Assembly (NCBI GenBank): GCA_000263395.1
Contig: AJXE01000004.1
Span: forward strand, 62,001 to 126,000
Length of the DNA stretch: 64,000 nt
Source of the DNA: Stutzerimonas stutzeri TS44
Lineage (GTDB): Bacteria; Pseudomonadota; Gammaproteobacteria; Pseudomonadales; Pseudomonadaceae
Direction of reading: 5' to 3'
Shown: piece by piece, positions 1 to 64,000 of the stretch
How the letters are laid out: each line of letters opens with the position of its first letter
Position numbering within the stretch: position 1 is the first letter of the stretch
The notes under the pieces: generated by a model
What the model saw: only the letters and a program-made list of their open reading frames with translations
What the model was told of the DNA's origin: nothing
Databases searched by the model: none
Program-made: the position numbers and the translations under genes

Positions 1-2545
1 GCGGCAGCTCGCGGGCCACCTCTTCCTTGCGCCGGCGCAGCAGGAACGGGCGGATGCGCGCGACCAGATGCTGCAGACGGTCGCGGTCGCCGTGCTTCTC
101 GATCGGCGTGCGGTAGCTGCGGGTAAAACTGCGCGCATCGCCGAGCCAGCCGGGCATGAGGAAATGGAACAGCGACCACAGCTCTCCGAGGTGATTTTCC
201 AGTGGCGTGCCGGTCAGACACAGGCGTTGCCGGGCGACCAGCCGGCCGGCGGCCTGCGCGGCCTTGCTGCTGGCATTCTTGATGTTCTGCGCCTCGTCCA
301 GCACCAGCAGGTGCAGCGGCTGTGCGACGAGCTGTTCGATGTCGCGTGGCAGCAGGGCGTAGGTGGTCAGCAGCAGGTCGTGCTCGGCGAGCCGTGCGAA
401 GTGCTGCTGCCGATCGCTGCCGTGCAGGGTGAGCACGCGCAGTTGTGGGGTGAAGCGCGCCGCTTCGTCCTGCCAGTTGGGAATCAGGCTGGTGGGCATG
501 ACCACCAGGCTTGGGCGGTCGAGACGGCCGGCCTGCTTTTCCAGCAGCAGGTGGGCGAGGGTCTGCAGCGTCTTGCCCAGGCCCATGTCGTCGCCGAGGA
601 TGCCGCCGACGTCCAGCGCGCGCAGGGCCTGCATCCAGCTCAGGCCGTCGAGCTGGTAGGGGCGCAGCGTCGCGCGCAGGCCCGGTGGCGCGGCGACGGG
701 CTGCTGAGTGTAATCGCGCAGGCGTCGGGCGAAGTCGAGCAGCTGCTCGCCGCCGTTCCAGGCGAACGGCAGCGCCTCGAGCTGGCCGAGGCGCGCAGCG
801 TCGAGGCGTGACAGGCGCAGGCTGTCGCCGCTCGGCTGGTCACGCAGGTACAGCTCGCCCAGCGTGGCGAGGATTGGTTTGAGCCGGCCGAACGGCAGTA
901 GCACCTGCAACGGCCGGTCGTCCACCACGCTGCGCCGGCCCAGTGCGACCCGGAGCGTTTCGTCGTCGGCGCGCTGGGCCAGGTTCTGCGGGGCGAGCAG
1001 GGCGGGATTGCGGCGGATGACACTGAGCAGCACCGGCAGCAGGCTGATGCGCTGGCCTTCGACGAGGATACCCAGCTGCAGGTCGAACCAACTGTGCTCC
1101 GGCGATTCGTCCAGCTCGGCGTACCACTGCTCGACCGGTGCCAGGTCGTAGGCGAAACCGGGTTGCATGACGATCTGCCAGCCTTGCTGGCGCAGCAGCG
1201 ACAGTTGCGCCTCGGCGAAGTGCTGCCAGGCGCTCTCGCTGGGCAGCTCGAACATTTCCGCCGAATCCTTCGGCAGCGCCGGGCTCTGCCGTAGCGCCGG
1301 GCGAAAGCCCAGCTGCTGCAGTCGCTGACGCAGCGCCTGTTCGGCCGCCGGCTGGCGGGCGATGCTGAGCACGCGCTCGCCTTCGGCCTGGCGCAGGCGC
1401 TGCTCGCCCTTGGCCTTGCCGTGGGTGGCGAGGCTGCCATAGACGAAGCTCAGGCCGGCGCGGTGCTGCTGCTCGTTGACCATCCGCCCGCTGGCGGGCT
1501 GCCAGGCCAGCGCCTGATGGCTGCCGAGCGTCAGGCGGGCGATGGGCTGCAAGTCGTCGATGCGCTGTTCTTCGGCCCGGGTCGGCACCGGCAGCTGCGG
1601 CGCGATCTCGCTGAGCGACAGGCTGAACAGCCCGGCCTGGTTCGGCGACACCGCCGGGGCTTCGAGCAGGTGGCGCGCCAGGGGTGCCGACAGGCCGTGC
1701 TCGATCAGGCCGACCTCGTTGGTCGCGTCGTCGCGGTAGTACAGCGGATCCACGGCGGTCAGCGCCTCGGCGCCGCCCTCGACCTCCAGCACCGGACGCA
1801 GGGCGTCTTCGTGCTGCTGCCAGGCGAAGCGGGCCGGGCGGCGATGGCCCGTCTGCAGCGCCGGGGCATCCCAGTCGAGAAACGCGCGACCGCTTTCCAG
1901 CAGCAGACGCAGGGCCTCGGCGCCGTTCTCGCCGGTCAGGGCGAAACGGTTGCTGGCGATCGGTGCCAGTGCCAGCAGCGCGGCGATATGCAGGTCCAGC
2001 GGCTGCATGAAGCGCGGCTGGCGGAACGTGGCCTCGCGCACAGCCGGGTACGGCTCGCGCGCGGCGACCGATCCGTCCTGCCGCAGGCGCACCTTGTTCA
2101 CTTCCACGTACAGATCCGGCAGCAGCCGGTAGTGCAGGCAGTGCGCGGGCGCGTCCTGGCCGGTGTCCTCGCCGAGCGCGCGTGGCAGTTGCGCCAGCCA
2201 GTGCCGCAGCGCGTCGGGCAGCTCGCCATCCGGTGGCGCGTCGGCGCCAGGGGGCGAGTGCTCAGCCAGCTGCTGCAGGTGATGGATGACGGCCGCGGCA
2301 TGCTTGCAGGCCAGCCCCACCGGGCAGCTGCAGACGCAGCTGAGCCCGCCGCGCCTGTCGAGCAGCAGCGACTGTCGGTAGCGCTTGCCACCGGAGCCGC
2401 GGCAGCTGGCTTCGACCAGGCCGTCGTCCTCGCGCAGCAGGGTGACGCGATCCTCCTCGGCATACTGCTTGCCGCGCGCCAGCGCGTTTTCCGAGAAGCC
2501 CAGCGTCCAGGTCGGTGGCAGCCGGGTGAGAAAATCCCTGGCCAT
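1..2545 (-). CDS. SNF2-family DEAD/DEAH helicase with SWIM zinc finger (3' end cut by window)
   Basis: The reading frame is open on the minus strand from the ATG at 2545 to the left edge, about 848 codons, so the C-terminal helicase lobe is missing. Residues 70-82 carry a SWIM zinc finger (CSC, then CKH). Near residue 648 is the SNF2 nucleotide-binding motif (GDDMGLGKT), near 750 the Walker B box DEAQ, followed by motif III (LTGTPLENHLGELWS). The family comprises ATP-driven double-stranded DNA translocases that remodel DNA-protein complexes; the SWIM finger suggests nucleic acid or protein binding. The substrate is unknown. It ends the minus-strand run behind mfd and the csiV-like gene, four bases from the latter, so cotranscription is likely. 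Confidence 0.9.
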   Translation of the reverse strand, partial: MARDFLTRLPPTWTLGFSENALARGKQYAEEDRVTLLREDDGLVEASCRGSGGKRYRQSLLLDRRGGLSCVCSCPVGLACKHAAAVIHHLQQLAEHSPPGADAPPDGELPDALRHWLAQLPRALGEDTGQDAPAHCLHYRLLPDLYVEVNKVRLRQDGSVAAREPYPAVREATFRQPRFMQPLDLHIAALLALAPIASNRFALTGENGAEALRLLLESGRAFLDWDAPALQTGHRRPARFAWQQHEDALRPVLEVEGGAEALTAVDPLYYRDDATNEVGLIEHGLSAPLARHLLEAPAVSPNQAGLFSLSLSEIAPQLPVPTRAEEQRIDDLQPIARLTLGSHQALAWQPASGRMVNEQQHRAGLSFVYGSLATHGKAKGEQRLRQAEGERVLSIARQPAAEQALRQRLQQLGFRPALRQSPALPKDSAEMFELPSESAWQHFAEAQLSLLRQQGWQIVMQPGFAYDLAPVEQWYAELDESPEHSWFDLQLGILVEGQRISLLPVLLSVIRRNPALLAPQNLAQRADDETLRVALGRRSVVDDRPLQVLLPFGRLKPILATLGELYLRDQPSGDSLRLSRLDAARLGQLEALPFAWNGGEQLLDFARRLRDYTQQPVAAPPGLRATLRPYQLDGLSWMQALRALDVGGILGDDMGLGKTLQTLAHLLLEKQAGRLDRPSLVVMPTSLIPNWQDEAARFTPQLRVLTLHGSDRQQHFARLAEHDLLLTTYALLPRDIEQLVAQPLHLLVLDEAQNIKNASSKAAQAAGRLVARQRLCLTGTPLENHLGELWSLFHFLMPGWLGDARSFTRSYRTPIEKHGDRDRLQHLVARIRPFLLRRRKEEVARELP

Positions 2546-2548
2546 GCG

Positions 2549-3064
2549 TCAGTAACTTGCCCGGATCAGCGCACCGAGGCTGCCGTGGTCGATATAGCGC
2601 AGCTCGCCGGGGCGCAACTGCACGCGCTGGCGCAACTGCTCGCTGGCGAGCAGCTGGCCGTGTTCGCCGAAGCGGTTGACCCAGAACCGCGCATCGACTT
2701 CCAGTCCGTGACGGCGGCGCAGTGCGATCACGCCCTGCACGGGGAAATGCTCCAGATGCCGCGCGCCCTCGGCCACGGCGACTCGCTCGTCGATGCGCTG
2801 CCGCCAGGACTGACGCAGCAGCACGCGATAGCCGTCGCCGCTGTCCAGTCGCGCGGCCAGCGCCTCGAAGTCCGCCGGCTGTGCGTCGCTGTCATCGACC
2901 AGGCGGGCATCCCGCGCCCAGTCGTAGGGAGCACGGCGGCTGGCCTCCAGCGGATCGGTATGGCGGAACAGGATCAGCTCGATGCGATACAGCGTATCGG
3001 CGCACGCGGGCGGCGCGCACAGCACGAGCAACAGCAACAGCAACAGGCGACGTAGCGGCGACAT
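2549..3064 (-). CDS. CsiV-like small exported protein
   Basis: This 171-residue protein begins with a Leu-rich signal peptide ending near the Ala-Cys-Ala-Asp stretch at residues 20-23. The remainder is soluble, with a YRIELILFRH strand and a long Arg-rich body. Length, position next to mfd and the opening 'YRIELILFR' pattern match the CsiV family, which is described as periplasmic and linked to peptidoglycan metabolism in Shewanella; that link is family knowledge and cannot be seen here. It starts ten bases after mfd ends and stops three bases before the helicase start, giving a tight mfd-csiV-helicase minus-strand operon. Assignment to CsiV is by resemblance only. Confidence 0.7.
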   Translation of the reverse strand: MSPLRRLLLLLLLVLCAPPACADTLYRIELILFRHTDPLEASRRAPYDWARDARLVDDSDAQPADFEALAARLDSGDGYRVLLRQSWRQRIDERVAVAEGARHLEHFPVQGVIALRRRHGLEVDARFWVNRFGEHGQLLASEQLRQRVQLRPGELRYIDHGSLGALIRASY

Positions 3065-3073
3065 CCGGAATCC

Positions 3074-6000
3074 TTATGCGCTGGGCGCGAGCCGTTCGAG
3101 CAGCGCTTCGAGGGTGTTGAAGCGCTCTTCCGGGCGTTCCATCGGTACCTGGAACTTGAACATCGTCGCACCTTCGAACTTGTAGCGGTTGGGCTGGCTC
3201 TGGATCAGCTTGATCAGCACCAGCGGATCGACCGAGGTATCGGCGGAGAATTCGATGCGTCCGCCCTGCGGGCCGGCATCGATCTTGACGATGCCGAGCT
3301 TCTCGGCCTGCAGCTTGAGCAAGGTCAGGCGCACCAGGTTCTTGGTCGGCTCGGGCAGCAGGCCGAAGCGGTCGATCATCTCCACCTGCAGTTCCTTCAG
3401 GCCGTCCTCGTCGGCGGCGTTGGCGATGCGCTTGTAGAGGATCAGCCGCGCGTGCACGTCCGGCAGGTAGTCGTCGGGGATCAGCGCCGGCAGGCGCAGG
3501 TTGATCTCCGGGCCGCCGCCCAGCGGTTGCTCGAGGTTCGGCTGCTCGCCCTTGCGGATCGCCTTGACCGCGCGCTCGAGCATTTCCATGTAGAGGGTGA
3601 AGCCGACTGCCTGGATCTGCCCGCTCTGGCCTTCACCGAGCAGTTCGCCGGCGCCGCGGATCTCCAGATCGTGGGTGGCCAAGACGAAGCCGGCACCGAG
3701 GTCCTGGGCGTTGGCGATGGCCTCCAGGCGCTTCTGCGCGTCGTCGGTCATCTGCTTGCGCGGCGGGGTGAGCAGGTAGGCGTAGGCCTGGTGGTGGCTG
3801 CGCCCGACGCGGCCGCGCAGCTGGTGCAGCTGGGCCAGGCCGAACTTGTCGGCGCGCTCGATGATGATGGTGTTGGCGCTCGGCACGTCGATGCCGGTCT
3901 CGATGATGGTCGAGGCCACCAGCACGTTGAAGCGCTTGTGGTAGAAGTCGCTCATCACCTGTTCGAGATCGCGCTCGCGCATCTGTCCGTGGCCGATGGC
4001 GATGCGCGCCTCGGGCACCAGCGCGGCGAGGTCGGCGGCGCACTTCTCGATGGTTTTCACGTCGTTGTGCAGGTAGTAGACCTGACCACCGCGCAGCAGC
4101 TCGCGCAGCAGGGCTTCCTTGATGGTCGGGTTGTTGGCCTCCATGACGAAGGTGCGCACCGACAGTCGGCGCGCCGGCGGCGTGGCGATGATCGACAAAT
4201 CACGCATGCCGGCGATCGACATGTTCAGCGTGCGCGGAATCGGCGTGGCGGTCAGGGTGAGGATGTCCACCTCGCTGCGCAGCGCCTTGAGCTGCTCCTT
4301 CTGGCGCACGCCGAAACGGTGCTCCTCGTCGATGATGACCAGCCCGAGGTTGCTGAATTTGACATCGTTCTGCAGCAGCTTGTGGGTGCCGATGAGGATG
4401 TCGATCTTGCCCTCGGCCAGTTCGGCGATGGCGCTCTGCACTTCCTTGGCGGATTTGAAACGGCTCATCACCTCGACGCGCACCGGCCAGTCGGCGAAGC
4501 GGTCGCGGAAGCTGTTGTAGTGCTGCTGGGCGAGCAGGGTGGTCGGCACCAGCACCGCGACCTGCTTGCCGCCGTGCACGGCGATGAAGGCGGCGCGCAT
4601 CGCGACTTCGGTCTTGCCGAAGCCGACATCGCCGCAGACCAGACGGTCCATCGGCCTGGCCGCGAGCAGGTCCTCGCGCACCGCGTCGATGGCGGTCTGC
4701 TGGTCCGGCGTTTCCTCGAAGGGGAAGCCGGCGCTGAAGGTCTCGTAGTCGACCTGCGGGTCCTTGAAGGCATGCCCCTGGCGCGCGGCGCGGCGGGCGT
4801 AGATGTCCAGCAGCTCGGCGGCGACGTCGCGTACCTGTTCGGCGGCCTTGCGCTTGGCCTTCTGCCAGGTCTCCGAACCGAGGCGGTGCAGCGGCGCGAG
4901 GGCGTCGTCGCTGCCGGTGTAGCGGGCGATCAGGTGCAGGCTGGCGACTGGCACATAAAGCTTGGCCTCGTCGGCGTACTGCAGCAGGAGGAATTCCTGC
5001 GCCTGGCCTTCGATCTCCAGCGTGACCAGCCCCTGGTAGCGGCCGACGCCATGGTCGATGTGCACCACTGGCGCGCCTTCGCGCAGCTCGGTGAGGTTCT
5101 TGATCACGTTGTCGCCGGCGTCGCGGCCCTTTTCGCGGCGCCGGCGCTGCATCACGCGCTGGCCGAACAGCGGGCTTTCGGCGATCAGTGCGAGGTCGTC
5201 GAGCAGCAGGCCCTCGTCGAGCGGGGCGATGGCGATCGCCAGGCGTTCCTCGCTGTCGAGGAAGCCTGCCCAGCCTTCGACTTCCTGCGGGCGCAGTTTC
5301 AGACGGGCGAGCAGTTCCAGCAGCACCTCGCGGCGGCCAGCCGACTCGGCGGTGAACAGTACGCGGCCCGGATAGCTTTCGAGGAAGTGGCGCAGCTTGC
5401 CCAGCGGCTCGCCGGCCTTGGCCTCGATCGCCAGGTCCGGCAACGTCTGCGCCGGATAGCGCTCGCGACCGATGCCGGGTTCGACGTCTTCCTGGCTGGC
5501 CACCACGCGCGGCCATTGCTTGAGGCGGGCAAAGCAGTCTTCCACCGGCACGAACAACTCGCCGGGCGGCAGCAGCGGGCGCTGCGGGTCGACGCGGCGC
5601 TCCCCGTAACGGTTGCGTACATCGTTCCAGAAGCCTTCGGCGGCCTGCTCGATCCCGGGCAGGGAAAACACCTGGCTGTCCTCGGGCAGGTAGTCGAAGA
5701 GTGTGGCGGTTTCTTCGTAGAACAGCGGCAGGTAGTACTCGATGCCTGCCGGGGTGATGCCGGTGGAAAGGTCCTGATAGATCGGGCAGCGGCGGAAGTC
5801 GACGTCGAAGCGCTCGCGAAAGCGCGCGCGAAAGCCGGTGACCGCTTCCTTCTTCAGCGGGAACTCGCGCGCTGGCAGCAGGCGGATCGACTCGACCTTG
5901 TCGATCGAGCGCTGGTTCTCCGGGTCGAAGGTACGCAGCGTCTCGATCTCGTCATCGAACAGGTCGATGCGGTAGGGCAGGGCGCTGCCCATCGGAAAGA

Positions 6001-6511
6001 TGTCGATCAGCGCGCCACGCACGGCGAACTCGCCGTGTTCGTAGACGGTATCCACGCAGCGATAACCGGCTGCCTCCAGGCGCAGGCGCATCGGCTCGAC
6101 GTCGAGCTTCTGGCCCACGTCCAGCACCAGGCTCGAGCCCAGCAGGAAGCGCTTGGGCGCCAGCCGGTGCAGGGCGGTGGTGATCGGCACTACCAGCACG
6201 CCGTGGTTCAGCTCCGGCAACTGGTAGAGCGTGGCGATGCGCTGGGAAATGATGTCCTGGTGCGGCGAGAACAGGTCATAGGGCAGCGTTTCCCAGTCGG
6301 GGAAATGCAGCACGGACAGCCCGGGCGCGAAGAAGGCGAGCTCTTCCTGCAGACGCTCGGCGCTCTGGCTGTCGGCGGTAAGCAGGAGGGTGAAGCGTTT
6401 GGCGGTGCTGGCGGCTTCGGCAATGGCCAGGCTCAGCGCGGCTCCGGGAAGGTTGCCCCAGTGTTGCTTGCCACTGGCGGCAGGCAGGGGCGCAAGGCGC
6501 AGGACGGACAC
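3074..6511 (-). CDS. mfd: Transcription-repair coupling factor Mfd
   Basis: The product is 1145 residues, the usual length of Mfd. Mfd removes RNA polymerase stalled at lesions and recruits UvrA. The N-terminal third is the UvrB-like module, the middle holds the polymerase-interaction region (around residues 475-545), and a RecG-type translocase follows, with Walker A GDVGFGKTE near residue 627 and DEEH box (IIDEEHRFG) near 727. The TRG-type and C-terminal UvrA-blocking domains are complete. The start is GTG (MSVLRLAPLP); this N-terminus is typical of pseudomonads. It is divergent from gap, with its own promoter in the 158-base spacer, and heads the csiV-helicase unit. Confidence 0.98.
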   Translation of the reverse strand: MSVLRLAPLPAASGKQHWGNLPGAALSLAIAEAASTAKRFTLLLTADSQSAERLQEELAFFAPGLSVLHFPDWETLPYDLFSPHQDIISQRIATLYQLPELNHGVLVVPITTALHRLAPKRFLLGSSLVLDVGQKLDVEPMRLRLEAAGYRCVDTVYEHGEFAVRGALIDIFPMGSALPYRIDLFDDEIETLRTFDPENQRSIDKVESIRLLPAREFPLKKEAVTGFRARFRERFDVDFRRCPIYQDLSTGITPAGIEYYLPLFYEETATLFDYLPEDSQVFSLPGIEQAAEGFWNDVRNRYGERRVDPQRPLLPPGELFVPVEDCFARLKQWPRVVASQEDVEPGIGRERYPAQTLPDLAIEAKAGEPLGKLRHFLESYPGRVLFTAESAGRREVLLELLARLKLRPQEVEGWAGFLDSEERLAIAIAPLDEGLLLDDLALIAESPLFGQRVMQRRRREKGRDAGDNVIKNLTELREGAPVVHIDHGVGRYQGLVTLEIEGQAQEFLLLQYADEAKLYVPVASLHLIARYTGSDDALAPLHRLGSETWQKAKRKAAEQVRDVAAELLDIYARRAARQGHAFKDPQVDYETFSAGFPFEETPDQQTAIDAVREDLLAARPMDRLVCGDVGFGKTEVAMRAAFIAVHGGKQVAVLVPTTLLAQQHYNSFRDRFADWPVRVEVMSRFKSAKEVQSAIAELAEGKIDILIGTHKLLQNDVKFSNLGLVIIDEEHRFGVRQKEQLKALRSEVDILTLTATPIPRTLNMSIAGMRDLSIIATPPARRLSVRTFVMEANNPTIKEALLRELLRGGQVYYLHNDVKTIEKCAADLAALVPEARIAIGHGQMRERDLEQVMSDFYHKRFNVLVASTIIETGIDVPSANTIIIERADKFGLAQLHQLRGRVGRSHHQAYAYLLTPPRKQMTDDAQKRLEAIANAQDLGAGFVLATHDLEIRGAGELLGEGQSGQIQAVGFTLYMEMLERAVKAIRKGEQPNLEQPLGGGPEINLRLPALIPDDYLPDVHARLILYKRIANAADEDGLKELQVEMIDRFGLLPEPTKNLVRLTLLKLQAEKLGIVKIDAGPQGGRIEFSADTSVDPLVLIKLIQSQPNRYKFEGATMFKFQVPMERPEERFNTLEALLERLAPSA

Positions 6512-6549
6512 GAGTGGGCGTGGCTCCGATCGAAAAATAGGCCGCCGGG

Positions 6550-6579
6550 ATTGTAACTATCGCGGCGCGGGGCTGTCAG
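6550..6579 (-). promoter_or_regulatory. Predicted sigma70 promoter of mfd
   Basis: On the minus strand a CTGACA hexamer (6574-6579) is followed after 18 bases by TACAAT (6550-6555). This places transcription start near 6543, about 32 bases before the mfd GTG. The prediction rests on hexamer match and spacing only. Confidence 0.5.
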
Positions 6580-6597
6580 TGTTTCGTCCGCTGCAGA

Positions 6598-6626
6598 TTG
6601 CCGGCGCTAGGGTGCGCCGTCATAAT
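6598..6626 (+). promoter_or_regulatory. Predicted sigma70 promoter of gap
   Basis: TTGCCG (6598-6603) and CATAAT (6621-6626) are 17 bases apart, upstream of a good Shine-Dalgarno (GGAAGGA, 6656-6662) for the GTG at 6670. It lies back to back with the mfd promoter. Confidence 0.5.
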
Positions 6627-6669
6627 GTAGCCCCTTTTCTCAGCCCCTACATGTTGGAAGGAACTGCCC

Positions 6670-8121
6670 GTGACTCAGAAGCCCGACCAGTGTCTTGGTG
6701 AATGGATTGACCGCGAAGCCCTCGCCGAAGCGATGATTCCGCTGATTGGTCAGCTGTACCGCAACAACAACGTGGTGACTTCGATCTACGGGCGCGGCCT
6801 GATCAATCGCTCGGTCATCGAGATTCTCAAGGCCCACCGCTTCGCTCGTCACCGCCTGGCCGACGAGACCGAACTGTCGGTGCACGACGCCTTCCAGGTG
6901 CTCAAGACCATGAGCGACATGAACCTGGGTGCCGCGTCGGTCGACCTGGGCAAGATGATCGCCAAGTACAAGGAAAAGGGTGAGGGTCGCGGCCTCGAGC
7001 AGTTCGTCCGTGAAGAGCTGGCGGCAGTTGCTGACAAGCGTCATGCCGCCGGTGCGCACAAGGGCACTGATGTGGTGCTCTACGGTTTCGGTCGCATCGG
7101 CCGCCTGCTGGCGCGCATCCTGATCGAGAAGACCGGTGGCGGCGACGGCCTGCGCCTGCGTGCCATCGTCGTGCGCAAGGGCGCCGACAACGACCTGATG
7201 AAGCGCGCCAGTCTGCTGCGCCGCGACTCGGTGCATGGTCCGTTCAACGGCACCATCACCATCGACGAGGCGAACAACACCATCACCGCCAACGGCAACC
7301 TGATCCAGGTGATCTACTCCAACGATCCGGCCTCGGTGGACTACACCCAGTACGGTATCGAGAACGCCCTGCTGGTCGACAACACCGGCAAGTGGCGTGA
7401 CGCCGAAGGCCTCGGCCAGCACCTCAAGTGCCCGGGCGTATCCCGCGTGGTGCTGACGGCGCCGGGCAAGGGCGAGCTGAAGAACATCGTGCATGGCATC
7501 AACCATGGCGACATCACCGCCGATGACAGGATCATCTCCGCGGCCTCCTGCACCACCAACGCCATCGTGCCGGTGCTCAAGGCGGTCAACGACCAGTACG
7601 GCATCGTCAACGGTCATGTCGAAACCGTGCACTCGTACACCAACGACCAGAACCTGATCGACAACTTCCACAAGGGCAGTCGTCGTGGTCGTAGTGCCGC
7701 GCTGAACATGGTGATCACCGAGACGGGTGCCGCCACCGCCGCCGCCAAAGCGCTGCCGGTGCTCAAGGGCAAGCTGACGGGCAACGCCATCCGCGTGCCG
7801 ACGCCGAACGTATCGATGGCCATCCTCAACCTGAATTTGGAAAAGGCCACCAGTCGCGACGAGATCAACGAGTACCTGCGCCAGATGGCCATGCACTCAG
7901 ATCTGCAGAAGCAGATCGACTTCGTCAACTCGCAGGAAGTTGTATCAACAGATTTCGTCGGTTCTCGTCACGCCGGTGTAGTGGACGCCGAAGCGACCAT
8001 CTGCAACGACAACCGTGTCGTGCTGTACGTCTGGTATGACAACGAGTTTGGCTACAGCTGCCAGGTGGTGCGCGTGATGGAAGACATGGCCGGCGTTAAC
8101 CCGCCCGCCTTTCCCCGCTAA
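6670..8121 (+). CDS. gap: Glyceraldehyde-3-phosphate dehydrogenase, long form
   Basis: The 483-residue protein is longer than standard GAPDH (about 335) because of an N-terminal extension of about 130 residues. The dehydrogenase part begins with the Rossmann motif VLYGFGRIGR near residue 139. The catalytic Cys is near residue 294 in SAASCTTNAI, and the C-terminus has the usual WYDNEFGYS. It interconverts glyceraldehyde-3-phosphate and 1,3-bisphosphoglycerate. Pseudomonads carry this long form next to mfd; in organisms using the Entner-Doudoroff pathway such paralogs are often gluconeogenic, but direction and coenzyme cannot be read here. The GTG start is supported by GGAAGGA eight bases upstream. 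The gene stands alone between its own promoter and a strong terminator. Confidence 0.95.
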   Translation: MTQKPDQCLGEWIDREALAEAMIPLIGQLYRNNNVVTSIYGRGLINRSVIEILKAHRFARHRLADETELSVHDAFQVLKTMSDMNLGAASVDLGKMIAKYKEKGEGRGLEQFVREELAAVADKRHAAGAHKGTDVVLYGFGRIGRLLARILIEKTGGGDGLRLRAIVVRKGADNDLMKRASLLRRDSVHGPFNGTITIDEANNTITANGNLIQVIYSNDPASVDYTQYGIENALLVDNTGKWRDAEGLGQHLKCPGVSRVVLTAPGKGELKNIVHGINHGDITADDRIISAASCTTNAIVPVLKAVNDQYGIVNGHVETVHSYTNDQNLIDNFHKGSRRGRSAALNMVITETGAATAAAKALPVLKGKLTGNAIRVPTPNVSMAILNLNLEKATSRDEINEYLRQMAMHSDLQKQIDFVNSQEVVSTDFVGSRHAGVVDAEATICNDNRVVLYVWYDNEFGYSCQVVRVMEDMAGVNPPAFPR

Positions 8122-8139
8122 GCGCTGCGCTAGCTGAAA

Positions 8140-8174
8140 CGAAACGGGAGCCTGTGGCTCCCGTTTCGCGTTTC
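8140..8174 (+). terminator. Rho-independent terminator after gap
   Basis: A perfect 13-base stem begins at 8140 (CGAAACGGGAGCC), with loop TGT, and closes at 8168; a short GCGTTT tail follows. It starts 18 bases after the gap stop, so nqr transcription must begin downstream. Confidence 0.8.
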
Positions 8175-8292
8175 AGGGGGTGTGCAAAAGGCCAAGTTCT
8201 GTCGGGTGTTATACGGGGAGGCTGACGTTCCCTGCGTCAGGCGACTCTTGGCCATGCTGCCAAGGTGTAGGTAAAAAACGCTCGATACCGGG

Positions 8293-8323
8293 TGGTCAGT
8301 CGGCGCGCCCCCCCCCCTATAAT
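8293..8323 (+). promoter_or_regulatory. Candidate nqr promoter with a ten-C tract in the spacer
   Basis: The 332-base gap-nqrA spacer (8122-8453) holds no supported gene. After the gap terminator it contains a perfect TATAAT (8318-8323) directly preceded by ten consecutive C (8308-8317). The best -35 partner is TGGTCA (8293-8298; four of six), giving a 19-base spacer; GTCAGT at 17 bases is a poorer match. The transcript would have a leader of about 120 bases. A 16-base hairpin-capable palindrome with CTGAAA/TTTCAG arms lies at 8417-8432, just before the nqrA start. Confidence 0.4.
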
Positions 8324-8420
8324 CGGACGGATTTTTCACTTGGGGTCGCGACATGGCGTCGCGCTGATGAGCTGTCGGCGCGTGTCGTGTAGTGTTTTTT
8401 GCTATCAGTCGCTTGGCTGA

Positions 8421-9791
<1,371 letters not shown>

Positions 9792-9794
9792 GGC

Positions 9795-11006
9795 ATGGGC
9801 ATTCGCGCATTCCTCGACAAGATCGAGCACCATTTCGAAAAAGGCGGGCGCTACGAGAAGTGGTACGCGCTCTACGAAGCGGCGGACACCTTCCTTTATC
9901 GCCCCGGCAGCGTCACCAAGACCACGGCGCACGTGCGTGACGGCATCGACCTCAAGCGGATGATGATCACCGTCTGGCTGTGCACCTTCCCGGCGATGTT
10001 CTTCGGCATGTGGAACGCCGGCTACCAGGCCAACCTGATCTACGCCGCCAATCCGGAGCTGCTGCAATCGCAGGCGGACTGGCAGTTCGCACTGACCGGC
10101 CTGCTGGCCGGGTTCGATCCGGGCAGTCTGTGGGACAACTTCATCCAGGGCGCGGCGTACTTCCTGCCGATCTACGCGGTGACCTTCATCGTCGGTGGCT
10201 TCTGGGAAGTGCTGTTCGCTTCCATTCGCAAGCATGAAGTGAACGAAGGCTTCTTCGTCACTTCCGTGCTGTTCGCCCTGACTCTGCCGCCGAGCATCCC
10301 GCTGTGGCAGGTGGCGCTGGGCATCAGCTTCGGCGTGGTGATCGGCAAGGAAGTGTTCGGTGGCACCGGCAAGAACTTCCTCAACCCGGCGCTGAGCGGC
10401 CGTGCGTTCCTGTTCTTCGCCTATCCGGCGCAGATTTCCGGCGATCAGGTATGGACTGCGGTCGACGGCTATGCCGGCGCTACGGCGCTGAGCCTGGGCT
10501 CTGCCGGCGGCATCGAGAACGTGATCGACAACGGCATCAGCTGGATGGATGCCTTCGTCGGCACTATCCACGGCTCGGTCGGCGAGACCAGTGCTCTGGC
10601 GATCTTCATCGGCGGCGCGGTGCTGTTGCTGACCAAGATCGCTTCCTGGCGCATCGTCTCCGGCGTGATGCTGGGCATGATCGGGCTGAGCTATCTGTTC
10701 AACCTGATCGGTTCGGACAGCAATCCGCTGTTCGCCATGCCCTGGTACTGGCACATGGTGGTCGGTGGGTTCGCCTTCGGCATGATCTTCATGGCCACCG
10801 ATCCGGTCTCGGCCTCGATGACCAATACCGGCAAATGGATCTTCGGCATGCTCATCGGCGTGATGGTGGTGCTGATTCGTGTGGTCAACCCCGCCTTCCC
10901 GGAAGGCATGATGCTGGCGATCCTGTTTGCCAACCTCTGTGCACCGCTGATCGACCACTTCGTCATCCAGGCCAACATCAAGCGGAGGCTGGCGCGCAAT
11001 GTCTAG
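9795..11006 (+). CDS. nqrB: Na+-NQR subunit B (covalent FMN)
   Basis: A 403-residue multi-spanning membrane subunit that carries covalent FMN and riboflavin and forms part of the Na+ channel. About ten hydrophobic segments are visible. The flavinylation site is Thr230 in the motif D-G-Y-A-G-A-T, fitting the ApbE consensus Dxx(s/t)gAT except that the usual Ser/Thr is Ala. The Cys-poor core and [18 protein letters not shown] stretch are typical. Its end overlaps the nqrC start by eight bases, suggesting translational coupling. Confidence 0.97.
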
Positions 11007-11784
11007 TAAAAAAGAATCCACCGCGCGCACGCTGACGGTGGCCCTGCTGGTCTGCCTGGTCTGCTCGGTGTTCGTCGCGGGCGCCGCGGTCGCGCTGCGG
11101 CCGACGCAGCAGCAGAATGCGTTGCTGGACAAGCAGCGCAGCATCCTGGCCATCGCCGGTCTCGGCCAGGCCAGCATGACCGCCAAGGAAATCCGGGCAC
11201 TCTACGGCGAGCGCATCGTGGCCCGGTTGGTTGATCTGCAGACCGGCAAGTTCAGCGATGAGTTCGATGCACAGAGCTTCAATCCGCTGGCTGCTGCCAA
11301 GGACCCGGCGTTGTCCTCGTCCCTGCCGGGTGAGCAGGACATCGCCTCGATCAAGCGCCGCGAGCGCTACAGCATCGTCTACATGGTGGAGAAGGACGGC
11401 CAGCTGGACACCCTGATCCTGCCGGTCCGCGGCTACGGGCTGTGGTCGACGCTCTACGGCTTCATCGCGGTCAAGGGTGACCTCAACACCGTCGCCGGCC
11501 TGGGCTTCTATCAGCACGGCGAAACCCCGGGGCTGGGCGGCGAGGTCGACAATCCGAAATGGCGCGGCCAGTGGCCCGGCAAGGAACTGTTCAGCGATGA
11601 CAAGCTGGCGATCCAGGTCATCAAGGGCAACGTCGACCCGCAGAGCCCGAAAGCCGACAACCAGGTGGATGGCCTGGCCGGGGCGACCCTGACCAGCAAC
11701 GGGGTGAACAACCTGTTGCATTTCTGGCTGGGCGCGAACGGTTTCGGTCCTTTTATCGCTAACCTGCGTGCCGGGGAGGCTTGA
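10999..11784 (+). CDS. nqrC: Na+-NQR subunit C (covalent FMN)
   Basis: A 261-residue subunit with one N-terminal membrane helix (residues 12-33) and a periplasmic FMN-binding domain. The flavin attachment Thr is residue 230, in D-G-L-A-G-A-T, close to the C-terminus as usual. ApbE, encoded downstream, would attach FMN here and on NqrB. As in NqrB, the motif has Ala where many homologs have Ser. It overlaps nqrB by eight bases and is followed two bases later by nqrD. Confidence 0.97.
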
Positions 11785-11786
11785 GC

Positions 11787-12455
11787 ATGTCGCAACCTAC
11801 AATCAAAGAAGTCCTGATCAATCCGATCATCGCCAACAACCCGATCGGTCTGCAGATCCTCGGCATCTGTTCGGCGCTGGCGGTGACGTCGAATCTCAAG
11901 ACCGCCGTGGTCATGTCCATCGCGCTGACGCTGGTGACGGCGTTCTCCAGCATGTTCATCTCGATGATCCGCGCGCAGATTCCGGGCAGCATCCGCATGA
12001 TCGTGCAGATGGTGATCATCGCCTCGCTGGTGATCGTGGTGGACCAGATCCTCAAGGCCTATGCCTTCAGTCTGTCCAAGCAGCTGTCGGTGTTCGTCGG
12101 TCTGATCATCACCAACTGCATCGTGATGGGGCGCGCCGAGGCGTTCGCCATGCAGAATCCGCCGGCGCTGTCGTTCTTCGACGGTATCGGTAACGGCCTG
12201 GGCTACAGCGCGATGCTGCTGGTGCTCGGCGTTATCCGCGAGCTGTTCGGTGCCGGCAAGCTGATGGGGTACACCATCATCCCGGTGGTCAACGATGGTG
12301 GCTGGTATCAGCCCAATGGCCTGTTGCTGCTGCCGCCCTCGGCGTTCTTCCTGATCGGCCTGATCATCTGGGGCATCCGTAGCTGGCGCACCGAGCAGGT
12401 CGAGAAACCGACCTACCGGATGGCACCGCAAGTCTCGAACAAGGAGGCTTACTAA
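11787..12455 (+). CDS. nqrD: Na+-NQR subunit D
   Basis: A 222-residue hydrophobic subunit with about six membrane helices. NqrD and NqrE are homologous, inverted half-channel subunits that bind an intramembrane 2Fe-2S cluster through conserved Cys residues, here within [12 protein letters not shown] and GICSALAVT. The ATG at 11787 is preferred over an in-frame TTG two codons upstream because GGGGAGG lies at a suitable distance. It overlaps nqrE by one base (TAATG). Confidence 0.97.
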
Positions 12456-13063
12456 TGGAGCACTACATCAGCCTGTTCGTGCGCGCCGTGTTCATCGAGA
12501 ACATGGCTCTGGCGTTCTTCCTCGGCATGTGTACGTTCATCGCGATTTCCAAGAAGGTGGAAACCGCCATCGGCCTGGGCATCGCGGTGGTCGTGGTGCA
12601 GGCCATCACCGTGCCGGCCAACAACCTGATCTACACCTACCTGCTCAAGGCCGGTGCCCTGTCCTGGGCCGGCCTGCCCGACGTAGATCTGAGCTTTCTC
12701 GGCCTGCTGAGCTACATCGGCGTGATCGCCGCGATCGTGCAGATCCTCGAGATGCTGCTCGATAAGTACGTGCCCAGCCTGTACAACGCGCTGGGTGTGT
12801 TCCTGCCGCTGATCACGGTGAACTGCGCGATCATGGCCGGCTCGCTGTTCATGGTCGAGCGCGACTACAACCTGGCGGAAAGTGCCGTTTACGGCGTGGG
12901 TTCCGGTTTATCCTGGGCGCTGGCTATCGCTCTGCTCGCGGGCATCCGCGAGAAGCTCAAGTACAGCGACGTACCGGATGGCCTGCAAGGGCTGGGGATC
13001 ACCTTCATCACCATCGGCCTGATGTCGTTGGGCTTCATGTCATTCTCTGGCGTACAGCTCTAA
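12455..13063 (+). CDS. nqrE: Na+-NQR subunit E
   Basis: The 202-residue, six-helix partner of NqrD begins [19 protein letters not shown], the typical NqrE N-terminus. Conserved Cys residues are seen in [11 protein letters not shown] and VNCAIMAGS, the positions that hold the shared iron-sulfur cluster of NqrD/E. The start overlaps the nqrD stop (TAATG), and AAGGA in the following spacer serves nqrF. Confidence 0.97.
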
Positions 13064-13076
13064 GGACGGGATGCAG

Positions 13077-14300
13077 ATGAGTTACGAAATTTTCCTCGCC
13101 ATCGGCATGTTCACCGCCATCGTGCTCGCGCTGGTGGTGATGATTCTGGCGGCACGCGCCAAGCTGGTATCCAGCGGTGATGTCAGCATCGAGATCAACG
13201 GCGAGCGCACCATCACCGTGCCTGCGGGTGGCAAGCTGCTGCAGACGCTCGCGTCCAACAATATCTTCCTGTCGTCGGCCTGTGGTGGCGGCGGCACCTG
13301 CGCGCAATGCAAGTGCATCGTCCAGAGCGGTGGCGGCGAGATGCTGCCGACCGAGGAGTCGCACTTCACCCGTCGCGAGGCCGGTGAAGGCTGGCGCCTG
13401 TCCTGCCAGACCCCGGTCAAGGCGGACATGAAGATCGAGGTGCCGGAAGAAGTCTTCGGCGTGAAGAAGTGGGAATGCACGGTGGCCTCCAACCCCAACG
13501 TGGCCACCTTCATCAAGGAGCTGACGCTCAAACTGCCCGAAGGCGAGAACGTCGACTTCCGCGCCGGCGGCTACGTGCAGCTGGAATGTCCGCCGCATAC
13601 CGTGCGCTACAAGGATTTCGACATCCAGCCGGAGTTTCGCGCCGACTGGGACAAGTTCGATCTGTGGCGCTATGTCTCCAAGGTCGATGAAACCACCATC
13701 CGCGCCTACTCGATGGCCAACTATCCGGAAGAGCGCGGCCTGGTCAAGTTCAACATCCGCGTGGCGTCGCCACCGCCGGGGCGTGACGATATCCCGCCGG
13801 GCAAGATGTCTTCCTGGGTGTTCAGTCTCAAGCCGGGCGACAAGGTGACCGTGTACGGTCCCTTCGGCGAGTTCTTCGCCAAGGACACCGATGCCGAGAT
13901 GGTCTTCATTGGCGGTGGTGCCGGCATGGCGCCGATGCGTTCGCATATCTTCGACCAGCTCAAGCGCCTGAAATCCACCCGCAAGATGAGCTTCTGGTAC
14001 GGCGCGCGCTCGATGCGCGAGGCCTTCTACGTCGAGGAGTATGACCAGCTGCAGGCGGACAATCCGAACTTCCAGTGGCACCTGGCGCTGTCCGACCCGT
14101 TGCCCGAGGACAACTGGCAGGGGCCGACCGGCTTCATCCATAACGTCCTGTTCGAGAACTACCTCAAGAACCATCCAGCGCCGGAGGACTGCGAGTTCTA
14201 CATGTGCGGCCCGCCGATGATGAATGCCTCGGTGATCAAGATGCTCACGGAACTGGGAGTCGAACCGGAGAATATCCTGCTCGATGACTTCGGCGGTTAG
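13077..14300 (+). CDS. nqrF: Na+-NQR subunit F, NADH-oxidising
   Basis: The electron-entry subunit is 407 residues from the ATG at 13077; an in-frame ATG two codons upstream (13071) is possible but sits only four bases from AAGGA. One N-terminal helix is followed by a ferredoxin domain with Cys69, Cys75, Cys78 and Cys110 binding 2Fe-2S. A ferredoxin-NADP reductase-type module follows, with RAYSMANYP for [15 protein letters not shown] for NADH and the C-terminal MCGPPMM. It takes hydride from NADH and passes electrons to the NqrD/E cluster, then the flavins. apbE begins three bases later. Confidence 0.98.
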
Positions 14301-14303
14301 CGC

Positions 14304-15329
14304 ATGATCCGAGCGATACTGCAGCCCGTCATCGTTGTCGCTTTGGCGGCGACGATGACGGGCTGCCTGTTTCAGGACGAGATCGACTCCTTCGACGGCC
14401 CGACCATGGGCAGTACCTTTTCGATCAAGTACGTGCGCAGCAGTGGTGTGGCGGACAAGCAGACACTGCAGCAGGAAACCTCGAACATCCTGGCGGAACT
14501 CGATCGGCAACTCTCCACCTACCGCGCCGATTCCGACATCGAGCGTTTCAATGCGCTGCCGGCCGGGAGCTGCGCAGTGATGCCGCCTGCCGTGCGGTTG
14601 CTGGTCGAGACTGGCGAGCAATTGTCGCTGCAAACGGATGACGCCTTCGATCTCACCCTCGAGCCGCTGTTGAATCTGTGGGGATTCGGTCCGCAGGGGC
14701 GTGTCGAGCAGACCCCTGGTGAGGCGCAGATCGCAGAAGTGATGCAGCGGGTTGGCCACGAACACCTGCGTATCGAGGGTGAGCAGCTATGCAAGAGCGC
14801 CGCTGTGGAGGTGGACTTCAACAGCATCGCTGCCGGCTATGCGGTCGATCGGGTGGCGCAGCGTCTGCAGGAACTGGGCGTGAGCAGCTACCTGGTGGAG
14901 ATCACCGGCGAACTCAAGGCGCAGGGGCGCAAGCCCGATGGTTCACCCTGGCGGATCGCCATCGAGGCGCCGCGCGACGACCAGCGCGTTGCCCAGCAGG
15001 TCATTGAGCTCGACGGCCTGGCGGTTTCCACCTCGGGCGACTATCGCAACTACTTCGAGCGCGACGGCAGGCGCTATTCGCATACGCTCGATCCGCACAC
15101 GGGGCGGCCGGTTGAGCATAAGCTGGCATCGGTGACGGTGCTCGACGGTTCGGCCTTGCAGGCCGATGGCCTGTCGACCGCATTGATGGTGCTGGGACCC
15201 GAGCGAGGTTTCGAGTTCGCCAGCCAGCATCGAATCGCCGCGTTCTTCGTGATCCGCGAAGGACATGGGTTCGTAACCAAAAGCACCGAGGGCTTCGAGC
15301 AAGCCATCGGTGCGGGAGCAAAGCAATGA
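14304..15329 (+). CDS. apbE: FAD:protein FMN transferase ApbE (lipoprotein)
   Basis: The 341-residue product has a lipoprotein signal (lipobox TGC near residues 19-21), so it acts on the periplasmic side. ApbE transfers FMN from FAD onto Thr in NqrB and NqrC, and its placement in the nqr operon supports that role. Family motifs are present: the GPTMGSTFSIKY opening, D-F-N-S-I-A-A-G-Y-A-V-D in the flavin-binding centre, and HTLDPHTGRPV with the Mg-binding region, then DGLSTALMVLG. It overlaps nqrM by four bases. Confidence 0.96.
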   Translation: MIRAILQPVIVVALAATMTGCLFQDEIDSFDGPTMGSTFSIKYVRSSGVADKQTLQQETSNILAELDRQLSTYRADSDIERFNALPAGSCAVMPPAVRLLVETGEQLSLQTDDAFDLTLEPLLNLWGFGPQGRVEQTPGEAQIAEVMQRVGHEHLRIEGEQLCKSAAVEVDFNSIAAGYAVDRVAQRLQELGVSSYLVEITGELKAQGRKPDGSPWRIAIEAPRDDQRVAQQVIELDGLAVSTSGDYRNYFERDGRRYSHTLDPHTGRPVEHKLASVTVLDGSALQADGLSTALMVLGPERGFEFASQHRIAAFFVIREGHGFVTKSTEGFEQAIGAGAKQ

Positions 15330-15559
15330 CCTGGCTACTGGTATTTCTGTTCATGCTGCTCGTGGTATTCGGCATGGCAATCGGCGTGATTATGGGCCGC
15401 AAGCCGATTGCCGGTTCCTGCGGCGGCATCGCCAATCTGGGCATCGAGAAGGAGTGCTCGATCTGCGGCGGCAGTCGCGAGAAATGTGAAGAAGTGAACG
15501 AGGCGAGCAAGGGCGGCGACGACAAGTCGGCGCTTGCCTACGACGCAGCCAAGCGCTGA
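15326..15559 (+). CDS. nqrM: Na+-NQR maturation protein NqrM
   Basis: A 77-residue protein with one N-terminal membrane helix (residues 2-24) and four cysteines (SCGG, then KECSICGGSREKC). This is the DUF539/NqrM pattern. In Vibrio, NqrM is needed for assembly of Na+-NQR, proposed to deliver iron to the NqrD/E cluster. It begins with the ATGA overlap of apbE and closes the operon. An 18-base perfect palindrome (15567-15584) lies just after the stop. Confidence 0.93.
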   Translation: MTWLLVFLFMLLVVFGMAIGVIMGRKPIAGSCGGIANLGIEKECSICGGSREKCEEVNEASKGGDDKSALAYDAAKR

Positions 15560-15566
15560 TTGCGAT

Positions 15567-15584
15567 TGCGGGCAGCTGCCCGCA
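15567..15584. terminator. GC-rich palindrome after nqrM, possible weak terminator
   Basis: A perfect 18-base palindrome (TGCGGGCAG and its complement) starts eight bases after the nqrM stop. No T-run follows, so read-through toward sthA is possible. A second, bulged stem (CCCAC...GTGGG) lies near 15600-15622. Confidence 0.35.
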
Positions 15585-15692
15585 CGGCTGTGCTGGCTAC
15601 CCACTGCGCGTGCACGCGTGGGATTGCCTATGCCTGGCGTTCAGCGAATTTGTTGATAGCGGCGCTGGTGCGTCGCGTTCTCAGGAGTGTAT

Positions 15693-17087
15693 ATGGCTGT
15701 CTATAACTACGATGTGGTGGTGTTGGGTTCCGGTCCGGCTGGGGAAGGCGCGGCGATGAATGCCGTGAAGGCGGGGCGCAAGGTCGCCGTGGTGGACAAT
15801 CGCCCGCTGGTGGGCGGTAACTGCACGCACCTGGGTACCATCCCGTCCAAGGCACTGCGCCACTCCGTTCGTCAGATCATGCAGTACAACACCAACCCGC
15901 TGTTCCGCCAGATCGGCGAGCCGCGCTGGTTCTCCTTTCCCGATGTGCTGAAGAGCGCCGAGAAGGTGATCAGCAAGCAGGTCACCTCACGCACCGGCTA
16001 CTACGCACGCAACCGCATCGATACCTTCTTCGGCACCGCGAGCTTCGCCGACGAGCAGAGCGTCGAGGTGGTGTGCCTCAATGGCATGGTGGAAAAACTA
16101 GTCGCCAGCCAGATCGTCATTGCCACCGGTTCGCGTCCGTATCGCCCGGCGGACATCGACTTCAACCACCCGCGCGTCTACGACAGCGACACCATCCTGA
16201 ACCTCAGTCACACGCCGCGGCGGATGGTCATCTACGGAGCCGGGGTGATCGGCTGCGAATATGCCTCGATCTTCAGCGGCCTTGGCGTGCTGGTCGACCT
16301 GATCGACAACCGCGACCAGCTGCTCAGCTTCCTCGACGACGAAATCTCCGATGCGCTGAGCTATCACCTGCGCAACAACAACGTGCTGGTGCGCCACAAC
16401 GAGGAATACGAGCGGGTCGAAGGGCTCGACAACGGCGTGATCCTGCATCTCAAGTCCGGCAAGAAGATCAAGGCCGATGCGTTCCTCTGGTGCAACGGCC
16501 GAACCGGCAACACCGACAAGCTGGGGCTGGAGAATATCGGCCTGAAGGCCAATAGCCGTGGACAGGTGCAGGTGGACGAGTTCTATCGCACCGCGGTCGG
16601 CAACATCTACGCCGCCGGCGATGTGATCGGCTGGCCCTCGCTGGCCAGTGCGGCCTATGACCAGGGGCGTTCGGCGGCCGGCAGCATCGTCGACAACGAT
16701 ACCTGGCGCTTCGTCGACGACGTGCCGACCGGTATCTACACGATTCCGGAGATCAGCTCGATCGGCAAGAACGAGCGTGAGCTGACCCAGGCCAAGATTC
16801 CCTACGAGGTCGGCAAGGCCTTCTTCAAGGGCATGGCGCGCGCGCAGATCTCCTACGAGCCGGTCGGCATGCTGAAGATCCTCTTCCACCGCGAAACCCT
16901 GGAAGTGCTGGGCGTGCACTGCTTCGGCTACCAGGCTTCGGAGATCGTGCATATCGGCCAGGCGATCATGAACCAGAAGGGCGAGGCGAATACCATCAAG
17001 TATTTCGTCAACACCACCTTCAACTACCCGACGATGGCCGAGGCCTATCGCGTCGCCGCGTTCGACGGGCTCAACCGGCTTTTTTGA
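15693..17087 (+). CDS. sthA: Soluble pyridine nucleotide transhydrogenase
   Basis: A 464-residue FAD enzyme that reversibly transfers hydride between NADPH and NAD+, rebalancing the pools without energy coupling. Motifs: N-terminal [11 protein letters not shown] for FAD, a second Rossmann [11 protein letters not shown] for the nucleotide, and [16 protein letters not shown]. The disulfide of related reductases is absent: the motif reads [14 protein letters not shown], with Thr in place of the second Cys, as in all SthA. The ATG at 15693 is chosen over an in-frame GTG two codons upstream because AGGAG lies five bases before it. It sits just after the NADH-oxidising nqr operon. Confidence 0.97.
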
Positions 17088-17091
17088 GCGG

Positions 17092-17160
17092 CTCCGACCG
17101 GTGGCCTGAGCCGGTCGGAGATGACTCCCGGAACTGGTGCTGGCCAAACCGGGAGAGCTT
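17092..17160 (+). terminator. Tandem hairpin terminators after sthA
   Basis: Two hairpins follow the sthA stop. The first has a perfect 10-base stem (17092-17101 with 17111-17120). The second has a 7-base stem (CTCCCGG, 17125-17131; CCGGGAG, 17149-17155) followed by AGCTTTT. Confidence 0.6.
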
Positions 17161-17170
17161 TTGATCAGGT

Positions 17171-17250
17171 AGAAGCGGTTGGAAGCCTGAAGCTGGAAGT
17201 AAAAAGCGGAAGCTTGACCGCGGCGTGTAAGGCGCCGCGCTTCCAGCTTT
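17171..17250. repeat. GAAGC-rich intergenic repeat with nested palindromes
   Basis: Between the convergent sthA and phosphodiesterase genes, the word GAAGC or a close variant recurs several times in 50 bases. It is closed by an inverted repeat (17190-17199 with 17240-17249) and an inner 7-base GC stem (17219-17225 with 17233-17239). It resembles a degenerate, REP-like intergenic element; other copies cannot be checked in this window. Confidence 0.4.
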
Positions 17251-17255
17251 AGTCT

Positions 17256-17978
17256 TTATCCCTTGCCGAGCGTTTCGACAGCCAGACCCGGGAAATCGGT
17301 GATCAGGCTGTCGACCCCGAAATCGGCAAGCCGGCGCATCAACGCCGGTTCGTTGACCGTCCAGACCGACACGTGCAGCCCTTGCTGCTGGGCCTTCGCC
17401 AAGCGCTCCGGCGTGCACAGCGTCCACTTCAGCGCGAGCAGTCCGCAGCCATGATGACGGGCGACCTTGAGTGGATCGAGCCAGGCGTATTCGGCAACCA
17501 GTCCGCGGGAAATCTCCGGAGTCAGGCGCTTGAGCGCATGCAGCACCTCGCGCGAACCTGAGGTGACGGTGATGCGTTCGAGCAGCCCATGGCGCTCGGC
17601 CAGTGCGCGGATCGCCAGTACCGTGCGCGCCGCACGTTCGCGCGAAGCGCTCTTGACCTCCAGTTGCCAGTGCTCGAAGTCGCACTTCTCGAACAGTTCG
17701 CTTAAGCGCGGGATCGGGCAGGGTTGTTTCCAGCCCGGTCCACCCAGGCGCGCGTCGTAACCGGCCAGTTCCTCGGCGCTGTGCTGGAGGACTTTGCCGC
17801 GCCGACCGGTGGTGCGCTTGAGGGTAGGGTCATGGATGACCATCAGTTGGCCATCGCCGGACAGATGCAGGTCCAGCTCGCAGCGGCGGACGCCATGCTC
17901 CAGGCAGCGCTGAAAGCTGGCCAGGGTGTTTTCCGGCGCCTCGCCTTTGGCGCCGCGGTGGCCGTAGATCAGGGTCAC
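17256..17978 (-). CDS. Glycerophosphodiester phosphodiesterase
   Basis: A 240-residue GDPD-family enzyme, cytoplasmic (UgpQ-like) since no signal peptide is seen. It hydrolyses glycerophosphodiesters to glycerol-3-phosphate and an alcohol. The active-site set is visible: His-Arg in YGHRGAKGEAPENT, Glu and Asp in CELDLHLSGDG, and His in VIHDPTLKRTT. The length is typical of the short cytoplasmic class. Its start overlaps the stop of the upstream small exported protein gene by four bases, so the two are translationally coupled. It is convergent with sthA. Confidence 0.95.
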   Translation of the reverse strand: MTLIYGHRGAKGEAPENTLASFQRCLEHGVRRCELDLHLSGDGQLMVIHDPTLKRTTGRRGKVLQHSAEELAGYDARLGGPGWKQPCPIPRLSELFEKCDFEHWQLEVKSASRERAARTVLAIRALAERHGLLERITVTSGSREVLHALKRLTPEISRGLVAEYAWLDPLKVARHHGCGLLALKWTLCTPERLAKAQQQGLHVSVWTVNEPALMRRLADFGVDSLITDFPGLAVETLGKG

Positions 17979-18277
17979 GGTAGGGACTGTTCCTGTGCAG
18001 GGTGAGTGGGCTGATGATGCAGCACGCTGTTGATGACCCGGTCGTTTTCGAAATACACCGAGAACTCGCGGTAATCCCAGCGAAGAATCGGTGGCCTGCC
18101 GACTGCGGGATGCTCCTCGTCGGCGAGGCCGAAGCGTTCGAGCACCTGATGCTTGTGCTCGCCCCGCGCGGGCACGCCGATGTTCGCGGGGCCTTGCTGG
18201 CCCAGCGGTATGCGGAGTTCCTCGGCCACGGCGGGAGCGTCGGCGAGCAGGAGCAGCAGGTACGACAGACGCAGCAT
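17975..18277 (-). CDS. Small exported protein, possible BamE/SmpA-like fold
   Basis: The 100-residue product starts at the ATG for MLRLSYLLLLL, since that gives a clean signal peptide ending near residue 18; longer in-frame starts would bury it. The mature part has VLERFGLADEEHPAVG, then PPILRWDYREFSVYFEND and VINSVLHH. The order 'G-x-P, W-x-Y, V-x-F, V' resembles the small SmpA/OmlA (BamE) fold, but this is by eye. Its function is unknown. It is coupled to the phosphodiesterase gene by an ATGA overlap and lies four bases after the PilZ gene. Confidence 0.75.
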   Translation of the reverse strand: MLRLSYLLLLLADAPAVAEELRIPLGQQGPANIGVPARGEHKHQVLERFGLADEEHPAVGRPPILRWDYREFSVYFENDRVINSVLHHQPTHPAQEQSLP

Positions 18278-18281
18278 GAAG

Positions 18282-18854
18282 TCAGCTTCCTTGTAGAGGA
18301 TCACGGGCCAGACGCCGTTGCAGCGCCTGTTTCTGCAGGATATGCCTGGCCAGCAATTGCCGCTGTGCATCCGTCAGCGCTTCGAACTCGGTACCCAGCT
18401 GAAAGCCGCCGTCGGCGTCAGCCGCGCAGTGAGTCACACGGGCCGGTAATCTCAGCCCCAGCCCTTGTGGCAGCAGGACCAGCTTGAGGGTAAGCAGGGT
18501 GCCGGCCGCGAAGGCGGTGCCATGGCGGAAGCTGACGCCGCCTTCGGAGAGCACCACCGTGCGCGCCGGGCCAATGTCCTTGAGCAGGTCCTGGGCCAGC
18601 GCCTGGCCGATCAGTTCGATGCGCTTGTTCTGTACCTTCAGGTAGCTGGCCAGCGTGCGGTTGCCTTCGGCGATCTGGCGCAGCAGGTGCTGGGCTTCGA
18701 AGTCCAGCTGATGCAGCTCGCCGAGCAGGTCGAACAGTTGCTGGCGCGCGTCGTCCGAAGCGGCCGGCTGCTGGGTATCGGGGATGATTTCCAGTGCGAT
18801 CCGATCCTCGATACGGTAGTATTCCCGGCGTTCTTCAGTGTCTTGTGTCGGCAT
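18282..18854 (-). CDS. PilZ-domain protein
   Basis: A 190-residue soluble protein. The N-terminus has R-E-Y-Y-R (residues 10-14), matching the PilZ RxxxR signature, and a later LSEGGVSF matches the second signature (D/N)xSxxG but lacks the leading acidic residue. PilZ domains bind cyclic di-GMP; here the altered second motif leaves binding uncertain. Between the two motifs is a helical stretch of about 70 residues, as in P. aeruginosa PA2989, which occupies the same place. It is divergent from lolC and is first in the PilZ, small exported protein, phosphodiesterase run. Confidence 0.85.
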   Translation of the reverse strand: MPTQDTEERREYYRIEDRIALEIIPDTQQPAASDDARQQLFDLLGELHQLDFEAQHLLRQIAEGNRTLASYLKVQNKRIELIGQALAQDLLKDIGPARTVVLSEGGVSFRHGTAFAAGTLLTLKLVLLPQGLGLRLPARVTHCAADADGGFQLGTEFEALTDAQRQLLARHILQKQALQRRLARDPLQGS

Positions 18855-18952
18855 GGCGATACCCAGGCAGCGTGATGGCCAGAGTGTATCAGGCCTTGGG
18901 ACAATCCCTGTCGCATGCTCGTTTCTTCCCCCGCCAGCGAACCCGTCGATCT

Positions 18953-20200
18953 ATGTTCAGACCGCTGTCCGTTTATATCGGAGCGCGTTATACCCGCGCC
19001 AAGCGCCGCAGCCTCTTCGTTTCCTTCATCTCGCTGACGTCCATGATCGGGCTGGCGCTCGGCGTGCTGGTGATGATCGTCGTGCTGTCGGTGATGAACG
19101 GCTTCGATCACGAGATGCGCACCCGGGTGCTCGGCATGGTGCCGCACGCCACCATCGAAAGCCCGGTGCCGGTGAACGACTGGCGGCAGCTCGGTGAACG
19201 CCTCTCCCAGCACCCGCAGGTGGTTGCGGTGGCGCCGTTCATCCAGATGCAGGGGCTGCTGACGCATGAGGGACAGGTCAGCAAGATCCTGATCAATGCG
19301 GTGGACCCGCAGGTCGAGCCGCAGGTTTCGATCATCGATCGCTTCTTCCGCGAGGGTGCACTGGCCGCGCTCGCGCCAGGTGAGTTCGGCATCGTGATCG
19401 GCGACAAGGCGGCGCAAAAGCTCGGCGTGGGCGTCGGCGACAAGCTCACCTTCGTCGCGCCAGAGGTGTCCGTGACCCCGGCCGGCATGTTCCCGCGGAT
19501 GAAACGCTTCACCGTGGTCGGCATCTTCCACGTCGGCGCCGGCGAGATCGACGGCTACGTGGCGCTGGCCAATATCGCCGACATGGCTCGCCTGCATCGC
19601 TGGAAGCCTGATCAGGTCCAGGGCCTGCGTCTGCGTTTCGCCGATCTATTCCAGGCGCCGCGGATAGCCTGGGAGCTGGCCGGCCAGCTGGACGGTGACT
19701 TCTATTCACGCGACTGGACGCGAACCCACGGCAATCTCTACCAGGCGATTCGTATGGAAAAGGCGATGATCGGTCTGTTGCTGTTGCTGATCGTCGCCGT
19801 GGCGGCGTTCAACATCATCTCGACACTGGTCATGGTGGTCACCGACAAGCGCGGCGACATCGCCATCCTGCGCACGCTGGGCGCGACGCCGCGGCAGATC
19901 ATGGCGATCTTCATGGTGCAGGGCACGGTGATCGGTGTGGTCGGCACCCTGGTGGGCGCGTTGCTCGGCGTTCTCGCCGCGCTCAACATCAGCGGCTGGA
20001 TCGCCGCGCTGGAGCGGCTGATCGGCCACAAATTCCTCAGCGCCGACGTGTATTTCATCGACTATCTACCGTCGCGGCTGATGACCGCCGATGTCGTGCA
20101 GGTGTGCGTCGCGGCGCTGCTGCTGAGCTTTCTCGCGACCCTGTATCCGGCCTGGCGCGCCGCGCGCACCCAGCCGGCGGAGGCGCTTCGTTATGAGTGA
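18953..20200 (+). CDS. lolC: Lipoprotein-releasing ABC transporter permease LolC
   Basis: A 415-residue inner-membrane protein with one N-terminal helix, a large periplasmic domain and three C-terminal helices, the LolC/E/MacB layout. With LolD and LolE it extracts mature lipoproteins from the inner membrane and hands them to LolA. The start [19 protein letters not shown] is nearly identical to that of its paralog lolE, supporting the ATG at 18953. The conserved FtsX-like region includes [20 protein letters not shown]. It overlaps lolD by eight bases. A 70-base stretch (19856-19925) is identical to lolE. Confidence 0.93.
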
Positions 20201-20906
20201 ACTGGCTATGCATGAGCTGTCTTCCCATGATCGCGCGGTGCTCAGTTGCCGCAACCTGGGCAAACGTTACGAACAGGGGCCGGAGTCGGTCGATGTGCTG
20301 CGCGGACTGCAGCTGGAGCTGTTCCCCGGCCAGCGCGTGGCGATCGTCGGCAGTTCCGGATCCGGCAAGAGCACCCTGCTGAATCTGCTCGGCGGGCTCG
20401 ATACGCCGAGCGAGGGTAGCGTCTGGCTAGCCGGCGAGGAGTTGTCCGCGCTGAACGAAAAGGAGCGCGGCCTGCTGCGCAATCGGGCGTTGGGCTTCGT
20501 CTATCAGTTTCACCATCTGCTGGCGGAGTTCACCGCGCTGGAAAATGTCTGCATGCCGCTGCTGATCGGCCGCACGCCGATCCCCGAGGCGCGCATGCGT
20601 GCCAGTGCCCTGCTGCAGCGGGTCGGGCTCGGTCATCGCCTGGAGCACAAGCCGGCCGAACTGTCCGGCGGTGAGCGTCAGCGGGTGGCGATCGCTCGGG
20701 CGCTGGTGAACGAGCCGGCGCTGGTGCTGCTCGACGAGCCCACCGGCAACCTGGACCACCACACCGCGCAGGGCATTCAGGATCTGATGCTGGAGCTCAG
20801 CACCTCGCTGCGTACCGCGTTCCTGGTGGTCACCCACGACCGCCAGCTGGCGGCGCAGATGGATCAGGTTTTGCGCCTGGAAGACGGCCGACTGGTGGCT
20901 GAATAA
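20193..20906 (+). CDS. lolD: Lipoprotein-releasing ABC transporter ATPase LolD
   Basis: A 237-residue ATPase with Walker [13 protein letters not shown], signature [15 protein letters not shown], Walker [13 protein letters not shown] and the switch His in VVTHD. It powers lipoprotein release by LolC/LolE. The LolD-specific stretch [18 protein letters not shown] is present. Alternative in-frame ATGs exist early; the first (20193) overlaps the lolC stop, suiting coupling. The TAATG overlap with lolE confirms one operon. Confidence 0.97.
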
Positions 20907-22150
20907 TGTTCCGCCCGCTGAGCGTCTTCATCGGCAGTCGCTACACCCGTGCCAAGCGGCGCAATCACTACATCTCGTTCATTTCCCTGACCTCGCTGAT
21001 CGGACTGTCGCTGGGCGTGCTGGCGATGATTCTGGTGTTGTCGGTGATGAACGGCTTTCAGCGCGAGATGAGCGCACGGATTCTCGGCATGGTGCCGCAC
21101 GCCACGATCGACGGCGTCCAGCCGCTCGACGACTGGCAGGCGCTGGCGCAGCGGCTGCGGACGCACCCCGAGGTGCAGGCCGCGGCGCCGCTGACCCAGC
21201 TCGAGGGCATGCTCTCGTTCAAGGGCAGCATGCAGCCAATCCAGGTCAGCGGTATCGAGCCACAGGTCGAGGGCGATGTCTCGATCGTCGCTTCACGCAT
21301 GGTCGCCGGTAGCCTCGACGACCTGCGACCGGGCGAGTTCGGCGTGATCATCGGCATGATCACCGCCCGGCGCTTCGGGCTTTCGGTGGGCGACAAGCTG
21401 ACCCTGATCGTGCCGGAGGTCAGTGCGACGTCCGCTGGAATCACGCCGCGCATGCAGCGTCTGAATGTGGTCGGCGTGTTCAAGGTCGGCGCCGATCTGG
21501 ATGGCAGCCTGGCGCTGATCCATCGATCCGACGCCGCGCAGATCCGCCGCTGGCAGCCGGAGCAGGTGCAGGGTGTGCGGATCAAGCTGGACGACCTCTA
21601 TCGCGCACCGCAGGTGGCTGGGCAATTGCTGGCCAACTTGGGCGAAGGCTACCGTGCCGAGGATTGGTCGCACACGCAGGGCAGCCTGTTCAGGGCGATG
21701 AAGATGGAGAAGACCATGATCGGCGTGCTGTTGATGCTGATCGTGGCAGTCGCGGCATTCAACATCATCGCCACGCTGATCATGGTGGTGGCCGATAAAC
21801 GTGCTGACATCGCCATCCTGCGCACGCTGGGCGCGACGCCGCGGCAGATCATGGCGATCTTCATGGTGCAGGGCAGCCTGATCGGCATCAGCGGCACGCT
21901 GATCGGCATCGTGCTCGGCGTGCTCGGTGCGTTGAACGTGAGCGAGCTGGTGGGCTGGCTGGAGCGGGTGAGCGGCCAGCATATCTTCAGCTCCGACGTG
22001 TACTTCATCAGTACGCTGCCATCGGAGTTGCGCTGGGAGGATGTGGCGATCGTCGCCGCGGCGGCGCTGAGCCTGAGCTTCCTGGCGACGCTCTATCCGG
22101 CCTGGCGCGCCGCGCAGACGCAGCCTGCGGAGGCGCTGCGTTACGAATGA
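20906..22150 (+). CDS. lolE: Lipoprotein-releasing ABC transporter permease LolE
   Basis: A 414-residue paralog of LolC with the same layout: a helix at residues 20-45, a periplasmic domain to about 270 and three C-terminal helices. It forms the LolCDE heterocomplex. Which of the two permeases equals E. coli LolC or LolE is inferred from gene order only. It starts with a one-base overlap of lolD and ends near a convergent DUF2062 gene (13 bases between). Confidence 0.92.
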   Translation: MFRPLSVFIGSRYTRAKRRNHYISFISLTSLIGLSLGVLAMILVLSVMNGFQREMSARILGMVPHATIDGVQPLDDWQALAQRLRTHPEVQAAAPLTQLEGMLSFKGSMQPIQVSGIEPQVEGDVSIVASRMVAGSLDDLRPGEFGVIIGMITARRFGLSVGDKLTLIVPEVSATSAGITPRMQRLNVVGVFKVGADLDGSLALIHRSDAAQIRRWQPEQVQGVRIKLDDLYRAPQVAGQLLANLGEGYRAEDWSHTQGSLFRAMKMEKTMIGVLLMLIVAVAAFNIIATLIMVVADKRADIAILRTLGATPRQIMAIFMVQGSLIGISGTLIGIVLGVLGALNVSELVGWLERVSGQHIFSSDVYFISTLPSELRWEDVAIVAAAALSLSFLATLYPAWRAAQTQPAEALRYE

Positions 22151-22163
22151 ATGAGGCCGGCGT

Positions 22164-22586
22164 TCAGCGCCGGCCGTTCTGCCGCCGGCGCCAGCTGCGT
22201 CCGACCCACCAGCGCCAGTAGGCCTGCGTGCCGACGTAGCCGAGCACGGCAAAACCGATCGCCGCGACCAGCGAGCCGAGATACAGCGGTTGCCAGTTGT
22301 TCTGCAGCAGCTGCGTCACCCAGGCCAGGGTGAGTTCTTCCGGCATGCTCAACGCGGGTGCATCCAGCAGCCAGGCACCGAGCTTGTAGGTGCAGTAGAA
22401 CACCGGCGGCATCGTCAGCGGATTGGTCAGCCAGACCAGGCCGATGGCCATGGCCCGGGATACCGAATGGCGGTTGAGATGCCACAGGTTGGGATCGTGA
22501 ATCAGCGCGCCGAGAAACCGCAGCGACTTGTTAGTCTTGATGCGGTCGGGATGCGGCATGTAGCGTTTGAAGAAGCGACGCGGCAT
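22164..22586 (-). CDS. DUF2062 membrane protein
   Basis: A 140-residue protein with two hydrophobic segments (about residues 45-70 and 100-120), an opening MPRRFFKRYMPHPDRIK and a basic C-terminus (RSWRRRQNGRR). This is the DUF2062 pattern: short, two helices, 'NPLTMPP' after the first. The function is unknown. It is transcribed against lolE and divergently from comEC, 149 bases away. In P. aeruginosa a DUF2062 gene sits at the same place, so the location is conserved. Confidence 0.85.
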   Translation of the reverse strand: MPRRFFKRYMPHPDRIKTNKSLRFLGALIHDPNLWHLNRHSVSRAMAIGLVWLTNPLTMPPVFYCTYKLGAWLLDAPALSMPEELTLAWVTQLLQNNWQPLYLGSLVAAIGFAVLGYVGTQAYWRWWVGRSWRRRQNGRR

Positions 22587-22735
22587 GGAGGTTCTCGGGC
22601 GGACGGAGCACGTCCATTATGCGCCGATTACCGCGCAGGATCGGCAGTGGTTTTGTCACATAAGGTCTCCTGCCCGGCATATGTCCGGCAGGCGCGACCC
22701 GGCTTCTGGGGAATGGATTCCGAGGGGGTAAGAGC

Positions 22736-24958
22736 ATGCGGGCAGGGATGCTGGCATTGGCCATCGGCTTGTTGCTGCCGCGCTTTCTGCCTGCGCTGCC
22801 TGCAGCCTGGGTGTCGATTGCGCTGGCTCTGCTGGCGTTGCTGTGCCTGTGGCGGCCAGCGACCCGGCCTTTGGCCTGGCTGTGTTTCGGCTTGTTCTGG
22901 GCATGTTTGCAGATGCAGGCGGCGCTGGACGAACGGCTCGCCAGCGAACTCGACGGCCGCACCTTCTGGCTCGAAGGTCAGGTGCTCGGGCTGCCGGCCG
23001 TGCAGGGCGGTGTGGTGCGCTTCGAGCTCGGCGATATCAGCTCGCGACACGCCGGGCTGCCGCCGCGCCTGCGTCTGGCCTGGTATGGCGGTCCGCAGCT
23101 GCGCGCCGGTGAGCGTTGGCGGCTGGCAGTGCGGCTGAAACGACCGCACGGGCTGGTCAACCCGCACGCGTTCGATCATGAGGCCTGGCTGCTGGCGCGC
23201 CATATCGGCGCAACCGGCACGGTCAAGGCTGGCGAGCGCCTGCAGGCGGCGGAGGGTACGGGTGGCTGGCGCGATCAGCTGCGCAATGAGTTGTTAAGCA
23301 TCGACGCGGCGGACCGACAGGGTGCGATCGCGGCGCTGGTGGTCGGCGATGGCTCAGGCCTGTCGCCGGCTGATTGGCGCACCCTGCAGGACACCGGCAC
23401 GGTGCACCTGATGGTCATCTCCGGCCAGCATGTAGGCATGCTGGCCGGTCTGCTGTACGGGCTGGTGGCGCTGCTGGCGCGTATCGGCTGGTGGCCGCGG
23501 CGCCTGCCGTGGCTGCCCTGCGCCTGTGCCGCGGCATTCGCCGGTGCGCTCGGCTACGGCTGGCTGGCCGGGTTCGAGGTGCCGGTGCAGCGGGCCTGCG
23601 TGATGGTGGCGGTGGTACTGCTCTGGCGCCTGCGCTTTCGTCAGCTGGGGGTCTGGCTGCCGCTGCTGATCGCCCTCAATGGCGTCCTGCTGCTCGATCC
23701 ACTGGCCAGTCTGCAGCCGGGATTCTGGCTGTCCTTCGGCGCCGTCGCCTTGCTCGCCCTGGCCTTCTCCGGACGGCTGGGCGCCTGGCCCTGGTGGCTG
23801 ACCCTACCGCGCGCACAGTGGGCGATGGTGGTGGGGCTACTGCCGTTGATGCTGGCGCTGGGGTTGCCGATCAGCGCGAGCGGGCCGCTGGCGAACCTGC
23901 TGGCGGTGCCCTGGGTCGGTCTGACGGTCCCGCTAGCGCTGCTCGGCACGCTGCTGCTGCCTTTGCCGGGCATCGGCGAAGGTTTGCTGCTGCTGGCGGG
24001 CTGGTCGCTGGCATGGCTGTTCCAGGTGCTGAAGTTGCTCGCGGACTGGCAGGCGGCCTGGATAGTGGAGAGTCTGCCGCTCTGGGCCTGGTCACTGGCG
24101 GCGGTAGGAGCGCTGGTGTTGCTGCTGCCCGCCGGCGTGCCGTTGCGCGTGCTGGGCGCGCTGCTCCTGTTGCCTCTGCTGTACCCGTCGACGCCGCTGC
24201 CGCCGGCCGGCAAAGCCGAGGTCTGGGTGTTCGACGTGGGGCAGGGCCTCTCGGTACTGGTGCGCACCCGCTCCCATGCGCTGCTCTACGATGCCGGCCC
24301 GCGTCACGGCGATTTCGACACGGGCGAGCGGATCGTCTTCCCGTCGCTGCGGCGGCTGGGGGTGGAGCGGCTGGACCTGCTGCTGATCAGCCATGCCGAC
24401 AACGATCACGCCGGCGGCGCGATGGCCGTGCAGCGACTGCTGCCGCCACGGCGAGTGCTCAGCGGGGAACCGGCGCGGCTGCCGCCAGCGCTGCAGGCGC
24501 AATCCTGTGAAAGCCAGGTCTGGCAGTGGGACGGCGTGCGCTTCGGCCTCTGGCACTGGGCGCAGGGGGCGGATGGCAATCAGTCGTCCTGCGTGCTGAT
24601 GATCGAGGCCGAAGGCGAGCGCCTGCTGCTGACCGGCGATATCGATGCGCTGGCGGAACAGGCACTGGTGCACAGCGGCTGGCCGCTGGCGGCCCACTGG
24701 CTGTTGTTGCCCCATCACGGCAGCAACGGCTCCTCCTCGGCGCCGTTCATCACGGCGGTACGGCCACAGGCTGCGCTGGTCTCGCGCAGCCGCCACAACG
24801 CGTTCGGCCATCCGCACCCAGCGGTCGTCGGGCGTCTGCACAGCGTGGGTGCGCGGCTGTACGACACCGCCGAGGCAGGTGCGCTGAAGGTCGAGCTGGG
24901 GGCGTTTCGCGAGGTTCTCGGTTTGCGCGAGCAGCGGCGATTCTGGCGGGAAAAATGA
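22736..24958 (+). CDS. comEC: DNA internalisation competence protein ComEC/Rec2
   Basis: A 740-residue polytopic protein that forms the inner-membrane channel for single-stranded DNA uptake. An N-terminal hydrophobic block is followed by the OB-like DUF4131 region, the competence domain (residues about 200-450, starting near VVGDGSGLSPADW and HLMVISGQHVGMLAG), and a C-terminal metallo-beta-lactamase-like domain with HADNDHAGG and LLPHHGSNGSSS. The ATG at 22736 follows GGGGGTAAG. The full-length gene suggests transformation capacity, well known in P. stutzeri, although other competence genes are not in view. Confidence 0.95.
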   Translation: MRAGMLALAIGLLLPRFLPALPAAWVSIALALLALLCLWRPATRPLAWLCFGLFWACLQMQAALDERLASELDGRTFWLEGQVLGLPAVQGGVVRFELGDISSRHAGLPPRLRLAWYGGPQLRAGERWRLAVRLKRPHGLVNPHAFDHEAWLLARHIGATGTVKAGERLQAAEGTGGWRDQLRNELLSIDAADRQGAIAALVVGDGSGLSPADWRTLQDTGTVHLMVISGQHVGMLAGLLYGLVALLARIGWWPRRLPWLPCACAAAFAGALGYGWLAGFEVPVQRACVMVAVVLLWRLRFRQLGVWLPLLIALNGVLLLDPLASLQPGFWLSFGAVALLALAFSGRLGAWPWWLTLPRAQWAMVVGLLPLMLALGLPISASGPLANLLAVPWVGLTVPLALLGTLLLPLPGIGEGLLLLAGWSLAWLFQVLKLLADWQAAWIVESLPLWAWSLAAVGALVLLLPAGVPLRVLGALLLLPLLYPSTPLPPAGKAEVWVFDVGQGLSVLVRTRSHALLYDAGPRHGDFDTGERIVFPSLRRLGVERLDLLLISHADNDHAGGAMAVQRLLPPRRVLSGEPARLPPALQAQSCESQVWQWDGVRFGLWHWAQGADGNQSSCVLMIEAEGERLLLTGDIDALAEQALVHSGWPLAAHWLLLPHHGSNGSSSAPFITAVRPQAALVSRSRHNAFGHPHPAVVGRLHSVGARLYDTAEAGALKVELGAFREVLGLREQRRFWREK

Positions 24959-25029
24959 GAACGGCAGCGATCGGCGGCCTGTGGCCCCTATGCTAGAGTG
25001 GCGCCACTTTTTCGAGGGGGATTCATCTC

Positions 25030-25662
25030 GTGTGGGAGCTGGTCAAAGCGGGCGGCTGGATAATGCTGCCGATCATCCTGTGTTCAATCGTCGCCGCCGC
25101 GATCATCGCCGAGCGACTGTGGACGCTGCGTCCGAGCCGGGTTACGCCGCCGCATCTGCTCGGTCAGGTGTGGAAGTGGATCAAGGAAAAGAAGCTCAGC
25201 AACCAGCGGCTCAAGGAGCTGCGTGCCGATTCGCCGCTGGGCGAGATTCTCGCCGCCGGGCTGGCCAATTCCAAGCGCGGCCGCGAGATCATGAAAGAGT
25301 GCATCGAGGAAGCCGCGGCCCGGGTGGTGCATGACCTGGAGCGCTACCTTAATGCTCTGGGCACGATCGCCGGCATCGCGCCGCTGCTCGGCCTGCTGGG
25401 CACCGTACTGGGCATGATCGAGATCTTCAGCTCCTTCATGGGCTCGGGCATGGCCAATGCGCCACAGCTCGCCGGCGGTATCGCCAAGGCTCTGATCACC
25501 ACCGCAGCCGGCCTCATCGTGGCGATCCCGGCGCTGTTCTTCCATCGCTTCCTGATGCGCCGCGTCGATGAGCTGGTGGTCGGCATGGAGCAGGAGGCGA
25601 TCAAGCTGGTCGAGGTGGTCCAGGGCGACCGCGATGTCGATCTGGACGAGGGCAAGGCGTGA
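25030..25662 (+). CDS. exbB: MotA/TolQ/ExbB proton-channel family protein
   Basis: A 210-residue membrane protein with three hydrophobic segments (about residues 12-30, 112-135 and 158-178), the ExbB/TolQ topology. With ExbD it would use the proton motive force to drive a partner. The GTG start at 25030 is preceded by GAGGGGG. Its energised partner is not encoded here; no TonB-like gene follows. The gene is coupled by a four-base overlap to exbD and then to lpxK, an arrangement shared with P. aeruginosa. Confidence 0.9.
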   Translation: MWELVKAGGWIMLPIILCSIVAAAIIAERLWTLRPSRVTPPHLLGQVWKWIKEKKLSNQRLKELRADSPLGEILAAGLANSKRGREIMKECIEEAAARVVHDLERYLNALGTIAGIAPLLGLLGTVLGMIEIFSSFMGSGMANAPQLAGGIAKALITTAAGLIVAIPALFFHRFLMRRVDELVVGMEQEAIKLVEVVQGDRDVDLDEGKA

Positions 25663-26087
25663 AGTTTCGGCGCAAACCGCGGGAGAACGTCGAGATCGGC
25701 CTGGCGCCGCTGATCGACGTGGTCTTCATCCTGCTGCTGTTCTTCGTGGTCACCACCACCTTCACCCGCGAGACGCAACTGCAGGTGGATCTGCCGGAAG
25801 CGGCCAGCGGCACGCCGCCGCAGCAGACTGAGATCAAGCAGCTGGAAGTCGTCATCGATATCGACGGCAACTATTCGCTCAACGGCAAGGCACTGCTCAC
25901 GAGCGACCTGAGCTCGCTGATGGCGGCGCTGAGCAAGGAGTCTGAGGGCGACAACAGCCTGCCGATGATCATCAGCGCGGACGGCAAGACGCCGCACCAG
26001 GCGGTCATCACCGCGATGGATGCGGCCGGCAAGCTGGGCTTCGCGCATCTGCGTATCACCACCGTCGAGGCGCAGGCGGCGCCTTGA
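25659..26087 (+). CDS. exbD: ExbD/TolR-type biopolymer transport protein
   Basis: A 142-residue protein with one helix (residues 15-35, [20 protein letters not shown]) holding the essential Asp of the ExbD proton path, followed by a periplasmic domain. The GTG start overlaps the exbB stop, and its TGA overlaps the lpxK ATG (TGATG). It pairs with the upstream ExbB-like protein. Confidence 0.92.
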
Positions 26088-27091
26088 TGTCGTTTGCCGA
26101 ACGGCTGCAACGCGCCTGGTATCGCGGGCATCCGGCATTGCATCTGCTGGCGCCGCTGGAGGCGCTCTATCGTGTGGTGGTCGAACGCAAGCGCCGGCGC
26201 TTCCTGGCCGGGCAGGGCGACAGCTACCGGGCGCCGGTGCCGGTCATCGTGGTGGGCAACATCACCGTCGGCGGTACCGGCAAGACACCGCTGATCCTCT
26301 GGCTGATCGAGCATTGCCGTGCGCGCGGCCTGCGGGTCGGGGTGGTCAGTCGTGGTTACGGCGCGACCCCGCCGACGCTGCCGTGGCGCGTGCGCGCGGA
26401 GCAGGCGGCGAGCGAGGCGGGCGACGAGCCCCTGCTGATCGTGCAGCGAACCGCCGTGCCACTGATGATCGACCCGGACCGCGCCCGCGCGGTGCGTGCA
26501 CTGCTGGCCAGCGAACCGCTGGACCTGATCCTCTCTGATGACGGCCTGCAGCACTATCGCCTGGCGCGTGATCTCGAGCTGGTGCTGATCGATGCCGCGC
26601 GCGGGCTCGGCAATCGCCGCTGCCTGCCCGCCGGTCCCTTGCGCGAGCCGGTCGAGCGCCTGCAGGAGGTGGATGCGGTGTTGCTCAATGGCGCGCCGGT
26701 GGATGCTGCCGACGGCTTCGCCTTCCGCCTGCAGCCTGCGGCGCTGGTCGAGCTGCACAGCGGCGAGCGCTGGCCACTCGAGCATTTTCCGCCGGGGCAG
26801 AGCCTTCATGCCGTCGCCGGTATCGGCAATCCGCAGCGTTTCTTCTCCACGCTCGAGGCGCTACACTGGCGCCCGATTCCGCACGCCTTCGCCGATCATG
26901 CCGCCTACAGCGCGCAGCAGCTGCAGTTCACCCCCGAGCTGCCGCTGGTGATGACCGAGAAGGACGCGGTGAAATGCCGGGCGTTCGCGCCTCCGGGCTG
27001 GTCCTATCTGCAGGTCGAGGCGGCGCCCTCGGCGGCGTTCGTGGCCTGGTTTGACGAACAACTGGCCCGATTGCTGCCCGATCACTCATAA
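26087..27091 (+). CDS. lpxK: Tetraacyldisaccharide 4'-kinase LpxK
   Basis: A 334-residue membrane-associated kinase that phosphorylates the 4' position of the lipid A disaccharide. An N-terminal hydrophobic/amphipathic stretch ([15 protein letters not shown]) is followed by the P-loop [13 protein letters not shown] and the [13 protein letters not shown] region with the Asp-Asp-Gly-Leu-Gln-His motif. The ATG at 26087 overlaps the exbD stop; an upstream in-frame TTG is less likely. A Trm112-like gene and kdsB follow, both in outer-membrane biogenesis context. Confidence 0.96.
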
Positions 27092-27137
27092 GCCGCCCGA
27101 TCTGCCGGTGCAGTCGGCTGCTTTCCAAGGACTGCGC

Positions 27138-27323
27138 ATGGACACCAAACTCCTCGATATCCTGGCCTGCCCGCTGTGCAAGGGGCCGCTGAAGCTGGCC
27201 GACGACAAAGCCGAACTGATCTGCAAGGCCGATGGCCTGGCGTTCCCGGTGCGCGACGGCATTCCGGTGATGCTGGAAGGCGAAGCCCGCACCCTCGACG
27301 TGGACGAGCGTCTGGACAAATGA
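27138..27323 (+). CDS. Trm112-like zinc-ribbon protein (YcaR family)
   Basis: A 61-residue protein beginning [18 protein letters not shown]. It has one CPxC knuckle (CPLC) and a later single Cys (LICKADG), the pattern of the Trm112/YcaR family. It always sits between lpxK and kdsB in pseudomonads. No catalytic role is known for bacterial members. It overlaps kdsB by four bases. Confidence 0.9.
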
Positions 27324-28084
27324 GCGTCCCCTTCATCGTGGTGATTCCGGCCCGGTACGCCTCCAGCCGCCTGCCGGGCAAGCCGCTGCAGGACATTGTC
27401 GGCAAGCCGATGATCCAGCACGTCTGGGAACAGGCCAGCCGCAGCGCCGCGCAGCGCGTGGTGGTGGCGACCGACGACGAGCGGATTCTCGCCGCCTGCG
27501 CCGCCTTCGGTGCCGAGGCGGTGCTGACGCGCGCCGAGCACAATTCCGGGACCGACCGCCTGGCCGAAGTCGCCAGTCTGCTCGGACTCGATGCCGAGGC
27601 CATCGTGGTCAACGTGCAGGGCGATGAGCCGCTGATCCCGCCGGCGGTTATCGACCAGGTTGCGGCGAATCTGGCGGCGCACCCGGAGGCGGCGATCGCA
27701 ACCCTGGCCGAGCCGATCAGCGATGCGGCGACGCTGTTCAATCCAAATGCGGTGAAGGTGCTGGCGGACATCAACGGCCTCGCCCTGACCTTCAGCCGTG
27801 CGCCGCTGCCGTGGGCGCGCGATGCCTTTGCGCAGAATCGCGAGGCGCTGCCACATGGCGTGCCGTATCGCCGGCACATCGGCATCTATGCCTACCGCGC
27901 CGGATTCCTGGCCAACTTCGTGGCCTGGGGCCCGTGCTGGCTGGAGAATACCGAATGCCTGGAGCAGTTGCGGGCGCTCTGGCATGGCCAGCGTATCCAC
28001 GTCGCCGACGCCACCGAGGCGCCGCCTGCGGGCGTGGACACGCCCGAGGACCTCGAGCGGGTCCGGCGTCTGCTGGGGCATTGA
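27320..28084 (+). CDS. kdsB: 3-deoxy-manno-octulosonate cytidylyltransferase
   Basis: A 254-residue enzyme that activates Kdo with CTP to CMP-Kdo for lipopolysaccharide inner-core synthesis. Motifs: N-terminal [15 protein letters not shown] (CTP binding), VVATDDERI, and [12 protein letters not shown] (metal-binding Asp). The ATG overlaps the Trm112-like stop. Length and motif order are standard. A tyrosine phosphatase gene starts two bases after it. Confidence 0.97.
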
Positions 28085-28086
28085 GC

Positions 28087-28551
28087 ATGAGAGTGCTGTT
28101 CGTCTGCATGGGCAACATCTGCCGCTCGCCGACTGCCGAGGGCGTGTTTCGTCAGCATGTGCAGTTGGCTGGTTTGCAGAATCGGATAGAGATCGATTCG
28201 GCCGGTACTGACGATTGGCATGTCGGCAAGTCGCCGGACAGCCGGACGCGCCAGGCGGCGCAGCGTCGTGGCTATGACCTCGACACGCTGCGTGCGCGCC
28301 AGGTAACGGTGGAGGATTTCCGCCGCTTCGACCTGATCCTGACGATGGATCACGCCAATCTGGCGCGTCTGCAAGCGCTGCGCCCGGCGGATGCGACCGC
28401 CGAGCTCGACTTGTTCCTGCGTCGCTACGGCATGGCCGGCGATGTGGTGCCCGATCCCTACTACGGCGGTGCGGATGGATTCGAGCAGGTGCTCGACCTG
28501 ATCGAACAGGGTTCGCAGGCGCTGCTCGCAGAAGTTCGGGAGCGCCTGTGA
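28087..28551 (+). CDS. Low-molecular-weight protein tyrosine phosphatase
   Basis: A 154-residue enzyme with the P-loop C-x5-R (Cys7 to Arg13 in VCMGNICRS) at the N-terminus and the general-acid Asp in VPDPYYGG near residue 126. It is an arsenate-reductase-fold phosphatase acting on phosphotyrosine or similar small substrates. It lies between kdsB and murB, overlapping murB by four bases. Such enzymes often regulate exopolysaccharide kinases, but none is encoded nearby. Confidence 0.95.
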   Translation: MRVLFVCMGNICRSPTAEGVFRQHVQLAGLQNRIEIDSAGTDDWHVGKSPDSRTRQAAQRRGYDLDTLRARQVTVEDFRRFDLILTMDHANLARLQALRPADATAELDLFLRRYGMAGDVVPDPYYGGADGFEQVLDLIEQGSQALLAEVRERL

Positions 28552-29567
28552 ACCTGCGGGTCGACGAGTGGCGCTCGCTCAAGCCGTTCAACACCTTTGC
28601 CGTCGAGCAGCGCGCGCGCTTGTTCGCCGAGGCGCATGACGATGCCGAGGTGCGTCAGGCGCTGGCGCTCTCGAAGCGACACGACGTGCCCCTGCTGGTG
28701 CTCGGTGGTGGCAGCAACCTGTTGCTGACCCGCGACGTCGAGGCGCTGGTGCTGCGCATGGCCAGTCGAGGCAAGCGCATCGTTGCGGAGCAGGACGGCA
28801 GCGTACTGGTCGAGGCCGAAGCGGGCGAGCCGTGGCATCCCTTCGTGCTCTGGACGCTGCAGCAGGGCCTGGCCGGGCTGGAAAATCTCAGCCTGATCCC
28901 CGGCACCGTGGGGGCGGCACCGATCCAGAACATCGGCGCCTATGGCGTGGAGATCGGCGACGTGCTGGCGGGCATCACCGCGCTGGATTGCGCGACGGGC
29001 GCGCTGCGCGACTTTAGCCCGGCCGAATGTGCCTTCGGCTACCGCGACAGCCTGTTCAAGCAGCAGCCGGGTCGCTACCTGATTCTGCGGGTACGCGTGC
29101 GGCTGCAGCGGCAGGCGTCCCTGCATCTGGAATACGGGCCGATCCGCCAGCGGCTGGCAGAGCAGGGCATCATCGCGCCGACGGCGCTGGATGTCAGCCA
29201 TGCGGTCTGTGCGATTCGCCGCGAAAAGCTGCCGGACCCGAGCGAACTGGGCAATGCCGGCAGTTTCTTCAAGAATCCGCTGGTTTGCGCGGAGCTGGCC
29301 GAACGGCTGCGCGCCGCCCATCCGGGGCTGGTTGCCTATCCGCAGCCGGATGGTCAGGTCAAACTCGCCGCCGGTTGGCTGATCGAGCAGGCCGGCTGGA
29401 AGGGCTACCGCGAAGGCGACGCCGGGGTGCACAGCTTGCAGGCACTGGTGCTGGTCAACTATGGCCAGGCCACCGGTGCGCAGCTGCTGCAACTGGCGCA
29501 GCGCATCCAGCGCGATATCGCCAGCCGCTTCGGGGTGACGCTGGAAATCGAGCCGAACGTCATCTGA
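28548..29567 (+). CDS. murB: UDP-N-acetylenolpyruvoylglucosamine reductase
   Basis: A 339-residue FAD enzyme that reduces the enolpyruvyl group with NADPH to give UDP-MurNAc, the second committed step of peptidoglycan synthesis. Motifs: FAD-binding LGGGSNLLL, NIGAYGVEIGD, and the catalytic Ser in GNAGSFFKNP. Length fits type I MurB. The GTG start overlaps the phosphatase stop. It is convergent with the glutamate-synthase-like gene, with ten bases between the stops. Confidence 0.97.
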   Translation: MNLRVDEWRSLKPFNTFAVEQRARLFAEAHDDAEVRQALALSKRHDVPLLVLGGGSNLLLTRDVEALVLRMASRGKRIVAEQDGSVLVEAEAGEPWHPFVLWTLQQGLAGLENLSLIPGTVGAAPIQNIGAYGVEIGDVLAGITALDCATGALRDFSPAECAFGYRDSLFKQQPGRYLILRVRVRLQRQASLHLEYGPIRQRLAEQGIIAPTALDVSHAVCAIRREKLPDPSELGNAGSFFKNPLVCAELAERLRAAHPGLVAYPQPDGQVKLAAGWLIEQAGWKGYREGDAGVHSLQALVLVNYGQATGAQLLQLAQRIQRDIASRFGVTLEIEPNVI

Positions 29568-29577
29568 GCCACTCGTA

Positions 29578-31182
29578 TCACGCGAGTTTCGGCTCGAAGC
29601 TTTCCGCCTGCGCCATGCGCCACATCCGCGGATAGAAGTCGCCCTGCAGGTTCTCGGCCAGCAGTTCCCCGGGGGCGAGGAAGGTGTGCAGCTGCGAGAA
29701 GAGCTTGATCTCGGTGGCTGACATCCGGCGCACCAGATGCTTGGCCTCCAGTTCGCTCGGATGCGACAGCCCGGCCGCGGCGAGCATCTCGGCCAGCGCC
29801 TTGAGCGTATTGCGATGGAAATTGTGCACTCGCTCCGCCTTGTCCGGCACCACCAGCGCGCGCTGGCGCAGCGGGTCCTGGGTGGCCACGCCGGTGGGGC
29901 ACTTGTTGGTGTGGCACGACTGCGACTGGATGCAGCCGATGGCGAACATGAAGCCGCGCGCCGAGTTGGCCCAGTCGGCACCGATCGCCAGCACGCTGGC
30001 GATATCGAAGGCGCTGACGATCTTGCCACTGGCGCCCAGCTTGATGTGTTCGCGCAGGTTCAGGCCGACCAGGGTGTTGTGCACGAACAGCAGGCCTTCG
30101 CGCAGCGGTACGCCGATGTGGTTGGTGAACTCCAGCGGCGCCGCGCCAGTGCCGCCTTCCTTGCCGTCGATGACGATGAAGTCCGGCAGGATGCCGCTCT
30201 TGAGCATGGCCTTGGCAATTGCCATGAACTCCCACGGGTGGCCGAGGCACAGCTTGAAGCCCACCGGCTTGCCGCCGCTCAGCTCACGCAACTGGGCGAT
30301 GAAGGCCAGCAGCTCCAGCGGAGTGGAGAAACTGCTGTGGCTGGCCGGCGATACGCAGTCCTGATCCATCGGCACGCCGCGTGTCGCGGCGATCTCGGCG
30401 GTGATCTTGTGCCGCGGCAGAATACCGCCGTGGCCCGGTTTGGCGCCCTGGCTTAGTTTCACCTCGATCATCTTCACCTGCGAATTCTGCGCCTGCTGGG
30501 TGAAGCGTTGCGGATCGAAGCGCCCCTGTTCGTCGCGACAGCCGAAATAACCGCTGCCCAGCTCCCAGATCAGGTCGCCGCCGTACTCGCGATGATAACG
30601 GCTGATGCTGCCTTCGCCGGTATCGTGGGCGAAGCCGCCGAGCTTGGCGCCACGATTCAGCGCACGGATCGCGTTGGCGCTGAGCGAGCCGAAACTCATC
30701 GCGGAGATGTTGAAGATCGACGCGCTATAAGGCTGGCGGCATTGCGGACCACCGATGTTGACGCGAAAGCTCAGTGGATCGCTGTGCGGCGCTGTGCGGA
30801 TCGAATGACCGATGAACTCGAAGCCGGTGCCATAGACGTCCGAAAGGGTGCCGAAGGGCTTGTCGGCGACCTCGTTCTTCGCCCGGGCATACACCAGCGA
30901 GCGCTGCGCCCGAGAGAAGGGCAGCGGATCGTTGTCGTTTTCCAGCAGGTACTGGCGGATCTCCGGACGGATGGTTTCGATCAGGTAGCGCAAGTTGCCG
31001 AGAATCGGGTAGTTGCGGCGCACGGCCTGCCTGGGTTGCAACAGGTCCAGCGTGCCGATGACGCTCAGCAGCGCGGTGATCAGCGTCAGCCCCCAGACGT
31101 GTTCGAGCCAGGGCAAGCTGAGCAGGGTGAACAGCAGGCAGAAGGCATAGAAGGCGTAACGGTTCATCAGCGACAGATTCAT
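29578..31182 (-). CDS. Membrane-anchored FMN-binding glutamate synthase-like protein
   Basis: The product is 534 residues. It has an N-terminal pair of hydrophobic helices (residues 8-45), then the GltS synthase barrel, with SAMSFGSLSANAI, the FMN/substrate segment VIDGKEGGTGAAP and the 3Fe-4S Cys cluster GCIQSQSCHTNKCPTG. The glutaminase domain of true GltB is absent, so ammonia-dependent or unrelated chemistry is possible. The family is annotated as 'FMN-binding glutamate synthase family'; the physiological reaction is unknown. The ATG at 31182 (MNLSLMNRYAF) follows GAGGG. It lies between murB and rne with no visible operon partner. Confidence 0.88.
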   Translation of the reverse strand: MNLSLMNRYAFYAFCLLFTLLSLPWLEHVWGLTLITALLSVIGTLDLLQPRQAVRRNYPILGNLRYLIETIRPEIRQYLLENDNDPLPFSRAQRSLVYARAKNEVADKPFGTLSDVYGTGFEFIGHSIRTAPHSDPLSFRVNIGGPQCRQPYSASIFNISAMSFGSLSANAIRALNRGAKLGGFAHDTGEGSISRYHREYGGDLIWELGSGYFGCRDEQGRFDPQRFTQQAQNSQVKMIEVKLSQGAKPGHGGILPRHKITAEIAATRGVPMDQDCVSPASHSSFSTPLELLAFIAQLRELSGGKPVGFKLCLGHPWEFMAIAKAMLKSGILPDFIVIDGKEGGTGAAPLEFTNHIGVPLREGLLFVHNTLVGLNLREHIKLGASGKIVSAFDIASVLAIGADWANSARGFMFAIGCIQSQSCHTNKCPTGVATQDPLRQRALVVPDKAERVHNFHRNTLKALAEMLAAAGLSHPSELEAKHLVRRMSATEIKLFSQLHTFLAPGELLAENLQGDFYPRMWRMAQAESFEPKLA

Positions 31183-31296
31183 CGGTACCCTCGAGTTTGC
31201 TGGGATCGCACGGCGCACGGATGGTGCGCTGCCGGTGGCGCGCCGGCAATTGCGCTTTGGTCGGCTGGATCCTCCGTGATCGTGCCGCCTGAATAA

Positions 31297-31324
31297 AAAA
31301 AGGGATGCCGAAGCATCCCTTTTT
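31297..31324 (-). terminator. Rho-independent terminator of rne
   Basis: A perfect 12-base stem (AAAAAGGGATGC and its complement) with a four-base loop lies 15 bases after the rne stop. T-runs flank both sides, so it could work on either strand; on the minus strand it ends rne. Confidence 0.9.
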
Positions 31325-31338
31325 CGTCGTGGCGCGGA

Positions 31339-34300
31339 TCAGGCCTGGTGCTTGTCCTTGTCGCCCTGCTCGCCCTGTTCAGGCGTCGGCTCCTGCTCGA
31401 CAGTTTCTGCAGTGGGCTCGGCTTCAGCGACTGGCTCGTCCGCCTGCAGGGTCTGCTCCGGTTCGCTTGGGGTCGCTAGCGGTTCAGGCTGCTCCGGCTG
31501 TTGCGCTTCTGCCTGGGCTTCTGCTTGCGGTGCGGCAACCTCGGGCTCGCTGACGATGATTTCCGCAGCGGCCAGCGGTTGCTGCGCGATGGCCGGAGCT
31601 TCGTGCTCGGTTTCCTGCGCTAGGGCGGCCTGTGCTACGGCAGCCTGTGCTGCAAGGCGCTCGGCTTCGCGCTGGCGACGGCGCACCTCACGCGGATCGT
31701 TGGGCGCACGGCCGCTGCTTGCAACTGCCGGCGCAGGCTGCTCGACGATCGGCTCGACCGCCGCCGGTACTTCTGCTACCGGCTCGACGACCGCAGTTTC
31801 CGGCGTTTGCGCAATGGTTTCAGTTGCGTCGACCGGCTGCTCTTCAACAGTTACCGTCGGGGGCTCGATCGCTGCTGGCGGCAGCGTTTCCTCGGCAACC
31901 GGTGCGCTCTCGACGACCGCCGCGGGCTCTGCCGTGGTGGCGGCTTCCGCTGTCGGCGCGGTTTCGGTCTGCGGCTCTGCTTCGGCGCTGGCGACGATGG
32001 CAGCCGCGGTGGCGGCGATGGCGATGTCCTCGCTCTTCACCGGCGCATTGTCCTCGCCGGTTTCGGCGATTTCGTTGCCTTCGGCATCACGCTGGCGCTC
32101 GCGGCGATTGCTGCGGCGGCGCTGGCCGCGGGAGCGACGACGGGGACGCTCGCCGTCGGCGGTTTCCTGGTCCTCTTCGGCGGTTTCCTCATTTTGCTGC
32201 AGTTCTTCCTCGTTCGCTACCTGCTCGGCACGCGGCTTGCGCTCCTCGCGTGGCGGCCGAGGCTTGCGTTCGTTCAGCTCTTCGCTCGGCGTCTCCAGTG
32301 CGCTGGCCTCGTCGAGCGGCGCACGCAGTTCGCGCTTGCGCTCCTCACGCGGTTGGCGCTCTTCACGCGGCCCGCGTTCGCGGCGCGGCTGGGCTTCAGC
32401 GGCTTCGACCTGCTCGCGCGGCTTGCGCTCTTCGCGTGGCGGTCGCGGCTGGCGTTCTTCGCGCGGTTGACGCTCCTCACGGGACTGGCGCTCTTCGCGA
32501 GGCTTGCGCTCCTCGCGCGGCGCGCGTTCCTCGTCGCGACCACGGCCGTCACGGCGGCGGTTCTGCTGACGCCCGCTGCGACGCTCTTCATTGCGCGGTG
32601 TGCGGTTGCCAGACGGCTTGGCCTCGGTGGTGACGGCAGCCTTCGGTTCTTCCGGTTTGCCGGCGAACAAGCCGACCAGCGACTTGATCAGGCCCTTGAA
32701 CAGGCTCGGTTCGGGAGTGGCGACAGGGGCTGGCGTCTCGACGGGCGTTGCGGCAGTGGCGACCGGAGCGGGGGCGCTGCGCTGCGGTGCGGTCTTGACC
32801 GCGGCCTCCTGGCGCACCAGCGTGCGGGTCGAACTGACCGGCTGGACTTCCTCGGCTTCGCTGTGGCTCATCTCGTAGCTGGCGTGGCCGGCGGCGATTT
32901 CCGGGCTGTCGTCACGCAGGCGCTGGACCTCGAAGTGCGGCGTTTCCAGGTGGTCGTCCGGCAGGATGAAGATGCGCGCGCGGGTACGCAGTTCGATCTT
33001 GGTGATGGCGTTGCGCTTTTCATTGAGCAGGAAGGCGGCGACCTGGAACGGCACGCGGGCGCGAACCTCGGCGGTGCGGTCCTTCAGCGCTTCTTCCTCG
33101 ATCAGACGCAGGATCGCCAGCGACAGCGACTCGACGTCGCGGATGATGCCCTGGCCGTTACAACGCGGGCAGACAATGCCGCTGGTCTCGCCGAGCGACG
33201 GACGCAGGCGCTGACGGGACATTTCCAGCAGGCCGAAGCGCGAGATGCGTCCGACCTGGATGCGTGCACGGTCGGCTTCCAGTGCTTCGCGCACCTTCTC
33301 CTCGACGGCGCGCTGGTTTTTCGCCGGGGTCATGTCGATGAAGTCGATGACGATCAGGCCGCCGATGTCGCGCAGGCGCAGCTGGCGGGCGATTTCCTCA
33401 GCCGCTTCCAGGTTGGTCTGCAGCGCGGTTTCCTCGATGTCGCCGCCCTTGGTGGCGCGCGCCGAGTTGATGTCGATGGACACCAGGGCCTCGGTCGGGT
33501 CGATGACGATGGAGCCGCCGGACGGCAGTTTGACTTCGCGCTGGAAGGCGGTCTCGATCTGGCTTTCGATCTGGAAGCGGTTGAACAGCGGCACGGAGTC
33601 TTCGTACAGCTTGATCTTGCTGGCGTACTGCGGCATGACCTGCTGGATGAAGGAAAGCGCTTCGTCCTGGGCTTCGACGCTGTCGATCAGCACTTCGCCG
33701 ATGTCCTGGCGCAGATAATCGCGGATGGCGCGGATGATGACGTTGGATTCCTGGTAGATCAGGAACGGCGCGGCACGGCCCTGCGAGGCGTCCTTGACGG
33801 CGGTCCACAGTTGCAGCAGGTAGTCCAGGTCCCACTGCAGCTCTTCGCTGGAGCGACCCAGGCCGGCGGTACGCACGATCAGACCCATGTCGGCCGGCAC
33901 GTTGATGCCGTTGAGCGCTTCACGCAGTTCGTTGCGCTCTTCGCCTTCGATACGACGGGAGATGCCGCCGGCGCGCGGGTTGTTGGGCATCAGCACCAGA
34001 TAACGGCCGGCGAGGCTGATGAAGGTGGTCAGGGCGGCGCCCTTGTTGCCGCGCTCTTCCTTCTCGACCTGGACGATGACTTCCTGGCCTTCCTTCAGCA
34101 CTTCCTTGATGTTGACGCGGCCTTCGGGGGCCTTGGAGAAGTACTCGCGGGAGATTTCCTTGAGTGGGAGGAAGCCGTGGCGCTCGGCGCCGAAATCGAC
34201 GAAGGCAGCTTCCAGGCTGGGTTCTACGCGGGTGATCTTGCCCTTGTAGATGTTGGCCTTCTTCTGTTCGCGTGCACCGGACTCGATGTCCAGGTCGAAC

Positions 34301-34371
34301 AGGCGCTGGCCATCGACCAGTGCGACACGCAACTCTTCGGGCTGAGTTGCGTTAATTAGCATTCTTTTCAT
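31339..34371 (-). CDS. rne: Ribonuclease E
   Basis: A 1010-residue essential endonuclease, scaffold of the degradosome. The start [21 protein letters not shown] at 34371 is the standard RNase E N-terminus. An S1 domain (residues about 35-120) is followed by the catalytic core, with metal-binding Asp in [15 protein letters not shown] and [11 protein letters not shown], then the zinc-link CPRCNGQG. After the core, [16 protein letters not shown] fits an amphipathic membrane-targeting helix. Then comes a strongly Arg/Glu-rich region with repeated R-E-E-R-x-P units and an Ala/Glu/Pro-rich tail. The tail is the low-conservation scaffold. Transcription runs from a promoter near 34880 through a leader of about 500 bases. 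Confidence 0.97.
32240..32570 (-). repeat. In-gene imperfect tandem repeats coding R-E-E-R-(K/Q)-P
   Basis: Within rne, a unit of about 18-24 bases coding R-E-E-R-(K/Q)-P-R repeats more than ten times, imperfectly. This is the Arg-rich RNA-binding part of the scaffold region and is a likely site of length variation between strains. Confidence 0.7.
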
Positions 34372-34866
34372 GTAGTACCGTCGGTTTCCGTAGCGTCCGG
34401 AAACGGCGTTCGGCACACACGACTCTCGCGGTCGGTGTCAGGTGAGTCAGGAATGGTTGTAAGGCACTCCAGTGTCCAGCGATGTGCGGCCAAATGGGCC
34501 GGCGTCGCGACGACGTCTCCTGCTGTGCTGTCGGAACAGCAGCAAATGCTTGGGGAGGAGGAATCAGACATCGGTAGCGGACGATTGATGAAGCGTCTGT
34601 GAAAGCCCTTGCTACGCAAATCCGATGCTGTGCATCTCCACCCAACACGCATACTTCGAAAATCGGGTGCCGCTCGCAGAATCCGGGGAGCGGGTTGTCG
34701 ATTGTCGCGATTCCCCAACCTGGGGGCACGCATCATGTCTTCAAGGCTTGTTTCGTATCCTCACCACATTGGGAAGATGCGCCGGACAGCCTCACGTCCT
34801 CGAACATTTTTCCGGTCAAGGTTGGCGATATCGCTGCATCCCTTGATCTGGCCGCTTTTGGCGGCG
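34372..34866 (-). promoter_or_regulatory. Long structured 5' leader of rne (rne-II type expected)
   Basis: The 557-base rne-rluC spacer (34372-34928) has no supported gene. Promoter placement gives rne a leader of about 495 bases. Hairpins include a 7-base stem at 34520-34526/34536-34542 (CTGCTGT/ACAGCAG). RNase E autoregulates through its leader in enterobacteria, and a distinct conserved leader motif (rne-II) is described for Pseudomonadaceae at this place. I infer the motif from position; its consensus was not matched base by base. Confidence 0.5.
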
Positions 34867-34872
34867 TTCGCG

Positions 34873-34901
34873 ACTATAGCAGCAATGTTTAAGTGCTTCA
34901 A
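34873..34901 (-). promoter_or_regulatory. Predicted sigma70 promoter of rne
   Basis: On the minus strand TTGAAG (34896-34901), 17 bases, then TATAGT (34873-34878). This is the best promoter match in the spacer and puts the transcription start near 34866. Confidence 0.7.
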
Positions 34902-34913
34902 TTCCATGAAAAT

Positions 34914-34922
34914 TGATATGAT
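34914..34922 (+). promoter_or_regulatory. Extended -10 promoter abutting rluC
   Basis: TGATATGAT is an extended -10 (TG-n-TATGAT, 34917-34922) with no good -35. Transcription would start at about 34928-34930, i.e. at the rluC ATG itself. No Shine-Dalgarno precedes that ATG. Confidence 0.45.
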
Positions 34923-34928
34923 CTGGCG

Positions 34929-35882
34929 ATGACCAATACCCCCTCCCAGACCTCCGGCGTGCAAATGCTCGAGGTCGCGCCGGAACTTGCCGGCCAGCGC
35001 ATCGACAACTTTCTCCGCACCCAGCTCAGAGGCGTTCCCAAGACGCTGATCTACCGCATCCTGCGCAAAGGCGAGGTGCGGGTGAACAAGGGGCGGGTCA
35101 AACCCGAATACAAGCTGCAGGCGGGCGACCTGGTGCGCGTTCCGCCGCTGCGCCTGGCTGAGCGCGACGAGCCCGAGCCGCTGGCGCAGGGCCTGCTCGA
35201 GCGGCTCGAGGCGGCGATCGTCTACGAGGACAAGGCGCTCATCGTGCTGAACAAGCCGGCCGGCATCGCGGTGCATGGCGGCAGCGGGCTCAGTTATGGC
35301 GTGATCGAGGCGCTGCGCCAGTTGCGCCCGGATGCCAAGGAGCTCGAGCTGGTGCACCGTCTGGATCGTGATACCTCCGGGCTGCTGATGATCGCGAAGA
35401 AGCGCAGCATGCTGCGTCATCTGCATCAGGCGCTGCGCGGCGATGGTGTGGACAAACGCTACATGGCACTGGTGCGTGGTCGCTGGGAAACTTCGAAGAA
35501 GCAGGTGAACGCGCCGCTGCTGAAGAATACGCTGCGTTCCGGCGAGCGCATGGTCGAGGTGACCGAGGACGGCAAGGAGGCGCTGACGCTGTTTCGCGTG
35601 CTGCGGCGTTTCGGCGACTTCGCCACGCTCGTCGAGGCTCGGCCGGTGACCGGGCGTACCCACCAGATCCGCGTGCATGCCCGGCATGCCGGGCATAGCA
35701 TCGCCGGTGACAGCAAGTACGGCGACGAGGAGTTCACTCGCGAGATTCGTGAGCTGGGCGGCAAGCGGCTGTTCCTGCACGCCTATGCATTGAAGGTGCC
35801 GCTGCCGGATGGCGGCGAGCTGGCGCTGGAGGCGCCCGTGGACGAAGTCTGGGCGCGGACGCTGGAGAAGCTGGGTGAATAG
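34929..35882 (+). CDS. rluC: 23S rRNA pseudouridine synthase RluC
   Basis: A 317-residue enzyme that makes pseudouridine at 955, 2504 and 2580 of 23S rRNA (E. coli numbering). It has an N-terminal S4 RNA-binding domain (residues 18-80, [11 protein letters not shown]...[15 protein letters not shown]) and the RluA-type catalytic motif [11 protein letters not shown] with its catalytic Asp. [10 protein letters not shown] is also present. It is divergent from rne, as in most gammaproteobacteria. No ribosome binding site is visible, and the promoter appears to leave almost no leader. It overlaps the next gene by eight bases. Confidence 0.96.
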
Positions 35883-36561
35883 GTACGAGCTGCTGATCTT
35901 CGATTGGGACGGCACGCTGGTCGACTCCATCGGGCGTATCGTCGAATCGGTGCGGGTGGCTGCGCATGCTTTCGATCTGCCGCCACGGGACGATGCTTCC
36001 ATTAAGGGCATCATCGGTCTTGCGCTGACGGATGCGATTTCCACGTTGTATCCGCAAGTCGACGATCCGGTTCTGGTCGAGGAATTTCGTCGGCGCTACA
36101 GCGAGCATTATCTGGCCCTGGAGGCGCAGCCCTCTGCTCTGTATCCGGGGGTTGCGCGTGGGCTGCAGGAGTTTCGTGAGCGCGGGCATCTGCTGGCTGT
36201 CGCTACCGGCAAGGGGCGTCAGGGGCTGGATCGCGTGTTGGCGGGACAGGGCTGGACGGGCTTCTTCGACGTCACGCGCTGCGCCGACGAGACGGCAGGC
36301 AAGCCCGATCCACTGATGCTCGAGGAGATTCTCGCGCATTGTGGCATGCGGCCGGAGCAGGCGCTGATGGTCGGTGATTCGGTATTCGATCTGCAGATGG
36401 CGCGGCGGGCGGGCGTCGATAGCGTCGCGGTCGCGTACGGCGCGCAGTCGGTCGAGAGTCTTCGGGTGCACGGTCCGCGGCTGGTGATCAATCGTTTTGC
36501 AGAACTGGCCGCCTGGCTGGGTGTCGCCGAAAGCACGGAGGTGAATGAGCATGTCGGATGA
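35875..36561 (+). CDS. HAD-superfamily hydrolase (phosphoglycolate phosphatase-like)
   Basis: A 228-residue phosphatase of the HAD subclass IA. Motif I is [10 protein letters not shown] (nucleophile Asp), motif II lies in [12 protein letters not shown] (Thr), and motif III/IV is GKPDPLM...[16 protein letters not shown] start at 35875 ([13 protein letters not shown]) is chosen because it reaches just into the rluC stop; longer frames upstream lie wholly inside rluC. The substrate is not known. Orthologs occupy the same place between rluC and sppA in pseudomonads. It overlaps sppA by 17 bases. Confidence 0.9.
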
Positions 36562-37534
36562 ATGGAAGGCGCCGATGGATGAGGGGCGTGACGAACGCAG
36601 CAGCTGGAAACTGCTGGAGAAAACCTTGCAGGTGAGTATCCAGGAGCAGCGTCGCGCCAGGCGCTGGGGCATCTTCTTCAAACTGCTGACCTTCATTTAT
36701 CTGTTCGGCGCGCTGATGGTGTTTTCGCCGGCGTGGCAGTTCGGCAAGGATAAGGCGGCGCGGGAAAGCCATACCGCCGTGATCAATGTGCGCGGCATGA
36801 TTGCCGACGAGGAGTCCGCTAGTGCTGACAATATCGTTGGTGCTTTGCGTGCTGCGTTCGAGGATGCCAATACCAAGGGCATCATTCTGCGTATCAATAG
36901 TCCAGGCGGCAGCCCGGTACAGTCGGGGTACGTTTACGACGAGATTCGCCGGTTGCGTGGCGAATACCCGGCCATCAAGGTTTATGCGGTGATTACCGAT
37001 CTGGGAGCGTCCGGCGCTTACTACATCGCCAGCGCAGCGGACGAGATCTATGCGGACAAGTCGAGCCTGGTTGGTTCTATTGGCGTGACGGCGGCGACTT
37101 TCGGATTCGTCGAGGTCATGCAGAAGCTGGGTGTGGAGCGGCGCGTCTATACCTCCGGCGAGCACAAGGCATTCCTCGATCCGTTCCAGCCGCAGAAGCC
37201 TGAGGAGACCGAGTTCTGGCGCGAAGTGCTGGCGACCACGCACCGGCAGTTCATCGACAGCGTCAAGCAGGGGCGCGGTGATCGTCTGCAGGTTGCCGGG
37301 CATCCCGAGCTGTTCTCGGGGCTGGTCTGGTCGGGCGAGCAGGCGCTGGAGCTTGGTCTGATCGATGGCCTAGGCAGTACGGCGCATGTCGCGCGCGAGG
37401 TGGTTGGCGAGCCGGAGCTGGTCGACTTCACCGTGAAGGAGTCCGCCATCGATCGCTTCACCAAGAAGCTCGGCGCGGGCGTCGCCGAGCGGCTTGCGCT
37501 GCTGGTCGGGTTGCAGGGGCCGGCGTTGCGCTAG
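36545..37534 (+). CDS. sppA: Signal peptide peptidase SppA
   Basis: A 329-residue, short-form (36K) SppA serine protease that cleaves leftover signal peptides in the inner membrane. One N-terminal helix (residues about 42-62, FFKLLTFIYLFGALMVF) is followed by the protease domain. The catalytic Ser is in TDLGASGAYYIA and the general-base Lys in ADKSSLVGSIGV. The ATG at 36545 is used; an ATG two codons later is an alternative. It overlaps the HAD gene and is convergent with maf. Confidence 0.95.
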   Translation: MSMSDEWKAPMDEGRDERSSWKLLEKTLQVSIQEQRRARRWGIFFKLLTFIYLFGALMVFSPAWQFGKDKAARESHTAVINVRGMIADEESASADNIVGALRAAFEDANTKGIILRINSPGGSPVQSGYVYDEIRRLRGEYPAIKVYAVITDLGASGAYYIASAADEIYADKSSLVGSIGVTAATFGFVEVMQKLGVERRVYTSGEHKAFLDPFQPQKPEETEFWREVLATTHRQFIDSVKQGRGDRLQVAGHPELFSGLVWSGEQALELGLIDGLGSTAHVAREVVGEPELVDFTVKESAIDRFTKKLGAGVAERLALLVGLQGPALR

Positions 37535-37545
37535 GTGATTGGCGG

Positions 37546-38124
37546 TCAGGGCACCTCCACGCCCTCGGCCAGTAGCATGTCCACCAGACGAATCAGTGGC
37601 AGGCCAACGAGGCTGGTGACGTCCTCGCCCTCGGTGGCGCGGAATAGGCTGATGCCAAGGCCTTCGGCCTTGAAGCTGCCGGCGCAGTCATAGGGCTGCT
37701 CGATATGCAGGTAGCGCTCGATGCGCGCATCGTCCAGTTCGCGGAAATGCACGGTGAACGCAACGCAGTCGACCTGGATGCGTCCGCTGCGGCTGTCGAG
37801 TAGCGCCAGGCCGGTAAGAAAGCGCACGGTGGCGCCGCTGGCGGCTTGCAGCTGACGTCTGGCTCGTTCGAATGTGTGGGGCTTGCCGAGGATGTTGTCG
37901 CCGAGCGTCGCGACCTGGTCGGAACCGATGATCAGGTGATCGGGATGGGTTTCGGCGAGCGCCTGTGCCTTTTGCGCGGCCAGGCGGCGCACCAGATGCT
38001 CGGCGGATTCACCCGGCAGCGGGGTCTCGTCGATGGCCGGGGTGCCGCTCGTGAAGGGCAGGTGCAGGCGTGCAAGCAGTTCCTGTCGGTATTTCGAGCT
38101 CGAAGCAAGCAGCAGCTGGCGCAT
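37546..38124 (-). CDS. Maf/YceF nucleotide pyrophosphatase
   Basis: A 192-residue Maf-family enzyme. N-terminal LLASSSKYRQELLARL is the substrate-binding motif, with SDQVA and the catalytic Asp in IIGSDQVA. Members of the YceF group hydrolyse modified nucleoside triphosphates such as m7GTP. YceF-type assignment comes from its position beside yceD-rpmF-plsX, as in E. coli; activity cannot be read directly. It is divergent from yceD, 103 bases away, and convergent with sppA. Confidence 0.93.
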   Translation of the reverse strand: MRQLLLASSSKYRQELLARLHLPFTSGTPAIDETPLPGESAEHLVRRLAAQKAQALAETHPDHLIIGSDQVATLGDNILGKPHTFERARRQLQAASGATVRFLTGLALLDSRSGRIQVDCVAFTVHFRELDDARIERYLHIEQPYDCAGSFKAEGLGISLFRATEGEDVTSLVGLPLIRLVDMLLAEGVEVP

Positions 38125-38189
38125 GAATCCCTCCTTTTATATGGGTGTGCAATTCTATGCGCCCGGCATGCTCGGCGGGCTGAATTCCT

Positions 38190-38218
38190 TTGACAGTCTC
38201 GGGGCGCATCCATAGAAT
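38190..38218 (+). promoter_or_regulatory. Strong sigma70 promoter of yceD-rpmF-plsX
   Basis: A perfect TTGACA (38190-38195), a 17-base spacer and TAGAAT (38213-38218). It is the closest match to consensus in the window. Transcription would begin near 38225, only about three bases before the yceD ATG. Confidence 0.8.
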
Positions 38219-38227
38219 GCCGCGCTT

Positions 38228-38755
38228 ATGTTGAAAGGACCGATACCTCCGCACATTGATCCGCGCAAGTTTGCTGATCGGGCGGCTAGCCTTCAGGGCG
38301 AGCTGAACCTGTCGCAGCTTCAGCGGCTTGCTGAGTCTCTTGAAGACGATCAGGGTGTGGTGCGTGCCAGTTTTGCCTTCGGGCGCGACGAGCAGCGTAC
38401 TGTGGTTATCCATAGCCAGCTCGATGTTGACGTCAAGATGATTTGCCAGCGTTGTCTGGAGCCGGTTGTTCTGCCCATTCACAGCGAGTGCGACTACGCC
38501 GTTGTCAATGAGGGGTCGAGCAGCCAGCACCTGCCCAAGGGCTACGACGTGCTGGAAGTGGGAGAAGATCCTCTGGATCTGCTGGCGCTGGTCGAAGACG
38601 AGCTGTTGCTCGCTCTGCCGATTGTTCCACTCCATGACCCTGAAATTTGCCAGCCGCCGGTTGGGCCAGATGAGCCTGAGCCGAGTGAGGACGAGGTAAC
38701 GCGGTCCAACCCGTTCAGCGTACTGGCGCAGTTAAAGCGTGACCCAAACGTTTAG
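38228..38755 (+). CDS. YceD family protein (DUF177)
   Basis: A 175-residue protein, family YceD/DUF177, with the conserved C-x-x-C knuckle (MICQRCLEPV). E. coli YceD is needed for normal 23S rRNA accumulation and is always next to rpmF. The start MLKGPIPPHIDPRKFADRA is typical of Pseudomonas. The promoter upstream leaves almost no leader and no Shine-Dalgarno. It ends 12 bases before rpmF. Confidence 0.93.
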   Translation: MLKGPIPPHIDPRKFADRAASLQGELNLSQLQRLAESLEDDQGVVRASFAFGRDEQRTVVIHSQLDVDVKMICQRCLEPVVLPIHSECDYAVVNEGSSSQHLPKGYDVLEVGEDPLDLLALVEDELLLALPIVPLHDPEICQPPVGPDEPEPSEDEVTRSNPFSVLAQLKRDPNV

Positions 38756-38767
38756 GAGTTGATCCAA

Positions 38768-38950
38768 ATGGCTGTTCAGCAGAACAAAAAATCCCGTTCC
38801 GCTCGCGACATGCGTCGTTCCCACGATGCCCTGCAGGCGAACGCCCTGTCCGTGGAAAAGAGCACCGGTGAAGTCCACCTGCGTCACCACGTTTCTCCGG
38901 ACGGCTTCTACCGTGGTCGCAAGGTGGTCGACAAGGGCGCCGACGAGTAA
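38768..38950 (+). CDS. rpmF: 50S ribosomal protein L32
   Basis: A 60-residue ribosomal protein, starting [22 protein letters not shown]. An upstream in-frame TTG (38759) is not used, since AGGAG sits correctly for the ATG at 38768. The zinc-ligand Cys residues of L32 are absent, giving the Cys-free type. It is placed between yceD and plsX as usual, linking ribosome and fatty acid synthesis. Confidence 0.98.
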
Positions 38951-38953
38951 TCC

Positions 38954-40003
38954 TTGTCCGCTCCGGTCATCGCGATCGACGCAATGGGCGGGGACTTCGG
39001 TCCCCGTTGCATTGTTCCGGCCAGTCTGTCCTGCCTGGCTGAATCTTCCTCGCTGCATCTGGCCCTTGTCGGCCAATCCTCCCTTCTGGAACCTCTCATC
39101 GCCGAGCATTCATCGGTTGATCGCGCACGCCTGCAGATCGTCGATGCCGAGGACGTGATCGGTATGGCCGAGCGTCCGGCGCAGGCTTTGCGCGGCAGGT
39201 CGCAATCGTCGATGCGAATCGCGCTGGAACTCGTGCGTGACGGGCGGGCGCAGGCCTGTGTCAGTGCCGGTAATACCGGTGCCCTGATGGCACTGGCGCG
39301 ACAGGTGCTGAAAACCCTGCCGGGCATCGATCGACCCGCTATGGTTACTGCCATTCCGACGCGCGCAAACCCCTGCCTGTTGCTCGATCTGGGGGCGAAC
39401 GTCGATTGCAGTGCCGAGCAGTTGCAGCAGTTCGCGGTCATGGGGTCGGTCGCCGCGCAGGCGTTGGGCATCGAGCGACCTCGCGTTGCCCTGCTGAACA
39501 TCGGTATTGAAGAGGTGAAGGGCAATCAGCAGGTCAAGCTTGCCGCTGCCTTGTTGCAGCAGGTGCGGGGTCTCAACTTCATCGGCTTCATCGAGGGCGA
39601 TGGCCTGTATCGTGGCGAGGCGGATGTCGTGGTGTGCGACGGCTTCGTCGGCAATGCCTTGCTCAAGTCCAGCGAGGGCCTGGCGGAGCTGGTGATCACC
39701 CGGATGGAGGCGCTCTTTCGGCGATCGCTGGTTGCGCGCATCGTTGGCGGGCTGGCTTTGCCGATGTTGCGTCAACTGCGCGCGGAGCTGCGGCCGTCAC
39801 GCTACAACGGCGCCAGCTTTCTCGGCCTGCAGGGGATCGTGGTGAAAAGTCATGGCGCTGCCGGGGAGGCCGGTTTCAAGTCGGCCATCCTGCGTGCGGC
39901 CGAAGATATCGAGCACGACCTGGCGGGGCATCTGCGCGCGCGGCTGGCGCAGGTGCTGGAGCCTGGCGATGTGACCGCGCCGGGCAGCCGGCCATCCAAC
40001 TGA
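38954..40003 (+). CDS. plsX: Phosphate acyltransferase PlsX
   Basis: A 349-residue peripheral enzyme that converts acyl-ACP to acyl phosphate for phospholipid synthesis. Motifs: [10 protein letters not shown] at the N-terminus, [12 protein letters not shown], and [10 protein letters not shown]. The start codon is TTG at 38954, three bases after the rpmF stop; no ATG lies nearby in frame. It is in the fatty acid cluster before fabD. Confidence 0.96.
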
Positions 40004-40066
40004 AATTCGCGACGCCTGCCAGCAGGCGTGTTCATCAGATGCACAGAACCATAAGAGAGCTGCTTC

Positions 40067-41005
40067 ATGTCCGCATCATTCGCTTTCGTCTTTCCCGGTC
40101 AGGGTTCACAGTCGCTCGGCATGCTCGCCGAGCAGGGCGCCCAGCAGAACCTCGTTCTCGACACGTTCGCCGAAGCATCGGCAGCGCTCGGTTACGACCT
40201 CTGGGCGTTGACCCAGCAAGGCCCTGAAGAACAACTGAATCAGACCGACAAGACCCAGCCCGCCATTCTGACGGCATCGGTGGCGCTGTGGCGTCTCTGG
40301 CTGGCCGAGGGCGGCGCACGTCCCGCCTTCGTTGCCGGGCACAGCCTCGGCGAGTATTCCGCGCTGGTCGCCGCCGGCAGCCTGCCGTTCGCCGACGCGG
40401 TGAAGCTGGTCGAGTTGCGTGGCCAGTTGATGCAGCAGGCGGTGCCGGCCGGGCAGGGCGGCATGGCGGCGATTCTGGGGCTGGAAGATGCCGACGTGCT
40501 GGCAGCCTGTGCCGAGGCGGCGCAGGGTGAAGTCGTCAGCGCGGTGAACTTCAACGCACCGGGACAGGTCGTGATCGCCGGCAGTGCAACAGCCGTCGCG
40601 CGCGCCATCGAGGCCTGCAAGGCGCGTGGCGCCAAGCGTGCGATGGCGCTGCCGGTGAGCGTGCCGTCGCATTGCGAGCTGATGCGTCCCGCGGCCGAGC
40701 GCTTCGCTGACGCGGTCGCCGCCATTGCCTGGCAGGCGCCGCAGATTCCGCTGGTGCAGAATGTCAGTGCAGCGGTCGTCGCCGACCTGCAGACCCTGCA
40801 GCGCGATTTGCTGGCGCAGCTCTACAGCCCGGTGCGCTGGGTCGAGTCGATGGTTGCGCTGGGCGAGCGTGGCGTGACCGACCTGGTCGAATGCGGTCCC
40901 GGCAAGGTGCTGTCCGGATTGAACAAGCGCTGCGTGAAGGGCATCAACACCTACAATCTCGACACCCCGGAAGCCTTCGCCGCCACCCGCGCTGCGCTGG
41001 CCTGA
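40067..41005 (+). CDS. fabD: Malonyl-CoA:ACP transacylase FabD
   Basis: A 312-residue enzyme that loads malonate onto ACP. The nucleophile Ser is in GHSLGEYSAL and the catalytic His in VPSHCELM. N-terminal FVFPGQGSQSLGML is the signature opening. In the 63-base plsX-fabD spacer lies a 7-base hairpin (40012-40029) without a T-run. fabG follows after 14 bases. Confidence 0.97.
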   Translation: MSASFAFVFPGQGSQSLGMLAEQGAQQNLVLDTFAEASAALGYDLWALTQQGPEEQLNQTDKTQPAILTASVALWRLWLAEGGARPAFVAGHSLGEYSALVAAGSLPFADAVKLVELRGQLMQQAVPAGQGGMAAILGLEDADVLAACAEAAQGEVVSAVNFNAPGQVVIAGSATAVARAIEACKARGAKRAMALPVSVPSHCELMRPAAERFADAVAAIAWQAPQIPLVQNVSAAVVADLQTLQRDLLAQLYSPVRWVESMVALGERGVTDLVECGPGKVLSGLNKRCVKGINTYNLDTPEAFAATRAALA

Positions 41006-41019
41006 TCAAGGAGAACATT

Positions 41020-41763
41020 ATGAATCTGCAAGGCAAGGTGGCGCTGGTCACTGGTGCGAGTCGTGGTATCGGTCAGGCCATTGCCCTGGAGCTGGGGCGC
41101 CAAGGCGCCATCGTCATCGGCACGGCCACGACGCCATCGGGTGCCGAGCGCATCGCCGAAACGCTGAAGGCCAACGGCATCGAAGGTGCCGGCCTGGTGC
41201 TCGATGTCGGCAACGACGAGTCGGTCAGCAGCACGCTGGAACACATTCAGCAACATCTCGGGCAGCCGGCCATCCTGGTCAACAACGCCGGTATCACGCG
41301 CGACAACCTGATGCTGCGCATGAAGGACGACGAGTGGTTCGACGTCATCAATACCAACCTCAACAGCCTGTACCGCCTGAGCAAGGCCGTGCTGCGCGGC
41401 ATGACCAAGGCACGCTGGGGACGCATCATCAACATCGGTTCGGTGGTGGGTGCAATGGGCAACGCGGGGCAGGTAAACTACGCCGCCGCCAAGGCCGGCC
41501 TGGAAGGTTTCAGTCGTGCCCTGGCGCGTGAGGTGGGGTCGCGCGGCATCACGGTCAATTCCGTGGCGCCGGGCTTCATCGATACCGATATGACACGTGA
41601 ATTGCCGGAAGCCCAACGCGATGCCTTGCTGGGTCAGATCCCGCTGGGGCGTCTCGGTCAGGCCGAGGAAATCGCCAAGGTCGTCGCCTTCCTGGCTTCG
41701 GACGGCGCTGCCTATGTCACCGGTGCCACGGTTCCGGTGAACGGCGGCATGTACATGAGTTGA
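41020..41763 (+). CDS. fabG: 3-oxoacyl-ACP reductase FabG
   Basis: A 247-residue short-chain dehydrogenase that reduces beta-ketoacyl-ACP with NADPH. Cofactor motif TGASRGIGQ, the NNAG motif in VNNAGITRDN, and catalytic Ser, Tyr and Lys in NIGSVVGAMGNAGQVNYAAAK are all in place. The start MNLQGKVALVTGA at 41020 follows AAGGAG. It is the last gene before acpP's own promoter. Confidence 0.98.
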   Translation: MNLQGKVALVTGASRGIGQAIALELGRQGAIVIGTATTPSGAERIAETLKANGIEGAGLVLDVGNDESVSSTLEHIQQHLGQPAILVNNAGITRDNLMLRMKDDEWFDVINTNLNSLYRLSKAVLRGMTKARWGRIINIGSVVGAMGNAGQVNYAAAKAGLEGFSRALAREVGSRGITVNSVAPGFIDTDMTRELPEAQRDALLGQIPLGRLGQAEEIAKVVAFLASDGAAYVTGATVPVNGGMYMS

Positions 41764-41846
41764 ATGTGACGCCGAGCGTGACTCGGCAGTCATAATGGCT
41801 GTTTTAATCGCTATAACCTGCGAAACGTTTATAGACAGATGGTTGG

Positions 41847-41870
41847 AAGTGGGCTCATGCTTGCCCGCTT
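41847..41870 (+). terminator. Hairpin between fabG and acpP, possible weak terminator
   Basis: An 8-base stem (AAGTGGGC with GCCCGCTT, one G-T pair) and 8-base loop lies 84 bases after fabG. It ends six bases before the acpP -35 and has no T-run, so attenuation rather than full termination is more likely. Confidence 0.35.
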
Positions 41871-41875
41871 TCAGC

Positions 41876-41903
41876 TTGAAATGCGGAAAACGCTTTCTAT
41901 ACA
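41876..41903 (+). promoter_or_regulatory. Predicted sigma70 promoter of acpP
   Basis: TTGAAA (41876-41881), 16 bases, TATACA (41898-41903). The spacer itself holds an inverted repeat GCG-GAAAA-CGC. The start would be near 41910, with a leader of about 44 bases ending in a clear AGGAG-type site. A separate strong promoter suits the abundance of acyl carrier protein. Confidence 0.7.
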
Positions 41904-41953
41904 CTACCGCGCAGACCAGCTGCCTGCTTTTTCCATAGGAGTGAAAACAAGGT

Positions 41954-42190
41954 ATGAGCACCATCGAAGAACGCGTCAAGAAAATCGTTGCCGAGCAACT
42001 TGGCGTTAAAGAAGAGGAAGTCACCAACAGCGCTTCCTTCGTCGAAGACCTGGGTGCCGACTCTCTTGACACCGTCGAGCTGGTGATGGCTCTGGAAGAG
42101 GAATTCGAGACCGAGATTCCGGACGAGCAAGCTGAGAAGATCACCACCGTTCAGGAAGCTATCGATTACATCAACGCGCACGCGCAGTAA
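41954..42190 (+). CDS. acpP: Acyl carrier protein
   Basis: A 78-residue acidic protein carrying the growing acyl chain on phosphopantetheine. The attachment Ser is in [19 protein letters not shown], about residue 37. It starts [19 protein letters not shown]. It has its own promoter upstream and a strong terminator downstream, so it can be made at a higher level than its neighbours. Confidence 0.98.
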
Positions 42191-42214
42191 GTTGTAATCC
42201 TGCTTCGGAACCAG

Positions 42215-42260
42215 GAAAAGCCGCACTGCCTTGCACGAGGTAGTGCGGCTTTTCTTTGAG
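42215..42260 (+). terminator. Rho-independent terminator after acpP
   Basis: A long stem (GAAAAGCCGCACT at 42215-42227 and its complement at 42242-42254), extended by CC/GG pairs beside a one-base mismatch, with an eight-base loop, lies 24 bases after acpP. TTTTC then TTTG follow. fabF beyond it probably depends on partial read-through or its own promoter. Confidence 0.85.
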
Positions 42261-42374
42261 AGTCGATTCGCGGTGCGGTGATACACACCTGCTGCAAGAC
42301 CGCGAATGTTCCCGCGCGTCATCGGAATGACCGGCGGGAGCTGAGCCAAACGTCAAGGTAATAGGAGAATTGCT

Positions 42375-43619
42375 GTGTCGCGTAGACGCGTCGTGGTTAC
42401 CGGTATGGGCATGCTATCGCCACTGGGCAACGATGTGCCGAGCAGCTGGCAGGGCATCCTGGCCGGCCGCAGCGGCATCGGCCTGATTGAACACATGGAT
42501 CTTTCCGCCTACTCCACGCGTTTCGGCGGCTCGATCAAAGGCTTCGAGGTCGAGCAATACCTGCCGGCCAAGGAAGCACGCAAGCTCGATCTGTTCATTC
42601 AGTACGGCCTCGCAGCCAGCTTCCAGGCGGTTCGTGATTCCGGTCTGGAGATCACCGACGCCAACCGCGAACGCATCGGCGTCGCCATGGGTTCCGGCAT
42701 CGGCGGGCTGACCAATATCGAAAACAGCTGCAAGGCGCTGATTGAACAGGGCCCGCGGCGTATCTCGCCATTTTTCGTTCCCGGCTCGATCATCAACATG
42801 GTGTCCGGTTTCCTGTCGATTCATCTGGGCTTGCAGGGACCCAACTATGCGATTGCTACCGCCTGCACCACCGGTACCCACTGCATCGGCATGGCCGCGC
42901 GCAACATCGCCTACGGCGAGGCGGACGTGATGGTCGCCGGCGGCTCGGAGATGGCGGCCAGCGGTCTGGGCATCGGCGGATTCGCCGCCGCGCGCGCGCT
43001 GTCGACGCGCAATGACGATCCGGCCGCCGCCAGTCGTCCGTGGGACCGGCAGCGTGATGGCTTCGTGCTGTCCGACGGTGCCGGCGCGCTGGTGCTCGAG
43101 GAGCTGGAGCACGCCAAGGCGCGCGGCGCGCACATCTATGCCGAGCTGATCGGGTTCGGTATGAGCGCCGATGCGTTTCACATGACCTCGCCGCCGGAGG
43201 ATGGTGCCGGCGCGGCACGTTGCATCCGCAACGCGCTGAACGATGCCCGGCTCAACGCCGCCGAGGTGCAGTACATCAATGCTCACGGCACTTCGACGCC
43301 GGCAGGCGACAAGGCCGAGGCTGCGGCGATTCGCAGCGTGTTCGGCGACCATGCCTACGAACTGTCCGTGAGTTCGACCAAGTCGATGGTCGGTCACCTG
43401 TTGGGGGCGGCCGGTGCGGTCGAGGCGATCTTCAGCGTGCTGGCGATTCGTGATCAGGTGGCGCCGCCGACCATCAATTTGGACGAGCCGGACGAGGGCT
43501 GCGATCTGGACTTCGTGCCGCACCAGGCCAAGCCGAGGCCGATCGATGTGGCGATTTCCAACTCGTTCGGTTTTGGCGGCACCAACGGCTCGCTGGTGTT
43601 CCGTCGGTTCGCCGAGTGA
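42375..43619 (+). CDS. fabF: Beta-ketoacyl-ACP synthase II
   Basis: A 414-residue condensing enzyme that extends acyl-ACP, responsible in part for temperature control of unsaturated chains. The Cys-His-His triad is visible: Cys in [10 protein letters not shown]..., His in [11 protein letters not shown], and His in [12 protein letters not shown]. The start is GTG at 42375 ([12 protein letters not shown]) after AGGAGA. It overlaps pabC by four bases. Confidence 0.98.
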
Positions 43620-44433
43620 AACCCTGCTGGATCGACGGACAGCCTGCTACCGGGCTGCCCGTCGATGATCGTGGCTTGGCCTATGGCGATGGCCTGTTCG
43701 AGACGATTCGGGTCGAGCACGGCCAGCCGCAGTTGCTCGAGCGGCATCTGCAGCGTCTGGCCGAAGGTTGCCGGCGGCTGGCCATCCCCGCCGATCTGTC
43801 GCTTGTCAGGGCGGAGCTCCTGGCGTTCTGCGGCGAGCTTCACGCCGGCGTGGCCAAGCTCGTGGTCACTCGCGGCATCGGCCTGCGCGGTTACGCGCCC
43901 CCACAACCCTGCCATCCGCGGCGACTGCTGCTGGCCTCGGCGCTGCCGGCCTATCCGGCGCACAACCGGCAGGCAGGCGTACGTCTCTTCCCCTGTGCGA
44001 CGCGGCTTGCCGAGCAACCGCTGCTGGCGGGAGTCAAGCATCTCAATCGCCTGGAACAGGTGCTGGCACGTGCCGAGTGGCGGGATCCGGTGTATGCCGA
44101 AGGCCTGATGCGCGATGGCGCCGGGCGGGTGATCGAGGGGGTCTTCAGTAACCTGTTCATCGTGCGCGACGGCGTATTGCTCACGGCGGCGCTGCAGCGC
44201 TGTGGTGTCGCCGGCGTGATGCGCGCGGAACTCATCGAGCGGGCGCAGCAGCTGGGCATCGGCGTAGTGGTGCGCGATCTGGCGTACGAGGAGCTGTTGG
44301 CGGCCGACGAGGTATTTCTCTGCAACAGCCTCTACGGTATCTGGCCGGTGGCGGCGCTGGTCGAGCATGCCTGGCCGGTAGGGGCCCTGACCCGTAAACT
44401 GCAAGCGGCCATAGCCGACCTGTCGAGTGTGTC

Positions 44434-44437
<4 letters not shown>
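43616..44437 (+). CDS. pabC: Aminodeoxychorismate lyase PabC
   Basis: A 273-residue PLP enzyme of fold type IV that releases pyruvate from aminodeoxychorismate to give 4-aminobenzoate for folate. The PLP Lys is in [13 protein letters not shown] near residue 140, and the Glu of [20 protein letters not shown] is present. The N-terminus has [20 protein letters not shown] start overlaps fabF, and the gene overlaps mltG by four bases. The fabF-pabC-mltG-tmk-holB order is as in E. coli. Confidence 0.95.
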
Positions 44438-47109
<2,672 letters not shown>

Positions 47110-47161
47110 AATCCACTGCAACGCGGCTTGCGCCGGAGCGTCAACAATCCTAGGAAATCGC

Positions 47162-47518
47162 ATGAGCCTGCCAGCAAACCTCGGTCCGCGTAACGGCATC
47201 CTGTCCCTGACCATCAAGGACAAGTCCGTGCTGTATGCGGCGTTCATGCCTTTCATCAAGAACGGCGGATTGTTCATTCCGACGAACAAGAGCTACAGGC
47301 TCGGCGACGAGGTTTTCATGCTGCTCAACCTGATGGACGAGCCGGAGAAGATCCCGGTCGCCGGCAAGGTCGTGTGGATCACCCCCAAGGGCGCGCAGAG
47401 CAACCGTGCGGCCGGGGTCGGCGTGCAGTTCAATGACGGCGACGCCACGGCTCGCAACAAGATCGAGACCTACCTGGCCGGCGCGCTGAAATCCGATCGC
47501 CCGACCCATACCATGTGA
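47162..47518 (+). CDS. pilZ: Type IV pilus assembly protein PilZ
   Basis: A 118-residue protein, the founding PilZ. It lacks the N-terminal RxxxR cyclic di-GMP motif, as the true PilZ of Pseudomonas does; the domain starts LGPRNGILSLTIKDKSVL and ends with a short acidic/basic tail. It is needed for type IV pilus biogenesis and acts with PilB and FimX. It is 52 bases after holB. Its position between holB and tatD is conserved. Confidence 0.95.
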   Translation: MSLPANLGPRNGILSLTIKDKSVLYAAFMPFIKNGGLFIPTNKSYRLGDEVFMLLNLMDEPEKIPVAGKVVWITPKGAQSNRAAGVGVQFNDGDATARNKIETYLAGALKSDRPTHTM

Positions 47519-47603
47519 CCGGCGGGCACTGCACCGCCTCCAAGCCTGCACGCGTTTACCTTACAATCGCCGCCTTTCTCAGCCAGGCGATAAGCGATTT
47601 CCC

Positions 47604-48389
47604 ATGCTGGTAGATTCCCACTGTCATCTGGACCGACTCGATCTCGCCGCTCATGGCGGTTCGCTCGATGCTGCGCTGGACGCGGCGCGCGCGTACGGCG
47701 TCGGGCATTTCCTCTGTATCGGCGTCAGTGCGGACAATGCCGCCGCGGTCAAGGCCATCGCCGAGCGCCATGCCGATGTCGATTGCTCGATTGGCGTGCA
47801 TCCGCTGGATCTGCAGCCGCAAGCCCAGCCGGCACTGGACTGGCTGCTCGACGAACTGGCGCATCCGCGCGTGGTCGCTATCGGCGAAACCGGACTCGAT
47901 TACCACTACGAACCGCAGGCCGCCGAGCGGCAGCGCGAATCGTTCCGCCTGCATCTGCAGGCCGCGCAGATCACGGGCAAGCCGGTGATCGTGCACACCC
48001 GCGAAGCGCGCGCCGATACGCTGGCGCTGCTGCGCGAGGCTGCGTTGCCGCAGGCCGGCGTGCTGCACTGCTTCACCGAAGACTGGGACATGGCCAGGGC
48101 CGCGCTGGATCTGGGTTTCTACATTTCGCTGTCCGGGATCGTCACCTTCCGCAATGCCGATGCGCTGCGCGACGTGGCGCGGCGAATACCGGCCGACCGC
48201 CTGCTGGTGGAAACCGACGCACCGTACCTGGCGCCAGTGCCGCATCGGGGCCGGCCCAACCTGCCGCAGTACGTGCGTGAGGTCGCCGAATTCCTCGCGC
48301 AGTGGCGTGACGTACCATTCGAGCGCTTCGCCGAGCAGACCACGGCCAACTTCCGCCGGCTGTTCCCGCTGGCGCACGTCGCGCCTTGA
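47604..48389 (+). CDS. tatD: TatD-family hydrolase
   Basis: A 261-residue metal-dependent hydrolase. Metal ligands: DSHCHLD at the N-terminus, IGETGLDYHY, VIVHTREA, HCFTED and the final Asp in VETDAPYLAP. TatD enzymes act as 3'-5' DNases or D-aminoacyl-tRNA deacylase-like proteins; which role applies here is unclear. The gene is 85 bases after pilZ and precedes the permease. Confidence 0.9.
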   Translation: MLVDSHCHLDRLDLAAHGGSLDAALDAARAYGVGHFLCIGVSADNAAAVKAIAERHADVDCSIGVHPLDLQPQAQPALDWLLDELAHPRVVAIGETGLDYHYEPQAAERQRESFRLHLQAAQITGKPVIVHTREARADTLALLREAALPQAGVLHCFTEDWDMARAALDLGFYISLSGIVTFRNADALRDVARRIPADRLLVETDAPYLAPVPHRGRPNLPQYVREVAEFLAQWRDVPFERFAEQTTANFRRLFPLAHVAP

Positions 48390-48421
48390 TTGCACAGGGC
48401 TGCGCGGGCATGCAGGGCGTG

Positions 48422-48543
48422 TACAATGCGCGCCGTTCTGCTCATGGCGCGTGGCCATCCGAGCGCAATCCGCAGCGTCTCCAGACGCGGAGTATCGCCG
48501 CCGGCCCTATGTCGGCGGCCCCCCAACCGTCACAGAAGGTGAC
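48422..48543 (+). promoter_or_regulatory. Structured leader before the amino acid permease
   Basis: A TACAAT (48422-48427) without a clear -35 is followed by three hairpins: GCGTC/GACGC (48475-48488), GCCGCCG/CGGCGGC (48497-48519), and GTCAC-AGAAG-GTGAC (48529-48543). The last places the Shine-Dalgarno AGAAGG in its loop and stem, just before the ATG at 48547. Confidence 0.35.
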
Positions 48544-48546
48544 GCA

Positions 48547-49941
48547 ATGACTCGCGACACACTGCATACCGGCCCGCTCCAGCGTGGCCTGAAGAACCGC
48601 CACATCCAGCTCATCGCGCTCGGTGGCGCCATCGGTACCGGCCTGTTCCTGGGATCGGCCGGGGTGCTGCGCAGCGCCGGACCGTCGATGATCCTGGGCT
48701 ATGCCATCGGCGGCCTGATTGCCTTCCTGATCATGCGCCAACTCGGCGAGATGATCGTCGAGGAGCCGGTCGCCGGCTCGTTCAGCCATTTCGCCCATCG
48801 CTACTGGGGACCGTTCGCCGGTTTCATGTCGGGCTGGAACTACTGGGTGCTCTACGTTCTGGTCGGCATGGCCGAGCTGACGGCAGTCGGCAAGTACGTG
48901 CAGTTCTGGTGGCCGGAAATACCCACCTGGGCGACGGCGGCAGCCTTTTTCGTACTGATCAACCTGATCAACCTGACCAACGTGAAGGCGTTCGGCGAGG
49001 CTGAATTCTGGTTCGCCATCATCAAGGTCGCGGCAATCATCGGCATGATCGTGCTCGGGCTGTTCCTGCTGTTCAGCGGGCAGGGTGGGGAGCAGGCGAG
49101 CATCAGCAACCTGTGGAGCCACGGCGGGTTCTTCCCCAACGGTATTCAGGGCCTGGTCATGGCGCTGGCCATCATCATGTTCTCCTTCGGCGGACTGGAG
49201 CTGGTCGGGATCACCGCCGCGGAGGCAGCCGATCCGAAAACGGTGATTCCGAAGGCGATCAACCAGGTGGTCTATCGGATCCTGATCTTCTACATCGGCG
49301 CGCTCACCGTGCTGCTGGCGCTCTATCCCTGGGACAGCCTGCTGGAAACCCTGGGTTCGGCAGCCGACCCCTACAGTGGCAGCCCCTTCGTGCAGATCTT
49401 CTCGCTGATCGGCAGTGATACCGCCGCGCACCTGCTCAACTTCGTCGTGCTGACCGCCGCGCTGTCGGTCTACAACAGCGGCGTGTATTGCAACAGCCGC
49501 ATGCTCTACGGGCTGGCCGAGCAGGGCGACGCGCCCCGGGCCTTGCTCAAGATCAACCGGCGGGGCGTGCCGGTGCTGGCGATCGGCGTCTCGGCGGCGG
49601 TAACGCTGCTCTGCGTGGTGGTCAACTACCTGGCCCCGCAGAATGCGCTCGAACTGTTGATGTCGCTGGTGGTGGCCTCGCTGGTAATCAACTGGGCGAT
49701 GATCAGCCTGGCGCATCTGAAATTCCGCAAGGCGATGCAGCAACGCGGCGTCGAGCCCAGTTTCAAGGCATTCTGGTTCCCGTTCAGCAATTACCTGTGC
49801 CTGGCGTTCGTGGTCGTCATCCTGACCATCATGCTGTTCATTCCGGGTATCCGCCTGTCGGTGTACGCCATTCCGTTCTGGGTGGCCTTCCTCGGCCTGT
49901 GCTTTCAGATCCGCCGCACGCGTGTCGCCCGGACGGCCTGA
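48547..49941 (+). CDS. Amino acid permease, aromatic (AroP/PheP type)
   Basis: A 464-residue, 12-helix permease of the AAT family. The N-terminus LQRGLKNRHIQLIALGGAIG, then IMRQLGEMIVEEPVAGSFSHFA and FSFGGLELVGITAAEA, closely resembles E. coli PheP and AroP. It takes up Phe, Tyr or Trp by proton symport; exact specificity is inferred. The ATG at 48547 is used; longer frames upstream run into tatD. It is followed immediately by a small-RNA locus on the other strand. Confidence 0.85.
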   Translation: MTRDTLHTGPLQRGLKNRHIQLIALGGAIGTGLFLGSAGVLRSAGPSMILGYAIGGLIAFLIMRQLGEMIVEEPVAGSFSHFAHRYWGPFAGFMSGWNYWVLYVLVGMAELTAVGKYVQFWWPEIPTWATAAAFFVLINLINLTNVKAFGEAEFWFAIIKVAAIIGMIVLGLFLLFSGQGGEQASISNLWSHGGFFPNGIQGLVMALAIIMFSFGGLELVGITAAEAADPKTVIPKAINQVVYRILIFYIGALTVLLALYPWDSLLETLGSAADPYSGSPFVQIFSLIGSDTAAHLLNFVVLTAALSVYNSGVYCNSRMLYGLAEQGDAPRALLKINRRGVPVLAIGVSAAVTLLCVVVNYLAPQNALELLMSLVVASLVINWAMISLAHLKFRKAMQQRGVEPSFKAFWFPFSNYLCLAFVVVILTIMLFIPGIRLSVYAIPFWVAFLGLCFQIRRTRVARTA

Positions 49942-50054
49942 AAAAAAACCCGGTTTCCTGAACGGAGAACCGGGTCAAGACCATTAGGAGTATGAGAGCG
50001 TGTTCCTCACGCTCTCAGCTGGTCAGGCAGTGGGGGGAATGCCTCACCAGTGTT
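49941..50054 (-). ncRNA. rgsA: Small RNA, RgsA (P16)-like
   Basis: Read on the minus strand from about 50054 there are two strong hairpins and a classic terminator. Stem 1 is 50046-50050/50019-50023 extended by AGGCA/TGCCT around one mismatch; stem 2 is a perfect 9-base GAGAGCGTG/CACGCTCTC pair (49994-50016) with GGA in its loop. The terminator stem ACCCGGTT/AACCGGGT (49948-49975) is followed by eight T. The length of about 114 fits RgsA (about 120), an RpoS-dependent RNA of pseudomonads which, as I recall, lies next to tatD in P. aeruginosa (PA2958.1). The upstream CTAATACT resembles a sigmaS -10. Identity rests on position, size and structure, not sequence comparison. Confidence 0.6.
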
Positions 50055-50058
50055 CTCA

Positions 50059-50066
50059 AGTATTAG
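50059..50066 (-). promoter_or_regulatory. Candidate sigmaS-type -10 of the small RNA
   Basis: CTAATACT on the minus strand, followed by TTGAG, resembles the sigmaS -10 CTATACT. No consensus -35 precedes it. The predicted start is at about 50053-50054. Confidence 0.45.
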
Positions 50067-50081
50067 CCTGTTCGAAAGATT

Positions 50082-50107
50082 TCGCCGCCAATGGCGGCGA
50101 TTTTGTT
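50082..50107 (+). terminator. Plus-strand rho-independent terminator (permease transcript)
   Basis: A perfect 8-base stem (TCGCCGCC/GGCGGCGA) with loop AAT is followed by TTTTGTT. It is the first hairpin with a T-run downstream of the permease on the plus strand. The permease transcript would therefore run antisense through the whole small RNA. Confidence 0.7.
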
Positions 50108-50144
50108 AAATCTATTTGGAATACATCGCCTGGCGATTGATCGC

Positions 50145-51278
50145 TCAGCTGCGCGCCAGCCGGGCGATTGCCGCCAGGGTTTCGTCGATGACCTGTTCCC
50201 CGGTGTAGAAATGCGGTGAAAAGCGAATGCCGCCGCCGCGCAGTGCACACACGATCTGTTCGGCCTGCAGTTGCTCGAAAAGCGCCTGATTCGATCCGTT
50301 GGTCAGGCGGAACGTGACGATGCCGGAGCGACGTTCGCGCTCCTCTGGACTCAGCAATTCGATCCCGCCGATATCCTGCAGGCCCTGGCGCAGCCAGTCG
50401 ATGCGCTCGGCCAGCGCGCTGGCAACCCGCGTCATACCGATCTCCTCGAGCAGCGACAGGCTGGCATCCAGCGCCATTGCGCCGAGCATGTTCGGGCTGC
50501 CGCACTCAAAGCGTCGGGCGCTGTGGGCCGGTTCCCAGTCGCTGCGATCGTAGTCGCCGATGTGCTCGAGCATGTGCCAGCCGAATTCGTGCAGCGTGAG
50601 TCGTTCGCGCAGATCGCGACGGCAATAGAACGCGCCGAGCCCTTCCGCCCCCAGCATCCACTTGTGTCCGTCCGCCATCGCGAACGCGCAGCGGTTTTGC
50701 TGCACGTCGAAGGGCAGGGCGCCGAGCTGCTGAATCGCATCGATGCATAGCAGCACGCCACGCTGCTCGCAGCCTTCGCCCAGGTGCTGCAGGTCCAGGC
50801 GCAGGCCGCTGGCATATTGCACGGCGCTGATGGCCATCAGGCGTACCCGTGGGCCGCAGGCGGCGAGCAGATCGGCTTCCGGATCGGCGCCCTTGAGGCT
50901 GACCTGGATGACCTCCACGCCTTGCGGGCGTAGCGCCTCCCAGACCACCCGGTTGGAGGGGAACTCCTCGTCGCTGATGATGATCTGGTCGCCGTGCTGC
51001 CAGTCCAGGCCGAACGCCACGAACGACAGGGCTTCCGAGGTGTTCTTGACCAGCGCGATGTCGGCGCTGCCGGGCGCATTGAGCAGGCGCGCCAGGCGTT
51101 CGCGCAGCCGCTGTTCGGTTTCCAGCCATTGCGGATAGTCGCGCGCACCGATGGTCATGTTCTGTTCGGCGAAGCGCGATACCGCCTGCGCCGTCCGGCG
51201 GGGCCAGGGTGCGACAGCGGCGTGATTCAGGTATCTCAATCCGACCGGATGGGGAAATTCGTCGCTGAATTGAATCAT
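50145..51278 (-). CDS. Class V aminotransferase-like PLP enzyme
   Basis: A 377-residue enzyme of the aspartate aminotransferase superfamily, class V (cysteine desulfurase/isopenicillin-N epimerase-like). The PLP Lys is in MADGHKWMLGAEGLGAFY, the cofactor Asp in LLCIDAIQQLGALPFDV and the phosphate-binding part in LVKNTSEALSFVA. The start MIQFSDEFPHPVGLRYLNHAAVAPWP at 51278 is chosen because further upstream the frame overlaps the TetR gene. The substrate is unknown. It is divergent from the TetR gene, whose product is a candidate regulator. Confidence 0.9.
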   Translation of the reverse strand: MIQFSDEFPHPVGLRYLNHAAVAPWPRRTAQAVSRFAEQNMTIGARDYPQWLETEQRLRERLARLLNAPGSADIALVKNTSEALSFVAFGLDWQHGDQIIISDEEFPSNRVVWEALRPQGVEVIQVSLKGADPEADLLAACGPRVRLMAISAVQYASGLRLDLQHLGEGCEQRGVLLCIDAIQQLGALPFDVQQNRCAFAMADGHKWMLGAEGLGAFYCRRDLRERLTLHEFGWHMLEHIGDYDRSDWEPAHSARRFECGSPNMLGAMALDASLSLLEEIGMTRVASALAERIDWLRQGLQDIGGIELLSPEERERRSGIVTFRLTNGSNQALFEQLQAEQIVCALRGGGIRFSPHFYTGEQVIDETLAAIARLARS

Positions 51279-51350
51279 TGTTGGATGCCTCGTGCATTTG
51301 ATGACTGGATGGGCATAATGGCTGCCTCGTTTTTCACGCCGGCAGCCTCC

Positions 51351-51971
51351 ATGCAGACAGAATCCCGAAAGGTTCGCGAATTTCGTCGTCGCGAACAGGA
51401 AATACTCGACATTGCCCTGCAGTTGTTTCTCGACCAGGGCGAAGACAGCGTCACGGTGGAGATGATTGCCGATGCCGTCGGAATCGGCAAAGGCACCATC
51501 TACAAGCACTTCAAGTCCAAGGCCGAGATCTACCTGCGGCTGATGCTCGATTATGAGCGTGATCTGAACACGCTGCTCCATTCCGAAGATGTCGACCGCG
51601 ACAAGGAAGCCTTGTCACGGGCCTATTTCGAGTTCCGCATGCGTGATCCGCAGCGCTACCGGCTGTTCGATCGACTGGAAGAAAAGGTCGTGAAGGGCAA
51701 TCAGGTGCCGGAGCTGGTGGAAGAGCTGCATCGCATTCGCGCCTCCAATTTCCAGCGCCTGACGCAACTGATCGAAGGGCGCATCGCCGAAGGCAAACTC
51801 GAAGACGTGCCGCCGTATTTCCACTATTGCGCGGCCTGGGCACTGGTGCATGGCGCAGTGGCGCTGTACCACTCGCCGTTCTGGAGCAACGTGCTCGAGG
51901 ATCAGGAAGGTTTCTTCCAGTTTCTCATGGACATCGGCGTGCGCATGGGCAACAAGCGCAAGCGCGATTGA
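51351..51971 (+). CDS. TetR-family regulator
   Basis: A 206-residue one-component regulator. The N-terminal helix-turn-helix is at residues about 14-58 (REQEILDIALQLFLDQGEDSVTVEMIADAVGIGKGTIYKHF). The C-terminal ligand domain is diverse. The ATG at 51351 (MQTESRKVREFRRREQ) gives a normal N-terminus; an upstream in-frame ATG at 51318 would add eleven residues. It is divergent from the aminotransferase with a short spacer of about 70 bases. In P. aeruginosa the equivalent gene is PA2957. Confidence 0.92.
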   Translation: MQTESRKVREFRRREQEILDIALQLFLDQGEDSVTVEMIADAVGIGKGTIYKHFKSKAEIYLRLMLDYERDLNTLLHSEDVDRDKEALSRAYFEFRMRDPQRYRLFDRLEEKVVKGNQVPELVEELHRIRASNFQRLTQLIEGRIAEGKLEDVPPYFHYCAAWALVHGAVALYHSPFWSNVLEDQEGFFQFLMDIGVRMGNKRKRD

Positions 51972-52046
51972 GGGCGCGCGGACGCGATGGCGTGGATGCT
52001 GCATCCGGGTAGCGATGTGCCGGTTTCCCGTCGCCGGCTGGAGAAT

Positions 52047-52655
52047 ATGCAGATGCGATTGCTCTATGTAGTGCTGGGCGCCCTGGTCCTGACCGGTTGC
52101 ATGAAGGTCAGCGACATGGCCGACGGTACCCGCCATCACCTGCGCGATGCCGGCATCCTCGACCACAGCCAGACGCGCCGGGTGAACCCGTGGCGTTTGC
52201 AGGCCGATTCCTTCATCTATATTGCCCAGGGGTCGTTCACCCCGCCGGGCAATGGCTATCCGCGTCCCAACGTGGTCGCCGAGGAGGCGTTCGCCGGATT
52301 CGTCGAATATTTCCCGATGGTGCGCCGCGCGGCGCAGCCGGTCGGCTTCGAAGAAGCGATGGCGCAGGCCACTGCCGCCGGCGCGCATTATCTGTTGTAT
52401 ACGCGGTTTGCTGCGATCGATGACCGCATCGGCAGTTTTGACGAACTGAACGACCAGCGTGCCGTCGATCGCCTGGGCGTCGACACTGGCGTCGTGCAGC
52501 TGATGCTGATGGAAACCGGCACGCGCTATCTGGTCGACAGCGCCCGCATCCGCGCCCGCGGCGGGCTGCTCAATCTGTACGATGCCAAGCCTGAGCAGCT
52601 GCTTGGCCCACCCCTGCGTGATTACGCGCGGCGCCTGCTGGGGCTCAGCGACTGA
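52047..52655 (+). CDS. DUF4823-type lipoprotein
   Basis: A 202-residue lipoprotein (lipobox LTGC, Cys at about residue 17). The ATG at 52047 or 52053 fits the signal peptide; frames upstream are longer but lack a signal. The mature part has repeated small motifs (SFIYIAQGSFTPPGNGYPRP) and a YARRLLG C-terminus. It matches DUF4823 lipoproteins, common in Pseudomonas, of unknown function. It lies between the TetR and DUF1285 genes in the plus orientation and may form an operon with the latter (42 bases). Confidence 0.85.
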   Translation: MQMRLLYVVLGALVLTGCMKVSDMADGTRHHLRDAGILDHSQTRRVNPWRLQADSFIYIAQGSFTPPGNGYPRPNVVAEEAFAGFVEYFPMVRRAAQPVGFEEAMAQATAAGAHYLLYTRFAAIDDRIGSFDELNDQRAVDRLGVDTGVVQLMLMETGTRYLVDSARIRARGGLLNLYDAKPEQLLGPPLRDYARRLLGLSD

Positions 52656-52697
52656 GCGACGATTGCGGCGCGGCCGCCCGCTGCGGAGAACATACCA

Positions 52698-53264
52698 ATG
52701 AGCGAATCAACGAAAGCCGCCGACCTGCTGGGCCAGATCCCGAAGGGCGAGGGGCGCGGACTGCCGCCGGTGCATCTGTGGAACCCGCCGTTCTGCGGTG
52801 ACATCGACATGCGCATTGCCCGCGATGGCAGCTGGTACTACCTCGGCACGCCGATCGCCCGGCCGGCGATGGTGCGTCTGTTTTCCACCGTGCTGCGTCG
52901 CGATGGCGATGCGTACTTTCTGGTCACGCCGGTGGAGAAGGTCGGCATACGTGTCGATGACGCGCCGTTCGTGGTGGTACATCTGGAGGTGACGGGGCAG
53001 GGTGAAGCACAGCAGCTGCGCATGATCACCAATGTCGAGGATGAGGTCCTGCTTGGCGGCGAGCATCCGCTGCGTGTCGAACTGGATCCGCAAACCGGCC
53101 AGCCCTCGCCCTATGTGCATGTGCGGGCGAATCTGGAGGCGCTGGTTCATCGCAACGTGTTTTACGAACTGGTGGAGCTGGCGGTGCCGCGTCTGCTCGA
53201 CGGGCAAAGCTGGCTGGGCGTCTGGAGTGACGGTGAATTCTTCCCGCTCGGCCTGGCCGAATAG
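52698..53264 (+). CDS. DUF1285 domain protein
   Basis: A 188-residue soluble protein of family DUF1285. The recognisable core is HLWNPPFCGDIDMRIARDGSWYYLGTPI near residues 25-52, followed by RPAMVRLFSTVLRRDGD. Family members have a double-sandwich fold with no known function; in P. aeruginosa the ortholog (PA2954) also sits next to etfD. It converges with etfD, and a hairpin terminator lies between them. Confidence 0.92.
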   Translation: MSESTKAADLLGQIPKGEGRGLPPVHLWNPPFCGDIDMRIARDGSWYYLGTPIARPAMVRLFSTVLRRDGDAYFLVTPVEKVGIRVDDAPFVVVHLEVTGQGEAQQLRMITNVEDEVLLGGEHPLRVELDPQTGQPSPYVHVRANLEALVHRNVFYELVELAVPRLLDGQSWLGVWSDGEFFPLGLAE

Positions 53265-53289
53265 CGCCTGCGTCGGGAGACACCGCCCA

Positions 53290-53316
53290 GCAAAAAGGCT
53301 CCCGAAGGAGCCTTTG
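53290..53316 (-). terminator. Rho-independent terminator of etfD
   Basis: A 9-base stem (AAAGGCTCC/GGAGCCTTT) with loop CGAA at 53294-53315. On the minus strand it is followed by a run of T, 14 bases after the etfD stop. Confidence 0.85.
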
Positions 53317-53329
53317 CGTTGCAGCTGGC

Positions 53330-54985
53330 TTACATGTTGGGGTAGTTCGGCCCGCCAGTACCCTCCGGCGCCACCCAGGTGATGTTCTGCGCCGGGTCCT
53401 TGATGTCGCAGGTCTTGCAGTGCACACAGTTCTGCGCGTTGATCTGGAAGCGCTTGCTGCCGTCGTCATTGGTGACGACTTCATACACGCCGGCCGGGCA
53501 GTAGCGTTGTGCCGGCTCGTCGTACAGCGGCAGATTCTTCTCGATCGGAATGTTCGGGTCGGTCAACCGCAGGTGGATCGGCTGGTCTTCCTCGTGGTTG
53601 GTGTTGGAGAGAAACACCGAGCTGAGCTTGTCGAAGCTCAGTTTGCCGTCCGGCTTCGGATACTCGATCTTCTTCGCCTCGGCTGCCGGCTTCAGGCAGG
53701 CATGGTCCGGCTTGGTGTCGTGCAGGGTGAAGGGGATCTTGCCGCCGAAGATGTTCTGGTCGATGAAGTTGAACGCGCCGCCCACCAGTGCGCCCCACTT
53801 GTGGATCGCCGGGCCGAAGTTACGGCTCTTGTACAGTTCGTCGTACAGCCAGCTGTTCTTGAAGCCTTCCTGATAGGCGGTCAGCTCATCGCCGCCCTCG
53901 CGCCCGGCCAGCAGCGCATCGGCAGCCGCCTCGGCGGCGAGCATGCCGGACTTCATTGCCGTATGGCTGCCCTTGATCTTGGCGAAGTTCAGCGTGCCGG
54001 CGTCGCAGCCGATCAGTGCGCCGCCATTGAAGACCATCTTCGGCAGGCAGTTCAGGCCGCCCTTGGCGATGGCGCGGGCACCGTAGGACACGCGCTTGCC
54101 GCCTTCGAGGTACTGCTTGATCACCGGATGATGTTTGTAGCGCTGGAATTCGTCGAACGGCGACAGATGCGGGTTGCTGTAGGACAGATCGACGATCAGG
54201 CCGACCACAACCTGATTGTTCTCCAGGTGATAGAGGAACGAACCTCCGGAGTTCTCGTCGTCCAGCGGCCAGCCGGCGGTGTGTACCACCAGGCCCTGCT
54301 CGTGCTTGGCCGGGTCGATGTCCCACAGCTCCTTGATGCCGATGCCGTAGTGCTGCGGATCGACGTTGGCGTTGAGCTGGAAGCGGTTGATCAACTGCTT
54401 GCCGATATGCCCACGGCAGCCTTCGGCGAACAGGGTGTACTTGGCGCGCAGTTCCATGCCCGGCGTGTACATGCCTTCCTTCGGGTTGCCCTCGCGATCG
54501 ACACCCAGGTCGCCGGTGACGATGCCGTGTACGATACCGTGCTCGTCGATCAGCGCTTCCTGGGCAGCGAAGCCCGGATAGATCTCGACGCCGAGATTTT
54601 CGGCCTGCTGCGCCAGCCAGCGGCACAGGTTGCCGAGCGAAATGATGTAGTTGCCTTCGTTATGCATGGTCTTGGGAACCAGTGCGTTGGGCAGCTTGCT
54701 GGCGGCGTCAGCGTTCTTGAACAGATAGATGTCATCGCGCTTGACCGGAGTGTTCAGCGGGGCGCCAAGCTCTTTCCAATCGGGGAACAGTTCGTCCAGC
54801 GCACGTGGCTCGAAGACTGCGCCAGAGAGAATGTGGGCGCCTACTTCGGAACCCTTTTCGACGACGCATACACTGATTTCCTGACCGGCATCGGCGGCTC
54901 TCTGCTTCAGGCGGCAGGCTGCGGACAGGCCTGCAGGGCCGGCGCCGACGATGACAACGTCGAATTCCATGTATTCGCGTTCCAT
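53330..54985 (-). CDS. etfD: Electron-transfer flavoprotein:ubiquinone oxidoreductase
   Basis: A 551-residue FAD/4Fe-4S membrane-bound enzyme that takes electrons from ETF and reduces ubiquinone, linking fatty acid and amino acid oxidation to respiration. FAD motif: VIVGAGPAGLSAACRLKQ near residue 10. The C-terminal ferredoxin part has YCPAGVYEV and NCVHCKTCDI for 4Fe-4S. Length is standard. It is divergent from etfBA with a shared control region, and both -35 boxes flank a PsrA-like site. Confidence 0.98.
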   Translation of the reverse strand: MEREYMEFDVVIVGAGPAGLSAACRLKQRAADAGQEISVCVVEKGSEVGAHILSGAVFEPRALDELFPDWKELGAPLNTPVKRDDIYLFKNADAASKLPNALVPKTMHNEGNYIISLGNLCRWLAQQAENLGVEIYPGFAAQEALIDEHGIVHGIVTGDLGVDREGNPKEGMYTPGMELRAKYTLFAEGCRGHIGKQLINRFQLNANVDPQHYGIGIKELWDIDPAKHEQGLVVHTAGWPLDDENSGGSFLYHLENNQVVVGLIVDLSYSNPHLSPFDEFQRYKHHPVIKQYLEGGKRVSYGARAIAKGGLNCLPKMVFNGGALIGCDAGTLNFAKIKGSHTAMKSGMLAAEAAADALLAGREGGDELTAYQEGFKNSWLYDELYKSRNFGPAIHKWGALVGGAFNFIDQNIFGGKIPFTLHDTKPDHACLKPAAEAKKIEYPKPDGKLSFDKLSSVFLSNTNHEEDQPIHLRLTDPNIPIEKNLPLYDEPAQRYCPAGVYEVVTNDDGSKRFQINAQNCVHCKTCDIKDPAQNITWVAPEGTGGPNYPNM

Positions 54986-55064
54986 TGGGCTATCTCCTAG
55001 TCAAGGCTTGTTTGTTATGTGAGTGGCAAGGGCGCAATCGTTCCCTGATCGAACCGGCCGGCGC

Positions 55065-55093
55065 ATTATATATAGACACCCGATTCGGTCCAA
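55065..55093 (-). promoter_or_regulatory. Predicted sigma70 promoter of etfD
   Basis: Minus strand: TTGGAC (55088-55093), 17 bases, TATAAT (55065-55070). The start is expected near 55058, with a leader of about 73 bases to the etfD ATG. Confidence 0.7.
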
Positions 55094-55094
55094 T

Positions 55095-55109
55095 ACAAAC
55101 GTTTGTTTG
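55095..55109. promoter_or_regulatory. PsrA-type operator between etfD and etfBA
   Basis: CAAAC-GTTT-GTTTG (55096-55109) fits the PsrA consensus C/GAAAC-N2-4-GTTTG/C, and its first part also forms a perfect 12-base palindrome (55095-55106). It lies between the two divergent promoters, touching the etfBA -35 and two bases from the etfD -35. PsrA is a TetR repressor released by long-chain fatty acids and is reported to control the etf genes in P. aeruginosa. psrA itself is not in this window. Confidence 0.65.
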
Positions 55110-55133
55110 AATTTTTCCGAAGCCTGTTAGAAT
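55106..55133 (+). promoter_or_regulatory. Predicted sigma70 promoter of etfBA
   Basis: TTTGAA (55106-55111), 16 bases, TAGAAT (55128-55133). The start near 55140 leaves a leader of about 170 bases before etfB, in which a stem (TTGACC/GGTCAA around 55172-55198) can form. The etfD-etfB spacer is 327 bases (54986-55312) and holds no supported gene. Confidence 0.6.
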
Positions 55134-55312
55134 CGCCCGCACCGCAAGGTTGTGACGGGGCATATGCGTTGTTGACCCCATCCGCAGCCTGCGGTCAAGA
55201 TACGAACGGTTTGCGCTCGCCGAACGGGCAAATGACTGCGACCCCAGAGCCTTCGCGCCGGGTTCGGTTCGCCTCGGCGAAATTCTATTCACCGGAGAGT
55301 AACGAGGAATCC

Positions 55313-56062
55313 ATGAAGGTTCTTGTAGCTGTCAAACGAGTGGTCGACTACAACGTCAAGGTTCGCGTCAAGGCGGACAACTCCGGCGTCGACCTCGCCA
55401 ACGTCAAGATGTCGATGAACCCCTTCTGCGAAATCGCCGTGGAAGAAGCCGTGCGCCTGAAAGAGAAGGGTGTGGCGAGTGAAATCGTTGTCGTCACCAT
55501 CGGTCCGGCCGCTGCCCAGGAGCAGCTGCGCACCGCGCTGGCGCTGGGCGCCGACCGCGCCGTGCTGGTCGAATCCGCCGATGAGCTGAGCTCCCTGGCC
55601 GTCGCCAAGCTGCTCAAGGCCGTGGTCGACAAGGAACAGCCGCAGCTGGTGATTCTCGGCAAGCAGGCCATCGACAGCGACAACAACCAGACCGGCCAGA
55701 TGCTGGCCGCGCTGACCGGCTACGCCCAGGGCACCTTCGCCTCCAAGGTGGAAGTGGCTGGCGACAAGGTCAACGTCACCCGTGAGATCGACGGCGGCCT
55801 GCAGACCGTCGCGCTGAGCCTGCCGGCGATCGTGACCACCGACCTGCGCCTGAACGAGCCGCGCTACGCGTCGCTGCCGAACATCATGAAGGCCAAGAAG
55901 AAGCCGCTGGAAACCCTGACCCCGGATGCACTGGGCGTCACCACCGGCTCCACCGTGAAGACCCTGAAGGTCGAAGCGCCGGCTGCCCGCAGCGCCGGTA
56001 TCAAGGTCAAGTCCGTGGCTGAACTGGTCGAGAAACTGAAGAACGAGGCGAAGGTAATCTAA
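55313..56062 (+). CDS. etfB: Electron-transfer flavoprotein beta subunit
   Basis: A 249-residue protein ([20 protein letters not shown]). With EtfA it forms the heterodimer that receives electrons from acyl-CoA dehydrogenases; EtfB binds AMP. Conserved parts: [35 protein letters not shown] (AMP-binding region) and [16 protein letters not shown], the dehydrogenase recognition loop near residue 190. The ATG at 55313 is used; a longer upstream frame covers the promoter. Its TAA overlaps no gene; etfA begins directly after. Confidence 0.98.
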
Positions 56063-56992
56063 ATGACTATCCTGGTTATCGCTGAACACAACAACGCCGT
56101 CCTCGCGGCCGCGACCCTGAACACCGTGGCGGCAGCCGCGAAAATCGGTGGCGACATCCATGTGCTGGTCGCTGGCTCCGGCTGTGGCGCCATTGGCGAG
56201 GCAGCTGCCAAGATCGCCGGCGTTGCCAAGGTGCTGGTTGCCGACGATGCCGCTTATGCCCATCAGCTGCCGGAAAACGTCGCGCCGCTGATCGCAGGCC
56301 TCGCCGCCAACTACAGCCACGTGCTGGCCGCCGCCACCACTAATGGCAAGAACTTCCTGCCGCGCGTCGCTGCGCTGCTGGACGTCGACCAGATCTCCGA
56401 GATCACGTCGGTCGAGAGCGCCGACACCTTCAAGCGCCCGATCTACGCCGGCAACGCCATCGCCACTGTGCAGTCCAGCGCAGCGATCAAGGTGATTACC
56501 GTGCGCAGCACCGGCTTCGACGCAGTCAGCGGCGAAGGTGGCTCGGCTGCCATCGAGCAGATCTCCGGCAGCGGTGACGCAGGCAAATCCGCCTTCGTCG
56601 GCGAAGAACTGGCCAAGTCCGACCGTCCCGAGCTGACCGCCGCCAAGATCGTCGTTTCCGGCGGTCGCGGCATGCAGAACGGTGAGAACTTCAAGCACCT
56701 GTATTCGCTGGCCGACAAGCTCGGCGCGGCGGTCGGTGCCTCGCGCGCCGCGGTCGACGCCGGTTTCGTGCCCAACGACATGCAGGTCGGTCAGACCGGC
56801 AAGATCGTCGCGCCGCAGCTGTACATCGCCGTTGGTATTTCCGGTGCCATTCAGCACCTGGCCGGCATGAAGGACTCCAAGGTGATCGTTGCGATCAACA
56901 AGGACGAGGAAGCGCCGATCTTCCAGGTTGCCGACTACGGCCTGGTGGGTGATCTGTTCGAGATCGTGCCCGAGCTGGAAAAGTTGGTCTGA
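56063..56992 (+). CDS. etfA: Electron-transfer flavoprotein alpha subunit
   Basis: A 309-residue FAD-binding subunit. The C-terminal FAD domain has [47 protein letters not shown] and [24 protein letters not shown], as in all EtfA. The gene starts directly after etfB. It ends 18 bases before a strong terminator. Confidence 0.98.
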
Positions 56993-57005
56993 TTCGTCAG
57001 ACGCC

Positions 57006-57033
57006 AAAAACCCGCTTTCGAGCGGGTTTTTTT
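57006..57033 (+). terminator. Rho-independent terminator after etfA
   Basis: Stem CCCGCT/AGCGGG (57011-57026) with TTCG loop, flanked by A5 and T7. The UUCG tetraloop and T-run make this a strong terminator. Confidence 0.92.
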
Positions 57034-57109
57034 ATGCGCGAACGGCCGGGCGGCCAATGCTAAGATCACGCCGCGTCGTGTTTGTGTGCTCCGTCATAAG
57101 GTGTCGTTC

Positions 57110-57931
57110 ATGGGGTTTGGCCTGCTGCTGAAATCGGTTCTGGTTGCGCTGCTGGTGGTGCCGTCGCTGGCTGCGGCCGCGGGCAAGTGCGAGCGCCTGG
57201 TTGCCACCGGGGCGGCGGACAACCCGCCGTTTCTCTGGCGCGACCCGCAAAATCCGCAGCGGCTGCTGGGCGCCAACGCCGATCTGCTGAAACAGATCGG
57301 CAAATCCCTCAGGGTGAAGATCGAACTGCTCTACAGCGGCGATGCCGGCAAGGCGCTCGACGAAGTGCGCAGCGGCCGCGCCGATATCCTGGCCGATGCC
57401 CGGCTGGTGACGCAGCGCCTGGACGAGATGGATTTCGTCCATCCGCCCATCGCCGCGCTGCAGACGGTGGCCTGGGTACGCAATGAACCGGGCTTCTTCT
57501 ATGCCACGCGCGACGACCTCACGGGGCACGACGGGCGCTTCGTCAGCACCAGCCGTTTTGGCAGCGCCTTCGATGCCTTCGCCAGGCAGCGCCTGACGCT
57601 ACAGCCGGCTGCCTCGTTGTCGCAGGCGATGGAGCAACTGCTCACCGGCAAGAGCGACTACGTGCTGCACGAGCGCTACAGCGCGCTCGCCAGCCTGGGC
57701 GCGCAGGGGCTGCTGGACAAGGTGCAGCGACTGGAGCCGCCGGTGCTCAGCCATGACATGCACCTGGCCATTTCTCACAACTCCGCCTGCAACGACGGCT
57801 GGCTGCGGGGACAACTGGCGCTGAAGATGACAGAATTGCGCGCCGCCGGGGTTCCCGAGCAACTGCTGGCCAGCAATCTTGAACGCTGGAAGCTGCAGCA
57901 GGTCGGAACGGCGAAGGCGTCGCCACAGTAG
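57110..57931 (+). CDS. Orphan periplasmic solute-binding protein (family 3-like)
   Basis: A 273-residue exported protein. A signal peptide (residues 1-25, ending AAAAGKCERL) is followed by a SBP_bac_3 type domain with NPPFLWRDPQ...LLGANADLLKQIGKSL, a typical start of polar amino acid-binding proteins. Three Cys-containing parts hint at one disulfide. No permease or ATPase gene is nearby, so it may act as a sensor domain, lipid-associated factor or with distant transport genes. The ATG at 57110 follows AAGG; an upstream in-frame start exists. Followed ten bases later by the DUF4398 gene. Confidence 0.8.
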   Translation: MGFGLLLKSVLVALLVVPSLAAAAGKCERLVATGAADNPPFLWRDPQNPQRLLGANADLLKQIGKSLRVKIELLYSGDAGKALDEVRSGRADILADARLVTQRLDEMDFVHPPIAALQTVAWVRNEPGFFYATRDDLTGHDGRFVSTSRFGSAFDAFARQRLTLQPAASLSQAMEQLLTGKSDYVLHERYSALASLGAQGLLDKVQRLEPPVLSHDMHLAISHNSACNDGWLRGQLALKMTELRAAGVPEQLLASNLERWKLQQVGTAKASPQ

Positions 57932-57940
57932 GACATCGTC

Positions 57941-58300
57941 GTGAAAAAACTGCTTTCCTGTCTCTTTTTCGGCCTGTCGCTGACCGTTCTGGGCGGTTGC
58001 GCCAGTGATCCGGCGCCGCTCGAACAAATGCGTCTGACCGAACAGGCCGTGCAGCAGGCACGGGCGGTCGGCGCCGACGAGCAGACGGCCGAGCTGGTCC
58101 TCGCCGAGCTGAAGCTGGCCGCCGCCCGCGTGGCCATGAACGACGAGGACTTCCGGCAGGCGCGCCTGCTGAGCGAGCAGGCCGAGCTGGATGCGCGCCT
58201 GGCCGAGGCGCGGGTGCTGAATGCCAAGAGTGCCAGCCAGATTGCCGAGCTGAACCGGGGCATCGAGCGCCTGCGCCAACAACTGGGGGATCTGCGGTGA
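57941..58300 (+). CDS. DUF4398 lipoprotein
   Basis: A 119-residue lipoprotein with the lipobox LGGC (Cys about residue 20). The mature part is almost entirely alpha-helical and Ala/Glu/Leu-rich, typical of DUF4398 and probably a coiled coil. It overlaps the next OmpA-family gene by four bases, a pairing common in pseudomonads. Its function is unknown; a structural link between envelope layers is plausible. Confidence 0.88.
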   Translation: MKKLLSCLFFGLSLTVLGGCASDPAPLEQMRLTEQAVQQARAVGADEQTAELVLAELKLAAARVAMNDEDFRQARLLSEQAELDARLAEARVLNAKSASQIAELNRGIERLRQQLGDLR

Positions 58301-59103
58301 ATCGGCTTCGGCGGCAGGCGGTGGTCTGCATCCTGCTGGGCGGGCTGGCCGGCTGCGCCAATCCCGACCTCGAACAGCAGCTTTCCCAGGCAGCAGAGAG
58401 CTACACCAAGGCCAGCAGCGACACGCGCATCCAGCGCGGTGCGCCGAAGGACGTCGTGCGCGCTGGCGAATCGCTGGCGCGCGCGCAGCGCTTCGCCGAG
58501 TTCTGGGGCGGCGCCGAGGACGCCCTGCATTATTCCTACCTGAGCCTCAGCTACAGCGAGATCGCCCGGCAGCACGGTAGGTTGCTCGACAACCAGCAGC
58601 GCATCGTACAACTGCAGATGGAACGCCAGCGCCTGCGCGACATGCTGCGCGACGCCCGCCTGCTGAGTGCGCAGCAGCCGGGCAACTGGGGGGATGACCA
58701 GATCATCAGCATGGCGGCGACCGAGACCGATCGCGGGCTGGTGATGACGCTGGGCGATGTGCTGTTCCGTGCCGACAGCGACGCGCTGGGCCGCGGGGCC
58801 AATCGCACGCTGCTCAAGCTGGCGCATTTTCTCGAACTCAACCCGCAGCGACGGGTGCGCATCGAGGGCTATACCGACAGCCGCGGTGATACCGAGCGCA
58901 ACCTTGCGCTATCGCAGGCGCGCGCCGCGGCCGTCGCCGAGGTGCTGACCGATCTGGGCATCGCTTCGCAGCGCATCGAGATACGCGGTTACGGCGAAGC
59001 CTTCCCGGTGGCGGAAAACGCTTCGGCGCGCGGTCGTGCGCAGAATCGGCGTGTGGAAATCCTCTTTTCCGATGCGCAGGGCGAGCTGGGACCTGATCGC
59101 TGA
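58297..59103 (+). CDS. OmpA-family lipoprotein
   Basis: A 268-residue protein with a lipoprotein signal (lipobox LAGC, Cys about residue 22) and a helical stretch. The C-terminal OmpA-like domain (residues about 145-255) has RVRIEGYTDSRGDTERNLALS and GRAQNRRVEIL, the peptidoglycan-binding pattern. The GTG start overlaps the DUF4398 gene. Together with it the pair probably tethers outer membrane to peptidoglycan. Its stop lies inside a GAAAC-N4-GTTTC palindrome. Confidence 0.9.
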   Translation: MNRLRRQAVVCILLGGLAGCANPDLEQQLSQAAESYTKASSDTRIQRGAPKDVVRAGESLARAQRFAEFWGGAEDALHYSYLSLSYSEIARQHGRLLDNQQRIVQLQMERQRLRDMLRDARLLSAQQPGNWGDDQIISMAATETDRGLVMTLGDVLFRADSDALGRGANRTLLKLAHFLELNPQRRVRIEGYTDSRGDTERNLALSQARAAAVAEVLTDLGIASQRIEIRGYGEAFPVAENASARGRAQNRRVEILFSDAQGELGPDR

Positions 59104-59115
59104 AACATCTGTTTC
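59102..59115. promoter_or_regulatory. Second PsrA-like palindrome
   Basis: GAAAC-ATCT-GTTTC at 59102-59115 matches the PsrA consensus. It overlaps the stop codon of the OmpA gene and lies 82 bases before the MocR-type gene. About one such match is expected by chance in a window of this size, so support is weak. Confidence 0.25.
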
Positions 59116-59131
59116 GTCCACTCGCGATGCA

Positions 59132-59175
59132 ACTGTACTGGTTTCGTTCTTCATTGCTGAGCTACTGTTACGGTT
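59132..59175 (+). promoter_or_regulatory. Direct repeats before the MocR-type gene
   Basis: ACTG-N4-GGTT occurs at 59132-59143 and 59164-59175, 32 bases apart in the same orientation, or about three helical turns. MocR-family regulators such as GabR bind direct repeats with similar spacing in their own promoters. The 93-base spacer carries no other signal of note. Confidence 0.4.
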
Positions 59176-59196
59176 CAGTTCGCGGGGATCGGCAAA

Positions 59197-60627
59197 ATGA
59201 CCAATCTGTTGCTCTATCAGCGCATCGCTCAACAGCTGGCCGAGGATATCCGGCGCGGCGTCTATCGCCCCGGGGAGCGCGTGCCCTCGGTGCGCAAGAT
59301 GAGCCAGCAGCTCAACGTCAGCCACGCGACGGTGCTGCAGGCCTACGCCAACCTGGAAGACCAGGGCATGATCCGCGCCCGTCCGCAGTCGGGCTTCTAC
59401 GTGCACCAGACGCCGATGCTGACCGCGCCGACGCCCGATATCGCGCAGGTCGAGCGGCCCACGCTGGTCACCCGCAGCAGCATCATCAACCAGGTGCTCA
59501 ACGAGTCGCGCCGCGAGGGCCTGATTCCGCTGGGCGCTGCCGTTCCGCACGTCGACTACCTGCCGGTGCGCGCGCTGCACCAGCAGTTGGCCAAGGTGAC
59601 CCGCTTCCACAGCCCGCGGGCCTTCAGCTACATGTTCAGCCCGGGTTACGAACCGCTGCGCCGACAGGTGGCGATCCGCATGCGCGATGCCGGGGTGCTG
59701 GTCGATCCGGCCGAAGTGGTGATCACCCACGGCTGTGTCGACGCGCTGCAGATGTCGTTGCGCGTGCTGACCCGGCCCGGCGATCTGATCGCCGCCGAGT
59801 CGCCGACCTATTACGGCCTGCTGCAACTGGCGGACCTGCTGGGCCTGAAGGTGATCGAGATTCCCAGCGACCCGGATACCGGCATGAGCCTCGAGGCGCT
59901 GCAGCTGGCCGCCAGCCAGTGGCCGATCAAGGCGCTGGTGCTGACCGCGCGGCTGAGCAACCCGCTGGGCGTGAGCATGCCCGACAGCCGGCAGAAGCAG
60001 CTGCTCAACCTGGCGTCACGCTTCGACATCCAGATCGTCGAGGACGATATCTACGGCGAGCTGATGTTCGAGCAGGGCCAGTACAAGGCGCTCAAGTCCA
60101 ATGACCACGAAGGCCGGGTGATCTATTGCTCGAGTTTTTCCAAGACCCTGTCGCCGGGTGTGCGCATCGGCTGGATCATCGCCGGACGGCACCAGGCCGA
60201 GGTGCAGCGGCTGCAGACGTTCAGCACGCATTCGGCGTGCAGCGTGACGCAGATGGGTGTGGCCGCCTATCTGGAGAATGGCGGCTATGACCGCCACCTG
60301 CGCTTCATCCGGCAGGAATACCGCAAGAACCTGTCGGCGTTCCAGTTGGCGGTGCAGCGTTACTTTCCCGAAGGCACGCAGATGACCCGGCCCAAGGGCA
60401 ACTTCATTCTCTGGGTCAGCCTGCCGGCGCGGGTCAACACCAAGGACCTGCAGGTGCGTGCGCTGGCGCAGGGCATCAGCATCGCGCCGGGGCTGATCTT
60501 CAGTAACACTGAGCAGTTCAACCACTGCATCCGGCTGAACTGCGGCCTGCCCTGGAACCGCGAGACAGAGCGGGCGCTGAGTACGCTCGGCGCGCTGGCC
60601 GTCGAGCTTTGCCGGGAGGCACAATAG
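59197..60627 (+). CDS. MocR/GntR-type transcriptional regulator with aminotransferase domain
   Basis: A 476-residue fusion: an N-terminal winged helix-turn-helix (residues 1-75, RRGVYRPGERVPSVRKMSQQ) and a class I aminotransferase domain (residues about 100-470). The PLP Lys is near residue 316 in CSSFSKTLSPGVRIGW, with ESPTYYGLLQL and TARLSNPLG nearby. MocR proteins sense PLP or an amino-acid aldimine and regulate adjacent genes. No divergent partner is found here, so the gene may regulate itself or a distant operon. Confidence 0.94.
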   Translation: MTNLLLYQRIAQQLAEDIRRGVYRPGERVPSVRKMSQQLNVSHATVLQAYANLEDQGMIRARPQSGFYVHQTPMLTAPTPDIAQVERPTLVTRSSIINQVLNESRREGLIPLGAAVPHVDYLPVRALHQQLAKVTRFHSPRAFSYMFSPGYEPLRRQVAIRMRDAGVLVDPAEVVITHGCVDALQMSLRVLTRPGDLIAAESPTYYGLLQLADLLGLKVIEIPSDPDTGMSLEALQLAASQWPIKALVLTARLSNPLGVSMPDSRQKQLLNLASRFDIQIVEDDIYGELMFEQGQYKALKSNDHEGRVIYCSSFSKTLSPGVRIGWIIAGRHQAEVQRLQTFSTHSACSVTQMGVAAYLENGGYDRHLRFIRQEYRKNLSAFQLAVQRYFPEGTQMTRPKGNFILWVSLPARVNTKDLQVRALAQGISIAPGLIFSNTEQFNHCIRLNCGLPWNRETERALSTLGALAVELCREAQ

Positions 60628-60668
60628 CGCCGCGCCCGGTATGCGCGAACGAGAGGAGCGGCGCTGCG

Positions 60669-61172
60669 ATGATCAAACCCCTGTGGCTGGCAGGCGCGCT
60701 GCTCGTGCTGACAGCCTGCGAAAAGGAGCCGCCCGCACCGCCGGCGCCGGCGAAGACCGCGCCACCCGCGCTGCAAACGCCGGCCGCGCTGCAGCAGGCC
60801 GCAGAAACGCCGCCGGATCTGCAGATCGAGGTCGCGCCCGCGACTGAACAGGCCGACGAGACGAAGCCGCCCGTGCGGATCAGCGTACCGAAACCGCCAC
60901 CCCCGGCGCCGGCGCACAAGGCCGCGACTCCCGAGAAGGCTGAGAAGATCGAAGAGATCGAGTTGAGCACACCCCGGCTCGACTTGAGCCTGCCGGAAGA
61001 CTGGGCCAAGGAATTCGGGCACGAAGATTCCGCGCCGGCGATGAGCCTGCTGCCGCCGCTGTTCAGTGAGCCGACGCAGTCGGTACAGATGAGCGGGCGG
61101 CTGATCACCGGCGACGAGGAAGACGATCCGCTGATCGAGGGCGCGGAAATCCAGTTCGAGTTCAAGCGCTGA
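60669..61172 (+). CDS. Proline-rich small lipoprotein
   Basis: A 167-residue protein with lipobox LTAC (Cys about residue 16) and a Pro/Ala-rich stretch (residues 20-90), followed by an acidic C-terminus ending EIQFEFKR. It resembles a flexible periplasmic spacer. No family is recognised. The ATG at 60669 gives a clean signal peptide. It ends 24 bases before the convergent GGDEF/EAL gene. Confidence 0.75.
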   Translation: MIKPLWLAGALLVLTACEKEPPAPPAPAKTAPPALQTPAALQQAAETPPDLQIEVAPATEQADETKPPVRISVPKPPPPAPAHKAATPEKAEKIEEIELSTPRLDLSLPEDWAKEFGHEDSAPAMSLLPPLFSEPTQSVQMSGRLITGDEEDDPLIEGAEIQFEFKR

Positions 61173-61196
61173 GCGCGGCCGGTCGAACCGCGCTGC

Positions 61197-63764
61197 TCAC
61201 GGTGTCCGACGTGCCAGCAGTGCCTGAAACGCGTCGGCGGCCAGCGGCCGGCTCATGTGGAAGCCCTGTACCTCGGTGCAGCCGTCGGCTTGCAGCAGGC
61301 GTAACTGCTCGGCGGTTTCCACGCCCTCGGCGGTGACCTGCAGATTCAGCCCGCGGCCGAGATCAATCAGCGCGCGGACGATCGAGTGATCTTCGGCATT
61401 CTGCTGCATGCCGCCGACGAAGCTGGTGTCGATCTTGATCACGTCGAACGGGTAGCTGCGCAGGTTGCTGAGCGACGAATAGCCTGTGCCGAAATCATCC
61501 ATCGCCAGTCGCACGCCCAGCGCCTTGAGGCTGCCGAGTAGCGCCAGGATGCCGGCGTTTTCCTGCAGCAGGGCGCTCTCGGTGATTTCCAGCTCCAGCC
61601 GGCTGGCGGGCAGACCGCTGTCGGCCAGCGCGACTTTTACCTCATCCAGCAGTTGCTCATGGCGCAGCTGCAGCGGGGAAAGGTTGACCGAGACCACCAG
61701 CCCGTCCGGCCAGGTCGCCGCATCACGACAGGCCCGACGCAATACCCAGTTGCCCAGCATGGCGATCAGGCCGGTTTCTTCGGCGAGCGCGATGAACGAC
61801 TCGGGCAGCAGCAGTCCACGCTCGGGATGCGGCCAGCGCAGCAGCGCCTCGGCGCCGTTGATGTGCAACCCCGCGCTGCGGTAGCGCGGCTGGTAGTGGA
61901 TTTCGAAGCATTCATCGGCAATCGCCTGGCGCAGCTCGTCTTCCTGCCGGTGGCGATCGTTGCCGCGGTTGTCCAGCTCGCGCGTGTACAGGCGCCAGGT
62001 GCCGCGGCCGCGGGCCTTGGCCTGATACAGCGCGCTGTCGGCGCAGCGCAGCAGTTCGCTGGCCAGCAGACCGTCGCCGGGCGCCACCGCGATGCCGATA
62101 CTGGTGCCGATGTAGAGCTTGTGCTCCTCGTAGAAAAACGGCTCGCCGATGGCGGCGATCACCCGCTCGCAAAGCCGCGCGATGTCCTCCGGCTCGCCCA
62201 GGTGGCCCAGCACTATGACGAATTCGTCGCCGCCCAGGCGCGCCACCAGATCATCGTCGCGCGTGCATTGCTTGAGGCGCTGGGCGACGCCGATCAGCAC
62301 CTCGTCGCCGGCGGCGTGGCCGAGTGTGTCGTTGACCGGCTTGAAGCGATCCAGGTCGAGATAGAGCACCGCCAGCCGCGACGTGTCGCGCAGTGCCGCC
62401 AATCGGTCTTCCAAGTGATCGCGCAGACGGGCGCGGTTGGGCAGCCCGGTCAGCGCGTCATGTTGCGACAGATACTGGACGCGTGCCTGGGCGCGGGTTT
62501 CCTCGGTGATGTCGCTCGCGGTGCCGCGATAGCCGCGCAATTGGCCGCCCTCGTGGATTGCCCGCGCGGCCAGCCGGCAATGCCGCTCACGGCCGTCCAC
62601 GGCGTGGTAGCTGCATTTGAGCGTGCGCGCCTGCGGCGCCTGCAGCCAGTCGTGCAGGGCGGCGTGGTCGCTGATCAGCAGCTCGATCAGCGGGCGACCG
62701 AGCCAGTTACCGGGAGTGTGGCCGGTGATCTCCTCGAAGCGGCTGGAAAGATAGGTCAGGCGTGCCTGTGCATCGGTTTCCCAGATCCAGTCGGAAGCCG
62801 CCTCGGCGACATCGCGAAAGCGTGCTTCACTGGCGCTCAGCTCGCGACTCTTGCTGGCCAGGCGGGCGTAGTTGGTGTCCATCATCTGTACCGTACGCAG
62901 CGCCAGACGGCCCAGCAGCCAGATCAGCCCGCCCAGTGCCAGCGCCGCCAGCGCGAGCGTCGGCAGCGCTACCCAGAGCATCCGTTGTCCTGGCTGCGCG
63001 GGTTTCCAGGTCAGGGCCTGGGCGCTGCCGTCTTCCAGCGTCAGCGGCAGCTGTGGCGCCGTGCGCGGGGTGTCGGCATCCGCTACGCGCAGCGCGTCGA
63101 CGGCATAGTCCTGGCCGAGTTCGGCCAGGCGTGTGGCATCCAGCACCTCGACGAACAGCACGATCGAGGCCGGCGTCGCGGCAGCCTTGACCGTGCTGTC
63201 TCCCGGTGACAGCACGGCCGCGGCCACCAGCGCCGGCGTGCCCTCGACCGACAGCAGGCCGACCACGCCCTGTTCGTGGTCGAACGCCAGGCGTGCGCGC
63301 GTTAGCAGCGGCTCCAGGCCTCCCTGCAGCCACCGGTAGGCATCGACCGAGCGCAGCTCGCCGTCAATCACCGCATAGGACGTCTCGCCCTGCGGCGTCA
63401 CCAGCAGCACGCCTTCATAACCGAAGTCCTCGTACAGCGAGGGGCCGAAGTTGGCTTGCGTATAGGCCCATTCGATGCTCACCGGGTCGTTGAGGTGCGC
63501 ATAGGCATCACCCCAGAAGGCGTAGTCGACCACCGAGCGCCCCATCCACTCGCGCTGACCCTCGATGGCCTTGCCGGTGAGGAAGCGGCTTTGCGCCAGG
63601 GCATCTTCATCGATGCTCGTGGCGACCCGGCTGACCGCGACGCTGGCGCCGAGCAGCGCGCAAAGCAGCATGCCGACCGCGCCGGGCAGTATGCGGCGAG
63701 TAAAAATGGCGCGGGCGTGGAGGCGGTTTTCTTCGATATCGGGCAGGGCTGCTGACATGCACAT
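61197..63764 (-). CDS. Cyclic di-GMP protein with CHASE4, PAS, GGDEF and EAL domains
   Basis: An 855-residue membrane sensor. One helix near residues 24-45 is followed by a periplasmic CHASE4-like domain to about 265, a second helix (residues about 268-300), a PAS domain (about 310-430), GGDEF (about 433-595) and EAL (about 600-850). GGDEF reads RLGGDEF near residue 511 with an upstream RxxD inhibition site (R-D-D-D), so the cyclase motif is intact. EAL reads EALLRW near residue 638 with DDFGTGYSSL, also intact. Both cyclic di-GMP synthesis and breakdown are possible. The ATG at 63764 or 63758 is the start. Confidence 0.95.
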   Translation of the reverse strand: MCMSAALPDIEENRLHARAIFTRRILPGAVGMLLCALLGASVAVSRVATSIDEDALAQSRFLTGKAIEGQREWMGRSVVDYAFWGDAYAHLNDPVSIEWAYTQANFGPSLYEDFGYEGVLLVTPQGETSYAVIDGELRSVDAYRWLQGGLEPLLTRARLAFDHEQGVVGLLSVEGTPALVAAAVLSPGDSTVKAAATPASIVLFVEVLDATRLAELGQDYAVDALRVADADTPRTAPQLPLTLEDGSAQALTWKPAQPGQRMLWVALPTLALAALALGGLIWLLGRLALRTVQMMDTNYARLASKSRELSASEARFRDVAEAASDWIWETDAQARLTYLSSRFEEITGHTPGNWLGRPLIELLISDHAALHDWLQAPQARTLKCSYHAVDGRERHCRLAARAIHEGGQLRGYRGTASDITEETRAQARVQYLSQHDALTGLPNRARLRDHLEDRLAALRDTSRLAVLYLDLDRFKPVNDTLGHAAGDEVLIGVAQRLKQCTRDDDLVARLGGDEFVIVLGHLGEPEDIARLCERVIAAIGEPFFYEEHKLYIGTSIGIAVAPGDGLLASELLRCADSALYQAKARGRGTWRLYTRELDNRGNDRHRQEDELRQAIADECFEIHYQPRYRSAGLHINGAEALLRWPHPERGLLLPESFIALAEETGLIAMLGNWVLRRACRDAATWPDGLVVSVNLSPLQLRHEQLLDEVKVALADSGLPASRLELEITESALLQENAGILALLGSLKALGVRLAMDDFGTGYSSLSNLRSYPFDVIKIDTSFVGGMQQNAEDHSIVRALIDLGRGLNLQVTAEGVETAEQLRLLQADGCTEVQGFHMSRPLAADAFQALLARRTP

Positions 63765-63895
63765 TCATCTGGAGAGAAAGGAAAAATTGGTGCGGCGATC
63801 CGGACAGGCGCTGCACCGATGAGCGTGTTGTGCTTCCTTTCGCTTCGTTGCCCGGTTGGCGACTGCGCTGCCGCAGCCGCGCCGGGCGTCGGGTT

Positions 63896-64000
63896 TCAGC
63901 GGTCGCGTGCGTCCCGCGCGTCCGCTTCGGCATTGCGCGCGGCAATGCGTTTCTTCTGTTCTTCGCTGAGCGGAATCTTGCGCGCCGATGAGCGCAGCAT
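63896..64000 (-). CDS. Unassigned partial gene at right edge
   Basis: The minus strand is open from the right edge (an ATG falls exactly on 64000, possibly by chance) to TGA at 63896. The 34 visible residues are charged (LSEEQKKRIAARNAEADARDARDR) and look like the C-terminal tail of a soluble protein. No family is recognised. The 131 bases between it and the GGDEF/EAL gene show no promoter of note. Confidence 0.4.
   Translation of the reverse strand: MLRSSARKIPLSEEQKKRIAARNAEADARDARDR

Follow-up and report, generated by a model that had tools for sequence, protein, structure and literature searches.

A putative PsrA operator between the divergent etfD and etfBA genes, and a conserved second promoter-like element upstream of etfB

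The intergenic region separating etfD from etfBA in the window (the whole stretch of DNA that was analysed, 64,000 nucleotides or 64 kb) very probably holds, judging from its sequence, a real operator for PsrA at 55096-55109, PsrA being a regulator of the TetR family that senses long-chain fatty acids. As an explanation of the whole arrangement we favour, with a probability of roughly 0.6, a PsrA operator that gates etfD and one etfB promoter, P1, while etfBA is kept going from a second element, P2. The operator type and the regulon are both already known, and this locus adds one more case. Electrons taken from acyl-CoA dehydrogenases reach the respiratory chain through ETF and ETF-ubiquinone oxidoreductase, and EtfBA serves other dehydrogenases too. 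The features of the locus are the following:

51345-51971, plus strand: TetR-family regulator, probable PvrA orthologue (PDB 7w2o, E 1.8e-121; Pfam TetR_N)
53330-54985, minus strand: etfD, ETF-ubiquinone oxidoreductase, 551 aa (Pfam PF05187, PF21162)
55065-55093, minus strand: predicted etfD promoter, TTGGAC-17-TATAAT (or TGGACC-16-TATAAT), found by eye and by a mechanical scan
55096-55109: putative PsrA-type operator CAAACGTTTGTTTG (CAAAC-N4-GTTTG), within the conserved element CCAATACAAACGTTTGTTTGAAT (55090-55112)
55106-55133, plus strand: predicted etfB promoter P1, TTTGAA-16 (or TTGAAT-15)-TAGAAT with an extended -10, found by eye
55172-55201, plus strand: etfB promoter-like element P2, TTGACC-18-CAAGAT, found by conservation of its pattern in loci with or without the box
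55313-56062, plus strand: etfB, ETF beta subunit, 249 aa (Pfam PF01012)
56063-56992, plus strand: etfA, ETF alpha subunit, 309 aa (Pfam PF01012, PF00766)

The box CAAACGTTTGTTTG spells CAAAC-GTTT-GTTTG and matches exactly the C/GAAAC-N2-4-GTTTG/C palindrome of PsrA operators. Over the 64 kb window a motif with at most one mismatch is unremarkable (1 match versus 0.94 in shuffles), but it stands out at this site, where the exact box appears on average 0.0004 times in 5000 dinucleotide shuffles of the etf intergenic. Its neighbours are the divergently transcribed etfD, on the minus strand, and etfBA, on the plus strand. A gap of 2 bp separates it from the -35 of etfD, and it shares 3-4 bp with the -35 of P1; it therefore abuts or overlaps the cores of both flanking promoters, as is expected of a shared divergent operator. 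Given the gap on one side and the overlap on the other, the description of the box in the initial annotation as lying exactly between the two -35 boxes does not hold. A search for known RNA families in 54950-55400 returned none at E up to 1.

To follow the box across genomes, 170 etf loci were gathered, L001 (a duplicate of L005) having been left out first, and 14 were dropped where etfB was absent from the fetched stretch or not divergent, which left 112 loci of the window's family (110 distinct after merging exact duplicates) and 44 from outside it. The loci were picked by EtfD similarity, and some by genus, so that the fractions describe this sample: within the family, 88 of the 110 distinct intergenics between divergent etfD and etfB have the exact box (0.07 in shuffles), as do 18 of the 44 from outside (0.03 in shuffles), and nine of the 22 family intergenics without the exact box have one with a single mismatch. 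The conservation in close relatives that the initial annotation proposed as a check is indeed found, as a 21-base element, allowing up to two mismatches and counted anywhere in the genome, occurs in 54 of 56 genomes of the genus and in 223 of 298 of the family; the two genus genomes missing it are 71% and 73% complete.

Within the family, the register of the box is not clean. GTTT fills the spacer in 82 of the 88 boxes, less variation than expected of a free N4, and a spacer of 0 (CAAACGTTTG) is as common as a spacer of 4 (89 versus 88 of 110). Seven g27 loci favour spacer 0, as they keep CAAACGTTTG while their right end reads GTTTA, the last G being lost. The CG-centred CAAACGTTTG is disfavoured as the true site by the g39 and g28 loci (four), L032 and L136, where CAAAC-N4-GTTTG has a GATC, GCTC or GTTC middle that breaks the CG-centred palindrome, and by 9 of the 18 loci from other families that have the box, where N4 but not N0 is kept. 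We favour the N4 register because many different middles occur outside the family, and because it is the motif printed for PsrA in the available portion of a review (PMC13104628). Two overlapping boxes offset by 4 bp, CAAACAAACGTTTGTTTG, are found in nine etf loci from outside the family, eight of them from Marinobacter (L079-L082, L084, L087, L092, L100 and L165 in all); in the window's element, the left one of these two boxes has two mismatches.

The genome encodes one PF17939 protein, PsrA, whose gene lies away from the etf locus and adjoins lexA. Its residues 1-69 are identical to the chain of PDB entry 2fbq, the DNA-binding domains thus matching; this entry, titled 'probable transcriptional regulator', is the only solved relative of PsrA at E 1e-10, and we take it to be PA3006, the PsrA of P. 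aeruginosa. Genome-wide, the exact motif is found at 5 places versus 1 for the reversed pattern, and the degenerate SAAACN4GTTTS at 12 places versus 5 in the reversed control. Five of these 12 places lie at known types of PsrA targets, namely etf, psrA (twice), rpoS and an acyl-CoA dehydrogenase gene; the remaining ones may be due to chance, since the reversed control also gives 5. The start of psrA (L116) is preceded by two boxes, GAAACGTAGGTTTC and CAAACAGTTGTTTG, 13 bp apart, whereas etf has a single box, and such paired PsrA-type boxes upstream of psrA recur in 9 of 20 relatives examined. The rpoS site is located upstream of rpoS and inside an nlpD-like gene (nlpD is the best match, below its cut-off), and the acyl-CoA dehydrogenase gene with the motif upstream is found two genes from bioD and presumably resembles PA0506, given the gene order. 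The labels lexA, rpoS and bioD were assigned by eye and then tested. In the available text of the review, the operators of psrA and rpoS follow C/GAAAC-N4-GTTTG/C, and the footprint core at rpoS is TTCAAACN4GTTTGAA (PMC13104628); both sites exist in this genome too, and the etf box differs from them in being single, near-palindromic in two registers and placed in a divergent promoter region. The motif itself, its conservation, the presence of psrA in the genome and the same motif at known PsrA targets thus bear out the proposal of a PsrA-type operator made in the initial annotation. Elsewhere in the window, GAAACATCTGTTTC at 59102-59115 also matches the PsrA consensus, approximately 82 bp upstream of a gene for a GntR/aminotransferase (MocR-type) regulator (59197-60627), a match that could be due to chance, given the 5 places that the reversed control yields genome-wide.

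The two divergent promoters with spacers of 17 and 16 bases that had been described around the box are both recognisable by eye, but P1 fails a mechanical scan. The predicted etfD promoter consists of a -35 TTGGAC (55093-55088), a 17-nt spacer and a -10 TATAAT (55070-55065), and is the only etfD promoter recognised beside the box. The scan, with spacers of 16-18 nt, returned this promoter only, in the form TGGACC-16-TATAAT (1 found versus 0.4 in shuffles). P1 would comprise TTTGAA at 55106-55111 or TTGAAT at 55107-55112, TAGAAT at 55128-55133, and a TG at 55125-55126. Taking the best register, at least 9 of 12 consensus matches are reached by the etfD promoter in 86 of the 88 distinct box-bearing family intergenics, and by P1 in only 41 of the 88. 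The weakness of P1 in these counts and in the scan, the unclean register of the box and the five places of the reversed control all count against our preferred explanation. In genus g30, which contains the closest match to 2fbq, the -10 and -35 of etfD are unlike those of the window in 12 of 13 fetched genomes (L209-L218, L220 and L221), the box and P2 being retained. A terminator-like hairpin with a T-containing tail is found in the etfB leader at 55268-55281 (1 found versus 0.4 in shuffles).

Further downstream lies an element absent from the initial annotation, P2, with TTGACC at 55172-55177 and CAAGAT at 55196-55201, 18 nt apart. It was first revealed by a looser pattern (TTGAC, A at position 2 and T at position 6 of the -10), which matches 4.62 of 110 intergenics in shuffles. 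The stricter TTGACC-N17/18-CANNAT is present in every one of the 110 distinct family intergenics, among them the 22 that lack the exact box, against a shuffle mean of 0.02 of 110, and in 18 of the 44 intergenics from outside the family. The distance from box to P2, measured from start to start, is 76 bp in the window and usually 73-77 bp; it is 69-77 bp in 82 of the 88 box-bearing loci and 208-248 bp in the other six. CAAGAT is only a 3/6 match to the consensus hexamer, and P2 is a candidate promoter. Its conservation in every family intergenic speaks against the idea that no other promoter escapes the operator. As P2 should lie beyond the reach of one PsrA dimer, gating by PsrA is plausible for etfD, and for etfBA only in part; closure by one dimer, as suggested earlier for both promoters, is plausible from the geometry at etfD and at P1, though not at the conserved P2. 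If P2 is active, a single PsrA dimer could not shut etfBA, and EtfBA need not be shut.

In the mechanism that we infer from this arrangement, a PsrA dimer over 55096-55109 would, when fatty acid is lacking, sterically keep RNA polymerase off both P1 and the etfD promoter, and a long-chain fatty acid would induce both by releasing PsrA. Expression of etfBA would continue from P2, outside the reach of one dimer, and EtfD would be gated more tightly than EtfBA. If etfD indeed has one promoter that PsrA can reach and etfBA an extra conserved element, unequal induction by fatty acids is expected, which would offer a cheap test of the published disagreement on the sign of PsrA at etfD.

Control of the etf genes by PsrA in P. 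aeruginosa, which the initial annotation mentions, was reported in 2005 according to the accessible passages of two papers (PMC13104628, PMC7641640). They are relevant to the window, since its box, both of its promoters, their spacing and P2 recur in a genome with a PsrA 98% identical to 2fbq. The P. aeruginosa PA2952-PA2951 (etfBA) and PA2953 (etfD) units share with the window the genes, the type of regulator and the motif; the review, in its available text, gives opposite signs for the two units, and P2 and the box-free genera are observations of the present analysis. Literature searches on a shared single-site geometry at etf gave secondary mentions only, and we do not claim this geometry as new. 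Regulons predicted by Kazakov et al. (2009), as cited in passages of PMC5343134 and PMC7641640, place PsrA over fatty-acid degradation genes across gammaproteobacteria. For A. vinelandii, PsrA was reported, in the excerpt at hand, to have no effect on beta-oxidation genes. A P. aeruginosa sRNA of 117 nt, PA2952.1 (PMC9308961, PMC5870498, both in excerpt), may be transcribed from the etf intergenic, judging by its number, which falls between PA2952 and PA2953.

Published secondary reports conflict on the sign of PsrA control at etfD. According to the passage concerned in the 2026 review (PMC13104628), PsrA represses PA0506 and PA2952-PA2951 but activates PA2953 in the work of Kojic et al. (2005). 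PMC7641640, again in the relevant passage, refers to that work for negative regulation of the Etf pathway, and lists EtfA and EtfD as both increased on cold shock, upon which psrA mRNA decreases. In the available text of a preprint, a model trained with over 1000 array datasets puts PA0506, PA3006 (psrA), PA3014 and PA2953 into one correlated set, to which PA2952 does not belong (PMC10473638); PA0506 and fadBA5 are called PsrA-repressed in a passage of PMC11890623. Finally, a proteome obtained after treatment with a bacterioferritin inhibitor gives, in the portion available, EtfA -1.25, EtfB -1.17 and PA2953 +0.58 (PMC13366587). The correlated set without PA2952 counts for our preferred explanation, while the activation of PA2953 given in the review and the fall of EtfA and EtfB with a rise of PA2953 count against it, within what these excerpts tell.

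A single operator might act with opposite signs, PsrA repressing etfBA through its overlap with the -35 of P1 and activating etfD, either by contact with the polymerase or by removing a competing polymerase from P1, the promoters being back to back. This fits the position of the box just upstream of the etfD -35, with its centre at about -44 from the predicted start, and its asymmetry (2 bp from one -35, overlapping the other), as well as what the review says of Kojic et al. (2005), the opposite shifts of EtfBA and PA2953 within one proteome (PMC13366587), and the activation of rpoS by PsrA reported from the same motif, all three as given in the parts of the sources at hand. Yet most of the etfD -35 would be covered by a footprint of approximately 25 bp such as that described for rpoS in the text available from PMC13104628. 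The co-expression set places PA2953 among PsrA-repressed genes (PMC10473638, in excerpt), and the negative effect on the Etf pathway and the joint rise of EtfA and EtfD in the passages of PMC7641640 point the other way, so that we consider this alternative unlikely. Its extended form, where an asymmetric PsrA dimer blocks P1 and favours etfD (directly or via polymerase removal) and P2 supplies EtfBA, appears distinctly improbable. Should the two outputs be opposite, the box would set the EtfD:EtfBA ratio and not simply switch the genes on or off; its loss in some genera would then have removed a balancing step.

The window also encodes another candidate regulator, the TetR-family gene at 51345-51971, which we take, based on gene order, to be the orthologue of PA2957; the PDB entry 7w2o names no PvrA. 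PA2957 is PvrA, which responds to acyl-CoA according to the literature. The presence of a pvrA-like gene in the window and this response to acyl-CoA would make PvrA the first candidate if another TetR-family regulator were to bind the box, an explanation that seems to us very improbable: the reported PvrA motif (CGGTCA/TGACCG) is unlike the box, neither of the genomes G123 (g31, exact box) and G070 (g35, box with one mismatch) shows a pvrA match at E 1e-30, and pvrA occurs without the box in g26 genomes. Motif and lack of co-occurrence led us to reject PvrA as the binder of the box. PvrA might instead act at P2 through TGACC...GGTCA arms, which would make this region a divergon with two fatty-acid sensors. 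Many loci carry TTGACCG...CGGTCAA in P2, that is, both reported PvrA hexamers, and the window has the right one (CGGTCA) exact and the left one with one mismatch. However, genomes without a pvrA match can still have the GGTCA arm (at the g35 locus and at one of three g38 loci), and the arm is absent from the examined g28, g39 and g26 loci, from genomes with such a match. Furthermore, TTGACC-N12..17-GGTCAA has no other place in this genome and is thus not a recurring operator. PvrA as a binder of P2 is weakened by its motif and by this lack of co-occurrence; we regard it as highly doubtful, and since the hexamers in P2 do not track pvrA across the genera examined, we do not claim control by PvrA.

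Coming back to the PsrA operator, its regulator is more widespread in the family than the etf element. PF17939 is found in 293 of 298 family genomes, among them all 223 with the 21-base element; the five genomes without PF17939 also lack the element, though only one of them is at least 90% complete. The element is absent from all 37 genomes of genus g26 (PF17939 in 36 of 37) and from all four of genus g38 (PF17939 in 4/4), and is found in one of eight genomes of genus g31 (PF17939 in 8/8). We fetched the psrA upstream regions from nine g26 genomes, three g31 genomes (including G123, which has the etf box) and eight others, and all 20 retain at least one C/GAAAC-N4-GTTTC/G box. In such genera, psrA and its own operator are thus kept even where there is no etf box. 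As the box is present outside the family, it was probably lost in these genera and not gained elsewhere. Genera with psrA and its self-operators but without the etf box would form a natural comparison for a gene pair leaving a regulon. The etfD-like copies fetched from g31, g32 and g38 mostly lack the box, and the examined genomes of these three groups harbour two or three strong etfD-like copies (in one of them, the second copy is only a fragment).
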